Shown piece by piece: positions 1-64,000 of a DNA stretch of 64,000 nt. Both the position numbers and the translations under genes were made by a program. How positions within the stretch are numbered: position 1 is the first letter of the stretch; each line of letters starts with the position of its first letter. A model generated the notes under the pieces. The model was not told the DNA's origin, ran no database searches, and saw only the letters and a list, made by a program, of their open reading frames with translations. Where the stretch lies: positions 310,001 through 374,000 of the forward strand of contig NC_017583.1 of NCBI RefSeq assembly GCF_000184345.1, written 5' to 3'. The DNA comes from Spirochaeta thermophila DSM 6578 (lineage in GTDB: Bacteria; Spirochaetota; Spirochaetia; Winmispirales; Winmispiraceae).

Positions 1-31
1 GACGGCCCCTGTGCCGCGATTGAGGTACCGA

Positions 32-685
32 TCACGCATCCCTGTAGCAGAACCACCAGTCGTAGCCCTCGTACTTCTTGAGGCGATCCTTCGCCTCCTT
101 CTGACTTGTGGGTGGAGGCACGATGACCTTGTCCCCGATGAGCTCATTGTTGGGCCAATTGGCGGGTACGGCGACCTTGAGCTTGTCTGAGAGCTGGAAG
201 GCCCTGATGACCCGCACGACCTCATCGATATTCCTTCCCACCTCCGGGGGATAGTAGAGGACGAGGCGCACCGTACCCTCGGGATCGATGAGGAACACGG
301 CCCTCACGGTATTGCTCCCGGCCCCGGGGTGGAGCATGCCGAGTCGCTGCGCCACCCTCCCCTGGCCGTCGGCGATGATGGGGAAGGGGATCTGGACGCC
401 CAATTTCTCCTCTATCCACTCCACCCACTTGATGTGGCTGAAGACCTGATCGATGGAGAGGCCCACGAGCTCGGCGTTGAGCTCCTTGAACTGGTCGTAG
501 CGCTTGGCGAACGCCACGAACTCGGTGGTGCACACCGGCGTGAAATCCGCCGGATGACTGAAGAGGACCACCCACTTCCCCTTGTAATCGGAGGGGAGAC
601 GCTTCGGCCCGTGGGTGGTCTGGACCTCCATCTCCGGAAACGCCTCACCGATCAAAGGGAATCGTCCTGTTTCCTGTTGATACAT
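32..685 (-). CDS. Peroxiredoxin (Prx6/1-Cys archaeal-like AhpC-TSA family)
   Basis: Thiol peroxidase expected to reduce H2O2 and organic hydroperoxides in the cytoplasm. The product is 217 aa, typical for the Prx6-like group. The peroxidatic motif PVCTTEF is present, with an upstream [11 protein letters not shown]-type active site, and a long C-terminal extension carries a second cysteine in WWFCYRD. The longer frame opens at 700, but the start chosen at 685 (MYQQETG) has GGAGGA placed correctly upstream, while the first ATGs have none. It is a single gene with its own promoter at 730-758. No reductase gene adjoins it, so the electron donor is unknown. Confidence 0.93.
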
Positions 686-729
686 CGTTTCCTCCATCAT
701 ATATAGTTTTGCTATTAAAATACGAGGAG

Positions 730-758
730 AGCATACCTCATCCCTTGATTTGTGTCAA
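730..758 (-). promoter_or_regulatory. Sigma-70 type promoter of the peroxiredoxin gene
   Basis: On the minus strand, TTGACA (753-758) is followed after exactly 17 nt by TATGCT (730-735). The predicted start of transcription is near 723, giving a leader of about 38 nt. The -35 box is a perfect consensus and the -10 matches at four of six. Confidence 0.75.
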
Positions 759-798
759 GTGTTATTTTGTGTTTGATACAACTACTGAATGCTTCCTT

Positions 799-2145
799 TC
801 AGAGGGGGAACTCGATCGAGACCTTCCATCCTCCCCAGTCCGGCGAAGAGGAGAACTCGATGGTGCCCTTGAGCTGACTCCTGACGAGGGACTCCATGAT
901 GGTGAACCCGAACCTCCGAGGCGTTCCCTCCGGCACACCGGGGCCCGAGTCCTCGTACCTGAAGTATCCACGGCCGCTTTCTTCGAGGAGTTCCACCCGG
1001 ATGTGTCCCTTTTCCGTCTTGCCGAAGGCATGTGTGAGGGAGTTGAGGAGACATTCGGTGAGGATGAGGGCGAGAGGGACGGCTTTTCCCGGGGGAAGTT
1101 GGAGAGGGGAGAGTTTGAGATGCCGCTGGATGAGATGGGGAGTGGTGTGTCCGATCTGGACGATGGTATCGACCACGTCTCTGAGGTAGTGGGAGAGATC
1201 CACACGCGCGAGGAGTTCCTCCTGATAGAGACGGTTGTAGAGGAGGGCGAGCGCACGGACCCTGGTCTCTATATCGGAGAGCAGTTTTCTATCTGCTTCA
1301 CAGTGCGCGTCGGCCCCCTTGAGTGAGAGGAGGGAGACGATGAGCTGAAGGGTATTCTTTGTTCGATGATGCACTTCCTTGAGGAGGGTGTTCCGTTCCT
1401 GGAGTCGTTCCTGGAGTTCTGCCTCCGACTGTTTGAGTCGAGTGATGTCCACGGCGAGCCCGTACAAGGAAGGGGTGCCGTTCTGATCTTCGACGGGAAG
1501 GAGTTGCAGGAGATACCAGCGGAGGTCGTTCGAGCGGTAGAGGATGGAGGTCGGCCTACCCGCGGGATACTCCTGTCCGAGTTCCCGTATCAGCGATTCC
1601 CGGAACGAGGGATGAACCCCTTCCAGCCAGGTTTCGAAGGGCAGGGCGGAGGTCTCCTCCGGAGCGAGGATGTGGACTCGTCGCGTGAGGGGGTCTATCC
1701 TCAGAAAGCCTCCCCCGAGGGCTGCGGCGGCGAGAAATCGCTTCACCTCCAGTTCCCTCGTGAGGGCTCGCGCATAGTCCCTCAGTTGCAGGGAGAGCCT
1801 CCTCGCCCGCAGGAGCATCTCGATCCGTGCGTGGAGTTCGACAGGGAGGAGAGGGACTCTGATGAGCTCATCGACGGTCTTCCAGAGGTGTCTCGTGAGC
1901 ACGTCGGCCGAGGGATGTGTGGTGACGAAGAGCACCGGGAAGAAGAGCGGGGCCTGATCTTCCTTCCAGTCGAAGATTTGCTTCTGAAGGGATTCCAGCA
2001 TGGGGCCGTCCACGATGAGCAGGTCGGTGGGGTCGCGCACCTCCGGGTACTCCCGTACCGTGTAGTTCCTCTCCCTGAGAAAGGAAGAGATCATCGCACG
2101 GTCGTTCCTGTTATGGAGGGCGAGGAGGATGTACTCTCCGGTCAC
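799..2145 (-). CDS. Receiver-like/PAS/HisKA_2 sensor histidine kinase
   Basis: Cytoplasmic histidine kinase of 448 aa with no membrane segment. Residues 1-110 form a receiver-like fold (LLIVDG at the phospho-acceptor strand). A PAS-like region follows (about 130-235), then a HisKA_2 dimerisation/phosphoacceptor block with EVHHRTKNTLQLI. The HATPase contains a LTECLLNSL N-box and the DSGPGVP G1 box. The start is GTG, with GGAGG seven bases upstream embedded in the end of the preceding receiver gene. It is the last gene of a three-gene operon with the receiver at 2149 and the KaiC-like ATPase at 2512, so it probably relays signals with them. The cognate output is not in the window. Confidence 0.88.
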   Translation of the reverse strand: MTGEYILLALHNRNDRAMISSFLRERNYTVREYPEVRDPTDLLIVDGPMLESLQKQIFDWKEDQAPLFFPVLFVTTHPSADVLTRHLWKTVDELIRVPLLPVELHARIEMLLRARRLSLQLRDYARALTRELEVKRFLAAAALGGGFLRIDPLTRRVHILAPEETSALPFETWLEGVHPSFRESLIRELGQEYPAGRPTSILYRSNDLRWYLLQLLPVEDQNGTPSLYGLAVDITRLKQSEAELQERLQERNTLLKEVHHRTKNTLQLIVSLLSLKGADAHCEADRKLLSDIETRVRALALLYNRLYQEELLARVDLSHYLRDVVDTIVQIGHTTPHLIQRHLKLSPLQLPPGKAVPLALILTECLLNSLTHAFGKTEKGHIRVELLEESGRGYFRYEDSGPGVPEGTPRRFGFTIMESLVRSQLKGTIEFSSSPDWGGWKVSIEFPL

Positions 2146-2148
2146 CGC

Positions 2149-2502
2149 TCATCCTCCTTTAAGAAGAAGGGCCGTCCATTCGAGGAGCTGGGCCCGGGAT
2201 ATCGGTTTCGAGAATATCGCGTGCACTCCCTTCTCCCGACACAGGTGTTCGATCGATGGACTGGGTCTCGGAAGGAATACCATCACCTTCGTGCCCGCTC
2301 TCACGTAGGACTCGAGGGCGCTGCAGAGACCGGGAGCAGGCGAGATGGTATCGTAGATGAGGAGTGCCGGCAGGTCGTTCCCATCCCCGGGGAGGTTCGT
2401 TCGCCTTTCCACCCTGTAGCCTGCCGCTTCGAGTGTTCGTGCCAGGAGCTCTGTGTTCTTGCTGTGCCCTCCCACTACCATTATGTAGATGTCGTCGTGC
2501 AT
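2149..2502 (-). CDS. Atypical stand-alone receiver domain protein
   Basis: A 117 aa single-domain response-regulator-like protein. The fold is recognisable: a hydrophobic first strand (IYIMVVGG), a central LLIYDT strand that could carry the phospho-Asp, and FSKPIS near the C-terminus with the conserved Lys-Pro. The usual acidic pair after strand 1 is absent (MVVGGH), so Mg-dependent phosphorylation may be impaired. It sits between the KaiC-like gene (9 bp away) and the HisKA_2 kinase (3 bp away), and its last codons supply the kinase gene's ribosome site. It probably links the two; the exact role is inferred. Confidence 0.8.
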   Translation of the reverse strand: MHDDIYIMVVGGHSKNTELLARTLEAAGYRVERRTNLPGDGNDLPALLIYDTISPAPGLCSALESYVRAGTKVMVFLPRPSPSIEHLCREKGVHAIFSKPISRAQLLEWTALLLKGG

Positions 2503-2511
2503 GAAGAAGCC

Positions 2512-3960
2512 TTAGCTCTGTTCTTCTTCCACTATGGTCGGGATACCCCGGAGGATCCCCTCTATCCCGGTGAGCGGTTCTCCTATGCGGATGCCGGAGG
2601 AGGTGATAGCGAACTCCCGGAGGGTCGCCTCGAACGGTCCGGTGCGCTTCTTGAGGATTCCGATGACTTTGCGGATGGTACTCTTCCTCTCGAGATACTT
2701 GAGGAAGATGATGGTGTCCGCCAGGTAGCTGGTGTGCTCGCTCGAAATGGCGAACTCGCCCATCACCTGACTCGTCTCATCGACAAGGATGACCGAATGG
2801 CCGTGCCTTTGCAGATGCTTTGCCAGAGAATGGAGGGAAGGAAGGAGTGGACCTTCGCCCACTGCGAGAGAGTATCCCCTTATGCTGTCAATCACCACGA
2901 GGTCTGTATTTCTCTCCTTGAGATCATCGAGGATTTTGTTAACCAGGGCCTCGGCACTGTGAGCGAGGGGTTCTATCTTTTCGAGATAGAATGATGTATT
3001 GAGACCTTCCATCGGTATGCCCACCGACCGTGCCCTGTGGAGGATCATGGCGGTCTCCTCCTCGAAGGTGTAGTAGAGGGCGCGCATGCCCGCCTGAGCC
3101 CATGAGCGAGCTGTCTGAAGGGCCAGGGTGGTCTTACCCACACCGGAAGGTCCGGAGATGAGTGTGATGGTCCCTGTTTCGAGCCCGCCGCCGAGGAGAG
3201 AGTCGAGTCCTGGGATGCCCAACGAGATGGTCCTGAACTCGAACTCCTTGAGGTCTTCCTCTCTCCTCAGGGAGAGAGATGGATAGATCCTTATCCCTCT
3301 TTCGGTGAGTTCATATCGATGATCGCCTGGTATGAACCCGGAACCCCTGAGTTTTTTTACTCTGAGTGCGTACCTCCCTTCTTTCTCGCGGGCAAGTTCG
3401 ATGACTCCATCGGCGAGAAATTGGAGGTCGTCGTCGGGGTTGGTGGGGGAGCTTTCCGAGGTGAAGAGAATCGTGGCTCCTTCGTCTTTGAGATAGCGGA
3501 TGAACGAGAGAATCTGTTTCCAGAACTGATAGGGTTCTGAAGCGAGAAAGCGGAACTGGGTGACCGGATCGAGGAAAACCCGCCTGGGACGAATTTCCTT
3601 AAGGGTGGTGATGAGTTGCTCAGTGAGAAGATCCCGTTCCACTTCCGAGGCACTGAAGATATCGTAGGTCTCCTGTTTGAGGAAGAATTCCTGGGTGGGG
3701 CTGATATCCAGGATGGGGATCCCGTCGATCGGAAGCCCCAGGGCGCTGTAGTGACTCCGGAGTTGTGCTTCCGGTTCCTCCATGGAGATGAAGAGGACCG
3801 GTTGTCCCTGCTTCACCCCCTCGGCGAGGAAGTGCATCCCCAGGGTCGTTTTCCCGACTCCCGGGCCTCCACGCACCAGATATGCCTTTCGTTCAGGATA
3901 TCCACCTTCGAGAATGTGGTCGAGCCCGGAAATTCCTGAAGAAAGACGCCCCTCTGACAT
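2512..3960 (-). CDS. KaiC-like double RecA-domain ATPase
   Basis: A 482 aa protein of the KaiC superfamily with two tandem RecA folds. Domain 1 has Walker A GGPGVGKTTL and the acidic pair in SMEEPE. Domain 2 has SGPSGVGKTTL and FEEET. In the second domain SEHTSY aligns by eye with the KaiC autophosphorylation segment: the serine position is kept, and the adjacent threonine is a tyrosine. An upstream ATG at 4002 lies inside the promoter spacer. The start at 3960 has GAGGAA six bases away and begins with the usual KaiC N-terminus (SSGISGLDHIL). First gene of the operon with the receiver and HisKA_2 kinase. No kaiA or kaiB is nearby, so it is probably a signalling KaiC rather than a clock. Confidence 0.92.
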   Translation of the reverse strand: MSEGRLSSGISGLDHILEGGYPERKAYLVRGGPGVGKTTLGMHFLAEGVKQGQPVLFISMEEPEAQLRSHYSALGLPIDGIPILDISPTQEFFLKQETYDIFSASEVERDLLTEQLITTLKEIRPRRVFLDPVTQFRFLASEPYQFWKQILSFIRYLKDEGATILFTSESSPTNPDDDLQFLADGVIELAREKEGRYALRVKKLRGSGFIPGDHRYELTERGIRIYPSLSLRREEDLKEFEFRTISLGIPGLDSLLGGGLETGTITLISGPSGVGKTTLALQTARSWAQAGMRALYYTFEEETAMILHRARSVGIPMEGLNTSFYLEKIEPLAHSAEALVNKILDDLKERNTDLVVIDSIRGYSLAVGEGPLLPSLHSLAKHLQRHGHSVILVDETSQVMGEFAISSEHTSYLADTIIFLKYLERKSTIRKVIGILKKRTGPFEATLREFAITSSGIRIGEPLTGIEGILRGIPTIVEEEQS

Positions 3961-3987
3961 TGTATATTCCTCACGCGTCTCTTTTTG

Positions 3988-4016
3988 AGTGTACTCTCTC
4001 ATGTTCCATCTGTCAA
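3988..4016 (-). promoter_or_regulatory. Sigma-70 type promoter of the KaiC-like operon
   Basis: On the minus strand, TTGACA (4011-4016), a 17 nt spacer and TACACT (3988-3993). Transcription should begin near 3981, downstream of the ATG at 4002, which fixes translation at 3960. Confidence 0.75.
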
Positions 4017-4276
4017 TGATAAGAGCCTTTTGCGCTGTACTGCTTTTTTTAGTAAGCCAACGGGAATCCTGGGCAACAACGCGCTGTAATGCCTGCTTAG
4101 GGTGTCAACGTTACCGTATTCTCATCCGGAATAGTGCTCACAACGGTACAATATGCACGATGGTTTGCTCGCGTTCACTCCACCACGGCGGTTCTGTATC
4201 CGAACTGGACACACCTTCCCTCAGGATTCCTCAAGGGAACGTGGATACGGGGGATCGGTTTCGGTAAGACCGCTCG
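4003..4276. other. Gene-free stretch between the KaiC promoter and the transposase
   Basis: Apart from the promoter ending at 4016, no credible gene is seen. The open frame across it on the plus strand has no ribosome site and an un-protein-like composition. The stretch is less G+C-rich than its surroundings. It probably contains one end of the insertion sequence, but no terminal repeat matching the other flank could be found by eye. Confidence 0.5.
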
Positions 4277-5599
4277 TTAGGCCGCAGGCCTGACCAGGGA
4301 GCGCATCTGGTTCGGCTGGTTCTCTCGCACTCGTCCCAGGGCAAGGGCACTCATGACAGAAAACACCAGCGTAAGGTGAACCGACAGTTTCTCCTGCCCC
4401 CGGATCGTGTGGAGTTCCAGGCTAAAGCTTCGATCCAGCCGGCTGTGGATCCGCTCCAAGGCCGTTCGCTTGGCATACTCCCGCTTCCACCGATACGAAG
4501 ACCGGGCGAGAGGCGTGAAGACTCTGCGGTCCGTGGAGAGGGGGATCCGAATACAGGAGGCCAGAGGACAGGAGGCTTTGCCTGCACACTCATACCCATA
4601 GTGCACCGCAGGACAGCCGTACTTCAACGTGCCCCGCTTCTCTTCAAATCCCCGGTAGGCCATCTCCCGCTGCGTCCCCGTGGCCATACAGACACAACTC
4701 ACCGTCCCTTGGTAGTCATACACCACATTTCTTGTCCCCGGGACCAGCCTGGTCTGTTCTCCATCTTTCCACAGGTTGCGAATATCGATGACCGGTTTGA
4801 TCCGGTGCTCGTGCCACAACAGATCTATCAACGTGCCATCATCATAGCCCCGGTCGGCCGTGAACACTTCCGCCGCCTTGAGTATATGCGGCCTATGGCG
4901 ATCCAGGGACCGAATCAGCTTTCGCATCACCGGCACCTCGTGCTTTGAGGCCCGACTCACCGTAAAGGCCACCGGCAGTTCATACGCTGTATCCGCAAGG
5001 AGGTGCACCGTAAACCCGAACCATTTCTTTACCGACTTCTGCACCTCCCCCCGTTCATTCTGATACACATACTCATGACACCCCCAGTCCGCATCGTGCT
5101 CCCCTCGCCGGTCTCCGGCACCCTTCCCCCTTCGACGGGCAACGCTTGCTATCCCCTTCCCATCGGCTCCCAGCCGCCGCCCAAATCCAGGCAGCTCCCG
5201 GTAGCACTGATCCACCAGGCTGGTAAACACCCTTACCAGTGCTTCCCGGATACTCCGCTTCCTCAAGGTGGAAAGAAACCGGCTGTACGCGCTGGCACTG
5301 GGTACCGCATCGCTTCCCCGGGTAGGATCACATCCACACAGGTCCCTCAGTTGCCCGTTCCGCAAGAGCTCCCGGCGTAGCTGCTCGATGCTCGGGTGCT
5401 GAAACACTATCCCCGCAACGAGCGAGTTCCACATCGCCCGTACCGGATATTCATTCCGGCCTCTCCCCCGCCTCTGTTCCAGCTGCTGCATCAGTTCCTC
5501 ATCCGGCAGGTTCTCCAACACCAGCCGAAGCCGATGTAAATCCCCCAATGCTTCTACATCGTGCCAGCAAAAAAGTGATTTCTGTGCTATACTTGCCAT
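4277..5599 (-). CDS. IS transposase, DDE type (IS1182/IS5-like)
   Basis: A 440 aa DDE-superfamily transposase. The N-terminal third resembles the DUF772-type domain (MWNSLVAGIVFQHPSIEQL). The first catalytic Asp is in RLGADGKGIA, the second in FTADRGYDD, and the Glu in RTALERIHSRLDRSF, which fits the Y/R-E-R signature of the family. The start has GGAGGGG three bases upstream. The frame is full length with no visible frameshift, so it may be active. Codon use is less G+C-biased than in neighbouring genes, which suits a recent arrival. A promoter-operator candidate lies at 5625-5641. Confidence 0.93.
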   Translation of the reverse strand: MASIAQKSLFCWHDVEALGDLHRLRLVLENLPDEELMQQLEQRRGRGRNEYPVRAMWNSLVAGIVFQHPSIEQLRRELLRNGQLRDLCGCDPTRGSDAVPSASAYSRFLSTLRKRSIREALVRVFTSLVDQCYRELPGFGRRLGADGKGIASVARRRGKGAGDRRGEHDADWGCHEYVYQNERGEVQKSVKKWFGFTVHLLADTAYELPVAFTVSRASKHEVPVMRKLIRSLDRHRPHILKAAEVFTADRGYDDGTLIDLLWHEHRIKPVIDIRNLWKDGEQTRLVPGTRNVVYDYQGTVSCVCMATGTQREMAYRGFEEKRGTLKYGCPAVHYGYECAGKASCPLASCIRIPLSTDRRVFTPLARSSYRWKREYAKRTALERIHSRLDRSFSLELHTIRGQEKLSVHLTLVFSVMSALALGRVRENQPNQMRSLVRPAA

Positions 5600-5624
5600 G
5601 GGCCCCTCCGTCGGTTTTCTGCTA

Positions 5625-5641
5625 CCATGATTCTATCATGG
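5625..5641 (-). promoter_or_regulatory. Inverted repeat overlapping an extended -10 of the transposase
   Basis: CCATGA-TTCTA-TCATGG is a perfect 6 bp inverted repeat. Read on the minus strand it contains TGATAGAAT, an extended -10 box (TG-n-TAGAAT), 32 nt before the transposase ATG. A dyad lying on the promoter suggests an operator, possibly for autoregulation. Confidence 0.45.
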
Positions 5642-5832
5642 AAAAACCCGGGGGCCCTCTTTTTTGGGGTCAATTTTTCAACTCCGACCTCGTTTTCCCC
5701 TTCTATCGCACCTGTGGACCGCTTTTTTGGGGTAAAATAAATCCCCACCCGCTTGTAATTTCTTTACCTATCGTTGCGTGAAAACAGCGCAAAAGGCTCG
5801 AAATAAGAGCGGCATACCTGTGCAGAAGGAAT

Positions 5833-5862
5833 TTGCTTGTTCCACTGGATGCATGGTATACT
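5833..5862 (+). promoter_or_regulatory. Candidate promoter of the LacI/LuxR-type regulator
   Basis: TTGCTT (5833-5838), an 18 nt spacer and TATACT (5857-5862). The predicted transcript starts near 5869, just before the ribosome site at 5871-5879. The rest of the 5671-5880 gap shows no gene. Confidence 0.5.
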
Positions 5863-5880
5863 TTCAGAAAGAGGGGAGGT

Positions 5881-8010
5881 ATGGCTCGTTTCACGGTAGG
5901 TCTCTTTCTCGACTGGCTCAGTTCACCCTATCACGTGAACGTGGTGAAAGGGGTTGCTGAGGGGTGTAGGACGAGGGGATGGGATCTCGTATGTGTGGTG
6001 TGTGGACGTATCGGGTCCCGAAATCCTCTTGAGTGGAGCCGGAACATCTTTCTCCAGTTCCTGGACTCACCCCGATTCGACGCCTTCCTCTTTCTCACGC
6101 CGTCGCTCATCTCGTGGGAGGGGGACGCCCACCTACAGGAACTGGTGTCGGGTCTTTCCAGGCCTGCGGTGAGCCTTGGCGCACCGCTCGGGACCATGCC
6201 CTATGTGGCCTTCGACAACCGAGAGGGGTTCTCCGTCCTCCTCCGGCACCTGTTCCGCGACCACGGGTATAGGCGCGTCGCCTTCCTCCGTGGGCCACTC
6301 GAGAATCCGGAGATGGAGATCCGGTACCGTCTCTTCATGGAGGAAGCGAAGGGGGTGGGAATCCCCCCGTCCGATGTCTGGATCTTCCCCACCTCGCTCG
6401 TGATGGAGGACGGAGTGGGAGCGGCGAGGAGTCTGCTCGAGGAGCGGGAGCGCAGGAACCGCTTTCCCGTCGATGTGATCGTGGGGAGCAACGACCTCGT
6501 GGCTCTGGGGGCGCTCAGCGCGCTCTGGGAGGCGGGGGTGAAGGTGCCGGGTGAGCTCGCAGTCACGGGCTATGACGATCTCGCCCCTTCCCGATTCGTG
6601 GGGCTCACCTCGGTGCGGCAGCCTCCGGAGCTCCTCGGCAGGGAGGGGTGCGAGCTCCTCCACCTCCTCTGCGAGAGGGGTGAGGCCCGTTCCCGGATCA
6701 TCCCCACAGGTATGGTGATGCGGGACTCGTGCGGGTGCAGATGGCGGGAGGATGTCGCGGAACAGGGATATCGGTCTTCTTACCTGGAGGAAGTGGTGGA
6801 GATGGGGGTGGTGAGCTATGCGTACGAGAAGGCGAAGTCCCTCGAAGAGGAGATCATCTCCTCCACCAGCATCCCCCAGATACACGAGAAGCTGGGGACG
6901 CACCTCCCCGAACTCGGAATAGCGTGCTGTGCCGTCGCCACGTATGATGCCCCTTCCGACCCCCTGAAGGGGGCCTCCCTTCGTTTCTTTTCCGTGGATG
7001 CGAGAAGGCGGGAATATGCGGCGGGCGAGAGGGATGTCGACCCCCGGCTCCTGCTCCCCGGCGAGGAATGGGACACATTACCCCACCCCTTCGTCGGTGT
7101 GCTCCACGCTCTCTTCAAGGGGGAGGAGCACATCGGGTACATGCTCTTCGACTTCTCCTGGGAAAACGTGCACGTGTACGAGGGCATACGACACGGAGTG
7201 AGCGTGGGCTATGCCGTGGCCCGACTCGTGCGGGAACTCTCGCAGAAGACGAGGATCCTCGAGATGAAGAGCGAGGCCCTCGCCCGGTCCAACGAACCCC
7301 TCAACCGTGAGATCGGCAGGAGGAGGCAGGTGGAGGAGGAACTGAGGAAACGTGAGCACTATTTCCGGGAGATGGCGCTTTTCCTCCCCGTCCTCATTTG
7401 GGAACTCGATGAAGAGGGGATGGTGAGCTTCGCGAATCACACGGCCCGGAGGCTCATCCATAAGAAGGAGCTCGAGTCGCCGCTTCCTTTCCTCACGCTC
7501 GTGGAGGATCTCGATCAGGAGCACGTAGAGGAGTTTCTCGAACGGATAAAGGCGGAGAGGGAGATCTCCTCCACCCAGTTCAGAATCGCCACTCCCGAAG
7601 GGGTAGTGTATCATGTGCTCGCTCAGGGCGGTCCGATCGTGCGTGAGGGACGGTGCGGGGGGGTGAGGGTGGTGGGACTGGAGGTGGAACCGTTCCTCTC
7701 CTCGATCATCATGCCCGAAGAGGTTTTCTTCTCGCACTACCACTTCACCCCCAGGGAAAAGGAGGTGCTCCTCCTCTACATACAGGGCTACAGCCGGAAG
7801 GAGATCGCGAAGCGTCTGGGGATCTCCGAGAATACGGTGAAGGTGCACCTCAGTTCCATCTACAACGAGGTGGGGGTGAGCAACAGGGAGGATTTCTTCA
7901 AGGTGCTCAAGGAATACCAGGTGACGCAGGTGGGGTATCACTCCTTCTTGTTCTCGGTACTCTCATCGCTCATAAAGGGAGATGACGGGGTCCGGGAGCT
8001 TTCTACCTAG
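5881..8010 (+). CDS. Regulator: LacI-type ligand domain, PAS and LuxR-type HTH
   Basis: A 709 aa one-protein regulator with an unusual order. Residues 1-280 are a periplasmic-binding-protein/LacI ligand fold (VGLFLDWLSSPYHVNVV at the start, VTGYDDLAPS and VRQPPELLGREG late), but there is no LacI DNA-binding headpiece. A coiled segment (about 460-500) and a PAS-like domain (about 500-620) follow. The C-terminus is a LuxR/GerE helix-turn-helix (FTPREKEVLLLY, IAKRLGISENTVKVHL). The start at 5881 is chosen because gaggggaggt immediately precedes it; 16 upstream codons are in frame but lack a site. It presumably senses a sugar-like ligand in the cytoplasm. Its target is unknown and no transporter adjoins it. 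Spirochaetes and Clostridia are known to carry similar LacI-sensor hybrids. Confidence 0.85.
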   Translation: MARFTVGLFLDWLSSPYHVNVVKGVAEGCRTRGWDLVCVVCGRIGSRNPLEWSRNIFLQFLDSPRFDAFLFLTPSLISWEGDAHLQELVSGLSRPAVSLGAPLGTMPYVAFDNREGFSVLLRHLFRDHGYRRVAFLRGPLENPEMEIRYRLFMEEAKGVGIPPSDVWIFPTSLVMEDGVGAARSLLEERERRNRFPVDVIVGSNDLVALGALSALWEAGVKVPGELAVTGYDDLAPSRFVGLTSVRQPPELLGREGCELLHLLCERGEARSRIIPTGMVMRDSCGCRWREDVAEQGYRSSYLEEVVEMGVVSYAYEKAKSLEEEIISSTSIPQIHEKLGTHLPELGIACCAVATYDAPSDPLKGASLRFFSVDARRREYAAGERDVDPRLLLPGEEWDTLPHPFVGVLHALFKGEEHIGYMLFDFSWENVHVYEGIRHGVSVGYAVARLVRELSQKTRILEMKSEALARSNEPLNREIGRRRQVEEELRKREHYFREMALFLPVLIWELDEEGMVSFANHTARRLIHKKELESPLPFLTLVEDLDQEHVEEFLERIKAEREISSTQFRIATPEGVVYHVLAQGGPIVREGRCGGVRVVGLEVEPFLSSIIMPEEVFFSHYHFTPREKEVLLLYIQGYSRKEIAKRLGISENTVKVHLSSIYNEVGVSNREDFFKVLKEYQVTQVGYHSFLFSVLSSLIKGDDGVRELST

Positions 8011-8017
8011 GAAATGC

Positions 8018-8047
8018 TTGACCTCGTGTGTGCACATCCGTCACAAT
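8018..8047 (+). promoter_or_regulatory. Candidate leaderless promoter of proS
   Basis: TTGACC (8018-8023), 18 nt, then CACAAT (8042-8047), which ends 6 nt before the proS ATG. No Shine-Dalgarno sequence lies in that interval. The -10 is weak, so this is one of the less certain members of the set. Confidence 0.4.
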
Positions 8048-8053
8048 ACACGC

Positions 8054-9751
8054 ATGCGGTATTCTCAGCTCTTCCCGCACACCCTCAGGACCCTCCCGAG
8101 AGAACACGAGGGGACACCGTACGGACTCCTCGTGAAGGGAGGCTACGTGAGGGGGCTGGGGCAAGGGCTCTACTCCTTCCTCCCCCTGGGGCTTCGGGTT
8201 TTCTACAAGCTCAAACGCCTCATCGCCGGTGAGATGAAGCGCCTCGGCGGCCAGGAGGTGCTCGTGCCTCTCGTGAACCCGATGGAGCTCTGGGAGCGTT
8301 CGGGGAGGGATCTCCTGGTGGGGGGGGACCTCGTGAAGTTTTCCGACAGGGCGGGACGCCAGATGGTGATCTCTCCCACCCACGAGGAGGCCATGGTCGA
8401 GCTCCTCCGCCAGAGCATGCGATCGTACAGGATGCTCCCGGTGTTTCTCTACCAGTTCCAGACCAAGTATCGCGACGAGGAGCGCGTGAGGATCGGTCTC
8501 CTGAGATCCCGGGAGTTCATCATGAAGGACGGCTATTCCTTCCACAGGACGTACGCGGATCTCAACAACTTCTTCCCCAAGGTGTTTCACGCGTACGAGC
8601 GGGTGTTCCGAACCTGTAACGTCCCCTATATCGTGGCCGAAGCAGGGGTGGGGTACATGGGGGGGGAACGATCGTACGAGTTCCTCGTCCCCTCGGAGAG
8701 GGGAGACAACGTGGTGATCCGGTGCCCTTCGTGCGGATATACGGCAAACCAGGATATCGCGATCGGGATAAAGCCCCTCAGGACCCAGATCCCACTTCCC
8801 ATGGAGGAGGTGGAGACACCCGGGTGCGTATCCATGGACGACCTGGTGGTGCATCTCTCCGTCCCGAAGAGCGGTCTCGCAAAGACCATGGCCTATCGCA
8901 CGGGAAAGGGCCTCGTCCTCGCCGTGGTGCGGGGGGACTACGAGGTGAGTACCGAGAAGCTCTCCCAGGTGCTCGGAACCCCTGTCTTCGGCCTCGCCTC
9001 TTCCAGCGAACTGCGGGAGACGGGGCTCGTTCCTGGTTACCTCTCGCCCCTCGATCGCAGGGACGGGATCGTGGTGGTGGTCGATACCGCGGTGGCGGAC
9101 TCCTCGAACCTGGTGATAGGAGCGGGGCGTGAGGATCATCACTACATGAATGCGAACTTCGGAAGGGATTTCGAAGGGGATCTCGTGGCGGACATCGCAA
9201 AGGTGTGGGCGGGTCACAGGTGCTACTACTGCGGTACCCCCATGCAGGAGGAACGCGCCGTGGAGATAGGACACATTTTCAAGCTGGGGGACTTCTACTC
9301 GCAGCGCATGGGGCTCTCGTTCTTCGACGAGAGGGGGCGGGAGATCCACCCCTACATGGGTTCGTACGGTATAGGGATGGGACGGCTCATCTCCATGATC
9401 GTGGAGACGAACAGCGATGAGCACGGTATCGTGTGGCCTCCACAGGTGGCCCCCTTCATGGTTTTTCTCATGTCGATCGGTAATTCGCTCTCGATGAAGC
9501 GAAAACTCGAGGCCCTTGCGGAGGCCCTGGGGGATCGGGCCCTCCTGGACGACCGGCACCTCTCCCCCGGCCGGAAGTTCCTCGATGCAGACCTCCTGGG
9601 GATCCCGTACCGTATCCTCCTCACCCAGGAGCTCCTCGAAGAGGGGAAGGTGGAGGTGAAAGAACGGACCACCGGCAAGGTGTGGAAGCTGGCCTATCAG
9701 CGGGTGGAGGATTTCGTGCACTACCTGGAGGAGCAGTATGGCCCGGTTTGA
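8054..9751 (+). CDS. proS: Prolyl-tRNA synthetase (bacterial type)
   Basis: Class II synthetase charging tRNA-Pro. The 565 aa length and order match bacterial-type ProRS: catalytic motif 1 near residues 60-90, motif 2 (FQTKYRDEERVRIGLLRSREF), and the inserted editing domain from about 240 to 380 that contains the conserved Lys in KTMAYRTG. The Cys pairs CPSC and CYYC flank the editing insertion. Motif 3 is GSYGIGMGRL. The start at 8054 (MRYSQLFPHTL) gives the standard ProRS N-terminus; the longer frame begins inside the upstream gene. No ribosome site is visible. The 3' end overlaps the next gene by 14 nt. Confidence 0.97.
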   Translation: MRYSQLFPHTLRTLPREHEGTPYGLLVKGGYVRGLGQGLYSFLPLGLRVFYKLKRLIAGEMKRLGGQEVLVPLVNPMELWERSGRDLLVGGDLVKFSDRAGRQMVISPTHEEAMVELLRQSMRSYRMLPVFLYQFQTKYRDEERVRIGLLRSREFIMKDGYSFHRTYADLNNFFPKVFHAYERVFRTCNVPYIVAEAGVGYMGGERSYEFLVPSERGDNVVIRCPSCGYTANQDIAIGIKPLRTQIPLPMEEVETPGCVSMDDLVVHLSVPKSGLAKTMAYRTGKGLVLAVVRGDYEVSTEKLSQVLGTPVFGLASSSELRETGLVPGYLSPLDRRDGIVVVVDTAVADSSNLVIGAGREDHHYMNANFGRDFEGDLVADIAKVWAGHRCYYCGTPMQEERAVEIGHIFKLGDFYSQRMGLSFFDERGREIHPYMGSYGIGMGRLISMIVETNSDEHGIVWPPQVAPFMVFLMSIGNSLSMKRKLEALAEALGDRALLDDRHLSPGRKFLDADLLGIPYRILLTQELLEEGKVEVKERTTGKVWKLAYQRVEDFVHYLEEQYGPV

Positions 9752-10634
9752 GCTCACCCCGGAGATCATCGACCTGATCGTCTACGGCATGGAGAACCAG
9801 GAGCGGGCGCTCTGTTTCGATACGGAGAGCTGCACCCTCTGCCCCGTGGAGGGGAAGGAAGACGGTGAGGACCGTTACGTGGATCTTCCCTCATGGGGAC
9901 CGGTACAGGGGTATCGCCTCATGGAGAGTTTCGTGGCCTCGCTCAGGAACCGGGTGGTGAAGGAACGCCTGAGGCGTATCCTCTCTTCCCGGGAGAAGGT
10001 ATTCCGCAGGTTCAAGGATGCCCTCAAGGAATTCCCGCTCGTGGAGAAGCGTTGGTTCGCGTTCAAGGATCGATGGATGCGCCGCGAAGTGGTCCAGTGG
10101 TACAATGCCTTGAGACAGTCCTGGGGCCTCTCCTCTCTCCCCCTGGAGATGGAGGACGACCTGGAGATCGAGGGGCTCCTGGAGGGTGAGTTCTCCTTCT
10201 TCGATCTGAAGGGGGATGGTCTTTCCCCCACCGTGACCCCTCTCGTGGACGGCGCGTGGGCGGAGCTTTTCCCGGGGAAGAGAGGGGTGATTGGAGCGAG
10301 GATGAAGGAAGGGATGTCTGCTCTCGAGGGTGAGGACCGATACCTCGTGTGTCTCACGCCCTCCGATGAGATCGCAGGACTCTGCTGGTACAAGGTAGCG
10401 GGAGACTCCCTGCACCACCTGCTGCTCCTCCACGTTTTCCCAGAGTTCCAGGGGCTGGGACTCGAGAAGGCCTTATGGCGGAGGTGGTGGGAAGGGGTGG
10501 AGCGCAGAGGCGGGACTGCCCTCGTGGAGCTTCCCGGAAAGGCGAAGGAACTCGAGGACGAGGTGAAGATGGCGGGATTTCAAGTCATGAGCACGACCTA
10601 TCTCTTCATCCCTGAGGAGGATCGCTCGCCCTGA
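9738..10634 (+). CDS. UPF0158-like/GNAT-like protein
   Basis: A 298 aa protein of unknown function. The N-terminal half (about 1-130) resembles the UPF0158 family (RFELTPEIIDLIVYGMENQ and the later FKDRWMRREVVQWYN). The C-terminal part (about 165-295) has a GNAT-like acetyl-CoA-binding layout (LLLLHVFPEFQGLGLEKALWRRWWEGVERRG). The start has GGAGG six bases upstream and lies within the end of proS, so the two are translationally coupled. A link to tRNA or translation is possible from context only. The 3' end overlaps the convergent acyltransferase gene by 29 bp. Confidence 0.72.
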   Translation: MARFELTPEIIDLIVYGMENQERALCFDTESCTLCPVEGKEDGEDRYVDLPSWGPVQGYRLMESFVASLRNRVVKERLRRILSSREKVFRRFKDALKEFPLVEKRWFAFKDRWMRREVVQWYNALRQSWGLSSLPLEMEDDLEIEGLLEGEFSFFDLKGDGLSPTVTPLVDGAWAELFPGKRGVIGARMKEGMSALEGEDRYLVCLTPSDEIAGLCWYKVAGDSLHHLLLLHVFPEFQGLGLEKALWRRWWEGVERRGGTALVELPGKAKELEDEVKMAGFQVMSTTYLFIPEEDRSP

Positions 10635-11502
10635 GGGCCTCCGCCTCCGTGTGGAGTTCCTCGAGTCGTTCCATGATCTTGTCAACGACCCACTGCTTCT
10701 TGTCCGCGAGATGGGGCGCCGTCTCACGAACTGATGAGCGGAATTGCTGCGCATCCTCCGGTGGGGATACGAGGGTCACCACCTTGTCCTCCACCACCAG
10801 ATCGTCCTCCATCCGTTCGTCGTCGGGATTGATCCTGAGGATGTTCCCTGCGATCCCCACGAAGGAGACGAGATCGAAGCTTCTCAGATAGGAATCGATC
10901 TCCTTCACCCCCCGTTTGGTCTCGGGTTTGCCCGGTCGATACCGGGTGCCTGCGGGGAATACGAGGGTGATGTAGCCGGAATGCTTGCGTCGTATGAGTT
11001 CGTGCATCGCCGCCCTGTTGATGGCCCTGCTCTTGAGGAGTTCCTGTGACATCTTCACCGGATCGAGCCTGGAGAGACTGCGGGAGGGATAGATGACGAT
11101 GCGGGAGTAGGCCTCGGTGAAGGCCTTCACCAGGGGATTCGCCTCGTTGAGCTTGAGGCCGGCGATCGCGACGATGGCGTCGGCGACCTGCCTGCCTCGC
11201 TCTCCCCCTTGTTTCTCGAGGAGGTACACGAGAACGGGAAGGTCGAAGTTGCTGTAGTGCTCCACCAGGAGGAGACACGATTTCCCCTTTCGAGCTTCCT
11301 CGTGGAGTGCGTAGAGGTGTTCCAGGCCTTCGATCCTGCTTCCGGGGAGGAGGAGTTCCTCTATGATCCTGTGGATGTAGGGCCTGATCTCGAGGTTGGC
11401 GGGCTGCCACACGGTCTCGGGTGTGATCGTCTGTGGATGACGGGTCTTGTCGAGCATCTCCTCGATGAGATGGGCGTATACCTTGGAAATGGGGCCTTTC
11501 AT
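10606..11502 (-). CDS. PlsC/PlsB-like glycerolipid acyltransferase
   Basis: A membrane-associated acyltransferase of the glycerol-3-phosphate/lysophosphatidate family, 298 aa. The catalytic HX4D block reads VEHYSNFDLP and the substrate-binding block is FPAGTRYRPG in place of the common F-P-E-G-T-R. It is longer than typical PlsC and lacks an obvious transmembrane segment. The upstream frame to 11595 is rejected because a TATACT -10 box (11543-11548, minus strand) lies inside it. GAGGAG lies 11 nt before the start at 11502, which is a loose spacing. It stands alone. The exact acyl acceptor cannot be told from the sequence. Confidence 0.82.
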   Translation of the reverse strand: MKGPISKVYAHLIEEMLDKTRHPQTITPETVWQPANLEIRPYIHRIIEELLLPGSRIEGLEHLYALHEEARKGKSCLLLVEHYSNFDLPVLVYLLEKQGGERGRQVADAIVAIAGLKLNEANPLVKAFTEAYSRIVIYPSRSLSRLDPVKMSQELLKSRAINRAAMHELIRRKHSGYITLVFPAGTRYRPGKPETKRGVKEIDSYLRSFDLVSFVGIAGNILRINPDDERMEDDLVVEDKVVTLVSPPEDAQQFRSSVRETAPHLADKKQWVVDKIMERLEELHTEAEALRASDPPQG

Positions 11503-11589
11503 GGCGTGGTTCGCTCCTCTTCGATATCGTTTCCAGCACCATAGTATACAGATTCGGTTGCGGGCTGAGAAGGGAGGGGGCGAAAGCAT

Positions 11590-11618
11590 TTGCAAAAATA
11601 CTATATTTACGATACTAT
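11590..11618 (+). promoter_or_regulatory. Promoter of the opp operon
   Basis: TTGCAA (11590-11595), 17 nt, TACTAT (11613-11618). The predicted transcript starts near 11625, about 45 nt before the oppA GTG. The region is unusually A+T-rich for this genome. Confidence 0.65.
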
Positions 11619-11671
11619 GATATCCGGCTTGTCATGAACAGGCCCATATTATCGTGAAGAGGAGGTCCAAC

Positions 11672-13252
11672 GTGAGACGAACGCTGCTCATAGGAGTGGG
11701 ACTCGTCCTGCTCATCACCGTTGCGGTCTTCACCGGCTGTGCGAAGAAGGAGGCGAAGGCCGTGGAGTTCATCCTCAACAACGGCGCGGAACCCGAGTCC
11801 CTGGATCCGCATTTGATCTCTGGTGTGCCGGAGCACAGGATCTACATGGCCCTGTTCGAGGGACTGGTCACCTACGATCCCAAGACGTCCCGGGCGGTGC
11901 CGGGTCTGGCCGAGAGCTGGGAGTTCAGTCCGGACCGGACATCCATCACCTTCAAGCTCAGGAAGACCACGTGGTCCGACGGTACGCCCATCACGGCCCA
12001 GACCGTGAAGGATTCGTGGATCCGGATGCTCGACCCCGAGACCGCCGCTCCCTATGCCTGGTTCCCCGCGATGTTCCTCAAGGGCGCAGCCGAGTACAAC
12101 AGCGGCGAAGCAGGACCTGAGGCCCTGGGGGTCGAGGTGATCGACGACTACACCCTGAAGGTGGACCTGGTGGGGCCGCTGCCCTATGCCCTGGACGCCT
12201 TCGCCCACTACTCGTTCGCCGTGGTGCCCCTCCACGCCATAGAGAAGTACGGCAACGAATGGACCAGGCCCGAGAACTTCGTGGGCAACGGACCGTTCGT
12301 GCTCGAGGCCTGGAACCCGCAGGAGAAGATCACCTGCGTACCAAACGAGAAGTACTGGGACCGGGACGCGGTGAGGCTCGACCGTGTGGTCTTCCTGCCG
12401 ATCGACGACAACAACACCTCGTACAACATGTACCTCAACGGCGAACTCGACTGGCAGACCACGGTACCCACCGACAGGATCAAGGAAGCCCAGTTGCGGC
12501 CGGATTATCACGTGAACCCGCAGCTCGCCACCTACTACTACATCTTCAATAACGAGAAAAAGCCTCTCGACGATCCCCGCGTGAGGAAGGCCCTCTCCAT
12601 GGCCGTGAACCGCAAGGAACTGGTGGAGCGGGTGACCCAGGCGGGCCAGATTCCAGCCTATGGAATCGTGCCGCCCATGGAAGGGTATCCAGGCATCAAG
12701 GGACTCGGTGAAGACGTCGAGAGGGCGAAGGCCCTGCTCGCAGAGGCTGGCTATCCCAATGGGGAGGGCTTCCCCGAACTCACGATCCTCTACAACACCT
12801 CCGAGGGGCACAAGAAGATCGCCGAGTTCATCCAGCAGCAGTGGAAGGTCAACCTGGGTATCGAGGTGAAGCTCATGAACCAGGAGTGGAAGACCTACCT
12901 CGCGACCAGACGGGCCGGGGATTTCGAGATCGCGCGCGCCGGGTGGGTGGGAGACTACCAGGATCCCAACACCTTCCTCGACATGTTCGTGACCGGTGGT
13001 GACATGAACGACGCCTTCTACAGCAATCCCGAATACGATGCCCTCATCCACAAGGCCGCCACCATGGAACCGGGACCTGAGCGCTTCGACGTCCTCATGC
13101 AGGCCGAGGAGCTCCTCATCACCCAGGATCATGCGATCATGCCTCTCTACTTCTACGTGACGATCAACCTCATCGATACCGACAAGTGGGGCGGGTGGTA
13201 CCCCAATGTGATGGACATCCATCCGGTGAAGGACATCTATCTCAAGCAGTAG
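11672..13252 (+). CDS. oppA: Oligopeptide ABC transporter substrate-binding lipoprotein
   Basis: Family-5 solute-binding protein, the peptide-capturing subunit of an Opp importer. It is anchored to the outer face of the inner membrane or in the periplasm as a lipoprotein. The signal peptide MRRTLLIGVGLVLLITVAVF ends in a TGC lipobox. The SBP_bac_5 core has EPESLDPHLI, a variable middle, and TWSDGTPITAQTVKDSW. The start is GTG 11672, with AGGAGG six bases upstream. A GTG at 11654 in the same frame lacks a site. First gene of oppABCDF. A strong terminator follows it, so oppA should be made in excess over the membrane subunits. The ligand could be peptides or, as in some thermophiles, sugars. 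Confidence 0.95.
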   Translation: MRRTLLIGVGLVLLITVAVFTGCAKKEAKAVEFILNNGAEPESLDPHLISGVPEHRIYMALFEGLVTYDPKTSRAVPGLAESWEFSPDRTSITFKLRKTTWSDGTPITAQTVKDSWIRMLDPETAAPYAWFPAMFLKGAAEYNSGEAGPEALGVEVIDDYTLKVDLVGPLPYALDAFAHYSFAVVPLHAIEKYGNEWTRPENFVGNGPFVLEAWNPQEKITCVPNEKYWDRDAVRLDRVVFLPIDDNNTSYNMYLNGELDWQTTVPTDRIKEAQLRPDYHVNPQLATYYYIFNNEKKPLDDPRVRKALSMAVNRKELVERVTQAGQIPAYGIVPPMEGYPGIKGLGEDVERAKALLAEAGYPNGEGFPELTILYNTSEGHKKIAEFIQQQWKVNLGIEVKLMNQEWKTYLATRRAGDFEIARAGWVGDYQDPNTFLDMFVTGGDMNDAFYSNPEYDALIHKAATMEPGPERFDVLMQAEELLITQDHAIMPLYFYVTINLIDTDKWGGWYPNVMDIHPVKDIYLKQ

Positions 13253-13264
13253 TAGTGTACCCCG

Positions 13265-13296
13265 GGGCCCGGAGGTATAGCCTCCGGGCCCTTTTC
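13265..13296 (+). terminator. Intrinsic terminator between oppA and oppB
   Basis: A perfect 11 bp stem (13265-13275 with 13281-13291), loop tatag, followed by TTTT. It lies inside the operon, so partial read-through would set a high ratio of binding protein to permease. Confidence 0.9.
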
Positions 13297-13373
13297 CATG
13301 GTATAACGGTTGTACGACAATCCACATGTGGGTATACGTGTCTTCTGGAGTCTCGGCGTAAGGATGGTTGCGG

Positions 13374-14309
13374 ATGGGAAAGTATATCGTTCGACGTTTC
13401 CTGGGGCTCATCCCCACCCTTTTCATCATCGTCACCTTGAGTTTCTTCATCATCAGGTTTGCTCCGGGCGGGCCGTTCGACGCGGAGAAGGCCCTTCCCA
13501 AGCAGATCCTGGAGAACATCGAGAAGAAGTATCACATGGACGAGCCGATCCTCATGCAGTACCTCAGGTACATGGGCGACCTGGTGCTGAGGGGAGATCT
13601 CGGGCCGTCGTTCAAGTACCAGGATCACGACGTGAACTACTACATCTTCACCAGCCTCCCCAACTCCCTCATCCTGGGAGCCGTCTCTCTCCTTATCGCC
13701 GTGGTGCTGGGGATGGGTACAGGGGCGGTCTCCGCACTCTATCGCAACACCTGGGTGGACTACACCTCCATGTCCATCGCTATCATAGGGATCTCCGTGC
13801 CCCTCTTCGTCACCGGCCCGGTGCTCATGTACTTCCTCGCCATCAAATGGAAGGTCCTGCCCACGTCGGGATGGATCACGGGTAGGGAAGGTCTCAAGAC
13901 CCTCATCATGCCTGCCCTCACACTGGCTTTTCCCTATTATGCGAACATCGCCCGGCTCTTCCGTGCGAGCGTCCTCGAGGTGCTCCAGAGCGACTACATC
14001 CGCACCGCGAGGGCGAAGGGACTCTCCACCCCGGTCATCCTCTTCAGGCACGTGTTCAAGGGCGCTTCCATCCCGGTGGTGAGCTACCTCGGCCCCGCCT
14101 TCGCGGGGATCGTCACCGGTTCGGTGGTGGTGGAGACCATATTCCGGATACCGGGCCTCGGACGGTACTTCGTCCAGTCCGCCTTCAACAGGGACTACAC
14201 CCTCATCCTGGGGACGGTGATCGTCTATTCGGTGATCCTGGTACTCATGAACTTCGTGGTCGATATCATCTACGGACTTCTCGATCCGCGCATCTCATAC
14301 AGGGAGTAG
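13374..14309 (+). CDS. oppB: Oligopeptide ABC transporter permease OppB
   Basis: Inner-membrane permease of 311 aa with about six transmembrane helices. The BPD_transp_1 coupling segment is near residue 200 (SDYIRTARAKGLS, the EAA-like loop). The N-terminus MGKYIVRRFLGLIPTLFI is standard for OppB/DppB. ATG 13374 is preceded by AAGGA at nine bases; an alternative TTG six bases earlier is too close to it. It follows the oppA terminator and precedes oppC by 4 nt. Confidence 0.95.
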   Translation: MGKYIVRRFLGLIPTLFIIVTLSFFIIRFAPGGPFDAEKALPKQILENIEKKYHMDEPILMQYLRYMGDLVLRGDLGPSFKYQDHDVNYYIFTSLPNSLILGAVSLLIAVVLGMGTGAVSALYRNTWVDYTSMSIAIIGISVPLFVTGPVLMYFLAIKWKVLPTSGWITGREGLKTLIMPALTLAFPYYANIARLFRASVLEVLQSDYIRTARAKGLSTPVILFRHVFKGASIPVVSYLGPAFAGIVTGSVVVETIFRIPGLGRYFVQSAFNRDYTLILGTVIVYSVILVLMNFVVDIIYGLLDPRISYRE

Positions 14310-14313
14310 ACGC

Positions 14314-15417
14314 ATGGCACAGGAGCGAGTATCTGCATCGGACAACGCGGCTCAGGCGGAGGAGCACAGGCTTTCGAACATACCGGCAAAGGGTACGAGC
14401 CTCACGAAGGACGCCTGGAGGAGGCTCAAGAAACACAGGATGGCAATGGTGGGTCTCGGGATCGTGACCTTCTACGTCCTCATATCGCTGCTCGCCCCCA
14501 TCCTCCCCATCCACAGGTATGACTTCCAGGTGCCGGTACATCAGAACCTTCCGCCTTCGCTCAAGCCGGCGGGTGAAGTCTGGTACGACACAGAGTACGA
14601 GTACCTCCTGAAGAAGGCGGCCGCCGAGGGACGTTCCGAACTCACCGAGGAGGAGAAGGCCCATCTCGAGGAGATCCGTTACCGGATCGAACATGACCGC
14701 ATCGTGGTGGACGGCAAGGAGATCAACCCGCACACGAGGGTGTACGTACTCGGCACGGACTACCTGGGCCGCGATATGCTCGCCCGAATCATCTACGGGG
14801 GCCAGATATCGATCGCCATCGGAGTCATCGGTACGTTGACGAGCGTACTCATCGGGATCCTGGTGGGGGCCATCGCCGGGTATCTCGGGGGGCGGGTGGA
14901 CTACATCCTCATGAGGATCGTGGACGTGATGTACGGACTCCCCTACATGCTCATCGTGATCATCCTCATGGCGGTCTTCGGCAACAACATGTTCAACCTC
15001 TTCTTCGCCCTCGCCCTGGTGAGCTGGCTCACCGTGGCCCGAGTGGTGAGGGGCCAGATCATTTCCCTCAAGAATGCGGAGTTCGTCGAAGCCGCGCGGG
15101 CCATGGGGGCACCCACGTCCCGGATCATCTTCCGACACCTCGTCCCGAACACCCTGGGCGTGATCATCGTCTTCTCCAGTCTCAGGATCCCCTCGTTCAT
15201 CATGATGGAGGCCTTTCTCTCGTTTCTCGGGCTCGGCATCTCGGCTCCCTATGCCTCCTGGGGGTCCCTCATCCGTGACGGTGTGGAAGGGATGACCCTC
15301 TACCCCTGGCGCCTGTTCTTCCCCGCGCTCGCCATGACGCTCTTCCTTTTCGCCATGAATTTCCTGGGGGATGGACTGAGGGACGCCTTTGATCCGAAGA
15401 GCAAAAACGCGTTGTGA
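14314..15417 (+). CDS. oppC: Oligopeptide ABC transporter permease OppC
   Basis: A 367 aa inner-membrane permease, partner of OppB. It has the OppC N-terminal segment with one helix, then an unusually long hydrophilic stretch (about residues 75-145, rich in Glu/Lys) before the five-helix BPD_transp_1 domain with its coupling loop AEFVEAARAMGAPTSRI. That insertion makes it longer than the usual 300 aa. GGAG lies upstream of the ATG, and the stop overlaps the GTG region of oppD. Confidence 0.95.
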   Translation: MAQERVSASDNAAQAEEHRLSNIPAKGTSLTKDAWRRLKKHRMAMVGLGIVTFYVLISLLAPILPIHRYDFQVPVHQNLPPSLKPAGEVWYDTEYEYLLKKAAAEGRSELTEEEKAHLEEIRYRIEHDRIVVDGKEINPHTRVYVLGTDYLGRDMLARIIYGGQISIAIGVIGTLTSVLIGILVGAIAGYLGGRVDYILMRIVDVMYGLPYMLIVIILMAVFGNNMFNLFFALALVSWLTVARVVRGQIISLKNAEFVEAARAMGAPTSRIIFRHLVPNTLGVIIVFSSLRIPSFIMMEAFLSFLGLGISAPYASWGSLIRDGVEGMTLYPWRLFFPALAMTLFLFAMNFLGDGLRDAFDPKSKNAL

Positions 15418-15428
15418 GGAATGTGGAT

Positions 15429-16411
<983 letters not shown>

Positions 16412-16415
<4 letters not shown>

Positions 16416-17476
16416 TGGATCGAAGCGAATCTCTCCTTACGGTCGAAAACCTGAAGGTCCACTTCCCCCTCCAGGAGGGGATCATCGTGAAGAAGACCGT
16501 GGGTTACATACGCGCCGTGGACGGCGTCTCCTTCTCGCTCGGTTCCGGTGAAACGCTGGGGCTGGTGGGAGAGTCCGGCTGCGGGAAATCGACCACCATC
16601 AGGGCCATCAATCAACTCTACCGGCCCACGGCGGGGAAGGTGATCTTCGAGGGGAAGGACCTCACGTCCCTCTCCCTCAAGAATCTCCTCGCGGTGCGCA
16701 AGGACATCCAGATGATCTTCCAGGACCCCTATGCCTCCCTCAATCCCCGGATGGTGGTGAGGGACATCATCGCCGAGCCGCTCGAGATCTATGTGCAGCG
16801 GGGTCTCCTCTCGATGTCGAAGAAGGAGATAGACGAGCGCGTGGAGGGCCTCATGGACCGGGTGGGCCTGTCACCGCTCTACAAGAACCGCTATCCGCAC
16901 GAGTTCTCGGGAGGGCAGCGACAGCGGATCGGGATCGCCCGCGCCCTGGCCCTCAACCCCCGTCTCATCCTCGCCGACGAGCCGGTGAGCGCCCTGGACG
17001 TCTCCATCCAGTCGCAGATCCTCAACCTGCTCAAGGACCTCCAGGAGGAGTACGGGCTCTCCTATCTGTTCATCGCCCACGACCTCGCGGTGATCGAGTA
17101 CGTGAGCCACAGGGTGGCCGTCATGTACCTGGGGAAGATCATGGAGGTGGCCCGGAGCGAGGAGCTCTACAGGAACCCCCTCCACCCCTACACCCAGGCC
17201 CTCCTCTCCGCCATACCCATCCCCGATCCGCAGGTGGAGGCGAAGCGGAAGCGCATCATCCTCTCGGGCGACGTGCCCTCGCCCGACGTGGAGCGAAAGG
17301 GGTGTTACTTCTACGACAGGTGTCCCCGGAGGATGGATGTGTGTCGCGAGCGGATTCCCCGCCTTGTAGACCGCGAGGAGGGGCACCAGGTGGCGTGTTT
17401 CCTCTACGGAGACGAGGCCGAGGAGGAGCCGGCGCCCGGAAGGCCGCAGAGCCTCGCGAGATCGTCCGCCCACTGA
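16412..17476 (+). CDS. oppF: Oligopeptide ABC transporter ATPase OppF
   Basis: Second ATP-binding subunit, 354 aa. Walker A is GESGCGKSTT, the signature is FSGGQRQRI, Walker B is LILADEPVS and the switch His is in FIAHDLA. The C-terminal oligo_HPY domain has CYFYDRCPRRMDVC. The start ATGATG overlaps the oppD stop. The last 73 bp are antisense to the 3' end of the convergent membrane-protein gene. No terminator separates them, so the two transcripts must overlap. Confidence 0.96.
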
Positions 17477-17916
17477 AACAGGACGCCGTGGTCGCGTGAG
17501 GAGCGGACCTCGAGGATGTGACGCTTCCCCCCGGATCGGGTGAGGACCAGTCGTCCGTAGCGGCGTGGCGGGATACGGTGTCGGTCGGAGAGGGAGGACG
17601 GGTAGGGTGAGAGTTCCACCTCTATGGATTCGATCTCCGAGAAGCGGAAGGCGAGACGCTTCCAGAGGAGCGGCCCCCATCCTTGGATGTGGTGTACGGT
17701 TCCAGTGTGGCCGTTGAACCGCCACGTCTCCCTGTAACCAAGGGCGAAGAGGAGCAGGAGGCCGAGCGGGGCCGAGATCCAAGAGGGGGGAGGGAAGAGG
17801 AGCGCCATGGCTCCCAGCACCACGAGCGCCGCTCCGGCACTCATCCTGAGCCAGAGGGGGACGGAGAGGGTCCGCGTGGAGGCGTCGGGGCGCCTATAGA
17901 CGAGCGAGACGTCCAT
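17404..17916 (-). CDS. Small membrane protein with two transmembrane helices
   Basis: A 170 aa protein that I do not recognise. Two close hydrophobic helices (about residues 20-60, LRMSAGAALVVLGAMALLF then SAPLGLLLLFALGY) are followed by a soluble C-terminal part with beta-rich alternation (TWRFNGHTGTVHHIQGWG, RLVLTRSGGKRHILEV). The layout recalls bacterial PH-like membrane proteins. The start at 17916 has a textbook GGAGGAATTGG ribosome site and overlaps the end of the HAD gene by 23 nt, so the two are coupled. The last 73 bp overlap oppF on the other strand. Confidence 0.72.
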   Translation of the reverse strand: MDVSLVYRRPDASTRTLSVPLWLRMSAGAALVVLGAMALLFPPPSWISAPLGLLLLFALGYRETWRFNGHTGTVHHIQGWGPLLWKRLAFRFSEIESIEVELSPYPSSLSDRHRIPPRRYGRLVLTRSGGKRHILEVRSSRDHGVLFQWADDLARLCGLPGAGSSSASSP

Positions 17917-18559
17917 CCAATTCCTCCAGGATCCGGGGGAGTTCTCTGAGCGAGCGTATCGTAGGGAAGGGATAGGGGCCTTCCTGTCCATCCCGCAGGA
18001 GGAGCACGCCGTAGCCGCCCAGGCCGACGAGGGCCCGTACATTCTCCTCCCTGTCGTCCACGAGGAGAGATGCCGAGGCCGGGATGCCGAGCGAAGAGAG
18101 GACGTGGTGGTAGGCGGAGGCGTGGGGCTTTCCCCGGTAGCCGCAGGCCCGGACGTCGAAGATCCGGGTGAAGAGACCGGGGGAGACATCGATGGCGGAG
18201 AGGACCCTGAGTGCGTGCTCGAGGGGGGCGTTGGTGAAGATGGAGAAGGGTACCTCGAGGCCGGCGAGCCAGGTTTCGTCGACCTCCGGTCTCCGGATGA
18301 AAGGCCGGATGTCCTCCGGGTGGACGTACTCCAGGAAGGCGTCGAGCAAGGGGTCCGGGAGTCCGCATCCTTCGGAGAGCCAGGTGAGGGTGGAGCCATA
18401 CCGGGGGGCGTAGTATCTACGCATCCTGAGGGCCTGATCCTCCGGGACCTCCAGGAGACGTGCGACGAACTCGGTCATCCGTGCGTCCACCACACTCGAG
18501 AGGTGTTCGGAGCCTTCGTAGAGGGTGTCGTCGAGGTCGAGGAGTATGTGCCGTATCAT
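17894..18559 (-). CDS. HAD-family hydrolase (pyrimidine 5'-nucleotidase-like)
   Basis: Cytoplasmic phosphatase of the haloacid dehalogenase superfamily, 221 aa. Motif I is LLDLDDTLY, motif II is SIFTNAP, a Lys sits in GKPHASAY and motif III is LLVDDREENV. The alpha-helical cap lies between motifs I and II (C1 cap), as in the yeast SDT1/pyrimidine nucleotidase-like group. Substrate unknown. The start at 18559 has TATATT exactly seven bases upstream and GAAGGGG directly adjoining, so the mRNA may be leaderless; a TTG at 18568 is the alternative. It is coupled to the downstream membrane protein. Confidence 0.85.
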   Translation of the reverse strand: MIRHILLDLDDTLYEGSEHLSSVVDARMTEFVARLLEVPEDQALRMRRYYAPRYGSTLTWLSEGCGLPDPLLDAFLEYVHPEDIRPFIRRPEVDETWLAGLEVPFSIFTNAPLEHALRVLSAIDVSPGLFTRIFDVRACGYRGKPHASAYHHVLSSLGIPASASLLVDDREENVRALVGLGGYGVLLLRDGQEGPYPFPTIRSLRELPRILEELDGRLARL

Positions 18560-18611
18560 CCCCTTCAATATACTGAAAACCCCCCGCTCCTCCTAGGCCT
18601 TTCCGTCAACT

Positions 18612-18639
18612 GAAAAGGGCTGTCCGTGAGGACAGCCCT
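18612..18639 (-). terminator. Intrinsic terminator of glnA
   Basis: A 10 bp perfect stem (18616-18625 with 18630-18639), a 4 nt loop, then TTTT when read on the minus strand. Confidence 0.88.
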
Positions 18640-18661
18640 CGGTATGCAGGGGAGATGCCGT

Positions 18662-20086
18662 TCAGATGTCGTAGTAGAGGGCGAACTCCCAGGGATGGGG
18701 CCTCGTCTCCACCGCGAGCACCTCGTTCTGCATCTTGTAGGAGATCCATGTCTCGATCACGTCCTCGGTGAACACGTCTCCCTTGAGCAGGAAGTCGTGG
18801 TCCTCCTCGAGGGCCTTGAGGGCCTCACGAAGCGAGCCCGGTGTCTGTGGAACCTGGGCGGCCTCTTCGGGCGGCAGGTCGTAGATGTTCTTGTCCAGCG
18901 GCTGGCCCGGATCGATCTTGTTCTGGATGCCGTCGATGGCGGCCATGAGGATGGCCGAGAAGGCGAGGTAGGGGTTACAGGAGGGGTCGGGACAGCGGAA
19001 CTCGATGCGCTTCGCCTTGGGACTGTCGGAGTACATGGGGATGCGGATCGCCGCGCTCCGGTTCCTGCTGGAGTAGGCGAGGTTCACGGGCGCCTCGAAC
19101 CCCGGCACGAGCCGCTTGTAGCTGTTGGTCGTGGGGTTGGTGAAGGCGAGGATCGCGGGGGCGTGCTTGAGGATACCCCCGATCGCATAGAGGGCGGTCT
19201 CGGAGAGTCCGGCATACCCGTTCCCTGCGAAGAGGTTCTTGTCGTCCTTCCAGATGGAGACGTGCACGTGCATCCCCGACCCGTTGTCGCCGAAGAGGGG
19301 CTTGGGCATGAAGGTCACGGTCTTGTTGTACTTCCGTGCCGTGTTCTTGATCGCGTACTTGTACTTGAGGAGCTTGTCGGCCATGGTGACGAGCGAGTCG
19401 AAGCGCATGTCGATCTCGCACTGCCCTCCGGTGGCCACCTCGTGGTGCTGAGCCTCGATGGGCACCCCGATGCTCTCGAGGATGAGCGTCATCTCGCTCC
19501 GGAGGTCCTGGAGCGAATCGGTGGGCGGCACGGGGAAATACCCTTCTTTGTAGCGAGGCTTGTACCCCAGGTTCGGGTTCTCCTCACGGCCCGAGTTCCA
19601 TCGCCCCTCCATGGAATCGATGTAGTAGTAGCCTGCGTTCACGGTCTGGTCAAACCTGATGTCGTCGAAGACGAAGAACTCGGCCTCGGGGCCGAAGTAG
19701 GCCGTGGTGCCGATTCCCGAGGACTTGAGGTAGGCCTCGGCCTTGCGGGCGATGTTGCGGGGGTCCTTGGTGTAGGCCTCGTGGGTCACGGGATCGTGGA
19801 TGTTGCAGATGAGCACCAGGGTCTTGTGCTGGGTGAACGGATCGAGGAAGGCGCTCTCGAGCACGGGGATCACGAGCATGTCCGACTCGTTGATCGCCTG
19901 CCATCCCCGGATGCTCGACCCGTCGAACCCGAGCCCCTCCTCGAAGGTCTTTTCGGAGAGCTCGCGGGCAGGGATGGAGAAGTGCTGCCAGAGGCCCGGG
20001 AAATCCATGAAACGGAAGTCCACGATCTCGACCTTCTCCCTCTCCACGAAGGCCATGAGCTCTTTTGGTGTCTTGGCTGGAATCAT
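18662..20086 (-). CDS. glnA: Glutamine synthetase, type I
   Basis: ATP-dependent condensation of glutamate and ammonia to glutamine. The 474 aa length matches GSI. The [11 protein letters not shown]-terminal segment, the Glu-rich metal site ([12 protein letters not shown]), [10 protein letters not shown] and the NRSAAIRIP nucleotide segment are all present. [10 protein letters not shown] carries the Tyr that is adenylylated in GSI-beta enzymes, so adenylyl control is possible. GGGAGGA precedes the ATG. A sigma-54 promoter lies at 20145-20160 and a terminator follows. Single-gene transcript; no glnB or ntrBC nearby in the window. Confidence 0.98.
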
Positions 20087-20144
20087 TCGTATTCCTCCCT
20101 ACTAAAGTAGTGTCTGTGACAGAAGCGTCCCGACGTGGTTAGCC

Positions 20145-20160
20145 AGCAATATTCGTACCA
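20145..20160 (-). promoter_or_regulatory. Sigma-54 (RpoN) promoter of glnA
   Basis: On the minus strand TGGTACGAATATTGCT, matching the -24/-12 consensus TGGCACG-N4-TTGCW at all but one base, with the GG and GC at the required spacing. Transcription should begin near 20134, leaving a leader of about 48 nt. No clear NtrC dyad was found upstream. Confidence 0.85.
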
Positions 20161-20266
20161 ACTCGACGGGACTTCTATGTCGTGACCATATCACAGAATG
20201 ATGCACGATGCGAGAGGAAAGGAATGGAATGATCTCTACGAAAATGTAGGATCATGGCGGATTTTC

Positions 20267-21178
20267 CTACTTTTTCGTTACTTTGTACTTCCTCACGAAT
20301 CCGCAGGGATGGTAGCTCATCTTCGCCTGCCTGAGTCCCGGTATACCGAGGTCCTGTTCCCTGTTGATGTACCTGTAGTGCTTAGGAAGGGTGGCCGCGA
20401 AGGCGTGGTTGATGAACTGATAGATTCCCTTGTAGCCGGAGAGGGCCTTCTCGAAGTGTACGGCGAACATCCTCCCCCGTGCCACGGGTTCGCCCAGGGT
20501 GTAGGCCGCAGGACGGCCGTCCACATAGTAGAGGTACCCTCTGAGGCGCAGGGGGCGGCAGAGGATGAGGGCCTCCCTGGCCGCCTCGTAGTCGCCTTCC
20601 TCACCCTTCTCCTCTCGCCATGCCTCGAGCACCGCAAGGGCGTCTTCGATCCTCGCCTTGGTGATGGGAACCTCCTCGTAGGTGTAGTTGTTGATGAAGG
20701 CCTTGATCATGTTGCGCTTCTTGTGGTACTTGCGGCCCGAGAGGTCGGCGAGATCCTCCCTCCGGTAGAGGTAGTCGAAGTTGTCCCTGTCCTCCTCCAC
20801 CACGTATCCCTTCTCCTCGAGACGGGGCCGGAACTCCCGACAATGGGACTCCGAGAGGTTCTTGAGGAAGTCGTGGGTCCGGAAGAGGTCTTCGAGCACG
20901 TCCCATTCCGGAAGCCCGCAGGGGAGCATGAAGAAGCGTTTCCCCTCCTTGTGCCCCGAGATGGCGAAGGTTCCTCCGGGGAGCATGGTGATGCGGTAGG
21001 AATAGGTGTGACGGAAGAGGTAGAGGTCGGCGAAGGTGAACTCCGAGATCCCCTCGGGGATCATCACGAGCCGGGGATGGAGGAGGGGCCGCATGGAGAG
21101 ATCGAGGGGACCCCAGTCGGGATACGAGGGGACTTCCTTCTGCACGTCGCTGGTGAGGGAACCGGTATATTCAGCCAT
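20267..21178 (-). CDS. DUF2156 family protein (GNAT-like)
   Basis: A 303 aa soluble protein of the DUF2156 group, whose fold is shared with the aminoacyl-transferring C-terminal domain of lysylphosphatidylglycerol synthases. Typical blocks are SEFTFADLYLFRHTY at the start, YLYRREDLADLSGRKYHKKRN in the middle and the C-terminal INREQDLGIPGLRQAKMSYHP. There is no membrane part here, so lipid modification is not implied. The start MAEYTG at 21178 is preceded by TTTACG-17-TATTGT that ends 6 nt away, with no Shine-Dalgarno sequence. It is divergent from pepT. Confidence 0.87.
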   Translation of the reverse strand: MAEYTGSLTSDVQKEVPSYPDWGPLDLSMRPLLHPRLVMIPEGISEFTFADLYLFRHTYSYRITMLPGGTFAISGHKEGKRFFMLPCGLPEWDVLEDLFRTHDFLKNLSESHCREFRPRLEEKGYVVEEDRDNFDYLYRREDLADLSGRKYHKKRNMIKAFINNYTYEEVPITKARIEDALAVLEAWREEKGEEGDYEAAREALILCRPLRLRGYLYYVDGRPAAYTLGEPVARGRMFAVHFEKALSGYKGIYQFINHAFAATLPKHYRYINREQDLGIPGLRQAKMSYHPCGFVRKYKVTKK

Positions 21179-21184
21179 GTCTAT

Positions 21185-21213
21185 ACAATATGAAAAACGC
21201 GCCTTCCCGTAAA
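21185..21213 (-). promoter_or_regulatory. Leaderless-type promoter of the DUF2156 gene
   Basis: Minus strand TTTACG (21208-21213), 17 nt, TATTGT (21185-21190), six bases before the ATG at 21178. It lies back to back with the pepT promoter. Confidence 0.5.
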
Positions 21214-21221
21214 GGGAATAC

Positions 21222-21251
21222 TTTACTCGATGGATCGCCCTGCGGTATGGT
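21222..21251 (+). promoter_or_regulatory. Leaderless-type promoter of the PepT-like gene
   Basis: TTTACT (21222-21227), 18 nt, TATGGT (21246-21251), then gacctc and ATG. No Shine-Dalgarno sequence is present. Confidence 0.42.
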
Positions 21252-21257
21252 GACCTC

Positions 21258-22535
21258 ATGAACGGGACCGGGTTTCACAAGGATATCGAGATAGACTCCC
21301 AGCGGTTGCTCGAACGCTTCCTCACGTATGTGAGGGTGGGGACCTCGTCCGACAGGAAGAGTGCTTCCTCGCCGAGCACCCCCTCCCAGTGGGACCTCCT
21401 TCGGCTCCTCGAGAGGGAGTGTGAGGGGTTGGGTCTGGAGGTCTCGTTGAGCGATCGGGGATGTCTCTACGCCGAGCTTCCCCCCACACCGGGGTGTGAG
21501 GACAGCACGCCCCTCTGTTTCCTCACCCATGTGGACACCTCTGAGGATGCCCCGGGAGAGGGAGTGACTCCTGTCGTGCATCGTGGGTACCGGGGGGGCG
21601 ATCTCCGGCTCCCTCACGGTCGTATCACCCTCGAGGAGGCGCCCGAGCTCGCCCGTTATGCAGGGGCGCCGATCGTCACCTCGGACGGGACGACCCTCCT
21701 CGGTGCGGACGACAAGGCGGGGATCGCCGAGGTGATGAGCGCCGTGGAGACCCTGGTGCGCCATCCTGAGGTGGCGCACGGTCCGGTCATGCTCGTCTTC
21801 ACCTCCGACGAGGAGGTGGGGAGGGGTACCGAGGGGCTCGACTTCGATCGGATCGCAGGGAGGGTCTGCTACACCGTGGACGGGGGAGAGGAGGGTTCGT
21901 TGGAGACCGAGTGCTTCCATGCCTGGAAGGTGGTGGCGGAATGCACGGGGCGCCCGGTGCATCCGGGCACCGCACGGGGAAAGCTCGTCAATGCGGTGAG
22001 CATGGCGTCCCTCCTCGTCTCCCTCCTCCCGCGTAACGAAAGCCCCGAGGCGACCGACGGTGAGTACGGTTTCTACTATCCGTTGGGGATCGAGGGTGAG
22101 GTGCACCGGGCCAGGGTGGAGATCCTCCTCAGGGACTTCAAGAGCGGGGAGATGGAGCGGAGGAAGGAGACGCTACGGGCCCTCGCCCGTGCGGTGGAGG
22201 CGTCCTTTCCGGGTGGCGGGGTGTCCCTCTCCTTCGAGGAACAGTACCGGAACATGGGCGAGGTGGAAGGAGGGGATCCCCGCATCGTGGACCATGCCCG
22301 GAGGGCGGTGGAGGAGGTGTGCGGTGAGGTGAAGGTGCGCAGGATCAGGGGGGGGACCGACGGGGCGAGGATCGCCGAACGGCTCGGGCAGCCGGTACCC
22401 AACCTCTTCACCGGGGCGATGCTCATGCATTCCACCCATGAGTGGGTGGCGCTTCCGGTCATGGAACGTGCGGCGGCGGTGGTCCTGAGACTCATTTCCC
22501 TTTGGACAGATTCCGAAAATAGTGGTACACTATAG
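21258..22535 (+). CDS. pepT: Tripeptidase T-like M20 metallopeptidase
   Basis: Cytoplasmic zinc aminotripeptidase of clan MH, 425 aa (PepT is about 410). The metal and catalytic residues are visible: THVDTSEDAPG, TTLLGADDKAG, FTSDEEVG with the catalytic Glu pair, VDGGEEG, RGGTDGARI and the C-terminal HSTHEW. It would degrade tripeptides delivered by the Opp system encoded nearby. The start at 21258 has no ribosome site and a -10-like box six bases upstream. The stop lies 12 nt before the next lipoprotein gene and overlaps its promoter. Confidence 0.93.
   Translation: MNGTGFHKDIEIDSQRLLERFLTYVRVGTSSDRKSASSPSTPSQWDLLRLLERECEGLGLEVSLSDRGCLYAELPPTPGCEDSTPLCFLTHVDTSEDAPGEGVTPVVHRGYRGGDLRLPHGRITLEEAPELARYAGAPIVTSDGTTLLGADDKAGIAEVMSAVETLVRHPEVAHGPVMLVFTSDEEVGRGTEGLDFDRIAGRVCYTVDGGEEGSLETECFHAWKVVAECTGRPVHPGTARGKLVNAVSMASLLVSLLPRNESPEATDGEYGFYYPLGIEGEVHRARVEILLRDFKSGEMERRKETLRALARAVEASFPGGGVSLSFEEQYRNMGEVEGGDPRIVDHARRAVEEVCGEVKVRRIRGGTDGARIAERLGQPVPNLFTGAMLMHSTHEWVALPVMERAAAVVLRLISLWTDSENSGTL
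22502..22531 (+). promoter_or_regulatory. Candidate promoter of the lipoprotein gene at 22548
   Basis: TTGGAC (22502-22507), 18 nt, TACACT (22526-22531), inside the last codons of pepT. Confidence 0.5.
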
Positions 22536-22547
22536 TATAGAGGGAAC

Positions 22548-23882
22548 ATGAAAGGGCGGGCCCGCGGATACAGTGCCTTTCTCGTGGCAGGACTCCTCCT
22601 CGTCGTCGGAGCGGAGGGAGGGTGTTCGTACGGCTTCCTCCAGGAGAGCAAGGTGGAGATCTCGGGGGTCAGCGACGGGGAAGTGATCTCTCGTCCGGGG
22701 GTGTCCGTACTGGTGGTGGTGGAATCCGCCGAGGAGGAGACTTCCCCGCCGAAGCCGGAGAGGGAAATCTCCATCGAACTCCTCCGGATCGACGGAGACC
22801 TTCTCCTCTCTTCGACGCAGATCCTTCCCGAGAACGATGAACATCAGTGGGCATTGGATGTCGAGTTTCCTGACGATATGGAAGAAGGGTGGTACCGCCT
22901 CAGGGTCGTCTACCTCGAGAACGGAGTGAGAGGGGAGGAGATCGAACGGTGGATCTTCTATGCCTCCTCGCCCGAGGACTACGGGATCCTGAGGATAGAG
23001 GCCCACCCCTCCCTCGCACGACCGAAGGCCGAGGTGCTCGTGGAAGGCAGGGTCCGGCTTCCCGAGAATGCCGAGGCGTGGATACGGTGGAAGGCCGGGG
23101 AGAAGGTGGTCCAGGAAGGGTGGTATTCCGAAGGGGCTCAAGTCCTCAGATGGCAGGTTCCCGAACAAGAGGGAGCCTATACGCTCACCATGGAGCTCTT
23201 CCCTCTCTGGAGCGAAAAGGCGTATCCCGAGTTCTCCTCTTCGTTCCGCTCCAGTGGTTCCATCGTGGTGGGAGAGGTGGAGGCCCTTCCCGGGGAACTG
23301 GGGCCCAATGCCGACTATCTCTTCCTCTATCACTTCAGGGGTGATTTCGTGAACGACGGCTCCGCGGGAGACGAGCCGGATGAGACCGCTCTCCAGGTGG
23401 AAGGGAAGCCCCTCCTCTCGTACGAGGATGGGACCCTCGGCTATCTCATAGAGGGGGATTCCCGGGTGGTCTTCCCGATTCCCTCCTCCCTCCACTCGTC
23501 CTCGTGGAAGTTCGAGATGAGGGGGCTCGTGAAGGCTGCTCCCGAGGGAGACGATCGCGCGCCTTTCGTCCTGGTGGAGGGGAGTGGGGCGCGTCTCGAG
23601 GTATGGGGCGGCGAGGGGACGCTGGTCCTGCGACTGAGGGACCCATCCGGGACGAATGACCTCGCGAGGCTCACGATGGCGGGCTCGTCCCTCGTCCTCG
23701 GCTTCACCTATTCCACGGGGGACTACGTGGTGAGCCTGGAGGGGTCGGAAGAGGTGAAGGCTCGTGTCCCGGGGTTCCGGCCGCGCCGGGTGGTACTCCA
23801 GGATGGGGGGACCCGGTTCCTCGTCGACGAGCTGGGGCTCCGCATGGAAAACAGTTCTCACAGTTCTGCGGAAACTCCCTGA
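22548..23882 (+). CDS. Exported lipoprotein with beta-rich domains
   Basis: A 444 aa lipoprotein of unknown function. The signal peptide (SAFLVAGLLLVVGAEGGC) ends in a G-G-C lipobox. Residues about 35-130 look like an Ig-like or Big domain (VEISGVSDGEVISRPGVSVLVVVES). The C-terminal third (DYLFLYHFRGDFVNDGSAGDE onward) resembles a concanavalin/LamG-like jelly roll. A gaggg site precedes the ATG. It opens a series of exported proteins running to 28876. Confidence 0.78.
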   Translation: MKGRARGYSAFLVAGLLLVVGAEGGCSYGFLQESKVEISGVSDGEVISRPGVSVLVVVESAEEETSPPKPEREISIELLRIDGDLLLSSTQILPENDEHQWALDVEFPDDMEEGWYRLRVVYLENGVRGEEIERWIFYASSPEDYGILRIEAHPSLARPKAEVLVEGRVRLPENAEAWIRWKAGEKVVQEGWYSEGAQVLRWQVPEQEGAYTLTMELFPLWSEKAYPEFSSSFRSSGSIVVGEVEALPGELGPNADYLFLYHFRGDFVNDGSAGDEPDETALQVEGKPLLSYEDGTLGYLIEGDSRVVFPIPSSLHSSSWKFEMRGLVKAAPEGDDRAPFVLVEGSGARLEVWGGEGTLVLRLRDPSGTNDLARLTMAGSSLVLGFTYSTGDYVVSLEGSEEVKARVPGFRPRRVVLQDGGTRFLVDELGLRMENSSHSSAETP

Positions 23883-23930
23883 TATTGTGCCGAGGGTGTA
23901 CTATACTTTCTGCCAAGGAGGGATCGCTCC

Positions 23931-25277
23931 ATGATCGACCGAAGGCCGAAGTTCTCTCTATGTGTCGCACTCCTCCTCGCGGGGATCGTCTCTCTCTCCG
24001 CCCAGGAACTTTCCACCAGGCAGGAGGTGGCGGTCTTCAAGGTGTACAACGCCGCGGGCAACGTGCCCGAGGAGGTGATCGCCTCCCTCTCCGAGATGGT
24101 GCGGGCCACGGTGGTGAAGATGGGAAGGTTCGATGTGATAGGCTATTCCCAGAGCATCTCGTCCGGGGACCTCGATTCGTTCATCGCCCGGCTCAAGGAG
24201 TACAAGGAGGCCGCGGCCGAGATACCGGAGGAGGTGCTCATGGGCCACGAGGCCTTCACCGAGGCGGATTTCAGGCGGCTCGTGGGATCCTTCATGGTGA
24301 TCGTACCTCAGCTCTCGCTTTTCGAGCTTGAGAGGACGCGGGCCGGTTACAAGAGCTATCTCCGGCTCGATGTCACGGTGTACAACGTGGCGGATGACAG
24401 CGTGGAGTCACAGTTCTCCATCGAGGCGGATGGGGCGTCGAAGACCAGGACCGAGGCCCTCACCGAGGCCCTCGACATGGTCCCCACGTTTCTCGAGTAC
24501 GAGCTCAGGAAGGCCTTCGTGGTGCGTACTACGGTGCTCGAGGTGGAGGGAGGGGAGATCTACCTCGAATTCGGAAGGAACATGGGCCTTCAGGTGGGGG
24601 ACGAGTTCGTGCTCCTCCTGGCCGACATCTCTCCCCTGGGGAGGGAACGGGTGCGTGAGTCGGGGCTCCTCCTCGTCAAGGAGGTGCAGGAGGACTACAG
24701 CGTGGCCATCCCCCTCTATGCCGCACGACGGCCCACGGTGGGGGATCAGCTCCAAGAGGTCCCCCGGGTGGGGGTGGAGGTGCTCCCGTACCTCAACTAT
24801 GTGGTATCCCCCCAGTCCGCGGAACGCGACGAGAACGTTGCCTCCTTCGGCGTCAGGGCCACGGTCTCGCGAGGATTTTTCGACTTCAGGCCCACGGTGG
24901 GATTCGAGTTCCCCTTCAGGATGTGGGCCCTCGTGGCGATGATCTTCGATTACATCCCGATCCAGACGTACGTGGGTGCGGAGATCACCAACTGGTACCT
25001 CGGCCGTCTCCAGATCGCCCCCACCCTGGTGGTGGGAGCCGGAGGGCTCTTCCCTCTCGAGGAGGAGCGTGACGAGGGGTTCCTCGTGATCACCCATTTC
25101 GGCGGGAAGGCCTTTCTCTCGCTCAGCTACCTCGTCTCGAGGGACGTGAAGCTCACCGTCGAGCCGGGTTTCTCGTTGTGGTTCGGTCTCGCCGACGAGG
25201 CGCTGGGCGATCTCATCGATGTGGCACGTACGTACTACGGGCCGTCGTTCTCGCTCGCGGTGACGTTCAAACAGTGA
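23931..25277 (+). CDS. Exported protein: TolB/FlgT-like N-terminus and C-terminal beta barrel
   Basis: A 448 aa secreted protein. The signal peptide MIDRRPKFSLCVALLLAGIVSLSA ends before QELS. Residues 25-190 resemble the periplasmic nucleotide-free alpha/beta fold seen in FlgT/CsgG/TolB-N proteins (VAVFKVYNAAGNVPEEVIASLSEMVRA). A short SH3-like stretch follows (LEFGRNMGLQVGDEFVLLL). The last 180 residues alternate hydrophobic and polar positions like outer-membrane strands and end in FSLAVTFKQ. AAGGAGGG precedes the ATG, and a TATACT box lies at 23902. The next three genes encode lipoproteins that may form a complex with it. Confidence 0.75.
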   Translation: MIDRRPKFSLCVALLLAGIVSLSAQELSTRQEVAVFKVYNAAGNVPEEVIASLSEMVRATVVKMGRFDVIGYSQSISSGDLDSFIARLKEYKEAAAEIPEEVLMGHEAFTEADFRRLVGSFMVIVPQLSLFELERTRAGYKSYLRLDVTVYNVADDSVESQFSIEADGASKTRTEALTEALDMVPTFLEYELRKAFVVRTTVLEVEGGEIYLEFGRNMGLQVGDEFVLLLADISPLGRERVRESGLLLVKEVQEDYSVAIPLYAARRPTVGDQLQEVPRVGVEVLPYLNYVVSPQSAERDENVASFGVRATVSRGFFDFRPTVGFEFPFRMWALVAMIFDYIPIQTYVGAEITNWYLGRLQIAPTLVVGAGGLFPLEEERDEGFLVITHFGGKAFLSLSYLVSRDVKLTVEPGFSLWFGLADEALGDLIDVARTYYGPSFSLAVTFKQ

Positions 25278-25302
25278 GGAATCTTTGCAAGGAGGAGTGA
25301 GT

Positions 25303-26604
25303 ATGAGAAAGGTGTCGACCGTAGGTGGGGCCGTCTTCCTGTTGGTCTTCGGGATCCTCCTGACCGCGGGGTGTGCCTCGCAGCGCGCCTCGGGTGGTGC
25401 TCCGGCCCAGGCCCCCCGCGACGTGGTGGAGGCCCACGGAGAGGGGGCGACCCTCGGGGAGGCGCTCTCTGCCGCGAAGGTGGATGCGATCAGACGAGGG
25501 GTGATCGTCCTTCTCGGACCGGAGGTGGAGCAGGCACACAGGGCCAGGCTCGAAGAGGTGCTCTATCGCACGAGCAACCCGAACGCCTTCCTCCACATGG
25601 AGACGCTCGAGACCCTCAGAAAGGAGAACGTGGGGAGTATCGACGAGCCTCGATACGTGTACGATCTGAGGGTGCGGGTGAAGCTCGACGCGATCGAGCA
25701 GGTGCTCGATGCGAACGGGATACCGGGTGGGTCCGAAGCCCCGGCTGCCGAAGCCCCTCGACCTTCCACGGGAGAGGTGCAGGGGACTGCATCCGGAGGG
25801 GCCGGTTTGACGCCTGAGGAACAACACTTCCTCGAACAGTATCTCGAGCGGCTCACCTACATGGTATACTTCTCCGAGGACTCGAAGGAGGACCCGTTCC
25901 TCATGAAGGCGGCAGTCTCCATGGCGAACAGCTACCTGGCCTCGCAGGGCTTCTCGCTCATCGACATCGATCAGATCGAGCGGCTCAAGGAGGAGCAGCG
26001 CATGGTCTACGAGGAGGAGACCGGCGAGGCGGTGTCCATCATCCAGTGGATCGCCCAGCGGCTGAATGCCGATGTCTACCTCGAGATCGACGCGGTCACC
26101 GAGGGGGAGACGAAGGGCGAGAACCACTACGGGAGCGCCAAGGTCACCGTCAAGATCTTCGACCCGTCGACGGGTGCGCTCCTTGGTTCGGTTCCCTACA
26201 GCAGCCCTCGGACGTTCAGCCGGGTCTCGCAGTTCGACGCCGTCTCCAACGCCCTCCAGTCCACCATCTACAAGGCCATGCCCGTGGCGGTGGGGCAGGC
26301 GAAGCAGCTCCTCGCCAGGGCCTACAGCCGGGGGATCCGTTACGACCTGGTGCTCGAGGGTACGCCCGATGCGAGGGTGGTGGCGGCCTTCAGGGCGGCC
26401 TTGCGGAAAAAGGAACGGGTGAAGGACATCCAGACCGTGTATCAGACCAGAGAAGAGACGAAGTTTGCGGTATATTTTCTAGGGAGAACGGAGGAGCTCG
26501 AGGAGCTCGTCTACGAGGTGGCGGATACCGTCGCGGGCCTCGAGTACCTCGAGCCCGTGTTGATACGAGGAAAGTCGTTGACTTTCAACACCGGACTGGA
26601 ATGA
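25303..26604 (+). CDS. LPP20-type lipoprotein
   Basis: A 433 aa lipoprotein. The lipobox is LTAGC at residues 17-21. An LPP20-like repeat follows in which a small domain (VVEAHGEGATLGEALSAAKVDAIRRGV) converts into a helix-strand unit; such domains are common in spirochaete envelope proteins and in FlgT. A second alpha/beta region (about 200-330, IAQRLNADVYLEIDAV) resembles CsgG/DUF4384-like domains. The start MRKV at 25303 has AAGGAGGAG upstream; a longer frame lacks one. It shares an operon-like arrangement with 23931, 26640 and 27416. Confidence 0.8.
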   Translation: MRKVSTVGGAVFLLVFGILLTAGCASQRASGGAPAQAPRDVVEAHGEGATLGEALSAAKVDAIRRGVIVLLGPEVEQAHRARLEEVLYRTSNPNAFLHMETLETLRKENVGSIDEPRYVYDLRVRVKLDAIEQVLDANGIPGGSEAPAAEAPRPSTGEVQGTASGGAGLTPEEQHFLEQYLERLTYMVYFSEDSKEDPFLMKAAVSMANSYLASQGFSLIDIDQIERLKEEQRMVYEEETGEAVSIIQWIAQRLNADVYLEIDAVTEGETKGENHYGSAKVTVKIFDPSTGALLGSVPYSSPRTFSRVSQFDAVSNALQSTIYKAMPVAVGQAKQLLARAYSRGIRYDLVLEGTPDARVVAAFRAALRKKERVKDIQTVYQTREETKFAVYFLGRTEELEELVYEVADTVAGLEYLEPVLIRGKSLTFNTGLE

Positions 26605-26639
26605 GTCCGGAATGATACTTCCACTGTAAGGGGGAACGT

Positions 26640-27317
26640 ATGAGACGAGGAGTAATGGTCATGCTCGCGGTCCTCGCCCTGGTCGTACTGGCGGTCGCCG
26701 GGTGTAAGGGAGCGCCGGAGGAGAAGCCGCAGGAGCCCAAGCCCCAGGTCGAGGTGAAGCCCGTGGCGAAGAAGCCCGACATCATCGATCACAAGAACTA
26801 CAAGTGGGGGAAGGACGTCCCCGATTGGGTCCTCATGGATGTCGCGGAGCTGGAACAGCTTCCCGAGTACAAGGACCTCTACCTGTTCAAGTTCGAGTCC
26901 CCCAGGGCCAAGGATCTCGAGGGGGCCCGCCTCTACGTGGAGAACATGCAGGCGGCCACGGAGATCGCGCGGCAGGTGAGCCTGAGGGTGCAGCAGAAGT
27001 TCGCGGGTGCGGCGGCCGGCGATCTCGACAGGCTCGAGACCTACATGGAGACCGTGGTGAAGACCCTCGCCCAGGCCACCATCGTGGGTTTCAAGAAGCT
27101 CGACGACTACTGGGTGCTCATGAGGTACTACAGGGAGGACGGGTCCGTGGAAGAGGACGCCTATACGTACGTGGCCCTCTACGGTGTGGAACGGCGCACC
27201 CTGGATGAGCTGGTGCGAAGGGCCCTCGAGAACGCGGACGAGCAGGTGAAGCCCAGAAGCGAGGAAGAGAAGACCGCGAGGGACAGGGTGAAGGAGGCCT
27301 TCGAGGAAGGCTTCTGA
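26640..27317 (+). CDS. LPP20-type lipoprotein
   Basis: A 225 aa lipoprotein with signal MRRGVMVMLAVLALVVLAVAGC and a Lys/Pro/Glu-rich linker. The single globular domain has the PDWVL start, the QAATEIARQVSLRVQQKF helix and a DYWVLMRYYREDGSV strand typical of LPP20/FlgT-N modules. AAGGGGG precedes the ATG. An intrinsic terminator follows at once, so the block 23931-27317 probably ends here. Confidence 0.82.
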   Translation: MRRGVMVMLAVLALVVLAVAGCKGAPEEKPQEPKPQVEVKPVAKKPDIIDHKNYKWGKDVPDWVLMDVAELEQLPEYKDLYLFKFESPRAKDLEGARLYVENMQAATEIARQVSLRVQQKFAGAAAGDLDRLETYMETVVKTLAQATIVGFKKLDDYWVLMRYYREDGSVEEDAYTYVALYGVERRTLDELVRRALENADEQVKPRSEEEKTARDRVKEAFEEGF

Positions 27318-27332
27318 TACGAAAAGATCGAC

Positions 27333-27363
27333 GCCCCACCCCGAAAGGGTGGGGCCTCTTTTC
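27333..27363 (+). terminator. Intrinsic terminator after the LPP20 lipoprotein
   Basis: A 9 bp stem (27333-27341 with 27347-27355), a 5 nt loop, then CTCTTTTC. Confidence 0.88.
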
Positions 27364-27415
27364 TGGTGTGTTGCATATGCGACGATCTGTCGAAGATGAG
27401 AAAGAGGAGCGTACC

Positions 27416-28876
27416 ATGAGACACGTGAGCGGTTGGTTCTATGCGGCACTCGCCGTACTCTTTTTCTCCACGTGCACCTCTCCTGGATCCGCCAGGAAAG
27501 AGGCCCCTCCGGATTGGGTCCTCTCTCCGCCCCAAGGTGACGACCGCTACGAGTACTTCGTGGGGTACGCGGTCGACCCTTCGAGCAGGGTGAAGGCCGA
27601 GGATGCGGCCACGCAGGCCCTCATCTCCGAGATCATGCGTTTCATGGGGGTCCGTATCACCGCCGAGACCACGGGCGAGGCACAGGCCTCCCTGGAAGAG
27701 TTCTCGGTGGCCCTCGGCAGGACCGTGAAGGAGGAGGGGAGCGCCCGGGTCTCGGGGTTCAAGGTGGTGGACAGATACTGGTACGAGGACGAGAACGGTA
27801 TCACGGTCTACATCCTCGCCAGGTACGAACGCGATGCCCTTCTCGAGGAGAAGGCCCGGCTCGAAGCTCTCTTCAAGGAGGCGGAGGAGGCCATTTCCGG
27901 ACCCGAACGGCGGGGTGAACGCCTTCTCATGGAGGGACGATACGCCGAGGCTGCGGTTGCCTTCCTCGATGCGGCACGGGCTGCGGCCTCGAGTTCCCTC
28001 GAGAACCGCGAGGTGCGGTTCCAGCGGAACCTGGACAAGGCCGTGCGGGCCTTGCAACCGCTCGAGATAGAGGTGCTGCGGGACAATCTCACCACTTATG
28101 TGGGTGAAGCGTTCCCTGCTGAGTTCCAGGGGAGGGTGGTGCGAGAGGGAGAGGGGGTCGTGGGTGCCACCCTGCTCATCTCCTACCGCGAGACTACGTC
28201 CGCAGGGAGGACGCGGGTCCGTACCGTCCCCGTGGTCACGGGGGATGGCGGTGAGTTTTCGTTCTCGCTCCCCGTGATGCAGGTGCCGGGGAGCGGGGAG
28301 ATCACGGTGCGGCTCGATCTCTCGTCGGCACTCGAGCTCCTGGAAGATCTTCCCGGAACCTTCCGGGAGGCCGCGGATGCGGTGAAGAAGGTGGTGCTCT
28401 CCAAGCAGGCGGTGTTCCACTACAGGGTGGAATCGCGCAGCAAGACGGTGCCCACGGGGGTGCTCATCCTCGACCTCGATTCCTCCGGAGGACTCCTCAA
28501 GGAGCGCGGCACCGAGAGAGGGCTCATGAGGCTCCTCTCGCAGGAGGGATTCTCCCTCAAGGGTATCCCCGAGGGCGTGGAGACGCTCTCGAAACAGGGG
28601 GAGGAGGCCTTCGTGTCGTGGGCCCGCGCGCGCGGGGACATCGCGAGGGTGATCGTGGGGAATGCGAGGATCGACGAGTTCTCCGAGGACGGCGACGGGG
28701 TGATGGTCCGGGTGAGTGGCTACGTGAAGGTCGTGGATCTCGTGACCGGTCGGGTGATCGCCACCGTCGAGGCCTTCAAGCGGGCTCGGGGGAGGTCGGC
28801 CGAGGTCGCCCTCGCCGCGGCCTTCGCGAGCCTGGGTGAGGTCCTGGGCGAGAAGGTCCTCGCCTCGCTCCCGTAG
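27416..28876 (+). CDS. Large LPP20-type lipoprotein with coiled middle
   Basis: A 486 aa lipoprotein. The signal ends in FFSTC and the mature part begins TSPGS. Residues 30-150 are an LPP20 module (PDWVLSPPQGDDRYEYFVGYA, then ATQALISEIMRFMGVRI). A helical, alanine-rich stretch (about 150-200) follows, then a beta-sandwich-like segment, and a C-terminal module reminiscent of the CsgG/GNA1162 fold (VIVGNARIDEFSEDG). The start at 27416 has AGAGGAG six bases upstream; 16 upstream codons in frame were discarded. It probably works with the preceding lipoproteins at the outer membrane; no function is established. Confidence 0.78.
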   Translation: MRHVSGWFYAALAVLFFSTCTSPGSARKEAPPDWVLSPPQGDDRYEYFVGYAVDPSSRVKAEDAATQALISEIMRFMGVRITAETTGEAQASLEEFSVALGRTVKEEGSARVSGFKVVDRYWYEDENGITVYILARYERDALLEEKARLEALFKEAEEAISGPERRGERLLMEGRYAEAAVAFLDAARAAASSSLENREVRFQRNLDKAVRALQPLEIEVLRDNLTTYVGEAFPAEFQGRVVREGEGVVGATLLISYRETTSAGRTRVRTVPVVTGDGGEFSFSLPVMQVPGSGEITVRLDLSSALELLEDLPGTFREAADAVKKVVLSKQAVFHYRVESRSKTVPTGVLILDLDSSGGLLKERGTERGLMRLLSQEGFSLKGIPEGVETLSKQGEEAFVSWARARGDIARVIVGNARIDEFSEDGDGVMVRVSGYVKVVDLVTGRVIATVEAFKRARGRSAEVALAAAFASLGEVLGEKVLASLP

Positions 28877-28888
28877 ATCCCCTCCGAT

Positions 28889-28938
28889 GACACACCCCCG
28901 GATTTTTCGTATCTTTGTGGTACATCCGGGGGTGTGTC
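28889..28938 (+). promoter_or_regulatory. 14 bp perfect inverted repeat masking the mnmE ribosome site
   Basis: gacacacccccgga (28889-28902) is the exact reverse complement of tccgggggtgtgtc (28925-28938), with 22 nt between. The second arm contains the only Shine-Dalgarno-like stretch (GGGGGT) and ends one base before the ATG. If transcribed, it would form a very stable hairpin closing the mnmE ribosome site. No T-run follows, so it is not a standard terminator. Confidence 0.8.
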
Positions 28939-28939
28939 T

Positions 28940-30289
28940 ATGTATCGACTCGATGATCGTATCGTGGCACTCGCCACGCCGTGGGGGAGGAGCGCCATCG
29001 CGGTGATCAGGGCCTCCGGTGCCGGATGCCTCGAGGCGCTCGATCCGCTCTTCAGGGGGAGGAAGACGCCTTCCTCCATGAGAGGCTACTCCCTCGCCCA
29101 TGGGGCCCTCGTGGATCCCGGGACCGGTGAGATGCTGGACGAGGTGCTCCTCGCGGTGTTCAGGGCGCCTCACAGCTATACGGGGGAGGATGCGGCGGAG
29201 ATATCCTGTCACGGCAGCCCCGCCGGAGTGGAGCGGATCATGCGGACCTTGCGCGCCCATGGGTTTCGGGCCGCCGAGCCTGGGGAGTTCACCTTGAGGG
29301 CCTTCCTCAACGGGAAGCTGGATCTCACCGAGGCGGAGGCGGTGCACGAGGTCGTTTCGGCTCGCACGGCGAACGCGCACACCCTCGCCCTTCACCGGCT
29401 GGAGGGGAGGCTCCGGGCGCGCATCGATGCGATAAAGGAGAAGATCGCTTCCGTAGTGGCCGAGGTGGAGGTGCAACTCGACTACCCGGAGGAGGACGTC
29501 GAGCACCCGGTGAGCGCCCACCTCATCCAGGAGGCATCGCACGAGGTGGACGGGTTGCTCGCCACGTATCGGGTGGGAAGGCTCTACCGGGAGGGGGTCC
29601 GTGTGGTGCTCGCCGGAAGGACCAACGCGGGAAAGTCCTCGCTCTTCAACCTCTTCATGAGGGAGGACCGGGCCATCGTCTCGGAGGTGCACGGTACCAC
29701 GCGCGACTACCTCGAAGGATGGATCTCGCTCAAGGGTGTGCCGGTGCTCCTCTACGACACTGCGGGGATCCGCGACGGGGGGGATCCCGTGGAAGCGGAG
29801 GGGATCCGGCGGACGAGGGAGATCCTCTCCCATGCGGACGCGGTGATCTATCTGGTGGACGGCACGGAGGGCCTCTCCGAGGGGGAGGAAGCGCTCATCG
29901 CGGAGTTGGGTGCAGAGCGGCCCTTGATCCCGGTGTGGAACAAGGTGGATGCCTCGGCCGTGCTCCCCCCGCCGGAGGGGTTCATCCCACTGAGCTGTCG
30001 TACGGGTGAGGGCTTTGCCCGGCTCGAGGAGACCCTCCATCGTGTCTTCCCCGAGGCGGAGGGGGGAGGAGCCGAGGTGGTGATCGATTCCGAGCGGCAG
30101 AGGGATGCCCTCGTGCGCTGCAGGGACTCCCTCGAGGGGGGGCTCGATGCCCTCTCCCGGGGAGCGCCGCTCGACGCCCTTGCCGTGTACCTCCACGACG
30201 CCATGGAGGCCCTCGGAGAGATCACGGGCGAGGTGACCCGCGAGGACATCCTGGAACGGATCTTCTCGTGTTTCTGTGTGGGAAAGTGA
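28940..30289 (+). CDS. mnmE: tRNA modification GTPase MnmE
   Basis: K+-activated GTPase that with MnmG installs the carboxymethylaminomethyl group on wobble uridine of several tRNAs. The 449 aa length is normal. The N-terminal folate-binding domain includes FTLRAFLNGKLDLTEAEAV. The G domain has GRTNAGKSSLF (G1), DTAGIRD (G3) and WNKVD (G4). The C-terminus ends in FCVGK, corresponding to the family's C-x-G-K tail with the catalytic Cys. ATG 28940 was chosen over GTG 28934, which would sit in the ribosome site. A long inverted repeat covers its leader. mnmG follows 6 nt later. Confidence 0.97.
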   Translation: MYRLDDRIVALATPWGRSAIAVIRASGAGCLEALDPLFRGRKTPSSMRGYSLAHGALVDPGTGEMLDEVLLAVFRAPHSYTGEDAAEISCHGSPAGVERIMRTLRAHGFRAAEPGEFTLRAFLNGKLDLTEAEAVHEVVSARTANAHTLALHRLEGRLRARIDAIKEKIASVVAEVEVQLDYPEEDVEHPVSAHLIQEASHEVDGLLATYRVGRLYREGVRVVLAGRTNAGKSSLFNLFMREDRAIVSEVHGTTRDYLEGWISLKGVPVLLYDTAGIRDGGDPVEAEGIRRTREILSHADAVIYLVDGTEGLSEGEEALIAELGAERPLIPVWNKVDASAVLPPPEGFIPLSCRTGEGFARLEETLHRVFPEAEGGGAEVVIDSERQRDALVRCRDSLEGGLDALSRGAPLDALAVYLHDAMEALGEITGEVTREDILERIFSCFCVGK

Positions 30290-30295
30290 GGGATC

Positions 30296-32155
30296 ATGGA
30301 CGCTGATGTCATCGTCATAGGGGGCGGCCATGCGGGGATAGAGGCCGCCCTGGCGGCGAGCAGGTTGGGATGTACTACCCTGCTCATCACGCAGCTCTTG
30401 GACACCATCGGAAAGATGTCCTGCAATCCGGCCGTCGGGGGACTCGCCAAGGGGAACATCGTGCGCGAGGTGGATGCCCTGGGCGGCGAGATGGGACGGC
30501 TCATCGACCGGACCATGATCCAGTTCCGTATGCTCAACAGGAGCAGGGGACCGGCGGTCCAGTGCCCCCGGGCGCAGGCGGACAAACAGGCCTATGCGCA
30601 GCGTGCCAAGTGGAGCCTCGAGCAGCAGAAGGGGCTCTTCCTCTTCCAGGACACGGTGGTGGACTTCGTGCTCGACGAGGCGGGAAGGGAGATCCGCGGG
30701 GTGGTGACCGAACGCGGGAGACGATTCCATGCGAGGAAGGTGGTCCTCACCACAGGGACCTTCATGGAGGCGAAGATCTTCATCGGTGAGTACGAGACGC
30801 CGGGGGGAAGGCTCGGCGAGCCGGCCGCGTGTGGACTGGGGGGCGTGCTCCGCCGTCTCGGGTTCACCGTGGGGAGGCTCAAGACGGGAACCCCTGCCCG
30901 GGTCCTTCGAAGCTCCCTCGACTTCTCCAAGATGCAGGAACAGCCCGGTGACGAGGAGATCATCCCCTTCTCCTTCTCCCATGACACCCTCGAGGTCCGT
31001 CAGGTCCCCTGCTACATCACCTTTACCACGCCCGAGACCCACAGGATCATCAGGGAGAACCTCCATAGGTCGCCCCTCTACGGCGGGAGGATCGTGGGGA
31101 GGGGGCCGAGGTACTGCCCTTCCCTCGAGGACAAGGTGGTGCGGTTCCCCGACCGGGACAGGCATCAGGTGTTCGTGGAGCCCGAGGGACTCTCGACCGA
31201 GGAGATGTACCTGAACGGCATTTCATCCTCGCTCCCCGAGGAGGTGCAGGAGGCCTTCATCCACACCATCCCCGGACTGGAGCATGCCGTCATCATGCGC
31301 CCCGGGTATGCCGTGGAGTACGACTACGTGGAGCCCACCCAGCTCTATCCCACGTTGGAGACCAAGCGCATACGGGGACTCTACATCGCAGGTCAGACCA
31401 ACGGCACCTCGGGGTACGAGGAGGCGGGAGGCCAGGGGCTCGTCGCGGGGATCAACGCCGCACTCGCGTGCAGGGGAGAGCCCCCCCTCGTCCTGGGGAG
31501 GGACGAGGCCTACATAGGGGTGCTCATTGATGATCTGGTCACCAAGGGGACGAAGGAGCCCTATCGGATGTTCACCTCGCGCGCCGAGTACCGTCTCGCC
31601 CTGCGTCACGACACGGCCGACATCCGTCTCCTGGAGAAGGCCTACAGGATCGGTCTGCAATCCCGCGAGATGTTCGACCGACTACAGGAGAAGATCCATG
31701 TCCTCGATGCGATAAAGGAACTCCTCCGTCAGCGCCGGCTCACCCAGGAAGAGGCCGAGCGGCGGGGGCTCCCCCAGCTCGCCCCCCACGTGGGCAAGCC
31801 GCTCTACCAGGTGCTCAAGGATCCCCGTGTCACGCTGGACGATCTGGCCTTCCTCGTACCCGAACTCTCGAAGTATCCCCGCCCGTGGGTGCGGACCGCC
31901 GAGATCGACGTGAAGTACGAGGGGTATCTCCTCAGGGAACAGCAGATGGTGGAGAAGTTCAGGAAGATGGAGGACATGAGGATCCCCGACCACTTCGACT
32001 ACTCGGAGGTGGAGGGCCTTTCCTCCGAGGCGAGGGAGAAGCTCTCGACGATACGCCCCCTCTCCCTGGGACAGGCCTCGCGCATCTCGGGGATCCGAAG
32101 TTCCGACATCGCGGTCCTCATGGTGTATCTCTCCCGGTCGAGGAAGGCCCAGTGA
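30296..32155 (+). CDS. mnmG: tRNA uridine 5-carboxymethylaminomethyl modification enzyme MnmG
   Basis: FAD/NADH-dependent partner of MnmE, 619 aa. The Rossmann FAD motif DVIVIGGGHAGIEAA is at the N-terminus. The GidA signatures CNPAVGGLAKGNIVREVDALGG and GTFMEAKIFIGE are present, with AGQTNGTSGYEEAGGQG in the middle and the helical MnmE-binding C-terminal domain (ISGIRSSDIAVLMVYL) at the end. GAGGGATC precedes the ATG. Its stop TGA shares a base with the rsmG start. Confidence 0.97.
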   Translation: MDADVIVIGGGHAGIEAALAASRLGCTTLLITQLLDTIGKMSCNPAVGGLAKGNIVREVDALGGEMGRLIDRTMIQFRMLNRSRGPAVQCPRAQADKQAYAQRAKWSLEQQKGLFLFQDTVVDFVLDEAGREIRGVVTERGRRFHARKVVLTTGTFMEAKIFIGEYETPGGRLGEPAACGLGGVLRRLGFTVGRLKTGTPARVLRSSLDFSKMQEQPGDEEIIPFSFSHDTLEVRQVPCYITFTTPETHRIIRENLHRSPLYGGRIVGRGPRYCPSLEDKVVRFPDRDRHQVFVEPEGLSTEEMYLNGISSSLPEEVQEAFIHTIPGLEHAVIMRPGYAVEYDYVEPTQLYPTLETKRIRGLYIAGQTNGTSGYEEAGGQGLVAGINAALACRGEPPLVLGRDEAYIGVLIDDLVTKGTKEPYRMFTSRAEYRLALRHDTADIRLLEKAYRIGLQSREMFDRLQEKIHVLDAIKELLRQRRLTQEEAERRGLPQLAPHVGKPLYQVLKDPRVTLDDLAFLVPELSKYPRPWVRTAEIDVKYEGYLLREQQMVEKFRKMEDMRIPDHFDYSEVEGLSSEAREKLSTIRPLSLGQASRISGIRSSDIAVLMVYLSRSRKAQ

Positions 32156-32799
32156 TGCAGGATCCCGCCTCCCTCCTCGACCGCGGGCTCGCCCTCCTCG
32201 GCCTCTCGCCCACCCCCTCCCAGCGCGCCGCCCTCCTCTCCTACCTCCACCTCCTCGCCGAGTGGGGCTCTCGCATCGATCTGGTCGCCGACCCTTCGCC
32301 CGAGGCCCTCGTGGTCCACCTGCTGGACTCCCTCGCTCCCCTCCCTCACCTCCGCGCGTTCCTCTCCTCCCCCCTCGCCGACCTGGGGAGCGGTGCGGGC
32401 CTTCCGGGCATCCCTCTCGCCATCATGAACCCCCACCTGGAGGTCCTCCTCGTGGAGGCACGCGAGAAGCGGGCCGTGTTCCTCGAGCACGTCCTCCTCT
32501 CCGTCGACCTCGCGCGGTGCACCGTCCTCCACGCCCGCCTCGAAGACCTCCCGCTTCACGTACCCTGTGCCGTTGCGCGCGCCTTTCTCCCCCTCTCGCC
32601 CGGCACCCTCCCCCTCTACCTCCACCCCCTCTCCCCCGGTGCACACCTCCTCCTCTACAAGGGGAGGCTCGAGACCGCGCAGGAGGAGGCCCGCCTGCTC
32701 CGCCCTCATTTCGAGGAGGTGGAAGCCGTTCCAGTTTCGGTCCCGTTCCTGGATACGCCCCGCAGCCTCATCGCAGCCAGGGGCAGACTTCCCGTGTGA
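32155..32799 (+). CDS. rsmG: 16S rRNA (guanine-527-N7) methyltransferase RsmG
   Basis: SAM-dependent methyltransferase (GidB), 214 aa. The SAM site is DLGSGAGLPGIPLAI; the N-terminal LLAEWGSRIDLVADPS and the VARAF segment are typical. The start overlaps the mnmG stop (TGATG), so translation is coupled. Unlike its neighbours the reading frame is extremely rich in Leu, Pro and cytosine. The familiar gidA-gidB pairing is conserved, here with mnmE in front. Confidence 0.93.
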   Translation: MQDPASLLDRGLALLGLSPTPSQRAALLSYLHLLAEWGSRIDLVADPSPEALVVHLLDSLAPLPHLRAFLSSPLADLGSGAGLPGIPLAIMNPHLEVLLVEAREKRAVFLEHVLLSVDLARCTVLHARLEDLPLHVPCAVARAFLPLSPGTLPLYLHPLSPGAHLLLYKGRLETAQEEARLLRPHFEEVEAVPVSVPFLDTPRSLIAARGRLPV

Positions 32800-32809
32800 C
32801 GTCTCGTGC

Positions 32810-34180
32810 TCATACGGGATTGAGTGAGTCCACTTTCCTGAGATAGCCCATGAGATCCTCTTTCCCCACCAGGTCGATGAGCCTCGCCTCCACGAACCGC
32901 TTCGCCTCATCCGAGAACGATCCTGCGCTCACGCAGATGCCCCGGTCCGCCCGCGTCTCCTTGAGCCGGGCGTGGAAGTCCCGCACCGCGAGCTCGCCGG
33001 TGGTCCCGGTGGTGCGGACGAAGCGGAAGAGGACCGTATCCTGCCACTGGCTCGTCTCCACCTCGCAGAGCAGGTCCGCATACTCGGAACGTTCTATGCT
33101 CATGTTGAGGATCCGTACGTATGCGCCGGGAAAGAAGGCCACCACCAGCTTCCTGCAGAGGGTGAGGAAATCGGGCGGCGAGGCGAGGAGGTATGTCTGC
33201 AGGTTCTGGTTCTGCTGGAGCTCTCCGTACTTCTTGAGGAGGGCCTCCACGTCCTTGTAGTGCGGATTCGTGCGTTGGACGGCCCTCAGGTGTTCCACCG
33301 CCTTGCGGATCTCCTTCTGGTGGATGTAGGCCTGTGCAAGCCGGTACTCCATCTCGAGCCTGAGCTGGTTGTCCATACCGCGGTGGCGGACTCCTATCTC
33401 AAGGTCCTTGATCGCCCGCTCGTACCTATGGAGACCCAGGTTGATCAGTCCGGCCCTGAAGCACGCCTGCGGTCCCCACTGTTCATCCACCCTGAGGTGG
33501 GTGAAGATGGAGAGGGCCTGTTCCTTCTGGCCCAGGTTCGCGAGACAGTCGGCATAGGCGAAGAGGAGCTCCTTGTCGTCGGGCATCTCGTTGAGGATGG
33601 CCCTGATGGAGGGGAGGGCCTCCTTGTATTTCCCGCTCCGGTGGAGGGCGAGAGAGAGGTAACGCCTCGTCTCGGGGTGTTCGGGTTGCTGGGCCGCCGC
33701 GGCCGAGAGGAGTTTCACCGCATGTTCGTAGGCCCCCCTCAGGTACTCCAGCGCCCCCATGTGGAAGCGCACCTCGAAGGCCTCCGGCTTGAGGCTGTAG
33801 GCCACGGCGAAGGCCTGGTAGGCCTCCTCGTGGCGACCCAGCCTGAAGGCGCACACCCCTCTTCGCACCTGGACCTCGTACTCGTCGACCTTGGTCCTGT
33901 CGGTGACCCCTTCGGCGAGCACCTGGTAGAGCTTCAGCGCCTTCTCCCACTCCTGGTCCTCGAAGTAGGCCTCGGCGAGTACCACGAGGGCCTCGGGATC
34001 ACGAGGGTTCTGGGCGAGCCTTCGCTGGGCCTTCTTGAGGATCGCCTGCCTGTCACGCCTCTTCTTTCGCTCCGCCTTTTTCTCGGGGTCGGAGAGGACA
34101 TAGAGGTTGAAATACACGGCCAGTATCACCAGGCCGATGAGTACGATGGCCGCGGGAAGCAGGAGAGGAAGCGCACCCAT
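32810..34180 (-). CDS. Membrane-anchored TPR protein with Mrr-like C-terminus
   Basis: A 456 aa protein. One N-terminal transmembrane helix (LLLPAAIVLIGLVILAVYF) is followed by a basic stretch and about eight TPR-like helical pairs (residues 50-320, for example PRDPEALVVLAEAYFEDQEWEKALKLYQV). The last 110 residues look like an Mrr/HJR-type nuclease fold (SEYADLLCEV, later GICVSAGSFSDEAKRFVEA). The second catalytic element, normally Q-x-K, reads FRFVRT, so the nuclease site is probably lost and the domain may only bind. The start at 34180 directly follows a promoter (34187-34215) with no leader. Confidence 0.78.
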   Translation of the reverse strand: MGALPLLLPAAIVLIGLVILAVYFNLYVLSDPEKKAERKKRRDRQAILKKAQRRLAQNPRDPEALVVLAEAYFEDQEWEKALKLYQVLAEGVTDRTKVDEYEVQVRRGVCAFRLGRHEEAYQAFAVAYSLKPEAFEVRFHMGALEYLRGAYEHAVKLLSAAAAQQPEHPETRRYLSLALHRSGKYKEALPSIRAILNEMPDDKELLFAYADCLANLGQKEQALSIFTHLRVDEQWGPQACFRAGLINLGLHRYERAIKDLEIGVRHRGMDNQLRLEMEYRLAQAYIHQKEIRKAVEHLRAVQRTNPHYKDVEALLKKYGELQQNQNLQTYLLASPPDFLTLCRKLVVAFFPGAYVRILNMSIERSEYADLLCEVETSQWQDTVLFRFVRTTGTTGELAVRDFHARLKETRADRGICVSAGSFSDEAKRFVEARLIDLVGKEDLMGYLRKVDSLNPV

Positions 34181-34186
34181 GAGACC

Positions 34187-34215
34187 ATTATCATGTCTTA
34201 CACCCGGTAAGTCAA
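34187..34215 (-). promoter_or_regulatory. Leaderless-type promoter of the TPR/Mrr-like gene
   Basis: Minus strand TTGACT (34210-34215), 17 nt, GATAAT (34187-34192). The transcript start is predicted at about 34180, the A of the initiator ATG. Confidence 0.65.
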
Positions 34216-34262
34216 GGAAATCCCTCACGTGTCGGGAGGAAGGCGCACGTATCACCCTTCAT

Positions 34263-34291
34263 TTGTAATCCTCCGGATCTCCTATTATACT
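34263..34291 (+). promoter_or_regulatory. Leaderless-type promoter of the GGDEF/EAL gene
   Basis: TTGTAA (34263-34268), 17 nt, TATACT (34286-34291), then seven bases and ATG at 34299. There is no Shine-Dalgarno sequence. It is divergent from the TPR gene promoter, 48 nt away. Confidence 0.7.
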
Positions 34292-34298
34292 GTGTGGT

Positions 34299-35735
34299 AT
34301 GACGCTCTCCGAGGTGGAACAGACCCTCAGGGATCACGGGGTCCCCGAGGACGTGCTCCAGCACATCCTGAAGACCCTGGTGGTGGCGAAACGGACGAAA
34401 GACGCCCTCGAGAAACTCAAGGAGGAGTATCGCCAGGTGAGGCGTCTGGTGGATCAGAGCCCCGATACGGGGCTCCCCGTGCGGAAGGGGCTGGAACAGG
34501 ATTTCTCGCGACTCAGGGAGGAGGCCTCCCGTGAGGGGAAGAAGCTCGCCCTCTTCCTGATTCGGCTCGACGAGAAGTACGAGCGCATAGAGAACAGCAG
34601 GGACAGGAGCAGGGTTCTCCTCTTCAAGACCGCCCGTCGCATAAGGAGGGTGCTCCCCGGGCTCTACCAGGGAGACAGGCCGGAGGAGTTCCTGGGAGCG
34701 CGGCTCGTGAGCGGGGACGAGGAGGCGGTGAGCCTGGGCAAGGAGATCTCGGATGTGGTGATGGTGCCCCAGGACCCTCCGGCGGAGGACATCCAGTTCG
34801 GCTGCTATGTGGGGATCGTGCTCTTCCCCGATCACGGGGAGGAGTGGCCCGCCCTCTTCGAGATGCTCCACATTGCCGTCGCCGAGGCGATGCGGGAGAA
34901 GGAGCGCGCGGTCCTCTACACGGGGGACATCGGTCGACGGCACTTCGAGGAGGAACTGGTGCTCGAACACATGCGCCGGGTCCTCAGGGATGGGTTCGAG
35001 GAGTTCCACCTCGCCTACCAGCCCATCGTGGACAGGTCTCTCTCCATCGTGGGAGCCGAGGCCCTCATACGGTGGGACAATCCCGCATTGGGGAGTGTCT
35101 CGCCGGCCCGGTTCATACCCCTCGCTGAGTCCACGGGGGATATCATGGCGATCGGACAATGGGTGCTCTACCGCGCCTGCAAGCAGCTCTCACTCTGGCA
35201 CGCCCGGGGCTTCAGGGACCTCTTCATCTCGGTGAACCTCTCGCCACCGCAGTTCAAGCTCCACGATCTCGCCTTCCGGGTGGCCGGGATCCTCAAGTCC
35301 CTCGCCTTCGAAGGCAGGTTCCTCAAGCTGGAGGTGACCGAGGGGGTGCTCATGGATCATCCCGAAGAGGCTGTGGAGAAGATGAACGAGCTTCGGGCCA
35401 TGGGGGTGAAGTTGTGCATCGATGACTTCGGTACGGGGTATTCGTCGCTCGGGTACCTGCGCCGGTTTCCCTTCGATACCCTCAAGATAGACAGGTCGTT
35501 CGTCGTGGGGGTGGAGGACGACCCCTCGCTGCAGGGTATCGTCCGGGCCATTATCGGGGTGGCGGGGGCGCTGGGGATCAGCACCCTTGCCGAGGGGGTG
35601 GAGAACGAACGGCAGCTCGACTTTCTCATGGCCGAGGGATGCGAGATGTTCCAGGGGTTCTACTTCGCGAGACCGGTGCCGCCCGAGGAGTTCGAGCGGC
35701 TTCTCAGGGAAGGGGTCCGGGTCGCTCGGGCTTGA
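34299..35735 (+). CDS. Cyclic-di-GMP phosphodiesterase, degenerate GGDEF plus EAL
   Basis: A 478 aa cytoplasmic protein. A helical N-terminus (1-60) precedes a GGDEF-like domain in which the active loop reads RPEEFLG instead of GGDEF, so cyclase activity is unlikely. The EAL domain (about 230-475) keeps its residues: GAEALIRW (EAL), VNLSPPQF, LEVTEGVL, DDFGTGYSSLGYL with the metal-binding Asp pair, DTLKIDRSFV, LAEGVEN and FQGFYFARPV. It should hydrolyse c-di-GMP to pGpG, with the degenerate cyclase domain possibly binding GTP as a regulator. The promoter sits directly before the ATG. Confidence 0.92.
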   Translation: MTLSEVEQTLRDHGVPEDVLQHILKTLVVAKRTKDALEKLKEEYRQVRRLVDQSPDTGLPVRKGLEQDFSRLREEASREGKKLALFLIRLDEKYERIENSRDRSRVLLFKTARRIRRVLPGLYQGDRPEEFLGARLVSGDEEAVSLGKEISDVVMVPQDPPAEDIQFGCYVGIVLFPDHGEEWPALFEMLHIAVAEAMREKERAVLYTGDIGRRHFEEELVLEHMRRVLRDGFEEFHLAYQPIVDRSLSIVGAEALIRWDNPALGSVSPARFIPLAESTGDIMAIGQWVLYRACKQLSLWHARGFRDLFISVNLSPPQFKLHDLAFRVAGILKSLAFEGRFLKLEVTEGVLMDHPEEAVEKMNELRAMGVKLCIDDFGTGYSSLGYLRRFPFDTLKIDRSFVVGVEDDPSLQGIVRAIIGVAGALGISTLAEGVENERQLDFLMAEGCEMFQGFYFARPVPPEEFERLLREGVRVARA

Positions 35736-35768
35736 CCTCGAGGCCGGGTCTGTGGTGTGGTTAAGGTG

Positions 35769-36224
35769 ATGAACGTGCGGAGCCCGTGGGTGATCTGTCT
35801 CCTCGTGGCAGGCGCTTTGGGGGTGTGGGCACAGGGGGGCCCCGACCCGGTGGGAATGCTTGGCTGGGATCTCGCCCGGGCCTTCGAGGAACTGGGCGTG
35901 CCGGAGCGGGTGGAGGCGGTGAGGGGCGGGGAGGCCTGGCAGGACGACGTGGCCTTCGTGTACGGTGAGGGCCTTGTGCTCTTTTTCTGGCGCGAGAGGG
36001 TGTGGCAGGTGTTCGTGGGGGAGGGGTACGGGGATGGGGTGGCGGGGATCGAGGTGGGGATGGTGTGGGAAGAGGTGGCGGCCTCGGTGGAGGGGAGACT
36101 CCTCCAGGAGGAGGGGGAGATCGCGGTGTTCGAGCTGCCCGACAGGGGTTTCCCGGTGAGGATGCAGGTGCTGCGGAAAGAGGGGAGGATCGAGGGTGTG
36201 TACGTCTATCGGGCGGACTTCTAG
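35769..36224 (+). CDS. Small secreted protein of unknown function
   Basis: A 151 aa protein with signal peptide MNVRSPWVICLLVAGALGVWA, likely cut before QGGPD. The mature part is acidic and Gly/Val/Trp-rich, with two similar beta-alpha stretches (GWDLARAFEELGVPERVEAVRG and the later GIEVGMVWEEVAASVEGRLL), resembling a duplicated small domain. No family is recognised. A GTG at 35757 could also serve as start. It ends 57 nt before aroDE. Confidence 0.65.
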   Translation: MNVRSPWVICLLVAGALGVWAQGGPDPVGMLGWDLARAFEELGVPERVEAVRGGEAWQDDVAFVYGEGLVLFFWRERVWQVFVGEGYGDGVAGIEVGMVWEEVAASVEGRLLQEEGEIAVFELPDRGFPVRMQVLRKEGRIEGVYVYRADF

Positions 36225-36280
36225 CATGGCGTCCGGTCATGGATGACCGGTTGCGATAACATCCGGCGCAAGGAGGCCTG

Positions 36281-37756
36281 ATGAGGGGCGGCGTCTGTCT
36301 TTCTCTCACCGGGAGGACCAAGGAAGAGGCAGAGGAACAGCTCGCCCGCTGGCGGGAGAAAGTGGACCTGGTGGAGGTGCGGGCTGATTGCATGGACGAG
36401 AGCGCGTGGGAGGGGCTGGGGGAGTGGGCGTCCGGTCTCGGTCTCCCGGCGATCCTCACGCTCAGGTCCGACAGGGACGGTGGATTCTTCGAGGGCACGG
36501 AGGACGTACACGACGAGGCCCTGGGGGAGCTCGTCCGCCAAGGGGGATGGGCGTATGTGGACGTGGAGGCGTGGGCGGCCGACTGGCTGGTGGACGAGGT
36601 CCGGCGGCGTGGGATGCACGTGATACGATCGCGGCACGTGATGGATGGGGTGCCGGAGGACCTCGAGCACTGGATGGTCGAGACGGCAGGCCAGGGGCTC
36701 GTCCCCAAGGCGGCGTGCATGCTCGGGGGCACGGAGGACCTGCTCCGGCTCGTGCGGCTCCATCGGCGCATCACTGCGGAGGGGCTTCCCCCCGGTTCCT
36801 ACATCCTCCTCGGCATGGGGCCCTATGGTGTGCCCTCACGGATCCTCTCCCTCGCATGGGGGAGTCTCCTCACCTTCTCCTCTGATCCGGGAAGGACCGC
36901 GGCGCCGGGACACCTCGACCCCGGCGTCATGGCGGATCTCTACCGGGTGCGGGAACTCTCCGAATCCACGGTGCTCTTCGGCGTGATCGGAAACCCGGTG
37001 CTCCATTCCCGCTCTCCGCACCTCCACAACCCTGTGTACCGGAGGGAGGGGATGGATGCGGTGTATCTTCCCATCCAGGTGGATGACCTTACGTCGTTCA
37101 TGGACCTCGCCGACGAGCTTTCCCTCCAGGGCCTTTCGGTGACCATCCCCCACAAGGAGGGGGTGATTCCCTTCTTGACCGTCCGCGACCCCGTGGTCCA
37201 GGCGGTGGGCTCGTGCAACACCATGGTGAGGAGGGACGGCGGGTGGTTCGGGACGAGCACGGACGTGGAGGGGTTTCTCCGGCCGCTTCGCGAGGAGATC
37301 GCTCGGGGTGGGGACCCCGTGATGAAGGCGGCGGTGGTGCTGGGGGCGGGGGGGGCCGCCCGTGCGGTGGTGTACGGACTCGTCCAGGAAGGGTTCAGGG
37401 TCCTCGTCCTCAATCGCACGGAGGAGCGGGCGCGGGTCCTCGCCGAGGAGTTCGGGGTGGACTGGGGGGCCCTTTCCCCTGAGAGTGCGGAGCGCATGAG
37501 GGAGTTCAGGGGGCTCATCGTCCAGACCACGAGTGTGGGTATGGAGGGAAAGGAACCGGCCAGCCCTGTCCCGTGGTATCGTTTCGAGGGCGACGAGATC
37601 TGCTACGACATCGTCTATACCCCTCGCATCACCCCCTTTCTCGAAGCTGCCCGGCGGGCGGGATGCCGGATCATCACGGGCGACAGGATGCTCGAGGCAC
37701 AGGCCGAGGAACAGATGAGGCTCTTCGCCGCCCGATACAGGGAGTTGCGGGGGTAG
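36281..37756 (+). CDS. aroDE: Bifunctional 3-dehydroquinate dehydratase/shikimate dehydrogenase
   Basis: A 491 aa fusion catalysing steps 3 and 4 of the shikimate pathway. Residues 1-215 are a type I dehydroquinase: DLVEVRAD, HVIRSRHV with the catalytic His, and VPKAACM with the Schiff-base Lys. Residues 225-490 are shikimate dehydrogenase: VIGNPVLHSRSPHLHN, VTIPHKEGV with the catalytic Lys, STDVEGF with the catalytic Asp, and the NADP Rossmann loop GAGGAARAVVYG. AAGGAGG precedes the ATG. The fusion order matches plant DHD-SDH and some chlamydial and spirochaetal enzymes. No other aro genes adjoin it. Confidence 0.96.
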   Translation: MRGGVCLSLTGRTKEEAEEQLARWREKVDLVEVRADCMDESAWEGLGEWASGLGLPAILTLRSDRDGGFFEGTEDVHDEALGELVRQGGWAYVDVEAWAADWLVDEVRRRGMHVIRSRHVMDGVPEDLEHWMVETAGQGLVPKAACMLGGTEDLLRLVRLHRRITAEGLPPGSYILLGMGPYGVPSRILSLAWGSLLTFSSDPGRTAAPGHLDPGVMADLYRVRELSESTVLFGVIGNPVLHSRSPHLHNPVYRREGMDAVYLPIQVDDLTSFMDLADELSLQGLSVTIPHKEGVIPFLTVRDPVVQAVGSCNTMVRRDGGWFGTSTDVEGFLRPLREEIARGGDPVMKAAVVLGAGGAARAVVYGLVQEGFRVLVLNRTEERARVLAEEFGVDWGALSPESAERMREFRGLIVQTTSVGMEGKEPASPVPWYRFEGDEICYDIVYTPRITPFLEAARRAGCRIITGDRMLEAQAEEQMRLFAARYRELRG

Positions 37757-37787
37757 GAGGACGGGGGTTCCCCCCCGCGGCCCGATC

Positions 37788-37796
37788 TGCTATACT
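37788..37796 (+). promoter_or_regulatory. Extended -10 promoter of the polyamine operon
   Basis: TGCTATACT, an extended -10 element (TG-n-TATACT), about 49 nt before the dehydrogenase ATG. A short G5/C5 hairpin (37773-37784 area) lies just upstream and may be the end of the aroDE transcript. Confidence 0.5.
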
Positions 37797-37844
37797 CTTG
37801 TTCCTGTTTGAGTCTCGCTATCCCAGGACAAGAGGAGGACGCTC

Positions 37845-39038
37845 ATGGCACGGGTGCTCATCATCGGGGCAGGCGGTGTAGGACGTGTGGCCACGCACAA
37901 GTGTGCGCAGTATCCTGAGATCTTCTCCGAGATCATGCTCGCGAGCAGGACGGTCTCGAAGTGCGAGAAGATCGCCAGCGAGATCGAGAGGCCCATTCGC
38001 ACCGCCCAGGTTGATGCGGACTACCCGGAACAGGTGCAGGCGCTCATCAAGGACTTCAAGCCCGACATCGTGATCAACGTGGCGCTTCCCTATCAGAACA
38101 TGGCCATCATGGAGGCCTGCCTGCAAGAGGGCGTGCACTACGTGGATACGGCGGCGTACGAACCGAAGGATGAGAAGTCCTTCTCCTACGACTGGCAGCT
38201 CAAGGCGTACAAGGAACCGTACCGAAGGCAGGGGCTCGTGGGCCTTCTTGGCTGCGGGTTCGACCCAGGGGTGACCAACGTGTACGTGGCCTATGCCGTA
38301 AAGCACTACTTCGACGAGATACACGAACTCGAGATCGTGGACGTGAATGCCGGTGACCACGGTCTTCCCTTCGCCACCAACTTCAACCCCGAGGTGAACA
38401 TACGGGAGATCACCCTCCCGGCCCGCCACTGGGAGGGTGGGGAGTTCAAGGTGACCCCTCCGCTCTCGGAGAAGAGGGACTTCGAGTGTCCGGAAGGACT
38501 GGGCACCTACCCGGTCTACCTCATGTACCACGAGGAGCTCGAGACCCTGGTGCGGAACTTCCCCACGATCAAGAAGGCCACCTTCTGGATGAAGTTCTCG
38601 GACGAGTACCTCCAGACCCTGCGGACCCTCCAGAAGATCGGCATGACGAGCATCGAGCCGGTGGACCTCGGGCCGGTGAAGATCTCCCCGCTCGACTTCC
38701 TGAGGAAGATCCTCCCCGATCCTGCGGAGCTCGGGCCTCGTACCAAGGGGAAGACCTGTATCGGGAACATCATGACCGGGGTCAAGGACGGCAAGAAGCG
38801 GAAGATCTTCATCTACAATATCTGTGACCACCAGGAGGCGTACAAGGAAACGGGAGCCCAGGCGGTGAGCTACACCGCGGGCGTGCCTCCCGTGCTTGGC
38901 GCCGCCCTCGTCCTCGATGGGGCCTGGAAGAAGCCGGGGGTGTACACCCCTGAGGAGTTCGACCCCGATCCCTTCATGGAGCGGATCGGCGAGTACGGCC
39001 TTCCCTGGAAGCTGGTGGAGCTGGATCCCGAGGCATGA
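37845..39038 (+). CDS. Carboxy(nor)spermidine dehydrogenase
   Basis: NADPH-dependent condensation of putrescine or diaminopropane with aspartate semialdehyde to carboxyspermidine. A 397 aa member of the saccharopine-dehydrogenase family. The Rossmann motif VLIIGAGGVGRVATHKCAQ opens the protein, DIVINVALPYQN and HYVDTAAYE follow, and GCGFDPGVTNVYVAYA is characteristic of the carboxynorspermidine branch rather than lysine biosynthesis. AGAGGAGG precedes the ATG. It overlaps the decarboxylase gene by 4 nt, which confirms the pathway assignment. Confidence 0.93.
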   Translation: MARVLIIGAGGVGRVATHKCAQYPEIFSEIMLASRTVSKCEKIASEIERPIRTAQVDADYPEQVQALIKDFKPDIVINVALPYQNMAIMEACLQEGVHYVDTAAYEPKDEKSFSYDWQLKAYKEPYRRQGLVGLLGCGFDPGVTNVYVAYAVKHYFDEIHELEIVDVNAGDHGLPFATNFNPEVNIREITLPARHWEGGEFKVTPPLSEKRDFECPEGLGTYPVYLMYHEELETLVRNFPTIKKATFWMKFSDEYLQTLRTLQKIGMTSIEPVDLGPVKISPLDFLRKILPDPAELGPRTKGKTCIGNIMTGVKDGKKRKIFIYNICDHQEAYKETGAQAVSYTAGVPPVLGAALVLDGAWKKPGVYTPEEFDPDPFMERIGEYGLPWKLVELDPEA

Positions 39039-40192
39039 GAGAGGGGGCGTTCCAGGGGTTCGATCCGCAGGCGGTCCCGAGCCCGTGCTTCGTGGTGGAC
39101 CGCGATGCGGTGGAGGAGAATCTCAAGATCCTCGACAGGGTGCAGAGGGAGAGCGGGGCGCGGGTGCTCCTCGCCCTGAAGGGGTTCGCGATGTGGAGCC
39201 TCGCGCCTCTCGTCTCGTCGTACCTCTCCGGCACCTGTGCCTCTGGGGTGTGGGAAGCCCGGCTGGGGAGGGAGTGTTTCGGGGGGATCGTCTCCACCTA
39301 CGGTCCTGCCTACAAAGAAGAGGAAGTGCGGGAACTCCTCACCCTCACCGACCACCTGATCTTCAATTCCTTCGCCCAGTGGGAGCGGTTCAGATCCCTC
39401 CTCGGGACGGCTCCCCGCCGGGTGGAGGCGGGGATCAGGGTGAACCCCGAGCGCTCGGGGGCCCCTGCCGCCATCTACGATCCCTCGGGCCCCAACTCAC
39501 GGCTTGGGGTGGTGCGCAGCCGGTTCAGGCCTGAGCTCCTCGACGGGATCAGCGGGCTCCACTTCCACACCCTCTGTGAACAGAACGTGGACGCCCTGGA
39601 GACGGTGCTCCAGGCCTTTGAAGAGCGGTTTGGCGAGTTCGTGCCCCGCATGAGGTGGGTGAACTGGGGAGGGGGACACCACATCACCCGGCCCGACTAT
39701 GACGTGGACAGGCTCATCGACCTGGTGAAGGACTTCAGATCCCGCTACGGGGTCGACGTCTATCTGGAGCCCGGTGAAGCCATCGCCCTGGGGACGGGGG
39801 TGCTCGTCGCCGAGGTGGTCGACATCGTCGAGAACGGGATGCGGATCGCGGTGCTCGATACCTCGGCGACCACCCACATGCCCGATGTGCTCGAGATGCC
39901 CTACCGGCCCGAGGTGTGGGGCGCGGGACTCCCCGGCGAGAGGCCGTACACCTACCGCCTCGGTGGTGTCTCGTGCCTCGCCGGCGATGTGATAGGGGAC
40001 TACAGCTTCGACAGGCCCCTCGAGGTGGGCGACCGCCTCGTGTTCGACGACATGGCCCACTACACCATGGTGAAGACCACCACCTTCAACGGTGTGAAGC
40101 TCCCCTCGATCGGGATATGGAGTTCGAAGGAGCAGTCCTTCACCCTCGTCCGTTCGTTCGGGTATGAGGAGTTCAAGCGGCGCCTCTCGTAA
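39035..40192 (+). CDS. nspC: Carboxy(nor)spermidine decarboxylase
   Basis: PLP-dependent fold-III decarboxylase converting carboxyspermidine to spermidine, 385 aa. The PLP Lys is in LLALKGFAMWS, HFHTLCEQN and NWGGGHH are the family's signatures, EPGEAIALGTG holds the glycine-rich phosphate loop, and the active-site Cys/Asp region is DTSATTHMPD. It starts inside the dehydrogenase stop (ATGA). With the downstream agmatinase it gives an S-adenosylmethionine-independent spermidine route. Confidence 0.94.
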   Translation: MREGAFQGFDPQAVPSPCFVVDRDAVEENLKILDRVQRESGARVLLALKGFAMWSLAPLVSSYLSGTCASGVWEARLGRECFGGIVSTYGPAYKEEEVRELLTLTDHLIFNSFAQWERFRSLLGTAPRRVEAGIRVNPERSGAPAAIYDPSGPNSRLGVVRSRFRPELLDGISGLHFHTLCEQNVDALETVLQAFEERFGEFVPRMRWVNWGGGHHITRPDYDVDRLIDLVKDFRSRYGVDVYLEPGEAIALGTGVLVAEVVDIVENGMRIAVLDTSATTHMPDVLEMPYRPEVWGAGLPGERPYTYRLGGVSCLAGDVIGDYSFDRPLEVGDRLVFDDMAHYTMVKTTTFNGVKLPSIGIWSSKEQSFTLVRSFGYEEFKRRLS

Positions 40193-40220
40193 GACCTCGG
40201 CGAAGTGTACAGGAGGCCTC

Positions 40221-41096
40221 ATGCGCTATCCCCACTTCCTCTACACGGAGATCCCCAATAGTTTGGCCTCTGAGGCCTTCTTCCACGTGATCCCGGTGCC
40301 CTATGAGCGCACCACATCCTTCGGCAAGGGAGCGGCCCGGGGGCCGTCTGGGATCCTCGAGGCCTCGGGCCAACTCGAGGTATGGGACGGGTGGGGCATC
40401 CCGGCGGATGCAGGGATCCACACCGGAGGGCCAGTGAAGGTCCACACTCCTGAACGCATGGTCCGTGAGGTGGCGGCCCGGATGCGGCCGGCTCTTCGTT
40501 CGGGGAGTGTGCCCGTCCTCCTCGGCGGGGAACACACGGTCTCGGTGGGGGCGTGGGAGGCCTTGGCGGAACGTTTCGGGCCCGGAGAAGTGGGTATCGT
40601 ACAGATCGACGCCCATGCGGACCTGCGAGACACCTACGAGGGCTCCCGTTTCAGTCATGCGTGCGTGATGCGCAGGGCGCTCGATCACGGGTTCCGCATC
40701 TTCCAGGCAGGGGTGAGGAGCCTCTCTCCCGAGGAGGTGGCGCTCCGGAGGGAGTTGGCTGGAAGTCAGGTGTTCTGGCAGGATGCCCCCGAGCTGCGGA
40801 AGGCCGGTGCGACCCTCGCCCTTCCTCCCGACTTCCCTCAGAACGTGTACCTCACCATCGACGTGGATGGGTTCGATCCCTCGGTGGTATGGGAGACCGG
40901 GACCCCTGAGCCCGGCGGCCTCTTCTGGTACGAGGTGCTCGACTTCATCGAGCGGGTGGCTGAGGCGCACCCCATCGTGGGATTCGACGTGGTGGAGCTG
41001 GCCCCTGCGAAGGGGAGTCACGTGGGGGCCTTCGTGGCCGCACGCCTCGTGTATCAGGTGATGGGGATCGTCTTCCGGCATCTACCCCGGCGGTAG
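40221..41096 (+). CDS. speB: Agmatinase
   Basis: Manganese ureohydrolase cleaving agmatine to putrescine and urea, 291 aa. The metal ligands are visible in GGEHTVSVG, IDAHADLRD and TIDVDGFDPS; VVELAP follows near the end. The start MRYPHF at 40221 has AGGAGG five bases upstream; the longer frame runs back into nspC. It supplies putrescine for the two upstream enzymes. Arginine decarboxylase (SpeA) is not in the window. Confidence 0.95.
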   Translation: MRYPHFLYTEIPNSLASEAFFHVIPVPYERTTSFGKGAARGPSGILEASGQLEVWDGWGIPADAGIHTGGPVKVHTPERMVREVAARMRPALRSGSVPVLLGGEHTVSVGAWEALAERFGPGEVGIVQIDAHADLRDTYEGSRFSHACVMRRALDHGFRIFQAGVRSLSPEEVALRRELAGSQVFWQDAPELRKAGATLALPPDFPQNVYLTIDVDGFDPSVVWETGTPEPGGLFWYEVLDFIERVAEAHPIVGFDVVELAPAKGSHVGAFVAARLVYQVMGIVFRHLPRR

Positions 41097-41169
41097 GCCG
41101 GTGCGATTTGCTTTATCAGCCGGGATTCAGTAATATATTGAGGAAAGATCGTGGAGAGAAGGTTTCCGG

Positions 41170-42993
41170 ATGGTACACATCGAGAGAAAGACCTTGAGCG
41201 ACCTGGTTCTTGCAGCGGCGAAGGAGTACGCGGAGCGGCCGGCGTTCGACTTGTTCTGGAACGGGCGCCTTGAGGAGCCGGTGACGTACGCCCAACTGGG
41301 TGCGAGGAGCACGGGGGTGGCCTCTCTACTCCGTGCCCTGGGCGTCGGGCCGGGGGACCGGGTGATGATCCTCGCCGAGAACAGGCCGGGCTGGCCTGTG
41401 GCCTATTTCGGTATTTCCTTGGCGGGCGCGATATCCGTGCCGGTGCTCCTCGACTTCTCCACCGACCAGGTGAGGGAGGTGGCCTCCCACGCAGGGGTAC
41501 GCGTGGTGTGTGCCACGGAGCGGTCACTCGAGAAGCTGCGCGAGGCAGGGCTCCTCGAGGGAGATCTCCCCGTGCTGCTCATCGACAGTATGGACGATGC
41601 CGGCCTCGAAGTCCTCGAAGGAGGGGAGCGGAGGCGTAGGGAGTACGCGCCGGACTTCACTCCGGTCTTCCCCGATCCGGATGAGACCGCTTCCCTCATC
41701 TACACCTCGGGCACCACGGGGCACAGCAAGGGGGTGATGCTCTCCCACGCCAGTCTGGTCTTCGAGGTGGAGGCCTCGCGTTCCATCTTCAAGGCCTATC
41801 CCAGGGACAGGTTCTTCTCGGTTCTTCCTCTCGCTCACACCTACGAGTGTACCATCGGGATGCTCATCGCCACGGCGAGCGGGGCGCGTACCACTTATCT
41901 CGGAAGGCCGCCCACGGCGAGCGTCCTCCTCCCCGCCTTGCATGAGGTACGGCCTACGGTGATGCTCACCGTGCCCCTCATCATAGAGAAGATCTATCGC
42001 ACCAAGGTGAAACCATCCCTCGAGTCCCATCCCCTCTATCGATTTCCCCTCACCCGTCCGCTCGCGACGAAGATCGCGGGCCGGAAGCTCCTGGCCTCCC
42101 TCGGCGGGGCGATCCGGTTCTTCGGTATCGGGGGAGCCGCCCTTGCACCTGATGTGGAGGCGTTCCTGAAGGCCTCGGGCTTCCCCTATGCCATAGGCTA
42201 TGGGCTCACCGAGACCGCCCCGCTGGTGGCAGGTTCCTCGGTGGGCAAGACGGTGCTCCGGTCCACCGGACCTGCCCTCAAAGGGGTGGAGGTGAGGATC
42301 GTGGATCAAGAGGGGAGGGTCGTGGGGGGTGTGGGAGCGCCGAGGGATGCCCGGCCCGGTGCTGAAGGAGAGATCCAGGTCCGGGGTCCCAACGTGATGA
42401 AGGGCTACTACCGTGATCCGGAGCGGACCAGGGAGGCCTTCACCGAGGACGGGTGGTTCAGGACCGGGGATCTGGGGGCCATGGACCGCAAGGGCCGGCT
42501 CTTCATCAAGGGGAGGCTCAAGTCGGTGATCGTGGGGCCTTCGGGGGAAAACATCTACCCCGAGGAGATCGAGTCGCTCCTCAACCTCTCCGACTACGTG
42601 GAAGAGTCGTTGGTATACGAGGGCGAGAAGGGAGAACTCGTGGCCCTCATCGTGTTGAGCGAGAGGGCGAAGACCCTCTATGCCGCGCTCGAAGACGGGA
42701 TAAAGGAGGCCGGGAGGGCGGCTCAGGAAGGGGTGCACGAGGTGACGAGGGAGGTGGGTGAGTTCGTCCAGCAGGTGACTTCGGCTGCAAAGGAAGGGAC
42801 GGAGCAGGTGAGGAGAGGGGTGGAGGACGTGGTGAAGGAACTGGTGGCGATGGTGAATCGCCGGCTGCCGGGGTTCTCCCGCATACGGAAGGTCGAGATC
42901 AGGGAGGAGCCGCTCGAGAAGACGGCCACCCATAAGATCCGCCGTTTCCTCTATACCACGCAGCGCGACGGGAACGACAGGCAGACGAGCTAA
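41170..42993 (+). CDS. Long-chain fatty-acid CoA ligase (AMP-binding)
   Basis: ATP-dependent acyl activation, 607 aa, membrane-associated. The P-loop is YTSGTTGHSKGVML, with YGLTETAPLVAG, DGWFRTGDLG and IYPEEIE. Between the C-terminal lid strands and the final NRRLPGFSRIRKVE segment there is an amphipathic helical insertion (about residues 500-560, repeated EV/EA heptads such as EAGRAAQEGVHEVTREVG) that resembles LEA or lipid-droplet helices. The last catalytic Lys is in KTATHKIRR. It stands alone. Confidence 0.92.
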   Translation: MVHIERKTLSDLVLAAAKEYAERPAFDLFWNGRLEEPVTYAQLGARSTGVASLLRALGVGPGDRVMILAENRPGWPVAYFGISLAGAISVPVLLDFSTDQVREVASHAGVRVVCATERSLEKLREAGLLEGDLPVLLIDSMDDAGLEVLEGGERRRREYAPDFTPVFPDPDETASLIYTSGTTGHSKGVMLSHASLVFEVEASRSIFKAYPRDRFFSVLPLAHTYECTIGMLIATASGARTTYLGRPPTASVLLPALHEVRPTVMLTVPLIIEKIYRTKVKPSLESHPLYRFPLTRPLATKIAGRKLLASLGGAIRFFGIGGAALAPDVEAFLKASGFPYAIGYGLTETAPLVAGSSVGKTVLRSTGPALKGVEVRIVDQEGRVVGGVGAPRDARPGAEGEIQVRGPNVMKGYYRDPERTREAFTEDGWFRTGDLGAMDRKGRLFIKGRLKSVIVGPSGENIYPEEIESLLNLSDYVEESLVYEGEKGELVALIVLSERAKTLYAALEDGIKEAGRAAQEGVHEVTREVGEFVQQVTSAAKEGTEQVRRGVEDVVKELVAMVNRRLPGFSRIRKVEIREEPLEKTATHKIRRFLYTTQRDGNDRQTS

Positions 42994-43191
42994 GGGCTTA
43001 TCGAAATCGATATATCGAAGGTGATATGACATGAGAGGTCTCACCACATCCCTCCTCTCCGAGGGGGAGGTGCGCGCCTCAAATCCTTCCATGGAATGAT
43101 GTTATGACGAGGAATCAATTCCACCCCTCTCGCTCGATATGGTACGGTATTTGCTAATTCTCTGGAAGACTACGACGTGTGGAGGTGAGAC
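42994..43191. other. Intergenic region with triple TATCGA motif
   Basis: No gene is seen. At 42999-43012, TATCGA-AA-TCGATA is a perfect dyad, followed at once by a third TATCGA (43013-43018), right after the ligase stop. A G/C-rich imperfect hairpin at 43051-43070 could terminate the ligase transcript. The ribosome site (GGAGGTGAG) of the next gene lies at the right end. Confidence 0.45.
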
Positions 43192-43932
43192 ATGAAAAGG
43201 GTTGCGTTCTCCCTGGTCCTCTTGTGCCTGGCTTCTTCGGTGATTCCCGCCGAAGCGTGGGGGGGGATGGGATACGTGATGGCCTCAGGGGTGATGGAGG
43301 GGCTTCCCGGTGACTCGCTTCCCCTCAATGCCCTCTTGCGCGCGCATGGGTACGGCGAGTTCTCACCGTTCACCTTCGGTATGGGGGGAGGTGGTGGCGC
43401 GTTCATCGGCAGCGTGTATATCGGGGGGTGGGGTGTTGGTGAGGGGCTCTTTGCCGAGAGTAAAGGGCCCGATGGAAAGATCCTCAGCCGGATGAGCGGT
43501 TACGGAGGGGTTGAGGTCGGCGTGCCGCTCAGTCTTGGTCAGGTGATCTTCATGCCGGTGGGGACGATAGGTGCAGGAGGGACCGATATCGAGCTCATCG
43601 ATCCTCCGAGCGGTTCGGCCTCGTTCGATGATCTGCTCGATGATCCCGGGGTAGGGGTACGGCTCACCTCTTCCGAGATCAGGGTAGGGGCAGGCCTTCA
43701 TTTTCTGTGGATGCCCGGTGTGGCAGGGTTTCTCATAAAGGCCTACTACTTCTACGTGCCGTACCAGAGTTGGAGCATCATGGGGCCGGGTGAGTACACC
43801 TATCCGGTGGAGGGTGTTCCCTCCTCATCTCCTCACCGGTTCTTCCTCGGGGTTGGAGTGGTCTTCGGTGGGGTGTTCTCGGAGAGGGGGAAGGTGAACG
43901 ACCGGGGTTGGGCGGAGTGGGAGGAGGAGTAG
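43192..43932 (+). CDS. Outer-membrane beta-barrel-like protein
   Basis: A 246 aa exported protein with signal MKRVAFSLVLLCLASSVIPAEA. The mature part is Gly-rich, with about eight alternating amphipathic strands (GGGAFIGSVYIGGWGVG, LSLGQVIFMPVGTIGAGG, RFFLGVGVVFGGVFS), as in small spirochaetal barrel proteins. No catalytic motif is seen. GGAGGTGAG precedes the ATG. Function unknown. Confidence 0.68.
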   Translation: MKRVAFSLVLLCLASSVIPAEAWGGMGYVMASGVMEGLPGDSLPLNALLRAHGYGEFSPFTFGMGGGGGAFIGSVYIGGWGVGEGLFAESKGPDGKILSRMSGYGGVEVGVPLSLGQVIFMPVGTIGAGGTDIELIDPPSGSASFDDLLDDPGVGVRLTSSEIRVGAGLHFLWMPGVAGFLIKAYYFYVPYQSWSIMGPGEYTYPVEGVPSSSPHRFFLGVGVVFGGVFSERGKVNDRGWAEWEEE

Positions 43933-43973
43933 CACGCACGGCGGTGTGGTATAGTTAAGGGAAAGGAGGGTGC

Positions 43974-44477
43974 GTGCAGCGTATCATTCGTATCCTCGGG
44001 TTGGTGTTGGGACTGGCGAGCCCCTTTCCCGAGGTGTGGCTTTCGGAGCCCTCTTTCCATGTGGAGGAAGGAGGGCTCTTCGTGAAGGTTCGTGCCTCCG
44101 GGGTGATCAACGATCAGCTCTTCTCGCTCATCGATGCCTATGTCCCTGTGACGGTGGTGACCAGGGTGGAGGTGTGGGTGGACGATCGTCTTGTGAGGCG
44201 GTTTGCCGTCTCCCAGAAGGTGGAGCGCGTGGGGGAGTTCTACGAGGTGGAGGGGGAGGGGCCTCTCGCTCGGGAGAGGGTGGAGGATGTGTTTTCTCTG
44301 TTCAAGGTGAGGGTGCTCGAAGATGTGGAGCGGTACCGGGGGAGGAAGGTCCGGGTGAGGATCTCCCTTGCGCTCTACTCTTCTGTGTTCTCGCCTGTGC
44401 AGGATCTTTGGGGGAACAACCCGGTGACCGAGGGAGAGTGGGTTGTCCCTGAGGGAGGTGATGATGGTGGTGATTGA
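43974..44477 (+). CDS. DUF4390-like exported protein upstream of a sensor kinase
   Basis: A 167 aa protein with an N-terminal signal (IIRILGLVLGLASPFPEVWL). Its layout fits DUF4390: a strand with V-T-R-V-E-V-W, then R-R-F-A-V-S-Q-K, and a C-terminal LYSSVFSPVQDLWGNNP. Start GTG with AAGGAGGG ahead. DUF4390 genes are known to precede NtrY/NtrX-like pairs in some proteobacteria, the same order as here. It ends 73 nt before the kinase, with a small frame in between. Confidence 0.7.
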   Translation: MQRIIRILGLVLGLASPFPEVWLSEPSFHVEEGGLFVKVRASGVINDQLFSLIDAYVPVTVVTRVEVWVDDRLVRRFAVSQKVERVGEFYEVEGEGPLARERVEDVFSLFKVRVLEDVERYRGRKVRVRISLALYSSVFSPVQDLWGNNPVTEGEWVVPEGGDDGGD

Positions 44478-44553
44478 GGTCCGTGAGGTGGTGAATCGAT
44501 ACGGTGAGAAGGAGGCCCTTGCGGGCGTCTTCGTGAGGGGGGATGAGCGGTGA
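44461..44553 (+). CDS. 30-codon frame resembling the start of an Mla-type ABC ATPase
   Basis: ATG 44461 has GGGAGG three bases upstream. The frame overlaps the end of the DUF4390-like gene by 17 nt and the kinase GTG by 4 nt (GTGA). The peptide, with VIEVREVVNRYGEKEALAG, looks like the first 20 residues of a MlaF/MKL-family ABC ATPase, in which E-V-x-x-V-x-x-R-[FY]-G is typical, and then stops. It may be a gene remnant or a coupling leader peptide. Similarity is judged by eye on few residues. Confidence 0.35.
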   Translation: MMVVIEVREVVNRYGEKEALAGVFVRGDER

Positions 44554-45626
44554 GGGGATGGGCGTGGGTGCTGTTGGCGCTGGTGCTCTTCCTCCTCCTC
44601 TGGGTGGTGGCAACGGGGGTGGTGGTGACGGTGTACGATCGGGTGGAGGGTGCGCTCATGTCTTCGATAGAAGGTGTGAAGGGGCGGTTCTCGGATGAGG
44701 ATGCGCGTCTTCTCGGCGGGGTGCTCGAGGGGGTGCGGCTCCTGCAGGAGCGCAGAAGGGTGGAGGTGCTTCGGACGATGTTCGCGGTGCTCGCCGGTGA
44801 GGTGGTGTTGAGTGGGCTTGTGGTCTTCTTCTATGTGGGGAGGGTGCGGGGGCCGGTGTTGGAGCTCGCCCGGCTCATGGAGGAGTTCCGCGGGGGCGAG
44901 GTGCCGGCGGGAGGGGGGGTGTACGAGGTGAGGCGGCTCGTTGCGGCCTATACGGGGATGCTCCGGAGGCTCGAGCGGTACGAGCAGGAGGTGGGGGATC
45001 TGGCGCGGTTCAGGGGCTGGAAGGAGATGGCGCGGGTCTGCGTCCACGAGGTGCGGAACCTCCTCTCGCCGGTCCGTATGGTGGTGGAGCAGGGGCTCTC
45101 CGTAGGGGAGGGGCTCTGCGGGGAGCGGTTGGGGTTCGTGCTCCGCAAGCTGGGCGAGGTGGACGGGGTGCTCGCCCGCCTGCGCGACCTGGCGCACCTG
45201 CCGGAGGCGAGGCCCGGTCGGGTGGTGGTGGGCGAGGTGGTGAGGGAGGTGGTGGGGGAGTTTCCGGGGATGGGGTGCGAGGTGTGTGGGGAGGTGGTGG
45301 TGCGTGCGGATGGGGTGCTCCTCGCCGAGGTGGTGCGCAACCTGTGTGCGAACGCGAGAGATACGGGGGCGCTGGCAGGGGTGAGGGTGTGGAGTGAGGG
45401 GGATGAGGGGGTGGTGGAGGTGTGGGACAGGGGGCCGGGGATCCCGGAGGAGGAGCAGGAGCGGGTCTGGGAGCCGGGGGTGAGCGGAAAGGAGGGGGGG
45501 ATGGGGCTCGGACTGGCGCTGGTGCGGCTCCTGGTGGGGGAGATGGGGGGGAGGGTGGTGATGTGGTCGCGTGTGGGAGAGGGGACGCGGGTGGAGGTGC
45601 GGCTTCCCGGATGGGAGGGGGTATGA
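44550..45626 (+). CDS. NtrY-like sensor histidine kinase
   Basis: A 358 aa membrane kinase. Two transmembrane helices flank a short extracytoplasmic loop (about 5-30 and 78-100), followed by a HAMP-like segment. The phosphoacceptor is in CVHEVRNLLSPVRM, the N-box is VVRNLCANARD, and the G boxes are DRGPGIPEEE and GMGLGLALVRL. Start GTG, translationally coupled to the small frame before it. The stop overlaps the regulator gene (ATGA), so the two are co-expressed. The sensor domain is unusually small. Confidence 0.9.
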   Translation: MRGWAWVLLALVLFLLLWVVATGVVVTVYDRVEGALMSSIEGVKGRFSDEDARLLGGVLEGVRLLQERRRVEVLRTMFAVLAGEVVLSGLVVFFYVGRVRGPVLELARLMEEFRGGEVPAGGGVYEVRRLVAAYTGMLRRLERYEQEVGDLARFRGWKEMARVCVHEVRNLLSPVRMVVEQGLSVGEGLCGERLGFVLRKLGEVDGVLARLRDLAHLPEARPGRVVVGEVVREVVGEFPGMGCEVCGEVVVRADGVLLAEVVRNLCANARDTGALAGVRVWSEGDEGVVEVWDRGPGIPEEEQERVWEPGVSGKEGGMGLGLALVRLLVGEMGGRVVMWSRVGEGTRVEVRLPGWEGV

Positions 45627-46948
45627 CGGTACTGGTGGTGGACGACGAGCGCGACGTGGTGGAGGGGTTCCGCATGGCCTTCCCCGAGTGGGAGGTGAGG
45701 GGGGCCGGGTCGGGCGCGGAGGCCTTGAGGGTGCTGGAGTCCGAGCCCGTGGACCTGGTGTTCCTCGACGTGAGGCTCGGGAGGGAGGACGGGCTTTCCC
45801 TCCTCGGGCGTATGAAGGAGCGCCGGCCGGAGCTTCCGTGTGTGATGATCTCGGCCTATGGCACGGTGGAGCGGGCGGTGGAGGCCCTGCGGCTGGGCGC
45901 GGTGGACTTCCTGGAGAAGCCGCTCTCCTTCGAGAAGGTGAGGATCGTAGCCGAGCGGACCGCGAGCGAGGTCTTCGCCCGAAGGGTGGTGGAACAGGAG
46001 AGGGAGCGGTACGCCCTCCTCGGGGAGTCGGAGGCCGTGCGGGAGGTGCGGCGGCTCATCGAGAAGGCGGCCCGGGTGGAGGTCCCCGTGCTGGTCACCG
46101 GTGAGAGCGGCACGGGGAAGGAGCACGTGGCGCGGCTCGTGCACCTCTCGAGCAGGAGGGCGAGGGGGCCGCTCGTGGCCCTCAACTGTGCTGCGGTCCC
46201 TGCGGATCTCTTCGAGAGCGAGATCTTCGGACACGAGAAGGGGAGCTTCACCGGGGCCGAGAGGCGGCGCAGGGGGAGGATCGAGGAGGCGAGGGGAGGC
46301 ACGCTCTTCCTGGACGAGGTGGGGGAGCTGCCGGCCTCCCAGCAGGCGAAGCTCTTGCGGGTCCTCGAGACCGGGGAGTACTATCCCGTGGGGGCCGAGA
46401 GGCCGCGCAGGGCCGATGTGCGGGTGGTGTGCGCCACAAACAGAGACCTCGAGGCCATGGTGAGGGAAGGGTCGTTCCGCGCAGATCTCTACTACAGATT
46501 GGGGGTCTTGAGGATCCACATTCCCCCACTCAGGGAACGGAGGGAGGATATCCCGCTCCTCGCGCAGGTCTTTCTCAGGCGGGTGTCCGAGGAGCTGGGG
46601 CAGGAGCGGACCTTCTCCCGTGAGGCCCTCTCGGTGCTCATGGAGGGCGAGTATCCGGGCAATGTGCGGGAGCTCCAGCACCTCGTGTGGCGGGCGGCCC
46701 TCCTCTCCGAGGGGCCGGTGATCGGGCCCGAGGTGGTGGGGAAGGTGAGGGATGAGGGGAGGAAGGCCTTCTCGGATGACCTCCTCTTCGCTCCCCGCCC
46801 ACTCGGCGAGGCGCGGAGGGAGTTCGAACGGGCCTACATCGCCTATCACCTCTCGCGGTGTGGGGGGAATGTCTCCAGGACGGCGCGCGAGCTCGGCATG
46901 GCTCCCTCAAACCTCATGAGGAGGATGCGGGAGCTGGGGATGCGTTGA
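45623..46948 (+). CDS. NtrC-family sigma-54-dependent response regulator
   Basis: A 441 aa activator. Receiver 1-115 (VVDDE, phospho-Asp in VFLDVRL, EKPLS); AAA+ domain about 135-370 with GESGTGKEH (Walker A), LFLDEVGE (Walker B) and a sigma-54 contact loop that reads GSFTGA rather than GAFTGA. The C-terminal Fis-type helix-turn-helix is GGNVSRTARELGMAPSNLMRRM. GGGAGGGGGT precedes the ATG. It is paired with the kinase at 44550. Serine at this loop position occurs in some active family members, but Ala is usual. Its targets could include glnA, which has a sigma-54 promoter. Confidence 0.93.
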   Translation: MTVLVVDDERDVVEGFRMAFPEWEVRGAGSGAEALRVLESEPVDLVFLDVRLGREDGLSLLGRMKERRPELPCVMISAYGTVERAVEALRLGAVDFLEKPLSFEKVRIVAERTASEVFARRVVEQERERYALLGESEAVREVRRLIEKAARVEVPVLVTGESGTGKEHVARLVHLSSRRARGPLVALNCAAVPADLFESEIFGHEKGSFTGAERRRRGRIEEARGGTLFLDEVGELPASQQAKLLRVLETGEYYPVGAERPRRADVRVVCATNRDLEAMVREGSFRADLYYRLGVLRIHIPPLRERREDIPLLAQVFLRRVSEELGQERTFSREALSVLMEGEYPGNVRELQHLVWRAALLSEGPVIGPEVVGKVRDEGRKAFSDDLLFAPRPLGEARREFERAYIAYHLSRCGGNVSRTARELGMAPSNLMRRMRELGMR

Positions 46949-46984
46949 CCGGTGGCGCGTATGGAAGGATCGTGCCCTGTGCGC

Positions 46985-46990
46985 TATACT
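46985..46990 (+). promoter_or_regulatory. -10 box of the omptin gene (leaderless type)
   Basis: TATACT ends seven bases before the ATG. No ribosome site is present and the -35 (TGGAAG at 46962) is weak. Confidence 0.5.
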
Positions 46991-46997
46991 TCCCAGT

Positions 46998-47972
46998 ATG
47001 CCTCGATTCCGCGTGTTCGTGTGGCTTGTGAGTGTGGGGGTGGGTGGGCTCTTTGCCCTTGACGGCTGGGGCTTCTCGTCCTCTCTTGAGACCTCGTGGT
47101 TCACCGGCGAGGCCCACGAGCTGGTCTACCAGAAGTGGGACGAGGGGGATCACCTCCTCAGCCGGCTCGTGTGGCCGGCGGAAGGCTGGCTCCTCGAGGC
47201 AGAGGCCGGCCTCTCCTGGTGGAGGGTGGGGATCGAGGGCTGGTATGCCTTCCTCGTGGGTGGCCGTGAGCCCGGTGCGTGGATGGAGGACTACGACTAC
47301 ATGAACCTGGGGGATCCCGATCCCACGCACTTTTCCACCCACCCTGTGGAGCTGGGCCCGTACCGCGAGATAGGAGGGGGCCTCTCGTTCCGGATCGTGG
47401 ACCGGAAGACGGTGACCGTCTCATTGGGAGCGGGGTGGCAGTACCTCCACCGATATTGGTCGGCCCGTGACGGTTACTCCCAGTACCCGAGTGGGGTGGG
47501 GGACTCCTATGATCCTTCTTCCGGTACGGGGTGGCCCTACCCCGAGTGGACAGGGGATGAGCCGAAGTCTTCTTTCGACGGCGAGGTCATCACCTATGAG
47601 CAGGAGGTGATGGGGCCGATGCTCCTCTTCCGGTGCGGGATGAGGCCTTTTGCCTGGCTCGGGGTCGATTCTTCGGTGATGTGGTCGCCGTATCCTCTTG
47701 CCGTGACCCTTGATGAACACCTGCTTCGCGATCTTCTCTTCCTCGATCACATGGCAGGGGGTATGCTCCTGGATGTGGAGGGTGAGTTCGAGGTCTTCCT
47801 GTGGAAGGGTCTGTCCCTCTACGGGAGGGGGTGGTACAGGCTCGTCTCCATGGCAAAGGGGGATTCGTACTTCAAGGAAGACGGGACGTGGTACCGGGCT
47901 GCGGACGGGAAGAGCGGTATGGAGAGCACCGAGTGGGGGCTGGGGATGGGGATGCGGGTGATGGTGGAGTGA
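46998..47972 (+). CDS. Omptin-family outer-membrane protease
   Basis: A 324 aa barrel protein with signal MPRFRVFVWLVSVGVGGLFA. Omptin landmarks are visible: HELVYQKWDEGDHLLSRLVW matches the first strands, MEDYDYMN corresponds to the D-x-D-W-M catalytic pair (OmpT D83/D85), and LDEHLLRD corresponds to the D-E-H site (D210/H212). A W-x-R loop and a terminal GLGMGMRVMV strand complete the ten-stranded pattern. All four catalytic residues therefore appear to be kept, so it should cleave peptides or surface proteins on the cell exterior. Known mainly from proteobacteria. Confidence 0.85.
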   Translation: MPRFRVFVWLVSVGVGGLFALDGWGFSSSLETSWFTGEAHELVYQKWDEGDHLLSRLVWPAEGWLLEAEAGLSWWRVGIEGWYAFLVGGREPGAWMEDYDYMNLGDPDPTHFSTHPVELGPYREIGGGLSFRIVDRKTVTVSLGAGWQYLHRYWSARDGYSQYPSGVGDSYDPSSGTGWPYPEWTGDEPKSSFDGEVITYEQEVMGPMLLFRCGMRPFAWLGVDSSVMWSPYPLAVTLDEHLLRDLLFLDHMAGGMLLDVEGEFEVFLWKGLSLYGRGWYRLVSMAKGDSYFKEDGTWYRAADGKSGMESTEWGLGMGMRVMVE

Positions 47973-47974
47973 AG

Positions 47975-49936
47975 CTAGCCCGTGAGTGTGCGGGGGATGC
48001 GGCGGACGTGCTGTATGGTGCGGACCGGGATGTGGAGCGGGGCCTCTTCTCCCTCGGGGATCGCCTCGAGGTAGTGGGAGGCCCCCTTCTTTTTGAGGGC
48101 GAGAGGGCGCACGAGGAGGGGGGTGTGGTCTTTGTGCCCGAGGATGCACACTTCCACCAGGTCGCCTGCGTGGGAGAGGGCTTCTTCTATTACCCTGAGT
48201 TTGCCGTGGTAGTCGAGTCCGTCGGATTCGAGGAGTTCGGTGTCTGCTGTCTCCTCGGTGAGCTGCTCGGGGGTGAGGATGTAGCCTTCCTCGATGCGGG
48301 CCTTGAGGAGGTGGCGCGCCTCTTCCGAGAGTGGGGTGCGTTCCAGGGCCTCGAGGAGGGCGGGCCTGAGGTCGGGGGGTGGGGCGGTGGGGGTTTCCGG
48401 GAGCACGGGTACCACGGGGGGGTCGAGGTGGGTCGGGAGGGGGAGCGGCTCCTCCGAGGGAGGGGTCTCTTCCTCTACGGGACCGAGGAGGCCTATCCCG
48501 GCGTGTTCCAGGAGGGTCTTCCACTCCTCCCACCGTTCCTCCCTGACGAGGAAGATGGTCTCTCCAAGGGTCTCCCACACGCAGGTGGAGAACTGTGGGC
48601 TCTGTCGGACGATCCGGGCGTACTCGGGCTCGAGGATCGCCACGATTCCCCGGAGGTGACGGGCCCGCTCGGCCTCCTCCTGCCAGAGGGTGAGGGTGGC
48701 GGCGACCGGCTGGGGGAGGGGGTGGCCGCTTCCCACGGTGAGGGCGAGGCGGAGCTCGGCTGTCTCCACCCCTGCCTCGAGGCCGCGGCGCAGGGCGGGT
48801 TTGGTGAGCTCGTAGCGGGAGACGGCGTCGTGGCGTATGAGGGAGAGGGCCGCACAGGGGACGAGGAGGTCCGAGAGCACGGCGTGGGGATGTACGATGA
48901 GGTGGCCCGAGGCCTCCACCTTGAACGGAGGGGTCTCCGGGGGGTTGAGGAGTGTGGGGATGTGGGGGGTGAGGGAGAGGGTGGTTTCGTGGGGGACGAG
49001 GAGGCCGAGCGAGGCGAGGTCCTCGATGGGTGGGGGGGTGTGGGGTTGGGTGTGGAGGGTGAGGGCGAGGCGGAGGGCGCGGGTGATGGTGGAGGGGGTG
49101 TAGGTGTGGGTGGGGGGGAGGAGGTCGGGGAGGGCGAGGAGGGCGGCGGCGAGGGGGTGGGGGTCGGCCCCCTCGGGGGTGATGGCCGCAGCCCAGAGGA
49201 GGGGGAGGCGGGTGGAGGGGGGAAGGTCGGCGAGGGTACGGAACCGGGTGAGGAGGGCGGCCGGGGTGGGGGCGGGGATGAGGGAGAGGCGGGTGAGGGC
49301 CCGGACGAGGAGGGGGAGGTGCTCGGGGTGATGGGAGAAGTGGGGGATGCGGGATGCGATACGGGTGCGTGCCCGCGAGGTGGGTATGCCGTCTTTGTGG
49401 TCGAGGAGGGCGGGGTCGTCGGTGAGGAGGGAGAGGAGGGCGCCGAGGAGGGGGTCGGTGAGCCAGGGGTGGGGCGGGGAGGAGGGAGGGGTGGGGCCTT
49501 CGGGGGGGAGGAGGGCCTCGAGCGAGAGGATGTGGGTCTCGAGCAGGGGGCGGAGGGGAGGGGTGAAGCGGATGCGTGGGGGCTCGTCCCCGGTGTCGAG
49601 GTAGACGAGGAGGCGGTCCCTGAGGCGGTGGAGGACGAGGTGGGGTTCTTCCTCCCCCTCTTCCTCCAGGAACGAGGTGAAGACCTCGGGTGGGGGTTCG
49701 CCGAGGGCCGCGATGAGCGAGAGGTGGGCCCTGTCTTGAGGGGTGAGGAGGGCGAGGATCGCCTCCTGTATCCGGGGCGATTCCAGGAAGCGGTAGAGGC
49801 GTTCGACGAGCTGGGGTTTGTGGTAGGGGGTCTCGATCCTGCCGAGGTAGTTGCGTATGAGGCGGAGGAAGTCCCTGTCGGGAAGGGTGAGGAGGTAGGC
49901 GGTGAGGCGGTCTATGTCAGCTCGTCTTCGCTCCAT
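47975..49936 (-). CDS. Helicase-associated protein (XPB/Ssl2 N-terminal-like partner)
   Basis: A 653 aa protein with no helicase motifs of its own. The N-terminal half is a Leu-rich helical repeat (LLTLPDRDFLRLIRNYLGRIETPYHK), and the middle and end resemble the XPB/Ssl2 N-terminal/helicase_C_3-like domain (FKVEASGHLIVHPHAVLSD; SDGLDYHGKLRVIEEAL). Leu, Pro and cytosine dominate. It overlaps the end of the XPB-like helicase gene by 25 nt, so the two are co-translated, and it probably acts as the helicase's partner subunit. Confidence 0.8.
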   Translation of the reverse strand: MERRRADIDRLTAYLLTLPDRDFLRLIRNYLGRIETPYHKPQLVERLYRFLESPRIQEAILALLTPQDRAHLSLIAALGEPPPEVFTSFLEEEGEEEPHLVLHRLRDRLLVYLDTGDEPPRIRFTPPLRPLLETHILSLEALLPPEGPTPPSSPPHPWLTDPLLGALLSLLTDDPALLDHKDGIPTSRARTRIASRIPHFSHHPEHLPLLVRALTRLSLIPAPTPAALLTRFRTLADLPPSTRLPLLWAAAITPEGADPHPLAAALLALPDLLPPTHTYTPSTITRALRLALTLHTQPHTPPPIEDLASLGLLVPHETTLSLTPHIPTLLNPPETPPFKVEASGHLIVHPHAVLSDLLVPCAALSLIRHDAVSRYELTKPALRRGLEAGVETAELRLALTVGSGHPLPQPVAATLTLWQEEAERARHLRGIVAILEPEYARIVRQSPQFSTCVWETLGETIFLVREERWEEWKTLLEHAGIGLLGPVEEETPPSEEPLPLPTHLDPPVVPVLPETPTAPPPDLRPALLEALERTPLSEEARHLLKARIEEGYILTPEQLTEETADTELLESDGLDYHGKLRVIEEALSHAGDLVEVCILGHKDHTPLLVRPLALKKKGASHYLEAIPEGEEAPLHIPVRTIQHVRRIPRTLTG

Positions 49937-51603
49937 AGCTCCATCTGGTAGCGGTAGCCCTGTTCGGTGAGGAATCGCTGCCGGTTGGCGGCGAAGTGTT
50001 CTTCCAGTGTATCACGCGTCACAATCGTATAGAAGTAGGCGTGGTGGTGTTTCGGTCTGAGGATGCGGCCGAGGCGCTGGGCCTCCTCCTGGCGGGATCC
50101 GAAGGTGCCGGAGACCTGAATGGCGACCGCGGCGTCGGGGAGGTCGATGGAGAAGTTGGCGACGCGGGAGACTACGAGGCGCGTGATGCGGCCTTCCTTG
50201 AACTCGCGGTAGAGGCGTTCCCGTTCCCTGTTGGGGGTACGGCCGGTGATGAGGGGAAGGCCGAGGGTGCGGGCGATGCGTTCAAGCTGGTTAAGGTACT
50301 GGCCTATGATGAGGGTGGGAAGGTCTGCGTGTCGCTCGAGGAGCGCGGCCACGACGCGGTCCTTGAGGGGGTTGGTGCTCGCGATGGTGTGCTTCTTCCG
50401 CTGGTCTGCGGCGATGTAGGCGAGTCGGAGGTCCTCGGGGAGGGGTATGCGGATCTCGTAGCAGAGGGCCTCGGCGATCCAGCCCTGGGCCTCCACGTCT
50501 TTCCAGGGGATGTCGTAGCGCTTGGGTCCCACGAGGGCGAAGAGGTGGCGTTCCTTGCCGTCTTCGCGCACAAGGGTGGCGGTGAGGCCGCAGCGGCGTT
50601 TCGCCTGGAGTTCCGCGGTGATGCGGAAGACCGGGGCGGGGAGGAGGTGGACTTCGTCGTAGATGATGAGGCCCCAGTTGCGGGCGAGGAAGAGGTCGAA
50701 GTGGGGGTAGTACTCCTGGGTGTGGTCGGGTCGCCAGGTGAGGATGTGGTAGGTGGCGACGGTGACGGGTTTTATGTCCTTGGACTCGCCGGTGTACTCG
50801 GCGATCTGGTCTTCGGTGAGGGTGGTCTTGTCGAGGATCTCGTCGATCCACTGGTGGGCGGCGGCGACGTTGGGGGTGAGGATGAGGGTGCTCGTCCGGT
50901 AGTGGGCCATGAGGGCGAGGCCCACCACGGTCTTGCCTGCGCCGCAGGGCATGACGATGGTGCCGTAGCCGGTGCCGGGTCCGTCGTCGCCGGTGAAGGC
51001 CTTGACCGCGGCTTCCTGGTAGGGGCGGAGGGCGAAGGGGCGGCTGGAGCGGGTGGTGGTGCGGAGCATGAGGGGGAGGGGTTCGCCTTCCTGGAGGGGG
51101 ACGAGGTCGGTGACGGGGTAGCCGAGGTCGATGAGGAGCTGCTTGATGGTGCCGCGGTGGATGAGGGGCACGTAGAGGGCGTCGTCTCGGGGTGGGAGGT
51201 CGGGTGTGGAGGGTTCGAGGAGGCGGGCGAGCTGGCGGTAGGAGAGGAGTTCCCGGCGGCTCGCAGGGGGGCGGATGCTGAGGAGGAGGGTGTGGGGTGA
51301 GGGGGTGGGGAGGAGGGTGAGGGTGCCGGCGCGTTCGAGGGTGTGGCGGATAGTGTCGAGGAGGGTGGGGGGCACGGGGTAGCGGGCGTAGCGGGAGAGG
51401 CGCTCGGCGATCTGGTCGTAGGTGAGGCCTGCAGAGGCGGCGTTCCAGAGGGAGATGGGGGTGATGCGGTAGGTGTGGATGTACTCTGGGGAGGTGAGGA
51501 GCTCAGTGAAGGGGGTGATGGCGTTCCGGGCCTCGTCGGCCTCGGGATGCGAGACTTCGAGGAGGATGGTGCCGTCGCTCTGTACGATGAATGGGCCGAG
51601 CAT
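49912..51603 (-). CDS. XPB/Ssl2-like DNA repair helicase
   Basis: SF2 helicase of 563 aa, bacterial XPB. An N-terminal damage-recognition-like domain (QSDGTILLEVSHPEADEARN) precedes RecA1 with ALRPYQEAA (Q-motif), MPCGAGKTVVG (Walker A), IIYDEVHLLPA (DEVH) and the RED motif TATLVREDGKE. RecA2 holds ITGRTPNRERERLYREF and QEEAQRLGRILRPK (motif VI). The start at 51603 lies seven bases after a TACCCT box with TTGCCC upstream and no ribosome site; 25 upstream codons were excluded. Similar XPBs occur in Mycobacterium and thermophiles. Role in repair or transcription inferred. Confidence 0.94.
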   Translation of the reverse strand: MLGPFIVQSDGTILLEVSHPEADEARNAITPFTELLTSPEYIHTYRITPISLWNAASAGLTYDQIAERLSRYARYPVPPTLLDTIRHTLERAGTLTLLPTPSPHTLLLSIRPPASRRELLSYRQLARLLEPSTPDLPPRDDALYVPLIHRGTIKQLLIDLGYPVTDLVPLQEGEPLPLMLRTTTRSSRPFALRPYQEAAVKAFTGDDGPGTGYGTIVMPCGAGKTVVGLALMAHYRTSTLILTPNVAAAHQWIDEILDKTTLTEDQIAEYTGESKDIKPVTVATYHILTWRPDHTQEYYPHFDLFLARNWGLIIYDEVHLLPAPVFRITAELQAKRRCGLTATLVREDGKERHLFALVGPKRYDIPWKDVEAQGWIAEALCYEIRIPLPEDLRLAYIAADQRKKHTIASTNPLKDRVVAALLERHADLPTLIIGQYLNQLERIARTLGLPLITGRTPNRERERLYREFKEGRITRLVVSRVANFSIDLPDAAVAIQVSGTFGSRQEEAQRLGRILRPKHHHAYFYTIVTRDTLEEHFAANRQRFLTEQGYRYQMELWSEDELT

Positions 51604-51610
51604 GGGGGTA

Positions 51611-51640
51611 AGGGTAGCGCAGGGTGGTGGAGGCGGGCAA
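51611..51640 (-). promoter_or_regulatory. Leaderless-type promoter of the XPB-like helicase
   Basis: Minus strand TTGCCC (51635-51640), 18 nt, TACCCT (51611-51616), seven bases before the ATG. The region is G/C-biased, so the boxes are weaker than elsewhere. Confidence 0.45.
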
Positions 51641-51695
51641 GGGGGATGGGGTTGCACGGGGGGTGGGGGGTGGGGCATGATGGGGGTGGGAGGAG

Positions 51696-52583
51696 ATGAT
51701 GGAAGAGCTGAGAAAGCCCGAGTGGCTCAAGATAGATCTGGGACTTTCGCCCGAGCACAAGAAGGTGAGGCGTGAGCTCGCCCGGCACGGGCTCCACACG
51801 GTCTGTGAGGAGGCGCGGTGCCCCAACCTGCACGAGTGCTGGGGCCGCTACCGCACGGCCACGTTCCTGCTGTTGGGAGAGGTGTGCACCCGGCGGTGCA
51901 GGTTCTGTGCCGTGGGCCACGGCAGGCCGTGCCCCCCCGACCCGGAGGAGCCGGCCCGGGTGGCGCAGGTGGTGGCCCGGCTCGGGATTCGGCACGTGGT
52001 GCTCACCATGGTGACGAGGGACGACCTGCCGGACGGTGGGGCGGGGCATGTGGCGGCCGCGGTGAGAGAGGTGCGGAAGGCCTCTCCGGGTGTGAGGGTG
52101 GAGATCCTCACCTCGGACTTCAGAGGGGATCTCGCGGCCCTCGAGACGGTGCTCGAGAGCCGGCCCGAGATCATGAGCCACAACGTGGAGACCGTGCGCA
52201 GGCTCACCCCCAGGGTGCGCTCCGGTGCGAGCTACGAGCGCTCCCTCGCCTTCCTCAGGGAGGCGGGGCTGCGGGTGAGGGAGTATGGCGGGTTCCTCAA
52301 GTCGAGCTTCATGGTGGGGCTCGGGGAGACCGAGGAGGAGGTGAAGGAGACCCTCCACGACCTTAGGGCCGCGGGCGTGCAGATGGTGAACATAGGCCAG
52401 TACCTCCAGCCCACGAAGGAGCACCTCCCCGTGGCGCGGTACTGGAGCCCTGAGGAGTTCGACCGGCTGAGGGACTACGCCCTCTCCCTGGGGTTCATCG
52501 CCTGCAGCGCGGGCCCCAAGGTCCGCTCGAGCTACCACGCCGAGGAGACCGTCCGGATGCTGGGGGGCGGCGATCCGGCGTGA
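51696..52583 (+). CDS. lipA: Lipoyl synthase
   Basis: Radical-SAM enzyme inserting sulphur into octanoyl-lipoyl domains, 295 aa. The auxiliary cluster Cys are in CEEARCPNLHEC, the radical-SAM cluster in CTRRCRFC, and the C-terminal R-S-S-Y serine ligand is present (VRSSYHAEE). The ATG may be 51696 or 51699; GGAGG is better spaced for the latter. Divergent from the XPB helicase gene. A terminator follows. lipB or lplA is not seen here. Confidence 0.96.
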   Translation: MMEELRKPEWLKIDLGLSPEHKKVRRELARHGLHTVCEEARCPNLHECWGRYRTATFLLLGEVCTRRCRFCAVGHGRPCPPDPEEPARVAQVVARLGIRHVVLTMVTRDDLPDGGAGHVAAAVREVRKASPGVRVEILTSDFRGDLAALETVLESRPEIMSHNVETVRRLTPRVRSGASYERSLAFLREAGLRVREYGGFLKSSFMVGLGETEEEVKETLHDLRAAGVQMVNIGQYLQPTKEHLPVARYWSPEEFDRLRDYALSLGFIACSAGPKVRSSYHAEETVRMLGGGDPA

Positions 52584-52584
52584 A

Positions 52585-52607
52585 CCACCCTTCGGGGTGG
52601 GTTTTTT
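52585..52607 (+). terminator. Intrinsic terminator of lipA
   Basis: Stem CCACCC/GGGTGG, tetraloop TTCG, then a six-T run interrupted by one G at its start. Confidence 0.85.
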
Positions 52608-52709
52608 GGGGAGATAGCTGACTAAAAACGTAATATTTGCTATTATCATATCGATTGGTATTGCACCATGCGCGCGGATGTCGCATGATGGTAGTAGTAA
52701 GGAGGCCCT

Positions 52710-53645
52710 GTGGACCTGAAGATCTTTCAGAAACAGCCGCCCATGAGGAAGGTGCTCCTCTCGCTCGTTCCCATCTTCCTGTGGGCCGCGTACTTCTACG
52801 GCGTATGGCTCGCCGCCCTCGCCCTGGTGGTGTTTCCCGTGGGCGTGGCGGTGGAGTACCTCATGGAGAGGCGGAGGGGGAGGAAGGTGAGTGAAGCGGT
52901 CCTGGTGACCTGCAGCCTCTTCCTCCTCTCCCTCCCTCCCGCCGTCCCGCTCTGGGTGGCGGCCATTGGGATCGCCTTCGGCGTGTTCATGGCGAAGGAG
53001 GTCTACGGAGGGTTCGGCCGCAATGTCTTCAACCCAGCCATCGCGGGCAGGCTCTTCGTCTACATCACCTTCCCCACCCTCATGACCCGCTCCTGGCTTA
53101 AGCCCGGCGCCTTCGGCCTGCTCCCCGACGCCCTCACCTCGGCCACTCCCCTCGACGCCATCCGGGCCGGCACCCTTCCCTCGCTCCCCGACATGCTCCT
53201 CGGCCTGCACCCCGGCAGCATGGGCGAGTCGGCCCTCCCCCTCATCCTCCTCGCAGGCATCTACCTCGTGGCCACCAGGACCGCGAGTTGGCGGATCATG
53301 CTCTCCACCCTGGGAGGCGCTCTCCTCCTCTCCGCGGGCCTCCACTACGCCGGCCTCCCCGGCGCCGCCCCGCCCCATTACACCCTCCTCGCCGGCAGCC
53401 TCCTCTTCGTGGCGGTCTTCATGGCCACCGACCCCGTCACCGCCCCCAACAACCCCCGCGCCCACTGGCTCTACGGCCTGCTCATCGGTGCGGTGGTGGT
53501 CCTCGTCCGCACCTTCTCCCTCTTCTCAGAGGGCACCAGCTTCGCCGTGCTCCTCGCCAACGCCGTCGCCCCGCTCCTCGACGAGCTTCTCCCACGCCGC
53601 CCGGCGGCCGCCCGCCGCCCGGCCCCGAAAGGAGGCGCCGCATGA
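52710..53645 (+). CDS. nqrB: Na+-NQR/RNF type subunit B (NqrB/RnfD)
   Basis: Membrane flavoprotein, 311 aa, about ten helices. The covalent-FMN threonine motif is in LTSATPLDAIRAG; GFGRNVFNPAIAGR and MATDPVTAPNN are family signatures. Start GTG with AAGGAGG upstream. It is the first gene of an operon whose last subunit, NqrF, marks it as an NQR rather than an RNF complex. No nqrA precedes it; upstream lies lipA and an A+T-rich gap (52608-52709) likely to hold the promoter. Confidence 0.92.
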   Translation: MDLKIFQKQPPMRKVLLSLVPIFLWAAYFYGVWLAALALVVFPVGVAVEYLMERRRGRKVSEAVLVTCSLFLLSLPPAVPLWVAAIGIAFGVFMAKEVYGGFGRNVFNPAIAGRLFVYITFPTLMTRSWLKPGAFGLLPDALTSATPLDAIRAGTLPSLPDMLLGLHPGSMGESALPLILLAGIYLVATRTASWRIMLSTLGGALLLSAGLHYAGLPGAAPPHYTLLAGSLLFVAVFMATDPVTAPNNPRAHWLYGLLIGAVVVLVRTFSLFSEGTSFAVLLANAVAPLLDELLPRRPAAARRPAPKGGAA

Positions 53646-54310
53646 ACCGCAACTCCCTCCCCTACGTGGTGCTCTTCTCCTTCATCGTCACCGCGCTCTT
53701 CGTCACCGTCCTCGCCGCCGCCCACCTCGGCACCAGGGAGCGCGTCCTCCTCGCCGAGGAGCGCCGGCTCCAGGAGGCCGTGCTCCACGCCCTCAAGACC
53801 CCCGCCTCCGGGGAGGAGGCCCGGCGCACCTTCGCTCGCCTCTCCGTCGCCGCCCTCCCCAACGGCACCCGTATCTACCGCACCCCCGAGCCCCGCTCCT
53901 ACGCCGTCGAGCTTTCAGGACCGGGCCTCTGGGGCACCATCCGGGCAGTGGTGGGCATCTCGGGCGACCTTTCCCGCATCCTGGGCCTCGCCATCCTCGA
54001 GCAGAACGAGACCCCGGGCCTCGGCGGCCGCATCACCGAGCCCTGGTTCCTCTCGCAATTCGAAGGCGAACGCATAGGTCCCGACGGCATCGCCGTGCGC
54101 CAGACCGGCCGCTCAGGCGACCCCGACCCCGACAACAGCCTGGTGGACGGCATCACCGGCGCCACCCGCACGAGCCAGGCCATCGAGACCCTGGTCGACA
54201 GAGCCATCACCACCCTCAAGGAGGCCCTTCCCACCCTCTCCGAGGAGGACTTCGCCCCTGTCGAGGCCCCTCAGGCTCGCACATCCCCTGACGATGAAAG
54301 GAGCAGCTGA
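53642..54310 (+). CDS. nqrC: Na+-NQR subunit C
   Basis: A 222 aa subunit with one N-terminal helix (YVVLFSFIVTALFVTVLAAAH) and a periplasmic FMN domain. The flavinylation motif is DGITGATRTS, with the FMN-bound Thr. AAAGGAGG precedes the ATG, which overlaps the nqrB stop. It is shorter than the usual 260 aa but longer than many RnfG proteins; the domain lacks the second conserved insertion. Confidence 0.92.
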   Translation: MNRNSLPYVVLFSFIVTALFVTVLAAAHLGTRERVLLAEERRLQEAVLHALKTPASGEEARRTFARLSVAALPNGTRIYRTPEPRSYAVELSGPGLWGTIRAVVGISGDLSRILGLAILEQNETPGLGGRITEPWFLSQFEGERIGPDGIAVRQTGRSGDPDPDNSLVDGITGATRTSQAIETLVDRAITTLKEALPTLSEEDFAPVEAPQARTSPDDERSS

Positions 54311-54912
54311 TGGCAGCCACACCCCGACAGATCCTCACCGAGAACATCTGGACCAACAATCCCATCTTTATCCAGATCCTGGGCATCTGTTCCACCCTCG
54401 CCGTCACCAACAACCTCACCAACACCCTCATCATGACCCTGGGCGTCACCTTCGTCACCGGCTTCTCGAGCCTCACCGTCTCGCTCCTCAAGACCCTCAT
54501 CCCCCACCGGGTGAGGATGATCACCCAGACCCTCATCATCTCCTTCTACGTCATCATCGTGGACATCCTGCTCAAGGCCTACCTTCCGGAGATCCACAAG
54601 AGCCTGGGACCCTACGTGGGCCTCATCATCACCAACTGCATCATCATGGGCCGGGCCGAGGCCTTTGCCCAGAGCAACCCGCCCCTCCTCTCCCTCTGGG
54701 ACGGCCTCACCTCGGGCCTCGGGTACATGTGGGTCCTCATGCTCATCGCCCTGATCCGTGAGCTTTTGGGCTTCGGCACCCTCTTCAACATCCGGGTGCT
54801 CCCTGAAGGCTTCGAACCCTGGACCATCATGGTCATGGCCCCCAGCGCCTTCTTCATCCTCGCCATGGTCCTCTGGGCCGCAAAGACCCTCATGAACAAG
54901 GAGGCCGCATGA
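54310..54912 (+). CDS. nqrD: Na+-NQR subunit D
   Basis: A 200 aa integral membrane subunit with six helices. NPIFIQILGICSTLAVTNNL and VGLIITNCIIMGRAEAFA include the Cys pair on opposing half-helices that holds an intramembrane Fe centre in NQR. The start overlaps the nqrC stop by one base. Paired with NqrE as an antiparallel pseudo-symmetric unit. Confidence 0.94.
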   Translation: MAATPRQILTENIWTNNPIFIQILGICSTLAVTNNLTNTLIMTLGVTFVTGFSSLTVSLLKTLIPHRVRMITQTLIISFYVIIVDILLKAYLPEIHKSLGPYVGLIITNCIIMGRAEAFAQSNPPLLSLWDGLTSGLGYMWVLMLIALIRELLGFGTLFNIRVLPEGFEPWTIMVMAPSAFFILAMVLWAAKTLMNKEAA

Positions 54913-55502
54913 CCCCCGACATCTCTCCCCTCGCCCTCTTCGTGGCATCGATCTTCACGAGCAACATCCTCCTCGCCAACTTCCTGGGGATGTGCTCCTT
55001 CATCTCCATCTCCAAGGACCTCTCCTCCTCGAACGGCCTCGGTCTCGCCGTGACCGTGGTGCTCACCATCACCAGCGCCATCAACTGGCTCGTGCTCCAC
55101 TACGTCCTCATCCCCCTCGATCTCGTCTACCTCAGGTTCATCGTCTTCATCATCGTGATCGCGGCCGTGGTCCAGATACTCGAGATGGTCATCGACCGGA
55201 TCTCGCCCTCGCTCTACATGGCCCTGGGGATCTTCCTCCCCCTCATCACGGTCAACTGCGCCATCCTGGGCGTGGCCCTCTTCATCGAGATACGCGGCTA
55301 CTCCCTGCTCCAGTCCGTGGTCTACGGCCTCGGCTCAGGCCTCGGCTGGTGGCTCGCCATCATGCTCCTCGCCGCCATACGCAAGAAGATCGAACGAGCC
55401 CCGGTACCCGCCGGCCTCAAAGGCCCGGGGATCACCCTCATCACCATAGGATTCATGGCCATGGCCTTCATCGGCTTCTCCGGCATGGTCGCGGTTCAGT
55501 AA
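54909..55502 (+). CDS. nqrE: Na+-NQR subunit E
   Basis: A 197 aa integral membrane subunit with six helices, homologous to NqrD in inverted topology. NILLANFLGMCSFISISKD and LITVNCAILGVALFIEI carry the complementary Cys. The start overlaps nqrD by 4 nt. The stop is 11 nt before nqrF, with AAGGAGG between. Confidence 0.95.
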   Translation: MTPDISPLALFVASIFTSNILLANFLGMCSFISISKDLSSSNGLGLAVTVVLTITSAINWLVLHYVLIPLDLVYLRFIVFIIVIAAVVQILEMVIDRISPSLYMALGIFLPLITVNCAILGVALFIEIRGYSLLQSVVYGLGSGLGWWLAIMLLAAIRKKIERAPVPAGLKGPGITLITIGFMAMAFIGFSGMVAVQ

Positions 55503-55513
55503 GGAGGAGCGGG

Positions 55514-56620
55514 ATGAGCGCACTCGTCATCGCACCGCTCGCCGTAGGAGGGATCACCGCCGCCCTGGCCCTCCTCATCTGGCTCACCGACAGGGTGGTC
55601 AACAACTACGGCACGTTCACCATCTCCATCAACGGCGGCAAGAAGACCCTCACCGTCAAAGGGGGGAGCCCGCTCCTCCTCACCCTCGCCCAGGAGCAGA
55701 TCTTCATCCCCTCCGCGTGTGGGGGAAGGGGGAGCTGCGGGGCCTGCAAGGTGAGGGTGGAGACCGACATAGGACCGCACCTCCCCACCGAGGTCCCCTA
55801 CCTCACCGAAGAGGAGAAGAAGCAGAACGTGCGGCTCTCGTGCCAGGTCAAGGTGAAGCACGACCTCTCGATCGAGGTGCCGGAGGAGCTCTTCCTCGTG
55901 CGGCGGGTAGTGGCGGAGGTCTCCTCCATCCGCGACCTCACCCACGACATCAAGGAGGTGCGTTTCCGCCTCCCCGAGGGAGAGCGGATCCCCTTCAAGC
56001 CCGGCCAGTACGTCCAGCTGGAGGTGCCGCCCTACGCCAAGATAAAGGAACCCACCCAGCGGGCCTACTCCATCTCCTCCCTCCCCGACGAGGAGGAGAT
56101 CGAGCTCCTCATCCGCAAGGTGCCCGGCGGGATCGCCACCACCTATGTCCACGAACACATGAAGGAAGGGGAGCGCCTCGCCCTCATCGGCCCGTTCGGC
56201 GACTTCTACCTCAGGGAGACCGACGCGGTGATGCTCTGTGTGGCGGGGGGGAGCGGCATGGCCCCCTTCAAGTCGATCCTCCTCGACATGTACCGGAGGG
56301 GGGTGAACAACCGGCAGGTGTGGTTCTTCTTCGGGGCCCGTACCCGGCGCGACCTGTTCTACGTGGACCTCTGGAGGGACCTCGAGGAGAAGTGGCCGGT
56401 CTTCAGGTTCGTCCCCGCCCTCTCCGAAGACCCCGACTACGAGGGCGAGAAGGGGCTCATCACCGAGGTGCTCGCACGCTATATCGAGACCGCCATGGAC
56501 AGGGAGACGCCCAAGGAGGGCTACCTCTGCGGGAGTCCTGGCATGCTCGATGCGTGCATGAACGTGATGCGCCGGTACGGCATACCCGAGGACAAGATCT
56601 ACTTCGACAAATTCGCCTGA
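55514..56620 (+). CDS. nqrF: Na+-NQR subunit F (NADH-oxidising)
   Basis: The NADH-accepting subunit, 368 aa. One N-terminal helix is followed by a ferredoxin-like 2Fe-2S domain (CGGRGSCGACKV, later LSCQVKV), then a FAD/NADH reductase module (RAYSISS for FAD, CVAGGSGMAPFKS for NAD, YLCGSPGMLDACM). Shorter than the typical 408 aa mainly in the linker between helix and Fe-S domain. This subunit does not occur in RNF, so the operon encodes an NQR-type pump. AAGGAGG precedes the ATG. Confidence 0.95.
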   Translation: MSALVIAPLAVGGITAALALLIWLTDRVVNNYGTFTISINGGKKTLTVKGGSPLLLTLAQEQIFIPSACGGRGSCGACKVRVETDIGPHLPTEVPYLTEEEKKQNVRLSCQVKVKHDLSIEVPEELFLVRRVVAEVSSIRDLTHDIKEVRFRLPEGERIPFKPGQYVQLEVPPYAKIKEPTQRAYSISSLPDEEEIELLIRKVPGGIATTYVHEHMKEGERLALIGPFGDFYLRETDAVMLCVAGGSGMAPFKSILLDMYRRGVNNRQVWFFFGARTRRDLFYVDLWRDLEEKWPVFRFVPALSEDPDYEGEKGLITEVLARYIETAMDRETPKEGYLCGSPGMLDACMNVMRRYGIPEDKIYFDKFA

Positions 56621-56630
56621 AGGAGGGTGT

Positions 56631-57083
56631 ATGAAGACCGACCCGCGCTACGCCAGGGCATACGAGAACATGAAGCCGGGGGTGATCACCGCGGAGGGCT
56701 TCCTGGGAGATGACCCGCGCCCGTTGGCCGACATCATCGAGGCCGACGAAGAGGAGTTCGCCCGGCTGGGGCTCTCGTTCGAGGAGGTGGCCGCGAAGCT
56801 CAAGGCCCTCCGCGACGAGGGGAAGAAGGGCCTTGGAGAGCCGGTCACCGTGGAGGGGAAGTGGCTCGTGAGGGTGGACGATGCGAGGGGCCACCTCCCC
56901 TCTCCCTTCGAGGACGGGATCTTCCGCAAGGTCAACACCGAGGTGACCAACCTCGCCAACGGGGAGAAGCTGGTGTTCACCGACCTCAACCTCCACCTCC
57001 TCGAACGCTACCACTTCCTGGAGGGCAGGGGCTCGCCCTTCCGCCTTGAGCCTGAGAGGATAAAGCGGGTGCTGGAAGGCTAG
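56631..57083 (+). CDS. Conserved small soluble protein after nqrF
   Basis: A 150 aa acidic protein that I do not recognise. No signal or membrane segment. It consists of a helical N-terminus (RYARAYENMKPGVITAEGFLGDD), an acidic helix (EADEEEFARLGLSFEEVAAKLKALRDEG) and a short beta-rich end (VTVEGKWLVRVDDARG and GEKLVFTDLNLHLLERYHFL). A GAAGGAGGG site places it in the nqr operon, 10 nt after nqrF. An accessory role in NQR is possible by context only. Confidence 0.75.
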   Translation: MKTDPRYARAYENMKPGVITAEGFLGDDPRPLADIIEADEEEFARLGLSFEEVAAKLKALRDEGKKGLGEPVTVEGKWLVRVDDARGHLPSPFEDGIFRKVNTEVTNLANGEKLVFTDLNLHLLERYHFLEGRGSPFRLEPERIKRVLEG

Positions 57084-57087
57084 GGGC

Positions 57088-57117
57088 TTGTGCGACGCGA
57101 GAGCCGGCCGGTATACT
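57088..57117 (+). promoter_or_regulatory. Leaderless-type promoter of the HEPN gene
   Basis: TTGTGC (57088-57093), 18 nt, TATACT (57112-57117), seven bases before the ATG. A GGGG lies in the gap, so a minimal Shine-Dalgarno cannot be excluded. Confidence 0.55.
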
Positions 57118-57124
57118 TGGGGAC

Positions 57125-57520
57125 ATGAACAGGGCCTTTGATTGGCTCGCGCAGGCGAAGAGGGATCTGGAGCAGGCAGAGGACTCGCGGAAGGCGGGGA
57201 GGCACGAGTGGGCCTGTTTCGCGGCACACCAGGCCGCGGAGAAGGCCGTGAAGGCCCTGCACCTCTACCACCACCAGGAAGGGTGGGGCCACGTGGTGGC
57301 CAAGCTCCTCGAGGACCTCTCGCCTCTCTGCCCCGTGCCTGAGGATCTCATAGAAAAGGCGAAGGTGCTCGACAACTTCTACATCCCCACCCGGTACCCC
57401 AACGGCCATCCAGAGGGGGCCCCCTTCGAGCACTACGGCCCGCTCCAGAGCGAGGAGGCGATACGGTATGCCCGTGACATACTCGCGTTCGTCGGTAAAG
57501 CGATGGCCCTCGAAGGATGA
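57125..57520 (+). CDS. HEPN-domain protein (HEPN-MNT toxin-antitoxin partner)
   Basis: A 131 aa all-helical protein of the HEPN superfamily. The core FDWLAQAKRDLEQAEDSRKAG and HEWACFAAHQAAEKAVKALHL are typical of the minimal HEPN proteins paired with nucleotidyltransferases. Whether it is an active RNase is unclear, because the R-x4-6-H motif is not obvious. It is followed at once by the MNT gene, the usual order for this family of toxin-antitoxin pairs. Confidence 0.87.
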   Translation: MNRAFDWLAQAKRDLEQAEDSRKAGRHEWACFAAHQAAEKAVKALHLYHHQEGWGHVVAKLLEDLSPLCPVPEDLIEKAKVLDNFYIPTRYPNGHPEGAPFEHYGPLQSEEAIRYARDILAFVGKAMALEG

Positions 57521-57521
57521 G

Positions 57522-57860
57522 GTGGACCGGGCGGTGAGGGAGTGGGCAGGCCGTATGGTGCGCGAGAAGGAGGGGGTGGTCCGCATCGGCTACTTCGGCT
57601 CCTATGCACGGGGGGACTGGGGCGTGGGAAGCGACGTGGACCTGGTGGTGATCGTGGAGGACTCCTCCCTTCCCTTTGAACGGCGGCCCGCAGAGTGGGA
57701 TACACTCGACCTTCCCGTGCCGGCAGACGTGCTTGTGTACACCTTGGAGGAGTGGGACGCCCTCTCCTCCGGCGGGGCGCGGATGTGGCGGACGATCATG
57801 GAAGAGGCCGTGTGGGTGTGGCAGGCTGGGAGAGCGTCTGATCCCTCCGGATGTCCCTGA
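57522..57860 (+). CDS. Minimal nucleotidyltransferase (MNT) partner of HEPN
   Basis: A 112 aa MNT-type protein. GSYARGDWGVGSDVDLVV holds the G-S-x(n)-D-x-D nucleotidyltransferase signature. The GTG at 57522 has AAGGA five bases upstream and begins right after the HEPN stop; an ATG at 57468 in the same frame would add residues with no domain character. In studied HEPN-MNT pairs the MNT protein AMPylates and silences the HEPN toxin; this is inferred here. Confidence 0.85.
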   Translation: MDRAVREWAGRMVREKEGVVRIGYFGSYARGDWGVGSDVDLVVIVEDSSLPFERRPAEWDTLDLPVPADVLVYTLEEWDALSSGGARMWRTIMEEAVWVWQAGRASDPSGCP

Positions 57861-57927
57861 ATAATTCCTGTTCGTGGGCTATACTTGAAGAAGAGTGATG
57901 TATCTCGAATCTGAGTGGAGGTGATGT

Positions 57928-58449
57928 ATGAAGGCGTATGTGCGCGCGCTCGTGTTCGGTATAGTGGCCGTTGTCCTCCTCGCTGGATGTGAGCTCCTCT
58001 TCTACGATCCCGAGGGGGTCTGGAAGGTGACCGAGGTGGAGATCGGTTCCTCTGTCACGTCCCTTCCGCAGGTGACCACCAAGGACGTGGATGGGGACGG
58101 TACCAGGGAGGATGTCCTCAAGGAGGAGTACATCCGCATCTCCTTCCTCACCGTGGCCTACTACGAGATCTACACCCTGCTGGAGGACTCCTCGGACGGC
58201 GGGATGTACACGAAGGGTGAGGTGGTCTACACGATCCGTTCCGAGAATGTGAGCGACCTCGACAAGTCGATGAAGCGCATCACGTTCGAGGATGGACGCG
58301 AGGCCTCGTACACCTTCGAGGACGAGAACCTCGTACTCACGGTGGAGGAGTACCTCAACGACGTACTGGTGGAGGTGACCTACACGTCCGAACCCTCGTC
58401 CACCGATGAGTTGGACGAGGCCCTCGCAGAGGCGACGAAGATAAACTGA
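57928..58449 (+). CDS. Small lipoprotein, lipocalin-like
   Basis: A 173 aa lipoprotein with lipobox LLAGC. The mature part alternates strands (GVWKVTEVEIGSSV, SFLTVAYYEIYTLL, ASYTFEDENLVLTVEEYLN) as in small lipocalin-like domains, with an Asp-rich loop DVDGDGTRED that resembles a calcium-binding loop. No partner is seen. GGAGGTGATGT precedes the ATG and a TATACT box lies at 57880. A strong terminator follows. Confidence 0.72.
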   Translation: MKAYVRALVFGIVAVVLLAGCELLFYDPEGVWKVTEVEIGSSVTSLPQVTTKDVDGDGTREDVLKEEYIRISFLTVAYYEIYTLLEDSSDGGMYTKGEVVYTIRSENVSDLDKSMKRITFEDGREASYTFEDENLVLTVEEYLNDVLVEVTYTSEPSSTDELDEALAEATKIN

Positions 58450-58468
58450 TCACGACGCACTTAAGCGG

Positions 58469-58495
58469 CCGCCGCCTCTCCGGCGGCGGTTTTTT
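58469..58495 (+). terminator. Intrinsic terminator of the lipocalin-like gene
   Basis: An 8 bp G/C-only stem (58469-58476 with 58482-58489), loop tctcc, then six T. Confidence 0.92.
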
Positions 58496-58508
58496 GTGGG
58501 AAGGGTGT

Positions 58509-60104
58509 TCACCCGTGGGGAGTCCTCGTCCCTCCCCTTCCCCGCTCCCAGAGGAGGAGGGCGATGACCCACAGGAAGAGGAGGCGGGGGAGGAGGTCGC
58601 CCAGCAGGGCATAGAGGGTGAGAGGCCGATCGTAGATCGGCACGTCTGCCACCAGGTAGGTAGAGGTGAACATGGGCAGGTCGGCGCGCACCCTTCCCCA
58701 TGGATCTATCACGCAGGTGTAGCCGCTGTTGGTGCTGCGTACCATGGTGGTCTTGAGGGCTGCGGCCTGGAATCGCGCGGCCACGAAGTGCTGGACCTGG
58801 GCGGAGACCGTGCGCGACCAGCTGTCGTTGGTGAGGTTGATGAGCAGGTCTGCCCCAAGGCGCACGAAGGTTCGGTTGATCACGGTAAAGGCGTCCTCGA
58901 AGCAGATGGGGGTGCCGAAGCGCACGATGGTGCCGTCCTCAAGGGGGAGGGTGAAGAGGAAGGCCTCCCTGCCCGCGTGCCACGTTCCGTAGAGACGGAT
59001 GGTACCTCGGAAGAACTGCTGTACGAGCGGCAGGTCCCAGAACGGGATGTGCTCGGCCATGGGCACGAGGTGCTTCTTCTTGTATGCGCCCTGTATGGCA
59101 CCGTCCGGGCCGATGAGGAGGACGCTGTTGTAGTAGCGCACCTCCTCGCCCACCTTCTCGCGGTAGGGACTCCCGGTGAGGAGGGGCCTGTTCAGTTCCA
59201 CGAGGAAGGAGAAGAAGGGTTTCTCGGCAGGGCGACGGTCGTAGAAGACGGGGCGGTAGTTGTAGGGGTAGGTGAGCACGGTCTCGTTCCACACCACCAG
59301 CTCAACGTGGGGATGCTTCTCCACCGCCTCAAGGGAGAGAAGCTCGGCCTGGAGGATGCTCCTCTCATCTGCTTCGGGGGATTCGTCCCAGGAGTCGGCG
59401 TTGTGCTGGATGAGGGCTGCGGTGAGGGTAGTCCGCTCGGGCAGCGGGATGAGGTACATCCGCACGAGGCCGTAGGCGAGGAAGAGCGCAAGGAGCAGCC
59501 CTGCGGCGGCAAGCTGGGGGAGGGGTGAGGGGGTGAGGCGGGAGGGGGCCGGAGGGGCAGGGGGGGAGAGGATCCCGGCGAGCAGGGCGCTTATCCAGGC
59601 GAGGAGAAAGGTGAGGGGCCAGATCCCCAGGAGGTCGCTCACCTGGATGAGGGGGGTGATCCCATGGAGGGGGTAAGGGAGGAGGCCCCAGGGGTAGCCC
59701 AGGTACCCCGACGACTTGCAGTACTCGAAGACGGTCCACACCGCCGCGAGCAGGAGGGGACGGAAGGGGAGGGGACGCCTCGCCGCATCCCAGAGGAAGT
59801 GCGAGAGGAAGAGATAGTAGGGGATGTAGCCGAGGGTCACGCCCCCTATGGTCCAGATGCTGTAGTCGCCGAAGAAGGCGAGCCAGTAGTTGGAGGTGAG
59901 GGTGAAGACGAGCCCGAAGAGCACGAGCATCCTCCGGGCCTGGGGGAGGGATGATCCCTCGAGGCCCCAGAAGAGGGGGGTGAGGATGAAAGGCGCAAGG
60001 AGCGGCATGCCCCATTGGAAGATCTCGTTCGGTATCGCAAGCGAGAAGAGCACGGCGGAGAAGACGGCCGCACCGTAGCGCCTGAGGGAGAAACGGTCAC
60101 TCAT
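58509..60104 (-). CDS. lnt: Apolipoprotein N-acyltransferase
   Basis: Third enzyme of lipoprotein maturation, 531 aa, inner membrane. Six to seven helices occupy the N-terminal 220 residues. The nitrilase-like periplasmic domain has the Glu-Lys-Cys triad in VVWNETVLTYP, YKKKHLVPMAE and PICFEDAF. The start overlaps the end of the ABC-kinase gene by 8 nt, so it is co-translated with that signalling operon, although the function is housekeeping. The many lipoproteins in the window are its likely substrates. Confidence 0.95.
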   Translation of the reverse strand: MSDRFSLRRYGAAVFSAVLFSLAIPNEIFQWGMPLLAPFILTPLFWGLEGSSLPQARRMLVLFGLVFTLTSNYWLAFFGDYSIWTIGGVTLGYIPYYLFLSHFLWDAARRPLPFRPLLLAAVWTVFEYCKSSGYLGYPWGLLPYPLHGITPLIQVSDLLGIWPLTFLLAWISALLAGILSPPAPPAPSRLTPSPLPQLAAAGLLLALFLAYGLVRMYLIPLPERTTLTAALIQHNADSWDESPEADERSILQAELLSLEAVEKHPHVELVVWNETVLTYPYNYRPVFYDRRPAEKPFFSFLVELNRPLLTGSPYREKVGEEVRYYNSVLLIGPDGAIQGAYKKKHLVPMAEHIPFWDLPLVQQFFRGTIRLYGTWHAGREAFLFTLPLEDGTIVRFGTPICFEDAFTVINRTFVRLGADLLINLTNDSWSRTVSAQVQHFVAARFQAAALKTTMVRSTNSGYTCVIDPWGRVRADLPMFTSTYLVADVPIYDRPLTLYALLGDLLPRLLFLWVIALLLWERGRGGTRTPHG

Positions 60105-61947
60105 CAGGCCGATGGTAACCTACCTTCCCCGAAGGGAACAAGACAGGCCTTGCGGGAAAGGTCACCGTGAAGGTGGTGATCTCGCCCGGTGTGCTCGTAA
60201 AGCCGATCTCTCCTCCGTGGAGCTTTGCGATGTGCTCGCAGATGGCGAGGCCCAGCCCCGTGCTCTGCTTCCCGGCCTTGGTGCTGAAGAAGGGACGGAA
60301 GATCCTGTCCTGGATCTCCTTGGGGATCCCGTGTCCGTTGTCGCTCACCGAGAGGAGGATCTTCCCCTCTTTTCGCTCCAGCCGGATGCGGATCCACCCA
60401 CCATGGAGCAGGGCCTCCACGCTGTTGAGCACCAGGTTGATAAGGAGCTGTTTGAGCCTCCCTGCATCCCCTTCGATCCTCACCGGGGTTTCCGGCAGGT
60501 CCGTGTAGACCGTGATCCGCTTCTCCTGGAAGAGGTGCTGGAAGAGGAGGAGCACGTCCTTCACCATCTCCACCAGGTCCACCGTCCCCCGTTCCATCCG
60601 GGAGGCGTCCGCCAGTCTCCCCAGCGAGGAGACGAAGTTCTGGATACGGGTGATCTCGTTCTGTATCTTCTCCAGCTTCCTGGAGATCTCGGGGGAGAGG
60701 TCCTGGAGCTTGAGTACCTCTATGTAGGCGGAGATGATGCCCAAGGGGTTGTTGATCTCGTGGGCCACCTCCGCCGCCACCTCGGCGGTGGCGATCCGCC
60801 TCTCGGTGGACGAGAGGTATTCCTTTATGTGGTGGTCGAGAGACCTGTCCTCGATCATGATCACCGTTCCTACCAGTTCGTCCCCCTCGCGGAGCGGGTA
60901 GATGTGCACTTCGGAATAGAGGGCCTTGCCGAAAGGGACACCCCGCCACTTCCTCTTCTTGCCGTGGTAGACGGCGCTGAGGAGCGCGGTGGCGTGAGGG
61001 CACTGTTCGGGTGTGATGACGGTGTGGATGGGGCGGCCCGAGACGGCGTGTGCCGGTAGGTCGAGTATGGACTCGGCCGCAGGGTTGAGGTAGTAGACCG
61101 AATGGGTTTCGTTGAGGAGGATGATGCCCACCGGCAGCTCCCGGAGGAAGTGTTCGCTGTAGAGTCGGGATGAGATGAGGGGGTGCGAGATTGCACTCTC
61201 GTCCGGCTCGATCTCCGAAATGAGGGAGTAGGCGAGTCTAAAGAGCCTGAGACTGCTTATCTGGTGTACGTCCTCGGTGCTCTGCCGGTAGCCGTTCTTG
61301 AGGACCGTGACCCTGTCCGCGATCGAGAAGATCTCGTCGATGTGGGGAGTCACGTAGATGATGCTCTTGCCCTTGCTCGTCATGTCTTTGAGGATGGCGA
61401 AGAGTCTCTCCAGTTCCTCGGGGGTCTGCCTGTTGGAGATCTCGTCGAGTATGAGGATGTCCGGATCGTAGGAGAGGGCACGGGCGATGTCCACGGCATG
61501 CTGGTCGGTGGCGGGAAGGAGCTTGAGAGGGATGAGGACGTCGAAGGACTTGCCGAGGAGTGCGAGGAGGTGTCTCGTCTCCCTGATATAGCGGTAGTAC
61601 TGTGGAAGGCCCGACCAGAAAGGAGGGAGCCTGGTGGCGAAGATGTTCTCCACGGCATTGAGGGAGGGGATCACCTGGGGGGTCTGGTGTACCATGGCGA
61701 TGCCCAGCCTGTAGGCATCGGAGGGGTCCTGGGGTTGGATCCGTCTCCCGTTGAAGAGGATCTCTCCCTTCTGGAGGCGCTTCTCGCCGATGAGGAGGTG
61801 CATGAGGGTGCTCTTTCCACACCGGTGCTCACCCACCAGGGCGTGTATCTCCCCCTTCCGGAGTTCGAAGTCCACTCCTTTCAGGATCTCCTGGTTTCCT
61901 TCATGGTAGTGGATGGTGCGCATGAGCAGACGGATCTCGTTTTCCAT
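60097..61947 (-). CDS. Sensor kinase fused to a degenerate sugar ABC ATPase
   Basis: A 616 aa protein with an exceptional architecture. Residues 1-240 are a CUT2 sugar-importer ATPase half (KGEIHALVGEHRCGKSTLM, GIAMVHQTPQVIPSLNAVENIF). It keeps Walker A (G39-T47), Q88 and Glu169 after the Walker B strand, but the ABC signature reads LLPATDQH and the switch His is replaced by Pro201. A PAS domain follows (about 262-370), then HisKA with His396 (VAHEINNPLG) and HATPase (SDNGHGIP, TGLGLAI). No transmembrane segment. The ATG overlaps the regulator stop (ATGA). It is divergent from a sugar-binding-protein gene. The degenerate ATPase may dock on the sugar permease and act as its transport sensor; inferred. 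Confidence 0.9.
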   Translation of the reverse strand: MENEIRLLMRTIHYHEGNQEILKGVDFELRKGEIHALVGEHRCGKSTLMHLLIGEKRLQKGEILFNGRRIQPQDPSDAYRLGIAMVHQTPQVIPSLNAVENIFATRLPPFWSGLPQYYRYIRETRHLLALLGKSFDVLIPLKLLPATDQHAVDIARALSYDPDILILDEISNRQTPEELERLFAILKDMTSKGKSIIYVTPHIDEIFSIADRVTVLKNGYRQSTEDVHQISSLRLFRLAYSLISEIEPDESAISHPLISSRLYSEHFLRELPVGIILLNETHSVYYLNPAAESILDLPAHAVSGRPIHTVITPEQCPHATALLSAVYHGKKRKWRGVPFGKALYSEVHIYPLREGDELVGTVIMIEDRSLDHHIKEYLSSTERRIATAEVAAEVAHEINNPLGIISAYIEVLKLQDLSPEISRKLEKIQNEITRIQNFVSSLGRLADASRMERGTVDLVEMVKDVLLLFQHLFQEKRITVYTDLPETPVRIEGDAGRLKQLLINLVLNSVEALLHGGWIRIRLERKEGKILLSVSDNGHGIPKEIQDRIFRPFFSTKAGKQSTGLGLAICEHIAKLHGGEIGFTSTPGEITTFTVTFPARPVLFPSGKVGYHRPDE

Positions 61948-63278
61948 CAGAGAAGCCCCAGTTTTTTCATCTTGTTGTAGAGGGTCTTCCGGTGGATACC
62001 CAGGAGCTCGGCCGCCTTCTGCTTCTTCCCCCCGGCCTTCTCGAGCGCCTTGAGGATGATCTCCCGGGAAAGGTGGTCCATGGCCGTGGAGAGATCCCCC
62101 TCCGGTACGGGTTCCAGGGATACGGCTTCCCGGTACTGAGGAGGCAGGTCGTCCATGGTGAGACGTGCGCCCTCGGTGAAGATGACGGCCCGTTCTATGG
62201 TGTTCTTGAGTTCCCGGACGTTCCCGGGCCATGAGTGGGAGAGGAAGAGTCGTTCCACCTCGGGAGAGAGCCCTTCCACCCTCTTTCCGTAGAGTTTCGA
62301 GAAGTAGTCGATGTAGTAACGGGTGAGGGGCAGGATATCCTCCTTCCTGTCCCTGAGAGGGGGGATGTGTATGGTGATCACCGAGAGCCTATAGTAGAGA
62401 TCCTCCCTGAAGCGATGATCTTCGATGAGTCCGGGCAGGTACTGGTGGGTGGCCGCGATGATACGTACGTCTGCATAGAGGATCTCCGATCCACCGAGGC
62501 GCTGGAACTCCTTTTCCTGGAGGACGCGCAGGAGCTTCGCCTGGGTGCCCAGGTGCATGTCCCCTATCTCGTCGAAGAAGATGGTGCCTCCCTGGGCCTG
62601 CTCGAACTTTCCCTTGTGCTGGGCCACCGCTCCGGTGAAGGCGCCCTTCTCGTAGCCGAAGAGTTCGGATTCGAGGAGGGTCTCGGGGATGGCGGCGCAG
62701 TTGAGCTTGAGGAAGGGGCCACGGGCCCGCTCGCTTCTGTGATGGAGGGCATGGGCCACGAGTTCCTTGCCCGTGCCGCTCTCTCCGGTGATGAGGACCG
62801 GGGCGTCGGTGGGAGCCACCTTTTCTATGGTGGCGAGGATGTCCTGCATGGCCGTGCTCTGGTGGATGAGCGGCAGCGAGGGGCCCTGGGGTGCCCGTGC
62901 CGCACGGGCGGCGGCGATCTGCGCCACTTCACGGGACAGGCGTCTGAGGTCGAGGGGTTTTTCGTAGAAGTTGATGGCTCCGTACTTCATGGAGCGCACG
63001 ATGTTCTCGACCGACACATAGGCGGAGATCATGATCACAGGGGTGGACGAGTGGGAGGTCTTGAGTTCCCGCAGGAGGGTGATGCCGTCCTTTTCCGGCA
63101 TCCTGATGTCCATGAGGATGAGATCCACATGGAGGTGTGAGAGGATCCGTCGTACGTCTTCGGCCCGCTGGGCGGTGTAGGTCTCGTACCCGAGGGCGGA
63201 GAAGTACTCGCTGAGCGATTCACAGAGGGCAGCCTCGTCGTCCACGATGAGGAGCGAGAATCGTTTCTGTTCTCCCAT
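61947..63278 (-). CDS. Sigma-54-dependent response regulator (NtrC family)
   Basis: A 443 aa activator: receiver 1-120 (LLIVDDEAAL, phospho-Asp in LILMDIRMPEKDG, EKPLD), AAA+ about 135-375 with GESGTGKELVA, IFFDEIGDM and intact GAFTGA, and a C-terminal Fis helix-turn-helix GGKKQKAAELLGIHRKTLYNKMKK. The frame extends up to 63467, but the receiver begins at 63278, where TGCTATACT lies seven bases upstream with no ribosome site. It should activate the sigma-54 promoter of the divergent xylF-like gene. First gene of the operon with the ABC-kinase and lnt. Confidence 0.95.
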   Translation of the reverse strand: MGEQKRFSLLIVDDEAALCESLSEYFSALGYETYTAQRAEDVRRILSHLHVDLILMDIRMPEKDGITLLRELKTSHSSTPVIMISAYVSVENIVRSMKYGAINFYEKPLDLRRLSREVAQIAAARAARAPQGPSLPLIHQSTAMQDILATIEKVAPTDAPVLITGESGTGKELVAHALHHRSERARGPFLKLNCAAIPETLLESELFGYEKGAFTGAVAQHKGKFEQAQGGTIFFDEIGDMHLGTQAKLLRVLQEKEFQRLGGSEILYADVRIIAATHQYLPGLIEDHRFREDLYYRLSVITIHIPPLRDRKEDILPLTRYYIDYFSKLYGKRVEGLSPEVERLFLSHSWPGNVRELKNTIERAVIFTEGARLTMDDLPPQYREAVSLEPVPEGDLSTAMDHLSREIILKALEKAGGKKQKAAELLGIHRKTLYNKMKKLGLL

Positions 63279-63285
63279 TACGAAG

Positions 63286-63294
63286 AGTATAGCA
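63286..63294 (-). promoter_or_regulatory. Extended -10, leaderless-type promoter of the regulator operon
   Basis: Minus strand TGCTATACT (TG-n-TATACT), ending seven bases before the initiator ATG. The -35 is poor, as is usual for extended -10 promoters. Confidence 0.6.
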
Positions 63295-63345
63295 CAGAAT
63301 GGGATTTTGTGGAGATTCTTCGAGTGCAGCCCGGAATGTGTCGAT

Positions 63346-63385
63346 TCGTGCACGATCGGGGAGGAAGATGTGGCGAATGGTGCAC
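63346..63385. promoter_or_regulatory. Candidate paired upstream activator sites (GTGCAC)
   Basis: TCGTGCACGA (63346-63355) is a perfect 10 bp palindrome. A second GTGCAC lies at 63380-63385. Their centres are 32 bp apart, about three helical turns, and 83-115 bp upstream of the -12 element of the sigma-54 promoter, the normal range for NtrC-family activators. A weaker GTGCAG occurs at 63324. Confidence 0.5.
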
Positions 63386-63424
63386 ACTCCGGGACGTTGC
63401 GTGGAGTCTGAGAAGTCTCCTTTT

Positions 63425-63439
63425 GTTTACAGGGTAAAC
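63425..63439. promoter_or_regulatory. Inverted repeat operator candidate
   Basis: GTTTAC-AGG-GTAAAC, perfect 6 bp arms, 13 bp upstream of the sigma-54 -24 box. It could be a repressor site or help bend the DNA. Confidence 0.5.
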
Positions 63440-63451
63440 TTATAGTCGATG

Positions 63452-63467
63452 ATGCGCAAGATGGCAC
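63452..63467 (+). promoter_or_regulatory. Sigma-54 promoter of the xylF-like gene
   Basis: TGGCACGCCCGTTGCT, matching TGGCACG-N4-TTGCW completely, with GG and GC in the right register. Transcription should start near 63478, 38 nt before the ATG. Confidence 0.92.
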
Positions 63468-63515
63468 GCCCGTTGCTAGATGGTATACAGATACAAACTC
63501 TTTTCAGGAGGTCCT

Positions 63516-64000
63516 ATGAAGCGTATTCTACTTTCCGCGCTCATCCTTCTGTTCGCTGTGACCGGCCTCTTCGCCCAGGGGCAGGGACAGGGGGACGACA
63601 GGATCGTCATCGGGGTGTCCTTCTCCGATTTCGCGACCGAGCGCTGGCCGAACGAAGCCGCTCTGTTCACCAAGCTCGGTCAGGAGAACGGGGTACAGGT
63701 GATCGTCCAGGTGGCGAACCAGGATCCCAAGCTCCAGAACGATCAGATCGAGAACATGGTGCTCCAGGGCGCCGACGTGATCGTGGTGATCGCCCAGGAT
63801 GGTGATGCCGCCGCCACGGCTGCCGAGGCCGCGGCGCGTGAAGGCGTGCCCGTGATCGCCTACGACCGGCTCGTGAAGACCGACAAGATCGCCGCCTATC
63901 TCTCCTTCGATAACGTGGAGGTCGGTAGGGCCCAGGCCCGCGGCGTGCTCAAGGTGAAGGATCGCGGCAGGTTCGTGCTCCTCGGCGGAAGCCCCACGGA
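63516..64000 (+). CDS. xylF: XylF-like sugar-binding protein (5' part, cut by window end)
   Basis: The first 161 codons of a periplasmic sugar-binding protein of family PBP1. Signal peptide MKRILLSALILLFAVTGLFA before QGQGQ. The ligand domain has IVIGVSFSDFATERWPNEA, NQIENM-like QLQNDQ repeats, and VPVIAYDRLV, DKIAAYLSFDN, the XylF/D-xylose-binding signatures. AGGAGG lies four bases before the ATG. A consensus sigma-54 promoter and two activator-site candidates precede it. Downstream transporter genes (ATPase and permease) are expected beyond the window. Confidence 0.92.
   Translation, partial: MKRILLSALILLFAVTGLFAQGQGQGDDRIVIGVSFSDFATERWPNEAALFTKLGQENGVQVIVQVANQDPKLQNDQIENMVLQGADVIVVIAQDGDAAATAAEAAAREGVPVIAYDRLVKTDKIAAYLSFDNVEVGRAQARGVLKVKDRGRFVLLGGSPT

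Follow-up and report, generated by a model that had tools for sequence, protein, structure and literature searches.

The stretch of DNA analyzed here, referred to as the window, comprises 64,000 nucleotides of the genome of Spirochaeta thermophila DSM 6578. It harbors mnmE, the first gene of the tRNA-modification operon mnmE-mnmG-rsmG (Table 1). The gene directly upstream is co-directional with mnmE, gave no match in Pfam and probably has its true start at the ATG at 27416. Between its stop codon and mnmE lies a perfect inverted repeat, which would form a hairpin starting 12 nt past the stop. A terminator-like hairpin (GCCCCACCCCGAAAGGGTGGGGC CTCTTTTCTG, window positions 27333-27355) was also observed further upstream, between two genes that precede mnmE; given this hairpin, the immediate upstream neighbor of mnmE may be transcribed from a promoter of its own.

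Table 1. Genes and sequence elements at the mnmE locus, with examples of the insertion sequence discussed below. Positions refer to the window unless another locus is named; L003 is the second genome of the genus and L004 a genome of the sister genus.
Feature	Position	Strand	Remarks
Upstream gene, uncharacterized, lipoprotein-like N-terminus	27368..28876	+	stop codon TAG 28874-28876
-35-like hexamer ATGACA	28887-28892	+	overlaps the start of the first arm; TTGACA in L004
First arm	28889-28903	+	GACACACCCCCGGAT
Loop, 20 nt	28904-28923	+	TTTTCGTATCTTTGTGGTAC; 5 further pairs possible (GTATC/GGTAC)
-10-like hexamer TATCTT	28910-28915	+	inside the loop; identical in L003 and L004
Predicted transcription start	28922-28924	+	about 7 nt past the -10; where the loop ends or on the first position of the second arm
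Second arm	28924-28938	+	ATCCGGGGGTGTGTC; contains SD-like GGGGGUG 28928-28934
mnmE, 449 aa	28940..30289	+	Pfam TrmE_N, MnmE_helical
mnmG (gidA)	30296..32155	+	Pfam search
rsmG (gidB) region	32095..32799	+	frame matches PF02527
Insertion sequence, examples	L132:9807-9857, L140:1501-1551, L141-L143		left end GGGACTGTAACATCGAG...

A perfect inverted repeat over the ribosome-binding site of mnmE

The repeat (28889-28938) consists of two 15 bp arms separated by a 20 nt loop. A first-pass annotation of the letters had recognized it as perfect, which holds, and had given 14 bp arms and a 22 nt loop, which is one pair short. In agreement with that annotation, the second arm covers the only Shine-Dalgarno (SD) candidate of mnmE, GGGGGUG, and the repeat ends one base before the start codon, with a single T (28939) between the dyad and the ATG at 28940. 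Folding of the dyad region as RNA yielded a z-score of -4.7, and none of 200 shuffled sequences folded equally well.

To place the dyad against its genomic background, a sample of 464 kb of the same genome was used, consisting of the window and 20 further stretches. An order-2 Markov model of this sample predicts about 0.4 perfect dyads of at least 15 bp with a loop of 3-60 nt per 2.56 Mb, so that the position of the mnmE dyad is improbable rather than its existence. For a dyad of this kind a few bases upstream of a start codon, the chance amounts to about 0.002 per genome (approximately 2,300 starts; our own arithmetic, made post hoc), in line with the very low chance that had been assigned to such a spot before. 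Within the sample, the mnmE dyad ranks second in length among perfect dyads whose loop does not exceed 60 nt and first among those abutting a start codon, and the remaining clear SD-hiding dyads all belong to one transposon family with 11 bp arms. In a shifted control, short start-abutting dyads (10-12 bp) were about as numerous; as a class, such dyads therefore do not stand out, and only the 15 bp mnmE case and the insertion sequence family do. When ranked by total fold energy before the start, mnmE comes 5th of 346 in the sample. Strong hairpins are thus no rarity ahead of genes; it is the exact cover of the SD that is rare.

Allowing up to 2 mismatches, the arms were found 8 times genome-wide (2 of these being the dyad itself) versus 6 times for a reversed-pattern control. 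An origin of the arms from a repeat or mobile element was rejected, as they are unique in the genome beyond the chance level.

A predicted promoter embedded in the repeat

The dyad is spanned by a sigma70-like promoter (ATGACA, 17 bp, TATCTT), the single match in a consensus scan of 1.2 kb in which 0.1 were expected. It agrees with the consensus at 9/12 positions in all, corresponding to moderate strength. The center of the dyad (28913.5) coincides with the -10 element, which thus sits in the loop where the first-pass annotation had indicated a possible promoter, and the -35 element overlaps the start of the first arm. Both L003 and L004 carry the promoter at this place with an unchanged spacer length, and in L004 it matches the consensus more closely.

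From the geometry of this promoter, transcription is predicted to start where the second arm begins. The mnmE mRNA made from it would then lack the first arm and could not form the hairpin, and its leader of about 16-18 nt would be essentially the second arm. The repeat had previously been proposed to act as a translational switch, with a start inside the second arm named as evidence against it; the predicted start speaks against such a switch on the RNA of this promoter.

Among the Spirochaetia, predicted promoters close to the start codon of mnmE are strongly enriched: 17 of 33 mnmE loci carry one matching at least 9/12 positions within the last 60 nt, versus 2.1 in shuffles, and at least 8/12 positions are matched near the mnmE start at 25 of the 31 loci with a usable start. 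At 18 of those 25 loci, 6-12 nt separate the end of the -10 from the ATG, from which a leaderless or nearly leaderless mnmE mRNA is predicted for most Spirochaetia (loci including L005-L031). The genus of the window and its sister genus differ from most Spirochaetia by a short predicted mnmE leader with an SD.

The mnmE upstream region in related genomes

In L003, whose MnmE is 98% identical, the dyad is kept with 13 bp. The one difference from the window within the 50 bp of the dyad, A28902T, breaks the apical (14th) pair. As the two genomes differ locally at 87 of 4347 positions (about 2%), one change in 50 bp is what the background leads to expect. The comparison for covariation that had been suggested earlier covers two genomes of a single genus, about 2% diverged, since these are the only ones with the dyad and the next relative, L004, is without it. 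A scan of genome contigs detected no further genome of this genus, and no dyad in a comparable place was detected at the other Spirochaetia mnmE loci.

L004 belongs to the same family and has an MnmE that is 55% identical. Its mnmE follows the same upstream gene, and the promoter reads TTGACA, 17 bp, TATCTT, without a dyad. In its place, between the upstream stop codon and the -35, L004 harbors an intrinsic terminator (L004:1410-1445) with a 13 bp stem and a T-run (AAAGGGATACCGC TTT GCGGTATCCC, then TTTTTT), which runs directly into the mnmE -35. This terminator separates the upstream gene from the promoter, both shared with the window, and, as proposed for the mnmE hairpin of the window, would insulate mnmE from read-through. 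Unlike that hairpin, it acts on transcription, by stem and T-run, and overlaps neither the promoter nor the SD. In the window, no terminator-like site was called between the upstream stop codon and mnmE on either strand. The mnmE hairpin itself was rejected as an intrinsic terminator, as its stem lacks a T-run. Taken together, the two genomes are most simply read as both shielding mnmE from transcription that enters from upstream, L004 by termination and the window by masking the SD on read-through RNA.

Predicted folding of two transcripts and the proposed role of the hairpin

Winmispira (formerly Spirochaeta) thermophila is a thermophile with a growth optimum near 65 °C. The accessibility of the ribosome-binding site was modeled at temperatures between 37 and 80 °C. 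For RNA entering from upstream and containing both arms, opening of positions 28928-28942 is predicted to cost 27.7-28.5 kcal/mol at 37 °C and 17.6-17.7 kcal/mol at 66 °C. The predicted cost for RNA starting at the promoter within the repeat (at 28922 or 28924) is 3.0-7.1 kcal/mol at 37 °C and 1.0-3.4 kcal/mol at 66 °C; in the longer fold of this RNA, the model leaves the SD still partly paired with downstream sequence.

We put the probability at about one half that the hairpin silences translation of mnmE on read-through mRNA, while mRNA from mnmE's own promoter escapes. According to this model, mnmE would be driven by its own sigma70 promoter, with the first arm overlapping the -35 and spacer and the loop holding the -10. 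The resulting RNA would begin at the 5' edge of the second arm, with a leader of about 16-18 nt, a free SD and no hairpin. We assume that polymerase reads through from the upstream gene, behind which no intrinsic terminator is predicted; such transcripts would contain both arms and fold into the 15 bp hairpin, the SD would be buried up to one base before the AUG and mnmE would not be translated. Transcription from upstream would thereby be kept from contributing to mnmE expression, the insulation being translational.

The main rivals of silencing on read-through RNA are an incidental palindrome and, after it, an element of the upstream gene's 3' end. In the first case, an inverted duplication or template switch would have made the promoter region and the leader complementary to each other, and the hairpin would have no selected role, as mnmE's own mRNA would never contain it. 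The restriction of the dyad to one genus fits this explanation, with L004 of the same family lacking it, and so do its divergence at background level, in which the only change breaks a pair, and the expectation that chance supplies about 0.4 dyads of 15 bp per genome. It has to be set against the improbability of an exact SD cover one base before the start codon, and the dyad sits just where the sister genus keeps its terminator; we therefore regard an incidental origin as unlikely, albeit a serious competitor. The same coincidence in place with the L004 terminator would be accounted for if the hairpin protected the 3' end of the upstream mRNA, terminated weakly or were cut by RNase III to separate the messages, and a stem of 15 bp with 5 further pairs would suit such a role. 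However, the stem lacks a T-run behind it (TATGTATCG), the terminator scan called nothing there and the abutment of the second arm on the start codon is left unexplained, which makes a 3' end element rather improbable.

Two further possibilities had been raised in the first-pass annotation. A protein bound to both arms might repress or activate the promoter between them, as the position of the -10 at the dyad center and the overlap of the arms with the -35 and the start would allow. Such a DNA operator is nevertheless distinctly improbable: the arms are not in excess genome-wide and do not recur at other genes, neither arm is palindromic and L004 keeps the same promoter without the dyad. Least credible is a thermosensor or a ligand- or tRNA-linked switch in the mnmE leader, for although the SD is fully paired in the transcript with both arms, its predicted unpaired probability stays at about 0 over the whole range of 37-80 °C, so that melting at growth temperature is implausible as a switch, a search of the region against Rfam gave nothing near the gathering threshold and the own-promoter transcript would lack the first arm.

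A comparable arrangement occurs in an insertion sequence of the same genome. This Mutator-family (PF00872) element, present in 26 copies, carries a perfect dyad with 11 bp arms (GGGGTATCTCC, 24-26 nt, GGAGATACCCC, ATG) directly before the transposase start codon, and the dyad holds the transposase SD. The arms are identical between copies, while at least 4 loop sequences occur; an invariant stem with a variable loop suggests selection for a fold-back that would silence read-through RNA. In IS10 and IS50, read-through RNA folds and hides the start of the transposase gene, whereas RNA from its own promoter does not. On the basis of its SD-hiding dyad, the insertion sequence recalls this protection from external promoters, which the silencing proposed for mnmE would share. 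In IS10 and IS50, however, the protected gene is that of a mobile element and the structure arises from the element's end sequences. The insertion sequence shows that SD-hiding dyads at start codons are used in this genome, but alone it is no proof of the mnmE case. A separate perfect dyad of 12 bp (ATAATGATAGCG/CGCTATCATTAT, 12 nt loop; L132:2294-2329, given strand) was observed just ahead of the SD and start codon (ATG) of an opposite-strand frame of 576 codons, and is operator-like.

The closest counterpart of the mnmE site is gene e of phage T4. Longer RNA initiated upstream folds so that lysozyme synthesis drops 100-fold, while RNA from late promoters, which are located where the 5' strand is encoded, lacks that strand and is translated (PMC3014915). 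As predicted for mnmE, the promoters thus lie within the sequence for the 5' strand of a hairpin that hides the SD (PMC3014915). At mnmE, folding predicts a stable hairpin whose 3' arm holds the SD, and the promoter inside the hairpin and the RNA without the 5' arm are predicted from the sequence only. The mnmE stem is longer than that of gene e and perfect. The T4 promoters are late promoters and the developmental switch was demonstrated experimentally, whereas at mnmE a sigma70 promoter and a chromosomal tRNA-modification operon are concerned, and the mechanism is a prediction. The SD is likewise hidden in upstream-promoter RNA in the leaders of I-TevI, encoded in the T4 td intron, and similar homing endonucleases (PMC3014915), I-TevI differing from mnmE in being an intron-encoded phage gene. 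The mnmE site would accordingly match the design of T4 gene e, a known kind. A literature search returned no promoter-embedded SD hairpin of chromosomal genes, which is a weak negative.

Only tentatively, we extend the silencing of read-through RNA to a more general proposal, that in the chromosomal housekeeping operon mnmE-mnmG-rsmG a promoter-embedded, isoform-selective hairpin replaces a terminator, and that the similar device of the insertion sequence transposases points to a wider habit of this thermophilic lineage. If the proposal is true, a solution of the phage and transposon type, in which the ribosome site is hidden on the wrong transcript, would have taken the place of a terminator in a chromosomal tRNA-modification operon. 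The case would also caution that an SD-hiding dyad read from DNA need not act on the main mRNA of a gene, as the position of the promoter decides which transcript folds.

Follow-up and report, generated by a model that had tools for sequence, protein, structure and literature searches.

A probably LPS-independent omptin with a changed substrate pocket in a spirochaete

Omptins are usually treated as LPS-activated proteases of enteric bacteria, and in 2011 their catalytic residues, acidic pocket and LPS site were called conserved across the family (PMC3048539). In OmpT numbering, E27 and D208 are given as the acids of the S1 site and D97 as that of the S1' site, behind the dibasic specificity, and activity was lost whenever one of the four catalytic sites was changed (PMC11410778). 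The putative LPS residues of OmpT are Y134, E136, R138, R175 and K226; OmpT mutated in this motif was still active, weakly so without LPS and more strongly once LPS was added, from which the authors took the motif as not critical and LPS as still acting (PMC7356225). For Pla, R138E, alone or combined with R171E, led to a loss of plasminogen activation and R171E to its reduction, and Pla refolded with lipooligosaccharide gained its active shape (PMC7696990). Published views on the LPS need of omptins diverge. That Borrelia and Treponema are devoid of lipid A enzymes is already known (PMC3087551). The class of the host studied here lends itself to asking, as a natural experiment, whether LPS belongs to the enzyme as such or only to one of its branches. 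Titles and abstracts pairing "omptin" with "spirochaet" or "Treponema" yielded no study of a spirochaete omptin, and in a search for LPS-free omptin activity the word omptin was absent among the matches listed. Here, we describe P0001, probably a working omptin that does without LPS, has an altered specificity and may be induced by its neighbours.

The window, i.e. the whole stretch of DNA analysed (64,000 nucleotides), encodes the omptin-family, predicted outer-membrane protease P0001 (46998..47972, + strand, ATG to TGA, 324 aa), a reading frame claimed in a preliminary description of this DNA and reproduced here. Its length is no evidence for a gene, because 20 base shuffles of the whole window, at 63% GC, produced open frames as long as 390 codons. 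The ortholog in a genome of the same genus (G006) differs at 30 of the 324 residues, with a dN/dS of 0.29 (NG86) or 0.17 (YN00), so that the gene is under purifying selection; this and its homology mark it as a real gene. A Pfam profile search matched P0001 to Omptin (PF01278) with E=2.7e-16; the score of 59.9 bits exceeds the cut-off of 22.6, and residues 28-319 align with positions 7-279 of 283, nearly the full profile. The omptin identity proposed earlier stood up to this HMM check. The two best NCBIfam models, both of omptins, remained far under their cut-offs (30.2 bits vs 580 and 17.8 vs 467), and the three sequence matches in the PDB were all Pla chains (E 8.7e-5 to 3.7e-4).

The fold was modelled with AlphaFold from an alignment of seven sequences, P0001 and six related proteins from other contigs, giving a pLDDT of 87.4 and a pTM of 0.83. 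The first 11 rows of a Foldseek search of the PDB with this model were all omptins, and VIA-align superposed it on OmpT (1i78_B, Z 31.4, 279 aligned residues, rmsd 1.9) and Pla (2x4m_A, Z 31.5). A different barrel family, named beforehand as the outcome that would speak against an omptin, was not what this comparison returned: OmpT and Pla came out best, and the next barrel, the first non-omptin among the matches listed, was OpcA with Z 19.9. By profile, predicted fold and catalytic residues, P0001 is a genuine Omptin (PF01278) member. It belongs to a known family whose Pfam profile already recognises spirochaete omptins; what varies within that family is the LPS-free host class, the changed pocket and, in the host's own family only, a linked regulator. 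A probable signal peptide covers residues 1 to about 21 (46998..47060, + strand; assigned by eye, with a helix at 2-20 in the model), and an Omp85 gene was found in the host genome by profile search. From this signal-like N terminus, the barrel and the Omp85 gene, we infer that P0001 is located in the outer membrane. The last residues of the barrel are VMVE (C terminus, window 47949-47969), with no aromatic residue at the end; of the 97 omptins from class members, 34 end in F, 5 in W and 3 in Y. Viral contigs, scanned once with P0001, contained no relative. Four of five named relatives from genome contigs were spirochaetes, as expected from the probable spirochaete origin first suggested for this DNA.

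The host genome (one contig, 2,560,222 bases) was searched with profiles for the lipid A pathway. LpxC, LpxB, LpxD and LptD had no match in it, nor did PF04413 and PF13720, which we take to be the Kdo transferase and the LpxA C-terminal domain, respectively. The LpxK profile gave a single match, which at 12 bits stays below the cut-off of 27; in control genomes it gave some match in 12 of 14 and one over the cut-off in 3. Judged by gene content, with no lipid A pathway family above cut-off, the host does not appear to make LPS, in agreement with the preliminary description, which had held that it lacks typical LPS. The same picture emerged for its relatives. LpxC was found in 110 of the 392 genomes of a phylum sample, the positives listed being all outside the host's class; LpxB gave 122 rows, 7 of them under cut-off, and the rows listed also fell outside the class. 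Kdo transferase (PF04413) was found in none of 394 genomes sampled from the class. Four genomes of a single family (G073, G079, G099 and G119, family code f52) had LpxB above cut-off and no LpxC match.

The same description had implied that an omptin is an oddity in a spirochaete, which did not hold: omptins are common there, occurring in 125 of 394 genomes, about a third, in a sample of the host's class (equal in size to that used for Kdo transferase and sharing genomes with it) and in 119 of 392 in the phylum sample, 97 of these in the host's class and 22 outside. LpxC was present in 7 of these 119 genomes and had no match in 112. Expressed the other way, omptin was found in 7/110 LpxC-positive vs 112/282 LpxC-negative genomes (Fisher p about 4e-12, a value not readable as an effect because the test ignores kinship), and five families of the phylum sample hold both. 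Because about a third of the class genomes carry an omptin and the class seems incapable of making LPS, the omptin family probably works without LPS in the host's class. Some of the genes found had an unusual arrangement. In Treponema sp. RUI470 (L143:3335-4825) the omptin occupies residues 206-451 of 497 and is preceded by about 200 residues with no Pfam match; L144:948-2935 is a tandem pair of omptin genes with a stop/start overlap, the first scoring only 26 bits; and an omptin of 176.6 bits (L145:765-1739) lies on a contig labelled Verrucomicrobia bacterium UBA1418, for which mis-binning is possible.

For a survey of residues, one protein per genome from the 119 spirochaete genomes (the 97 of the host's class and the 22 others) was aligned with seven proteobacterial controls. 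The putative LPS motif is lost in P0001: W147, Y149 and H151 stand at OmpT Y134, E136 and R138 (47436..47450, + strand), and E203 at R175 reverses the charge (47604..47606, + strand), so that the five positions, K226 included, read W, Y, H, E and A. None of the five is kept in 70 of the 119 spirochaete omptins, one in 45 and two in 4. Within the class, positions 138, 175 and 226 carry no basic residue in 61 proteins, one in 32, two in 4 and three in 0, and the E136 position is aromatic in 84 of 97 (Y 68, F 12, W 4). Among the controls, OmpT and the E. fergusonii protein have three basic residues at these positions, Kop two and OmpP one, and the two Rhizobium proteins and that of Chelatococcus have none. 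Likewise, of the 7 spirochaete omptins from genomes with LpxC, 6 retain one basic residue of the motif or none. Loss of the motif is not by itself LPS independence, because omptins of LPS-making hosts vary in it too; the case for independence rests on the missing pathway and not on the motif.

These residues bear on the view taken in the preliminary description, in which the omptin is active and another spirochaete surface lipid replaces LPS as its activator. We consider this rather unlikely, though it is the best of the alternatives. In its favour, Pla takes its active shape when refolded with lipooligosaccharide (PMC7696990), and the aromatic residue that the class has at OmpT E136 could mark a different contact with lipid or membrane. 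Against it, the class has no conserved basic cluster at 138/175/226, and the motif of OmpT itself is reported as not critical (PMC7356225). The absence of any need for an activating lipid fits the data as well as does another lipid, and LPS-independent catalysis by P0001 remains our preferred reading.

The catalytic residues are retained. D98 and D100 of P0001 align with OmpT D83 and D85 (47289..47297, + strand), and D239 and H241 with D210 and H212 (47712..47720, + strand), the latter two being present in 97/97 class members; the D-x-D and D-E-H motifs pointed out earlier as catalytic hence coincide with the OmpT quartet. OmpT S99 is matched by S113. The quartet is complete in 114 of the 119 spirochaete omptins and in 94 of the 97 from the host's class. 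Of the five exceptions, two (G305 and G032) are short reading frames with gaps, and three (G252, G173 and G150) have Asn at the D83 position and keep the other three catalytic residues. The latter might suggest that P0001 is a barrel that has given up catalysis to serve as an adhesin or structural protein, as might the similar barrel of the adhesin OpcA. This appears very unlikely for a protein that retains the whole quartet together with E27 and S99, D210 and H212 being kept in 119 of 119 spirochaete omptins aligned. P0001 is likely to be catalytically competent without LPS.

The substrate pocket, on the other hand, differs from that of OmpT. E41 of P0001 corresponds to the S1 acid E27 (47118..47120, + strand), which is E in 92/97 class members, whereas the S1' acid D97 is replaced by H111 (47328..47330, + strand) and the S1 acid D208 by T237 (47706..47708, + strand). 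The E27/D208/D97 pocket thus reads E, T and H in P0001, unlike that of dibasic omptins of the OmpT/Pla type. Of the 97 proteins from the host's class, 92 have retained E27 and 94 S99, but no more than 11 have D208 and 7 D97. A pocket with an acid at each of the three positions occurs in 1/97 class members and 5/7 controls, and in 0/22 other spirochaetes, many of whose rows have a gap at the E27 position. At the OmpT S223 position, presumably part of the substrate site, D or E is found in 94/97 class members and D in 6/22 other spirochaetes; four of the seven controls have D or E there, and OmpT, OmpP and the E. fergusonii protein have S. Neither S223R nor Ser223 was mentioned among the literature matches listed. 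A pattern D.H..R(2-4)[FY].D, considered as a class signature, was rejected because in its strict form it fits only 44 of 97 members. With H in place of D97 and T in place of D208, only one of the three pocket acids is left, from which we infer that P0001 does not have the strict dibasic specificity of OmpT.

The omptin gene closes a string of genes on the same strand. This string opens with a histidine kinase, probably membrane-bound as judged by eye (44550..45626, + strand; HATPase_c, E=9.5e-20), followed by an NtrC-type sigma-54 response regulator with Response_reg, Sigma54_activat and HTH_8 domains (45623..46948, + strand), whose chosen ATG overlaps the kinase stop and which is separated from the omptin ATG by 49 bp. 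A convergent neighbour with a Helicase_C_3 match under cut-off (47975..49936, - strand) bounds the string downstream; the segment at window 47975-51678 on the same - strand comprises this neighbour and an XPB/RAD25-like helicase gene. Upstream, the ORF at 43974-44477 was not retained as a member of the string: it is not conserved in G006, where the alignment begins at about window 44532. Two further genomes, G006 and, from another genus, G138, have kinase, regulator and omptin in this order. Over 330 aa the kinase shares 97.6% identity with that of G006, and over 256 aa 52% with that of G138. Kinase and regulator of G138 share 52-54% identity with those of the window over the aligned parts, and its omptin 37-38%; its regulator-omptin gap is about 220 bp.

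RpoN was found in the host genome. A scan of the window with a sigma-54 consensus gave 30 matches vs 34.4 expected, none of them in the 49-bp gap, and a scan for sigma-70-like sites and terminators gave nothing over chance. Outside the host's family, no kinase/regulator pair directly adjoining an omptin was found. Kinase and regulator genes (named by eye) near the omptins of genus g103, which belongs to another class, were set aside as independent support because no regulator directly adjoins the omptin there; where the maps are clearest, a uracil-DNA glycosylase gene (also named by eye) lies between the two. Omptin neighbours differ from clade to clade: in 40 genomes of 6 genera (g6 and five others) a pseudouridine-synthase-like gene, identified by eye, lies upstream on the same strand, in 38 of the 40 cases within 300 bp. 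Regulation of the omptin by the kinase/sigma-54 regulator pair is plausible for the host's family only.

To place these proteins, a quick tree of 129 omptin rows was built; it is unrooted with a thin outgroup and many long branches, resolution is lacking at 49 of its 126 inner branches, and the host's own family contributes three rows, two of them with a deviant composition. One branch with 99% SH-aLRT support unites the seven proteobacterial rows with the Verrucomicrobia-labelled contig and three spirochaete rows, the proteobacterial rows alone having 65% support, and the three own-family rows, P0001 included, form a separate 99% branch among spirochaete rows. A recent horizontal import of P0001 from proteobacteria, which could be thought of for a family described as spread through horizontal transfer (PMC3048539), is extremely improbable given these different 99% branches, a gene GC (63.1%) equal to that of the window (63.0%) and the identical gene order in the second genus, G138. 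The tree suggests, and only suggests, that enteric omptins are nested among spirochaete omptins, because it is unrooted with a thin outgroup and with long and unresolved branches. As a tentative view, to which we give somewhat less than an even chance, omptin diversity may be greatest in LPS-free spirochaetes, the LPS-dependent dibasic omptins of enteric bacteria being one derived branch; catalysis in the class would be LPS-free and its pocket rebuilt, with E27 kept, D97 and D208 lost and an acid at 223.

Taken together, these data are best accommodated by an omptin acting without LPS. Following the mechanism published for OmpT, P0001 would form a ten-stranded outer-membrane barrel in which an Asp-Asp and an Asp-His pair at the mouth activate water and cut exposed peptides. 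It would cleave proteins at the cell surface with no LPS present, given that the catalytic quartet is maintained in its class and no Kdo transferase was found there, and its cleavage would lack the strict dibasic preference of OmpT. As the last gene of its string, the omptin might be switched on by a signal at the surface, possibly peptides that are cationic or misfolded, which the induced enzyme would then remove; this is the weakest step of the proposal. For mechanistic studies, P0001 may provide an omptin that is free of LPS and possibly stable to heat.

The closest described systems can be compared with P0001 on this basis. OmpT of Escherichia coli K-12 (PDB 1i78) shares its fold (Z 31.4), catalytic quartet, E27 and S99; however, only 55 of 301 aligned residues are identical, P0001 has other residues at D97, at D208 and at each of the five putative LPS positions, and the P0001 host has no detected lipid A pathway. 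Pla (PDB 2x4m, 2x55 and 4dcb) is as similar in fold (Z up to 31.5), with the catalytic D-x-D aligned, but its LPS arginines 138 and 171 correspond to H and E in P0001 (register via the OmpT alignment). The P0001 host also differs from that of Pla in being probably a hot-spring organism; strain 6192 was grown at 65 C (PMC5064287). The rhizobial and Chelatococcus omptins (L137, L140 and L138) likewise keep the catalytic residues and have no basic LPS-motif residues, but they retain two or three pocket acids vs one in P0001. Their hosts are alphaproteobacteria that presumably have LPS. The omptins of the class at large, those of Treponema included (97 genomes), have for the most part lost the same pocket and LPS-motif residues as P0001 and differ in their gene neighbours, such as the pseudouridine-synthase-like gene.
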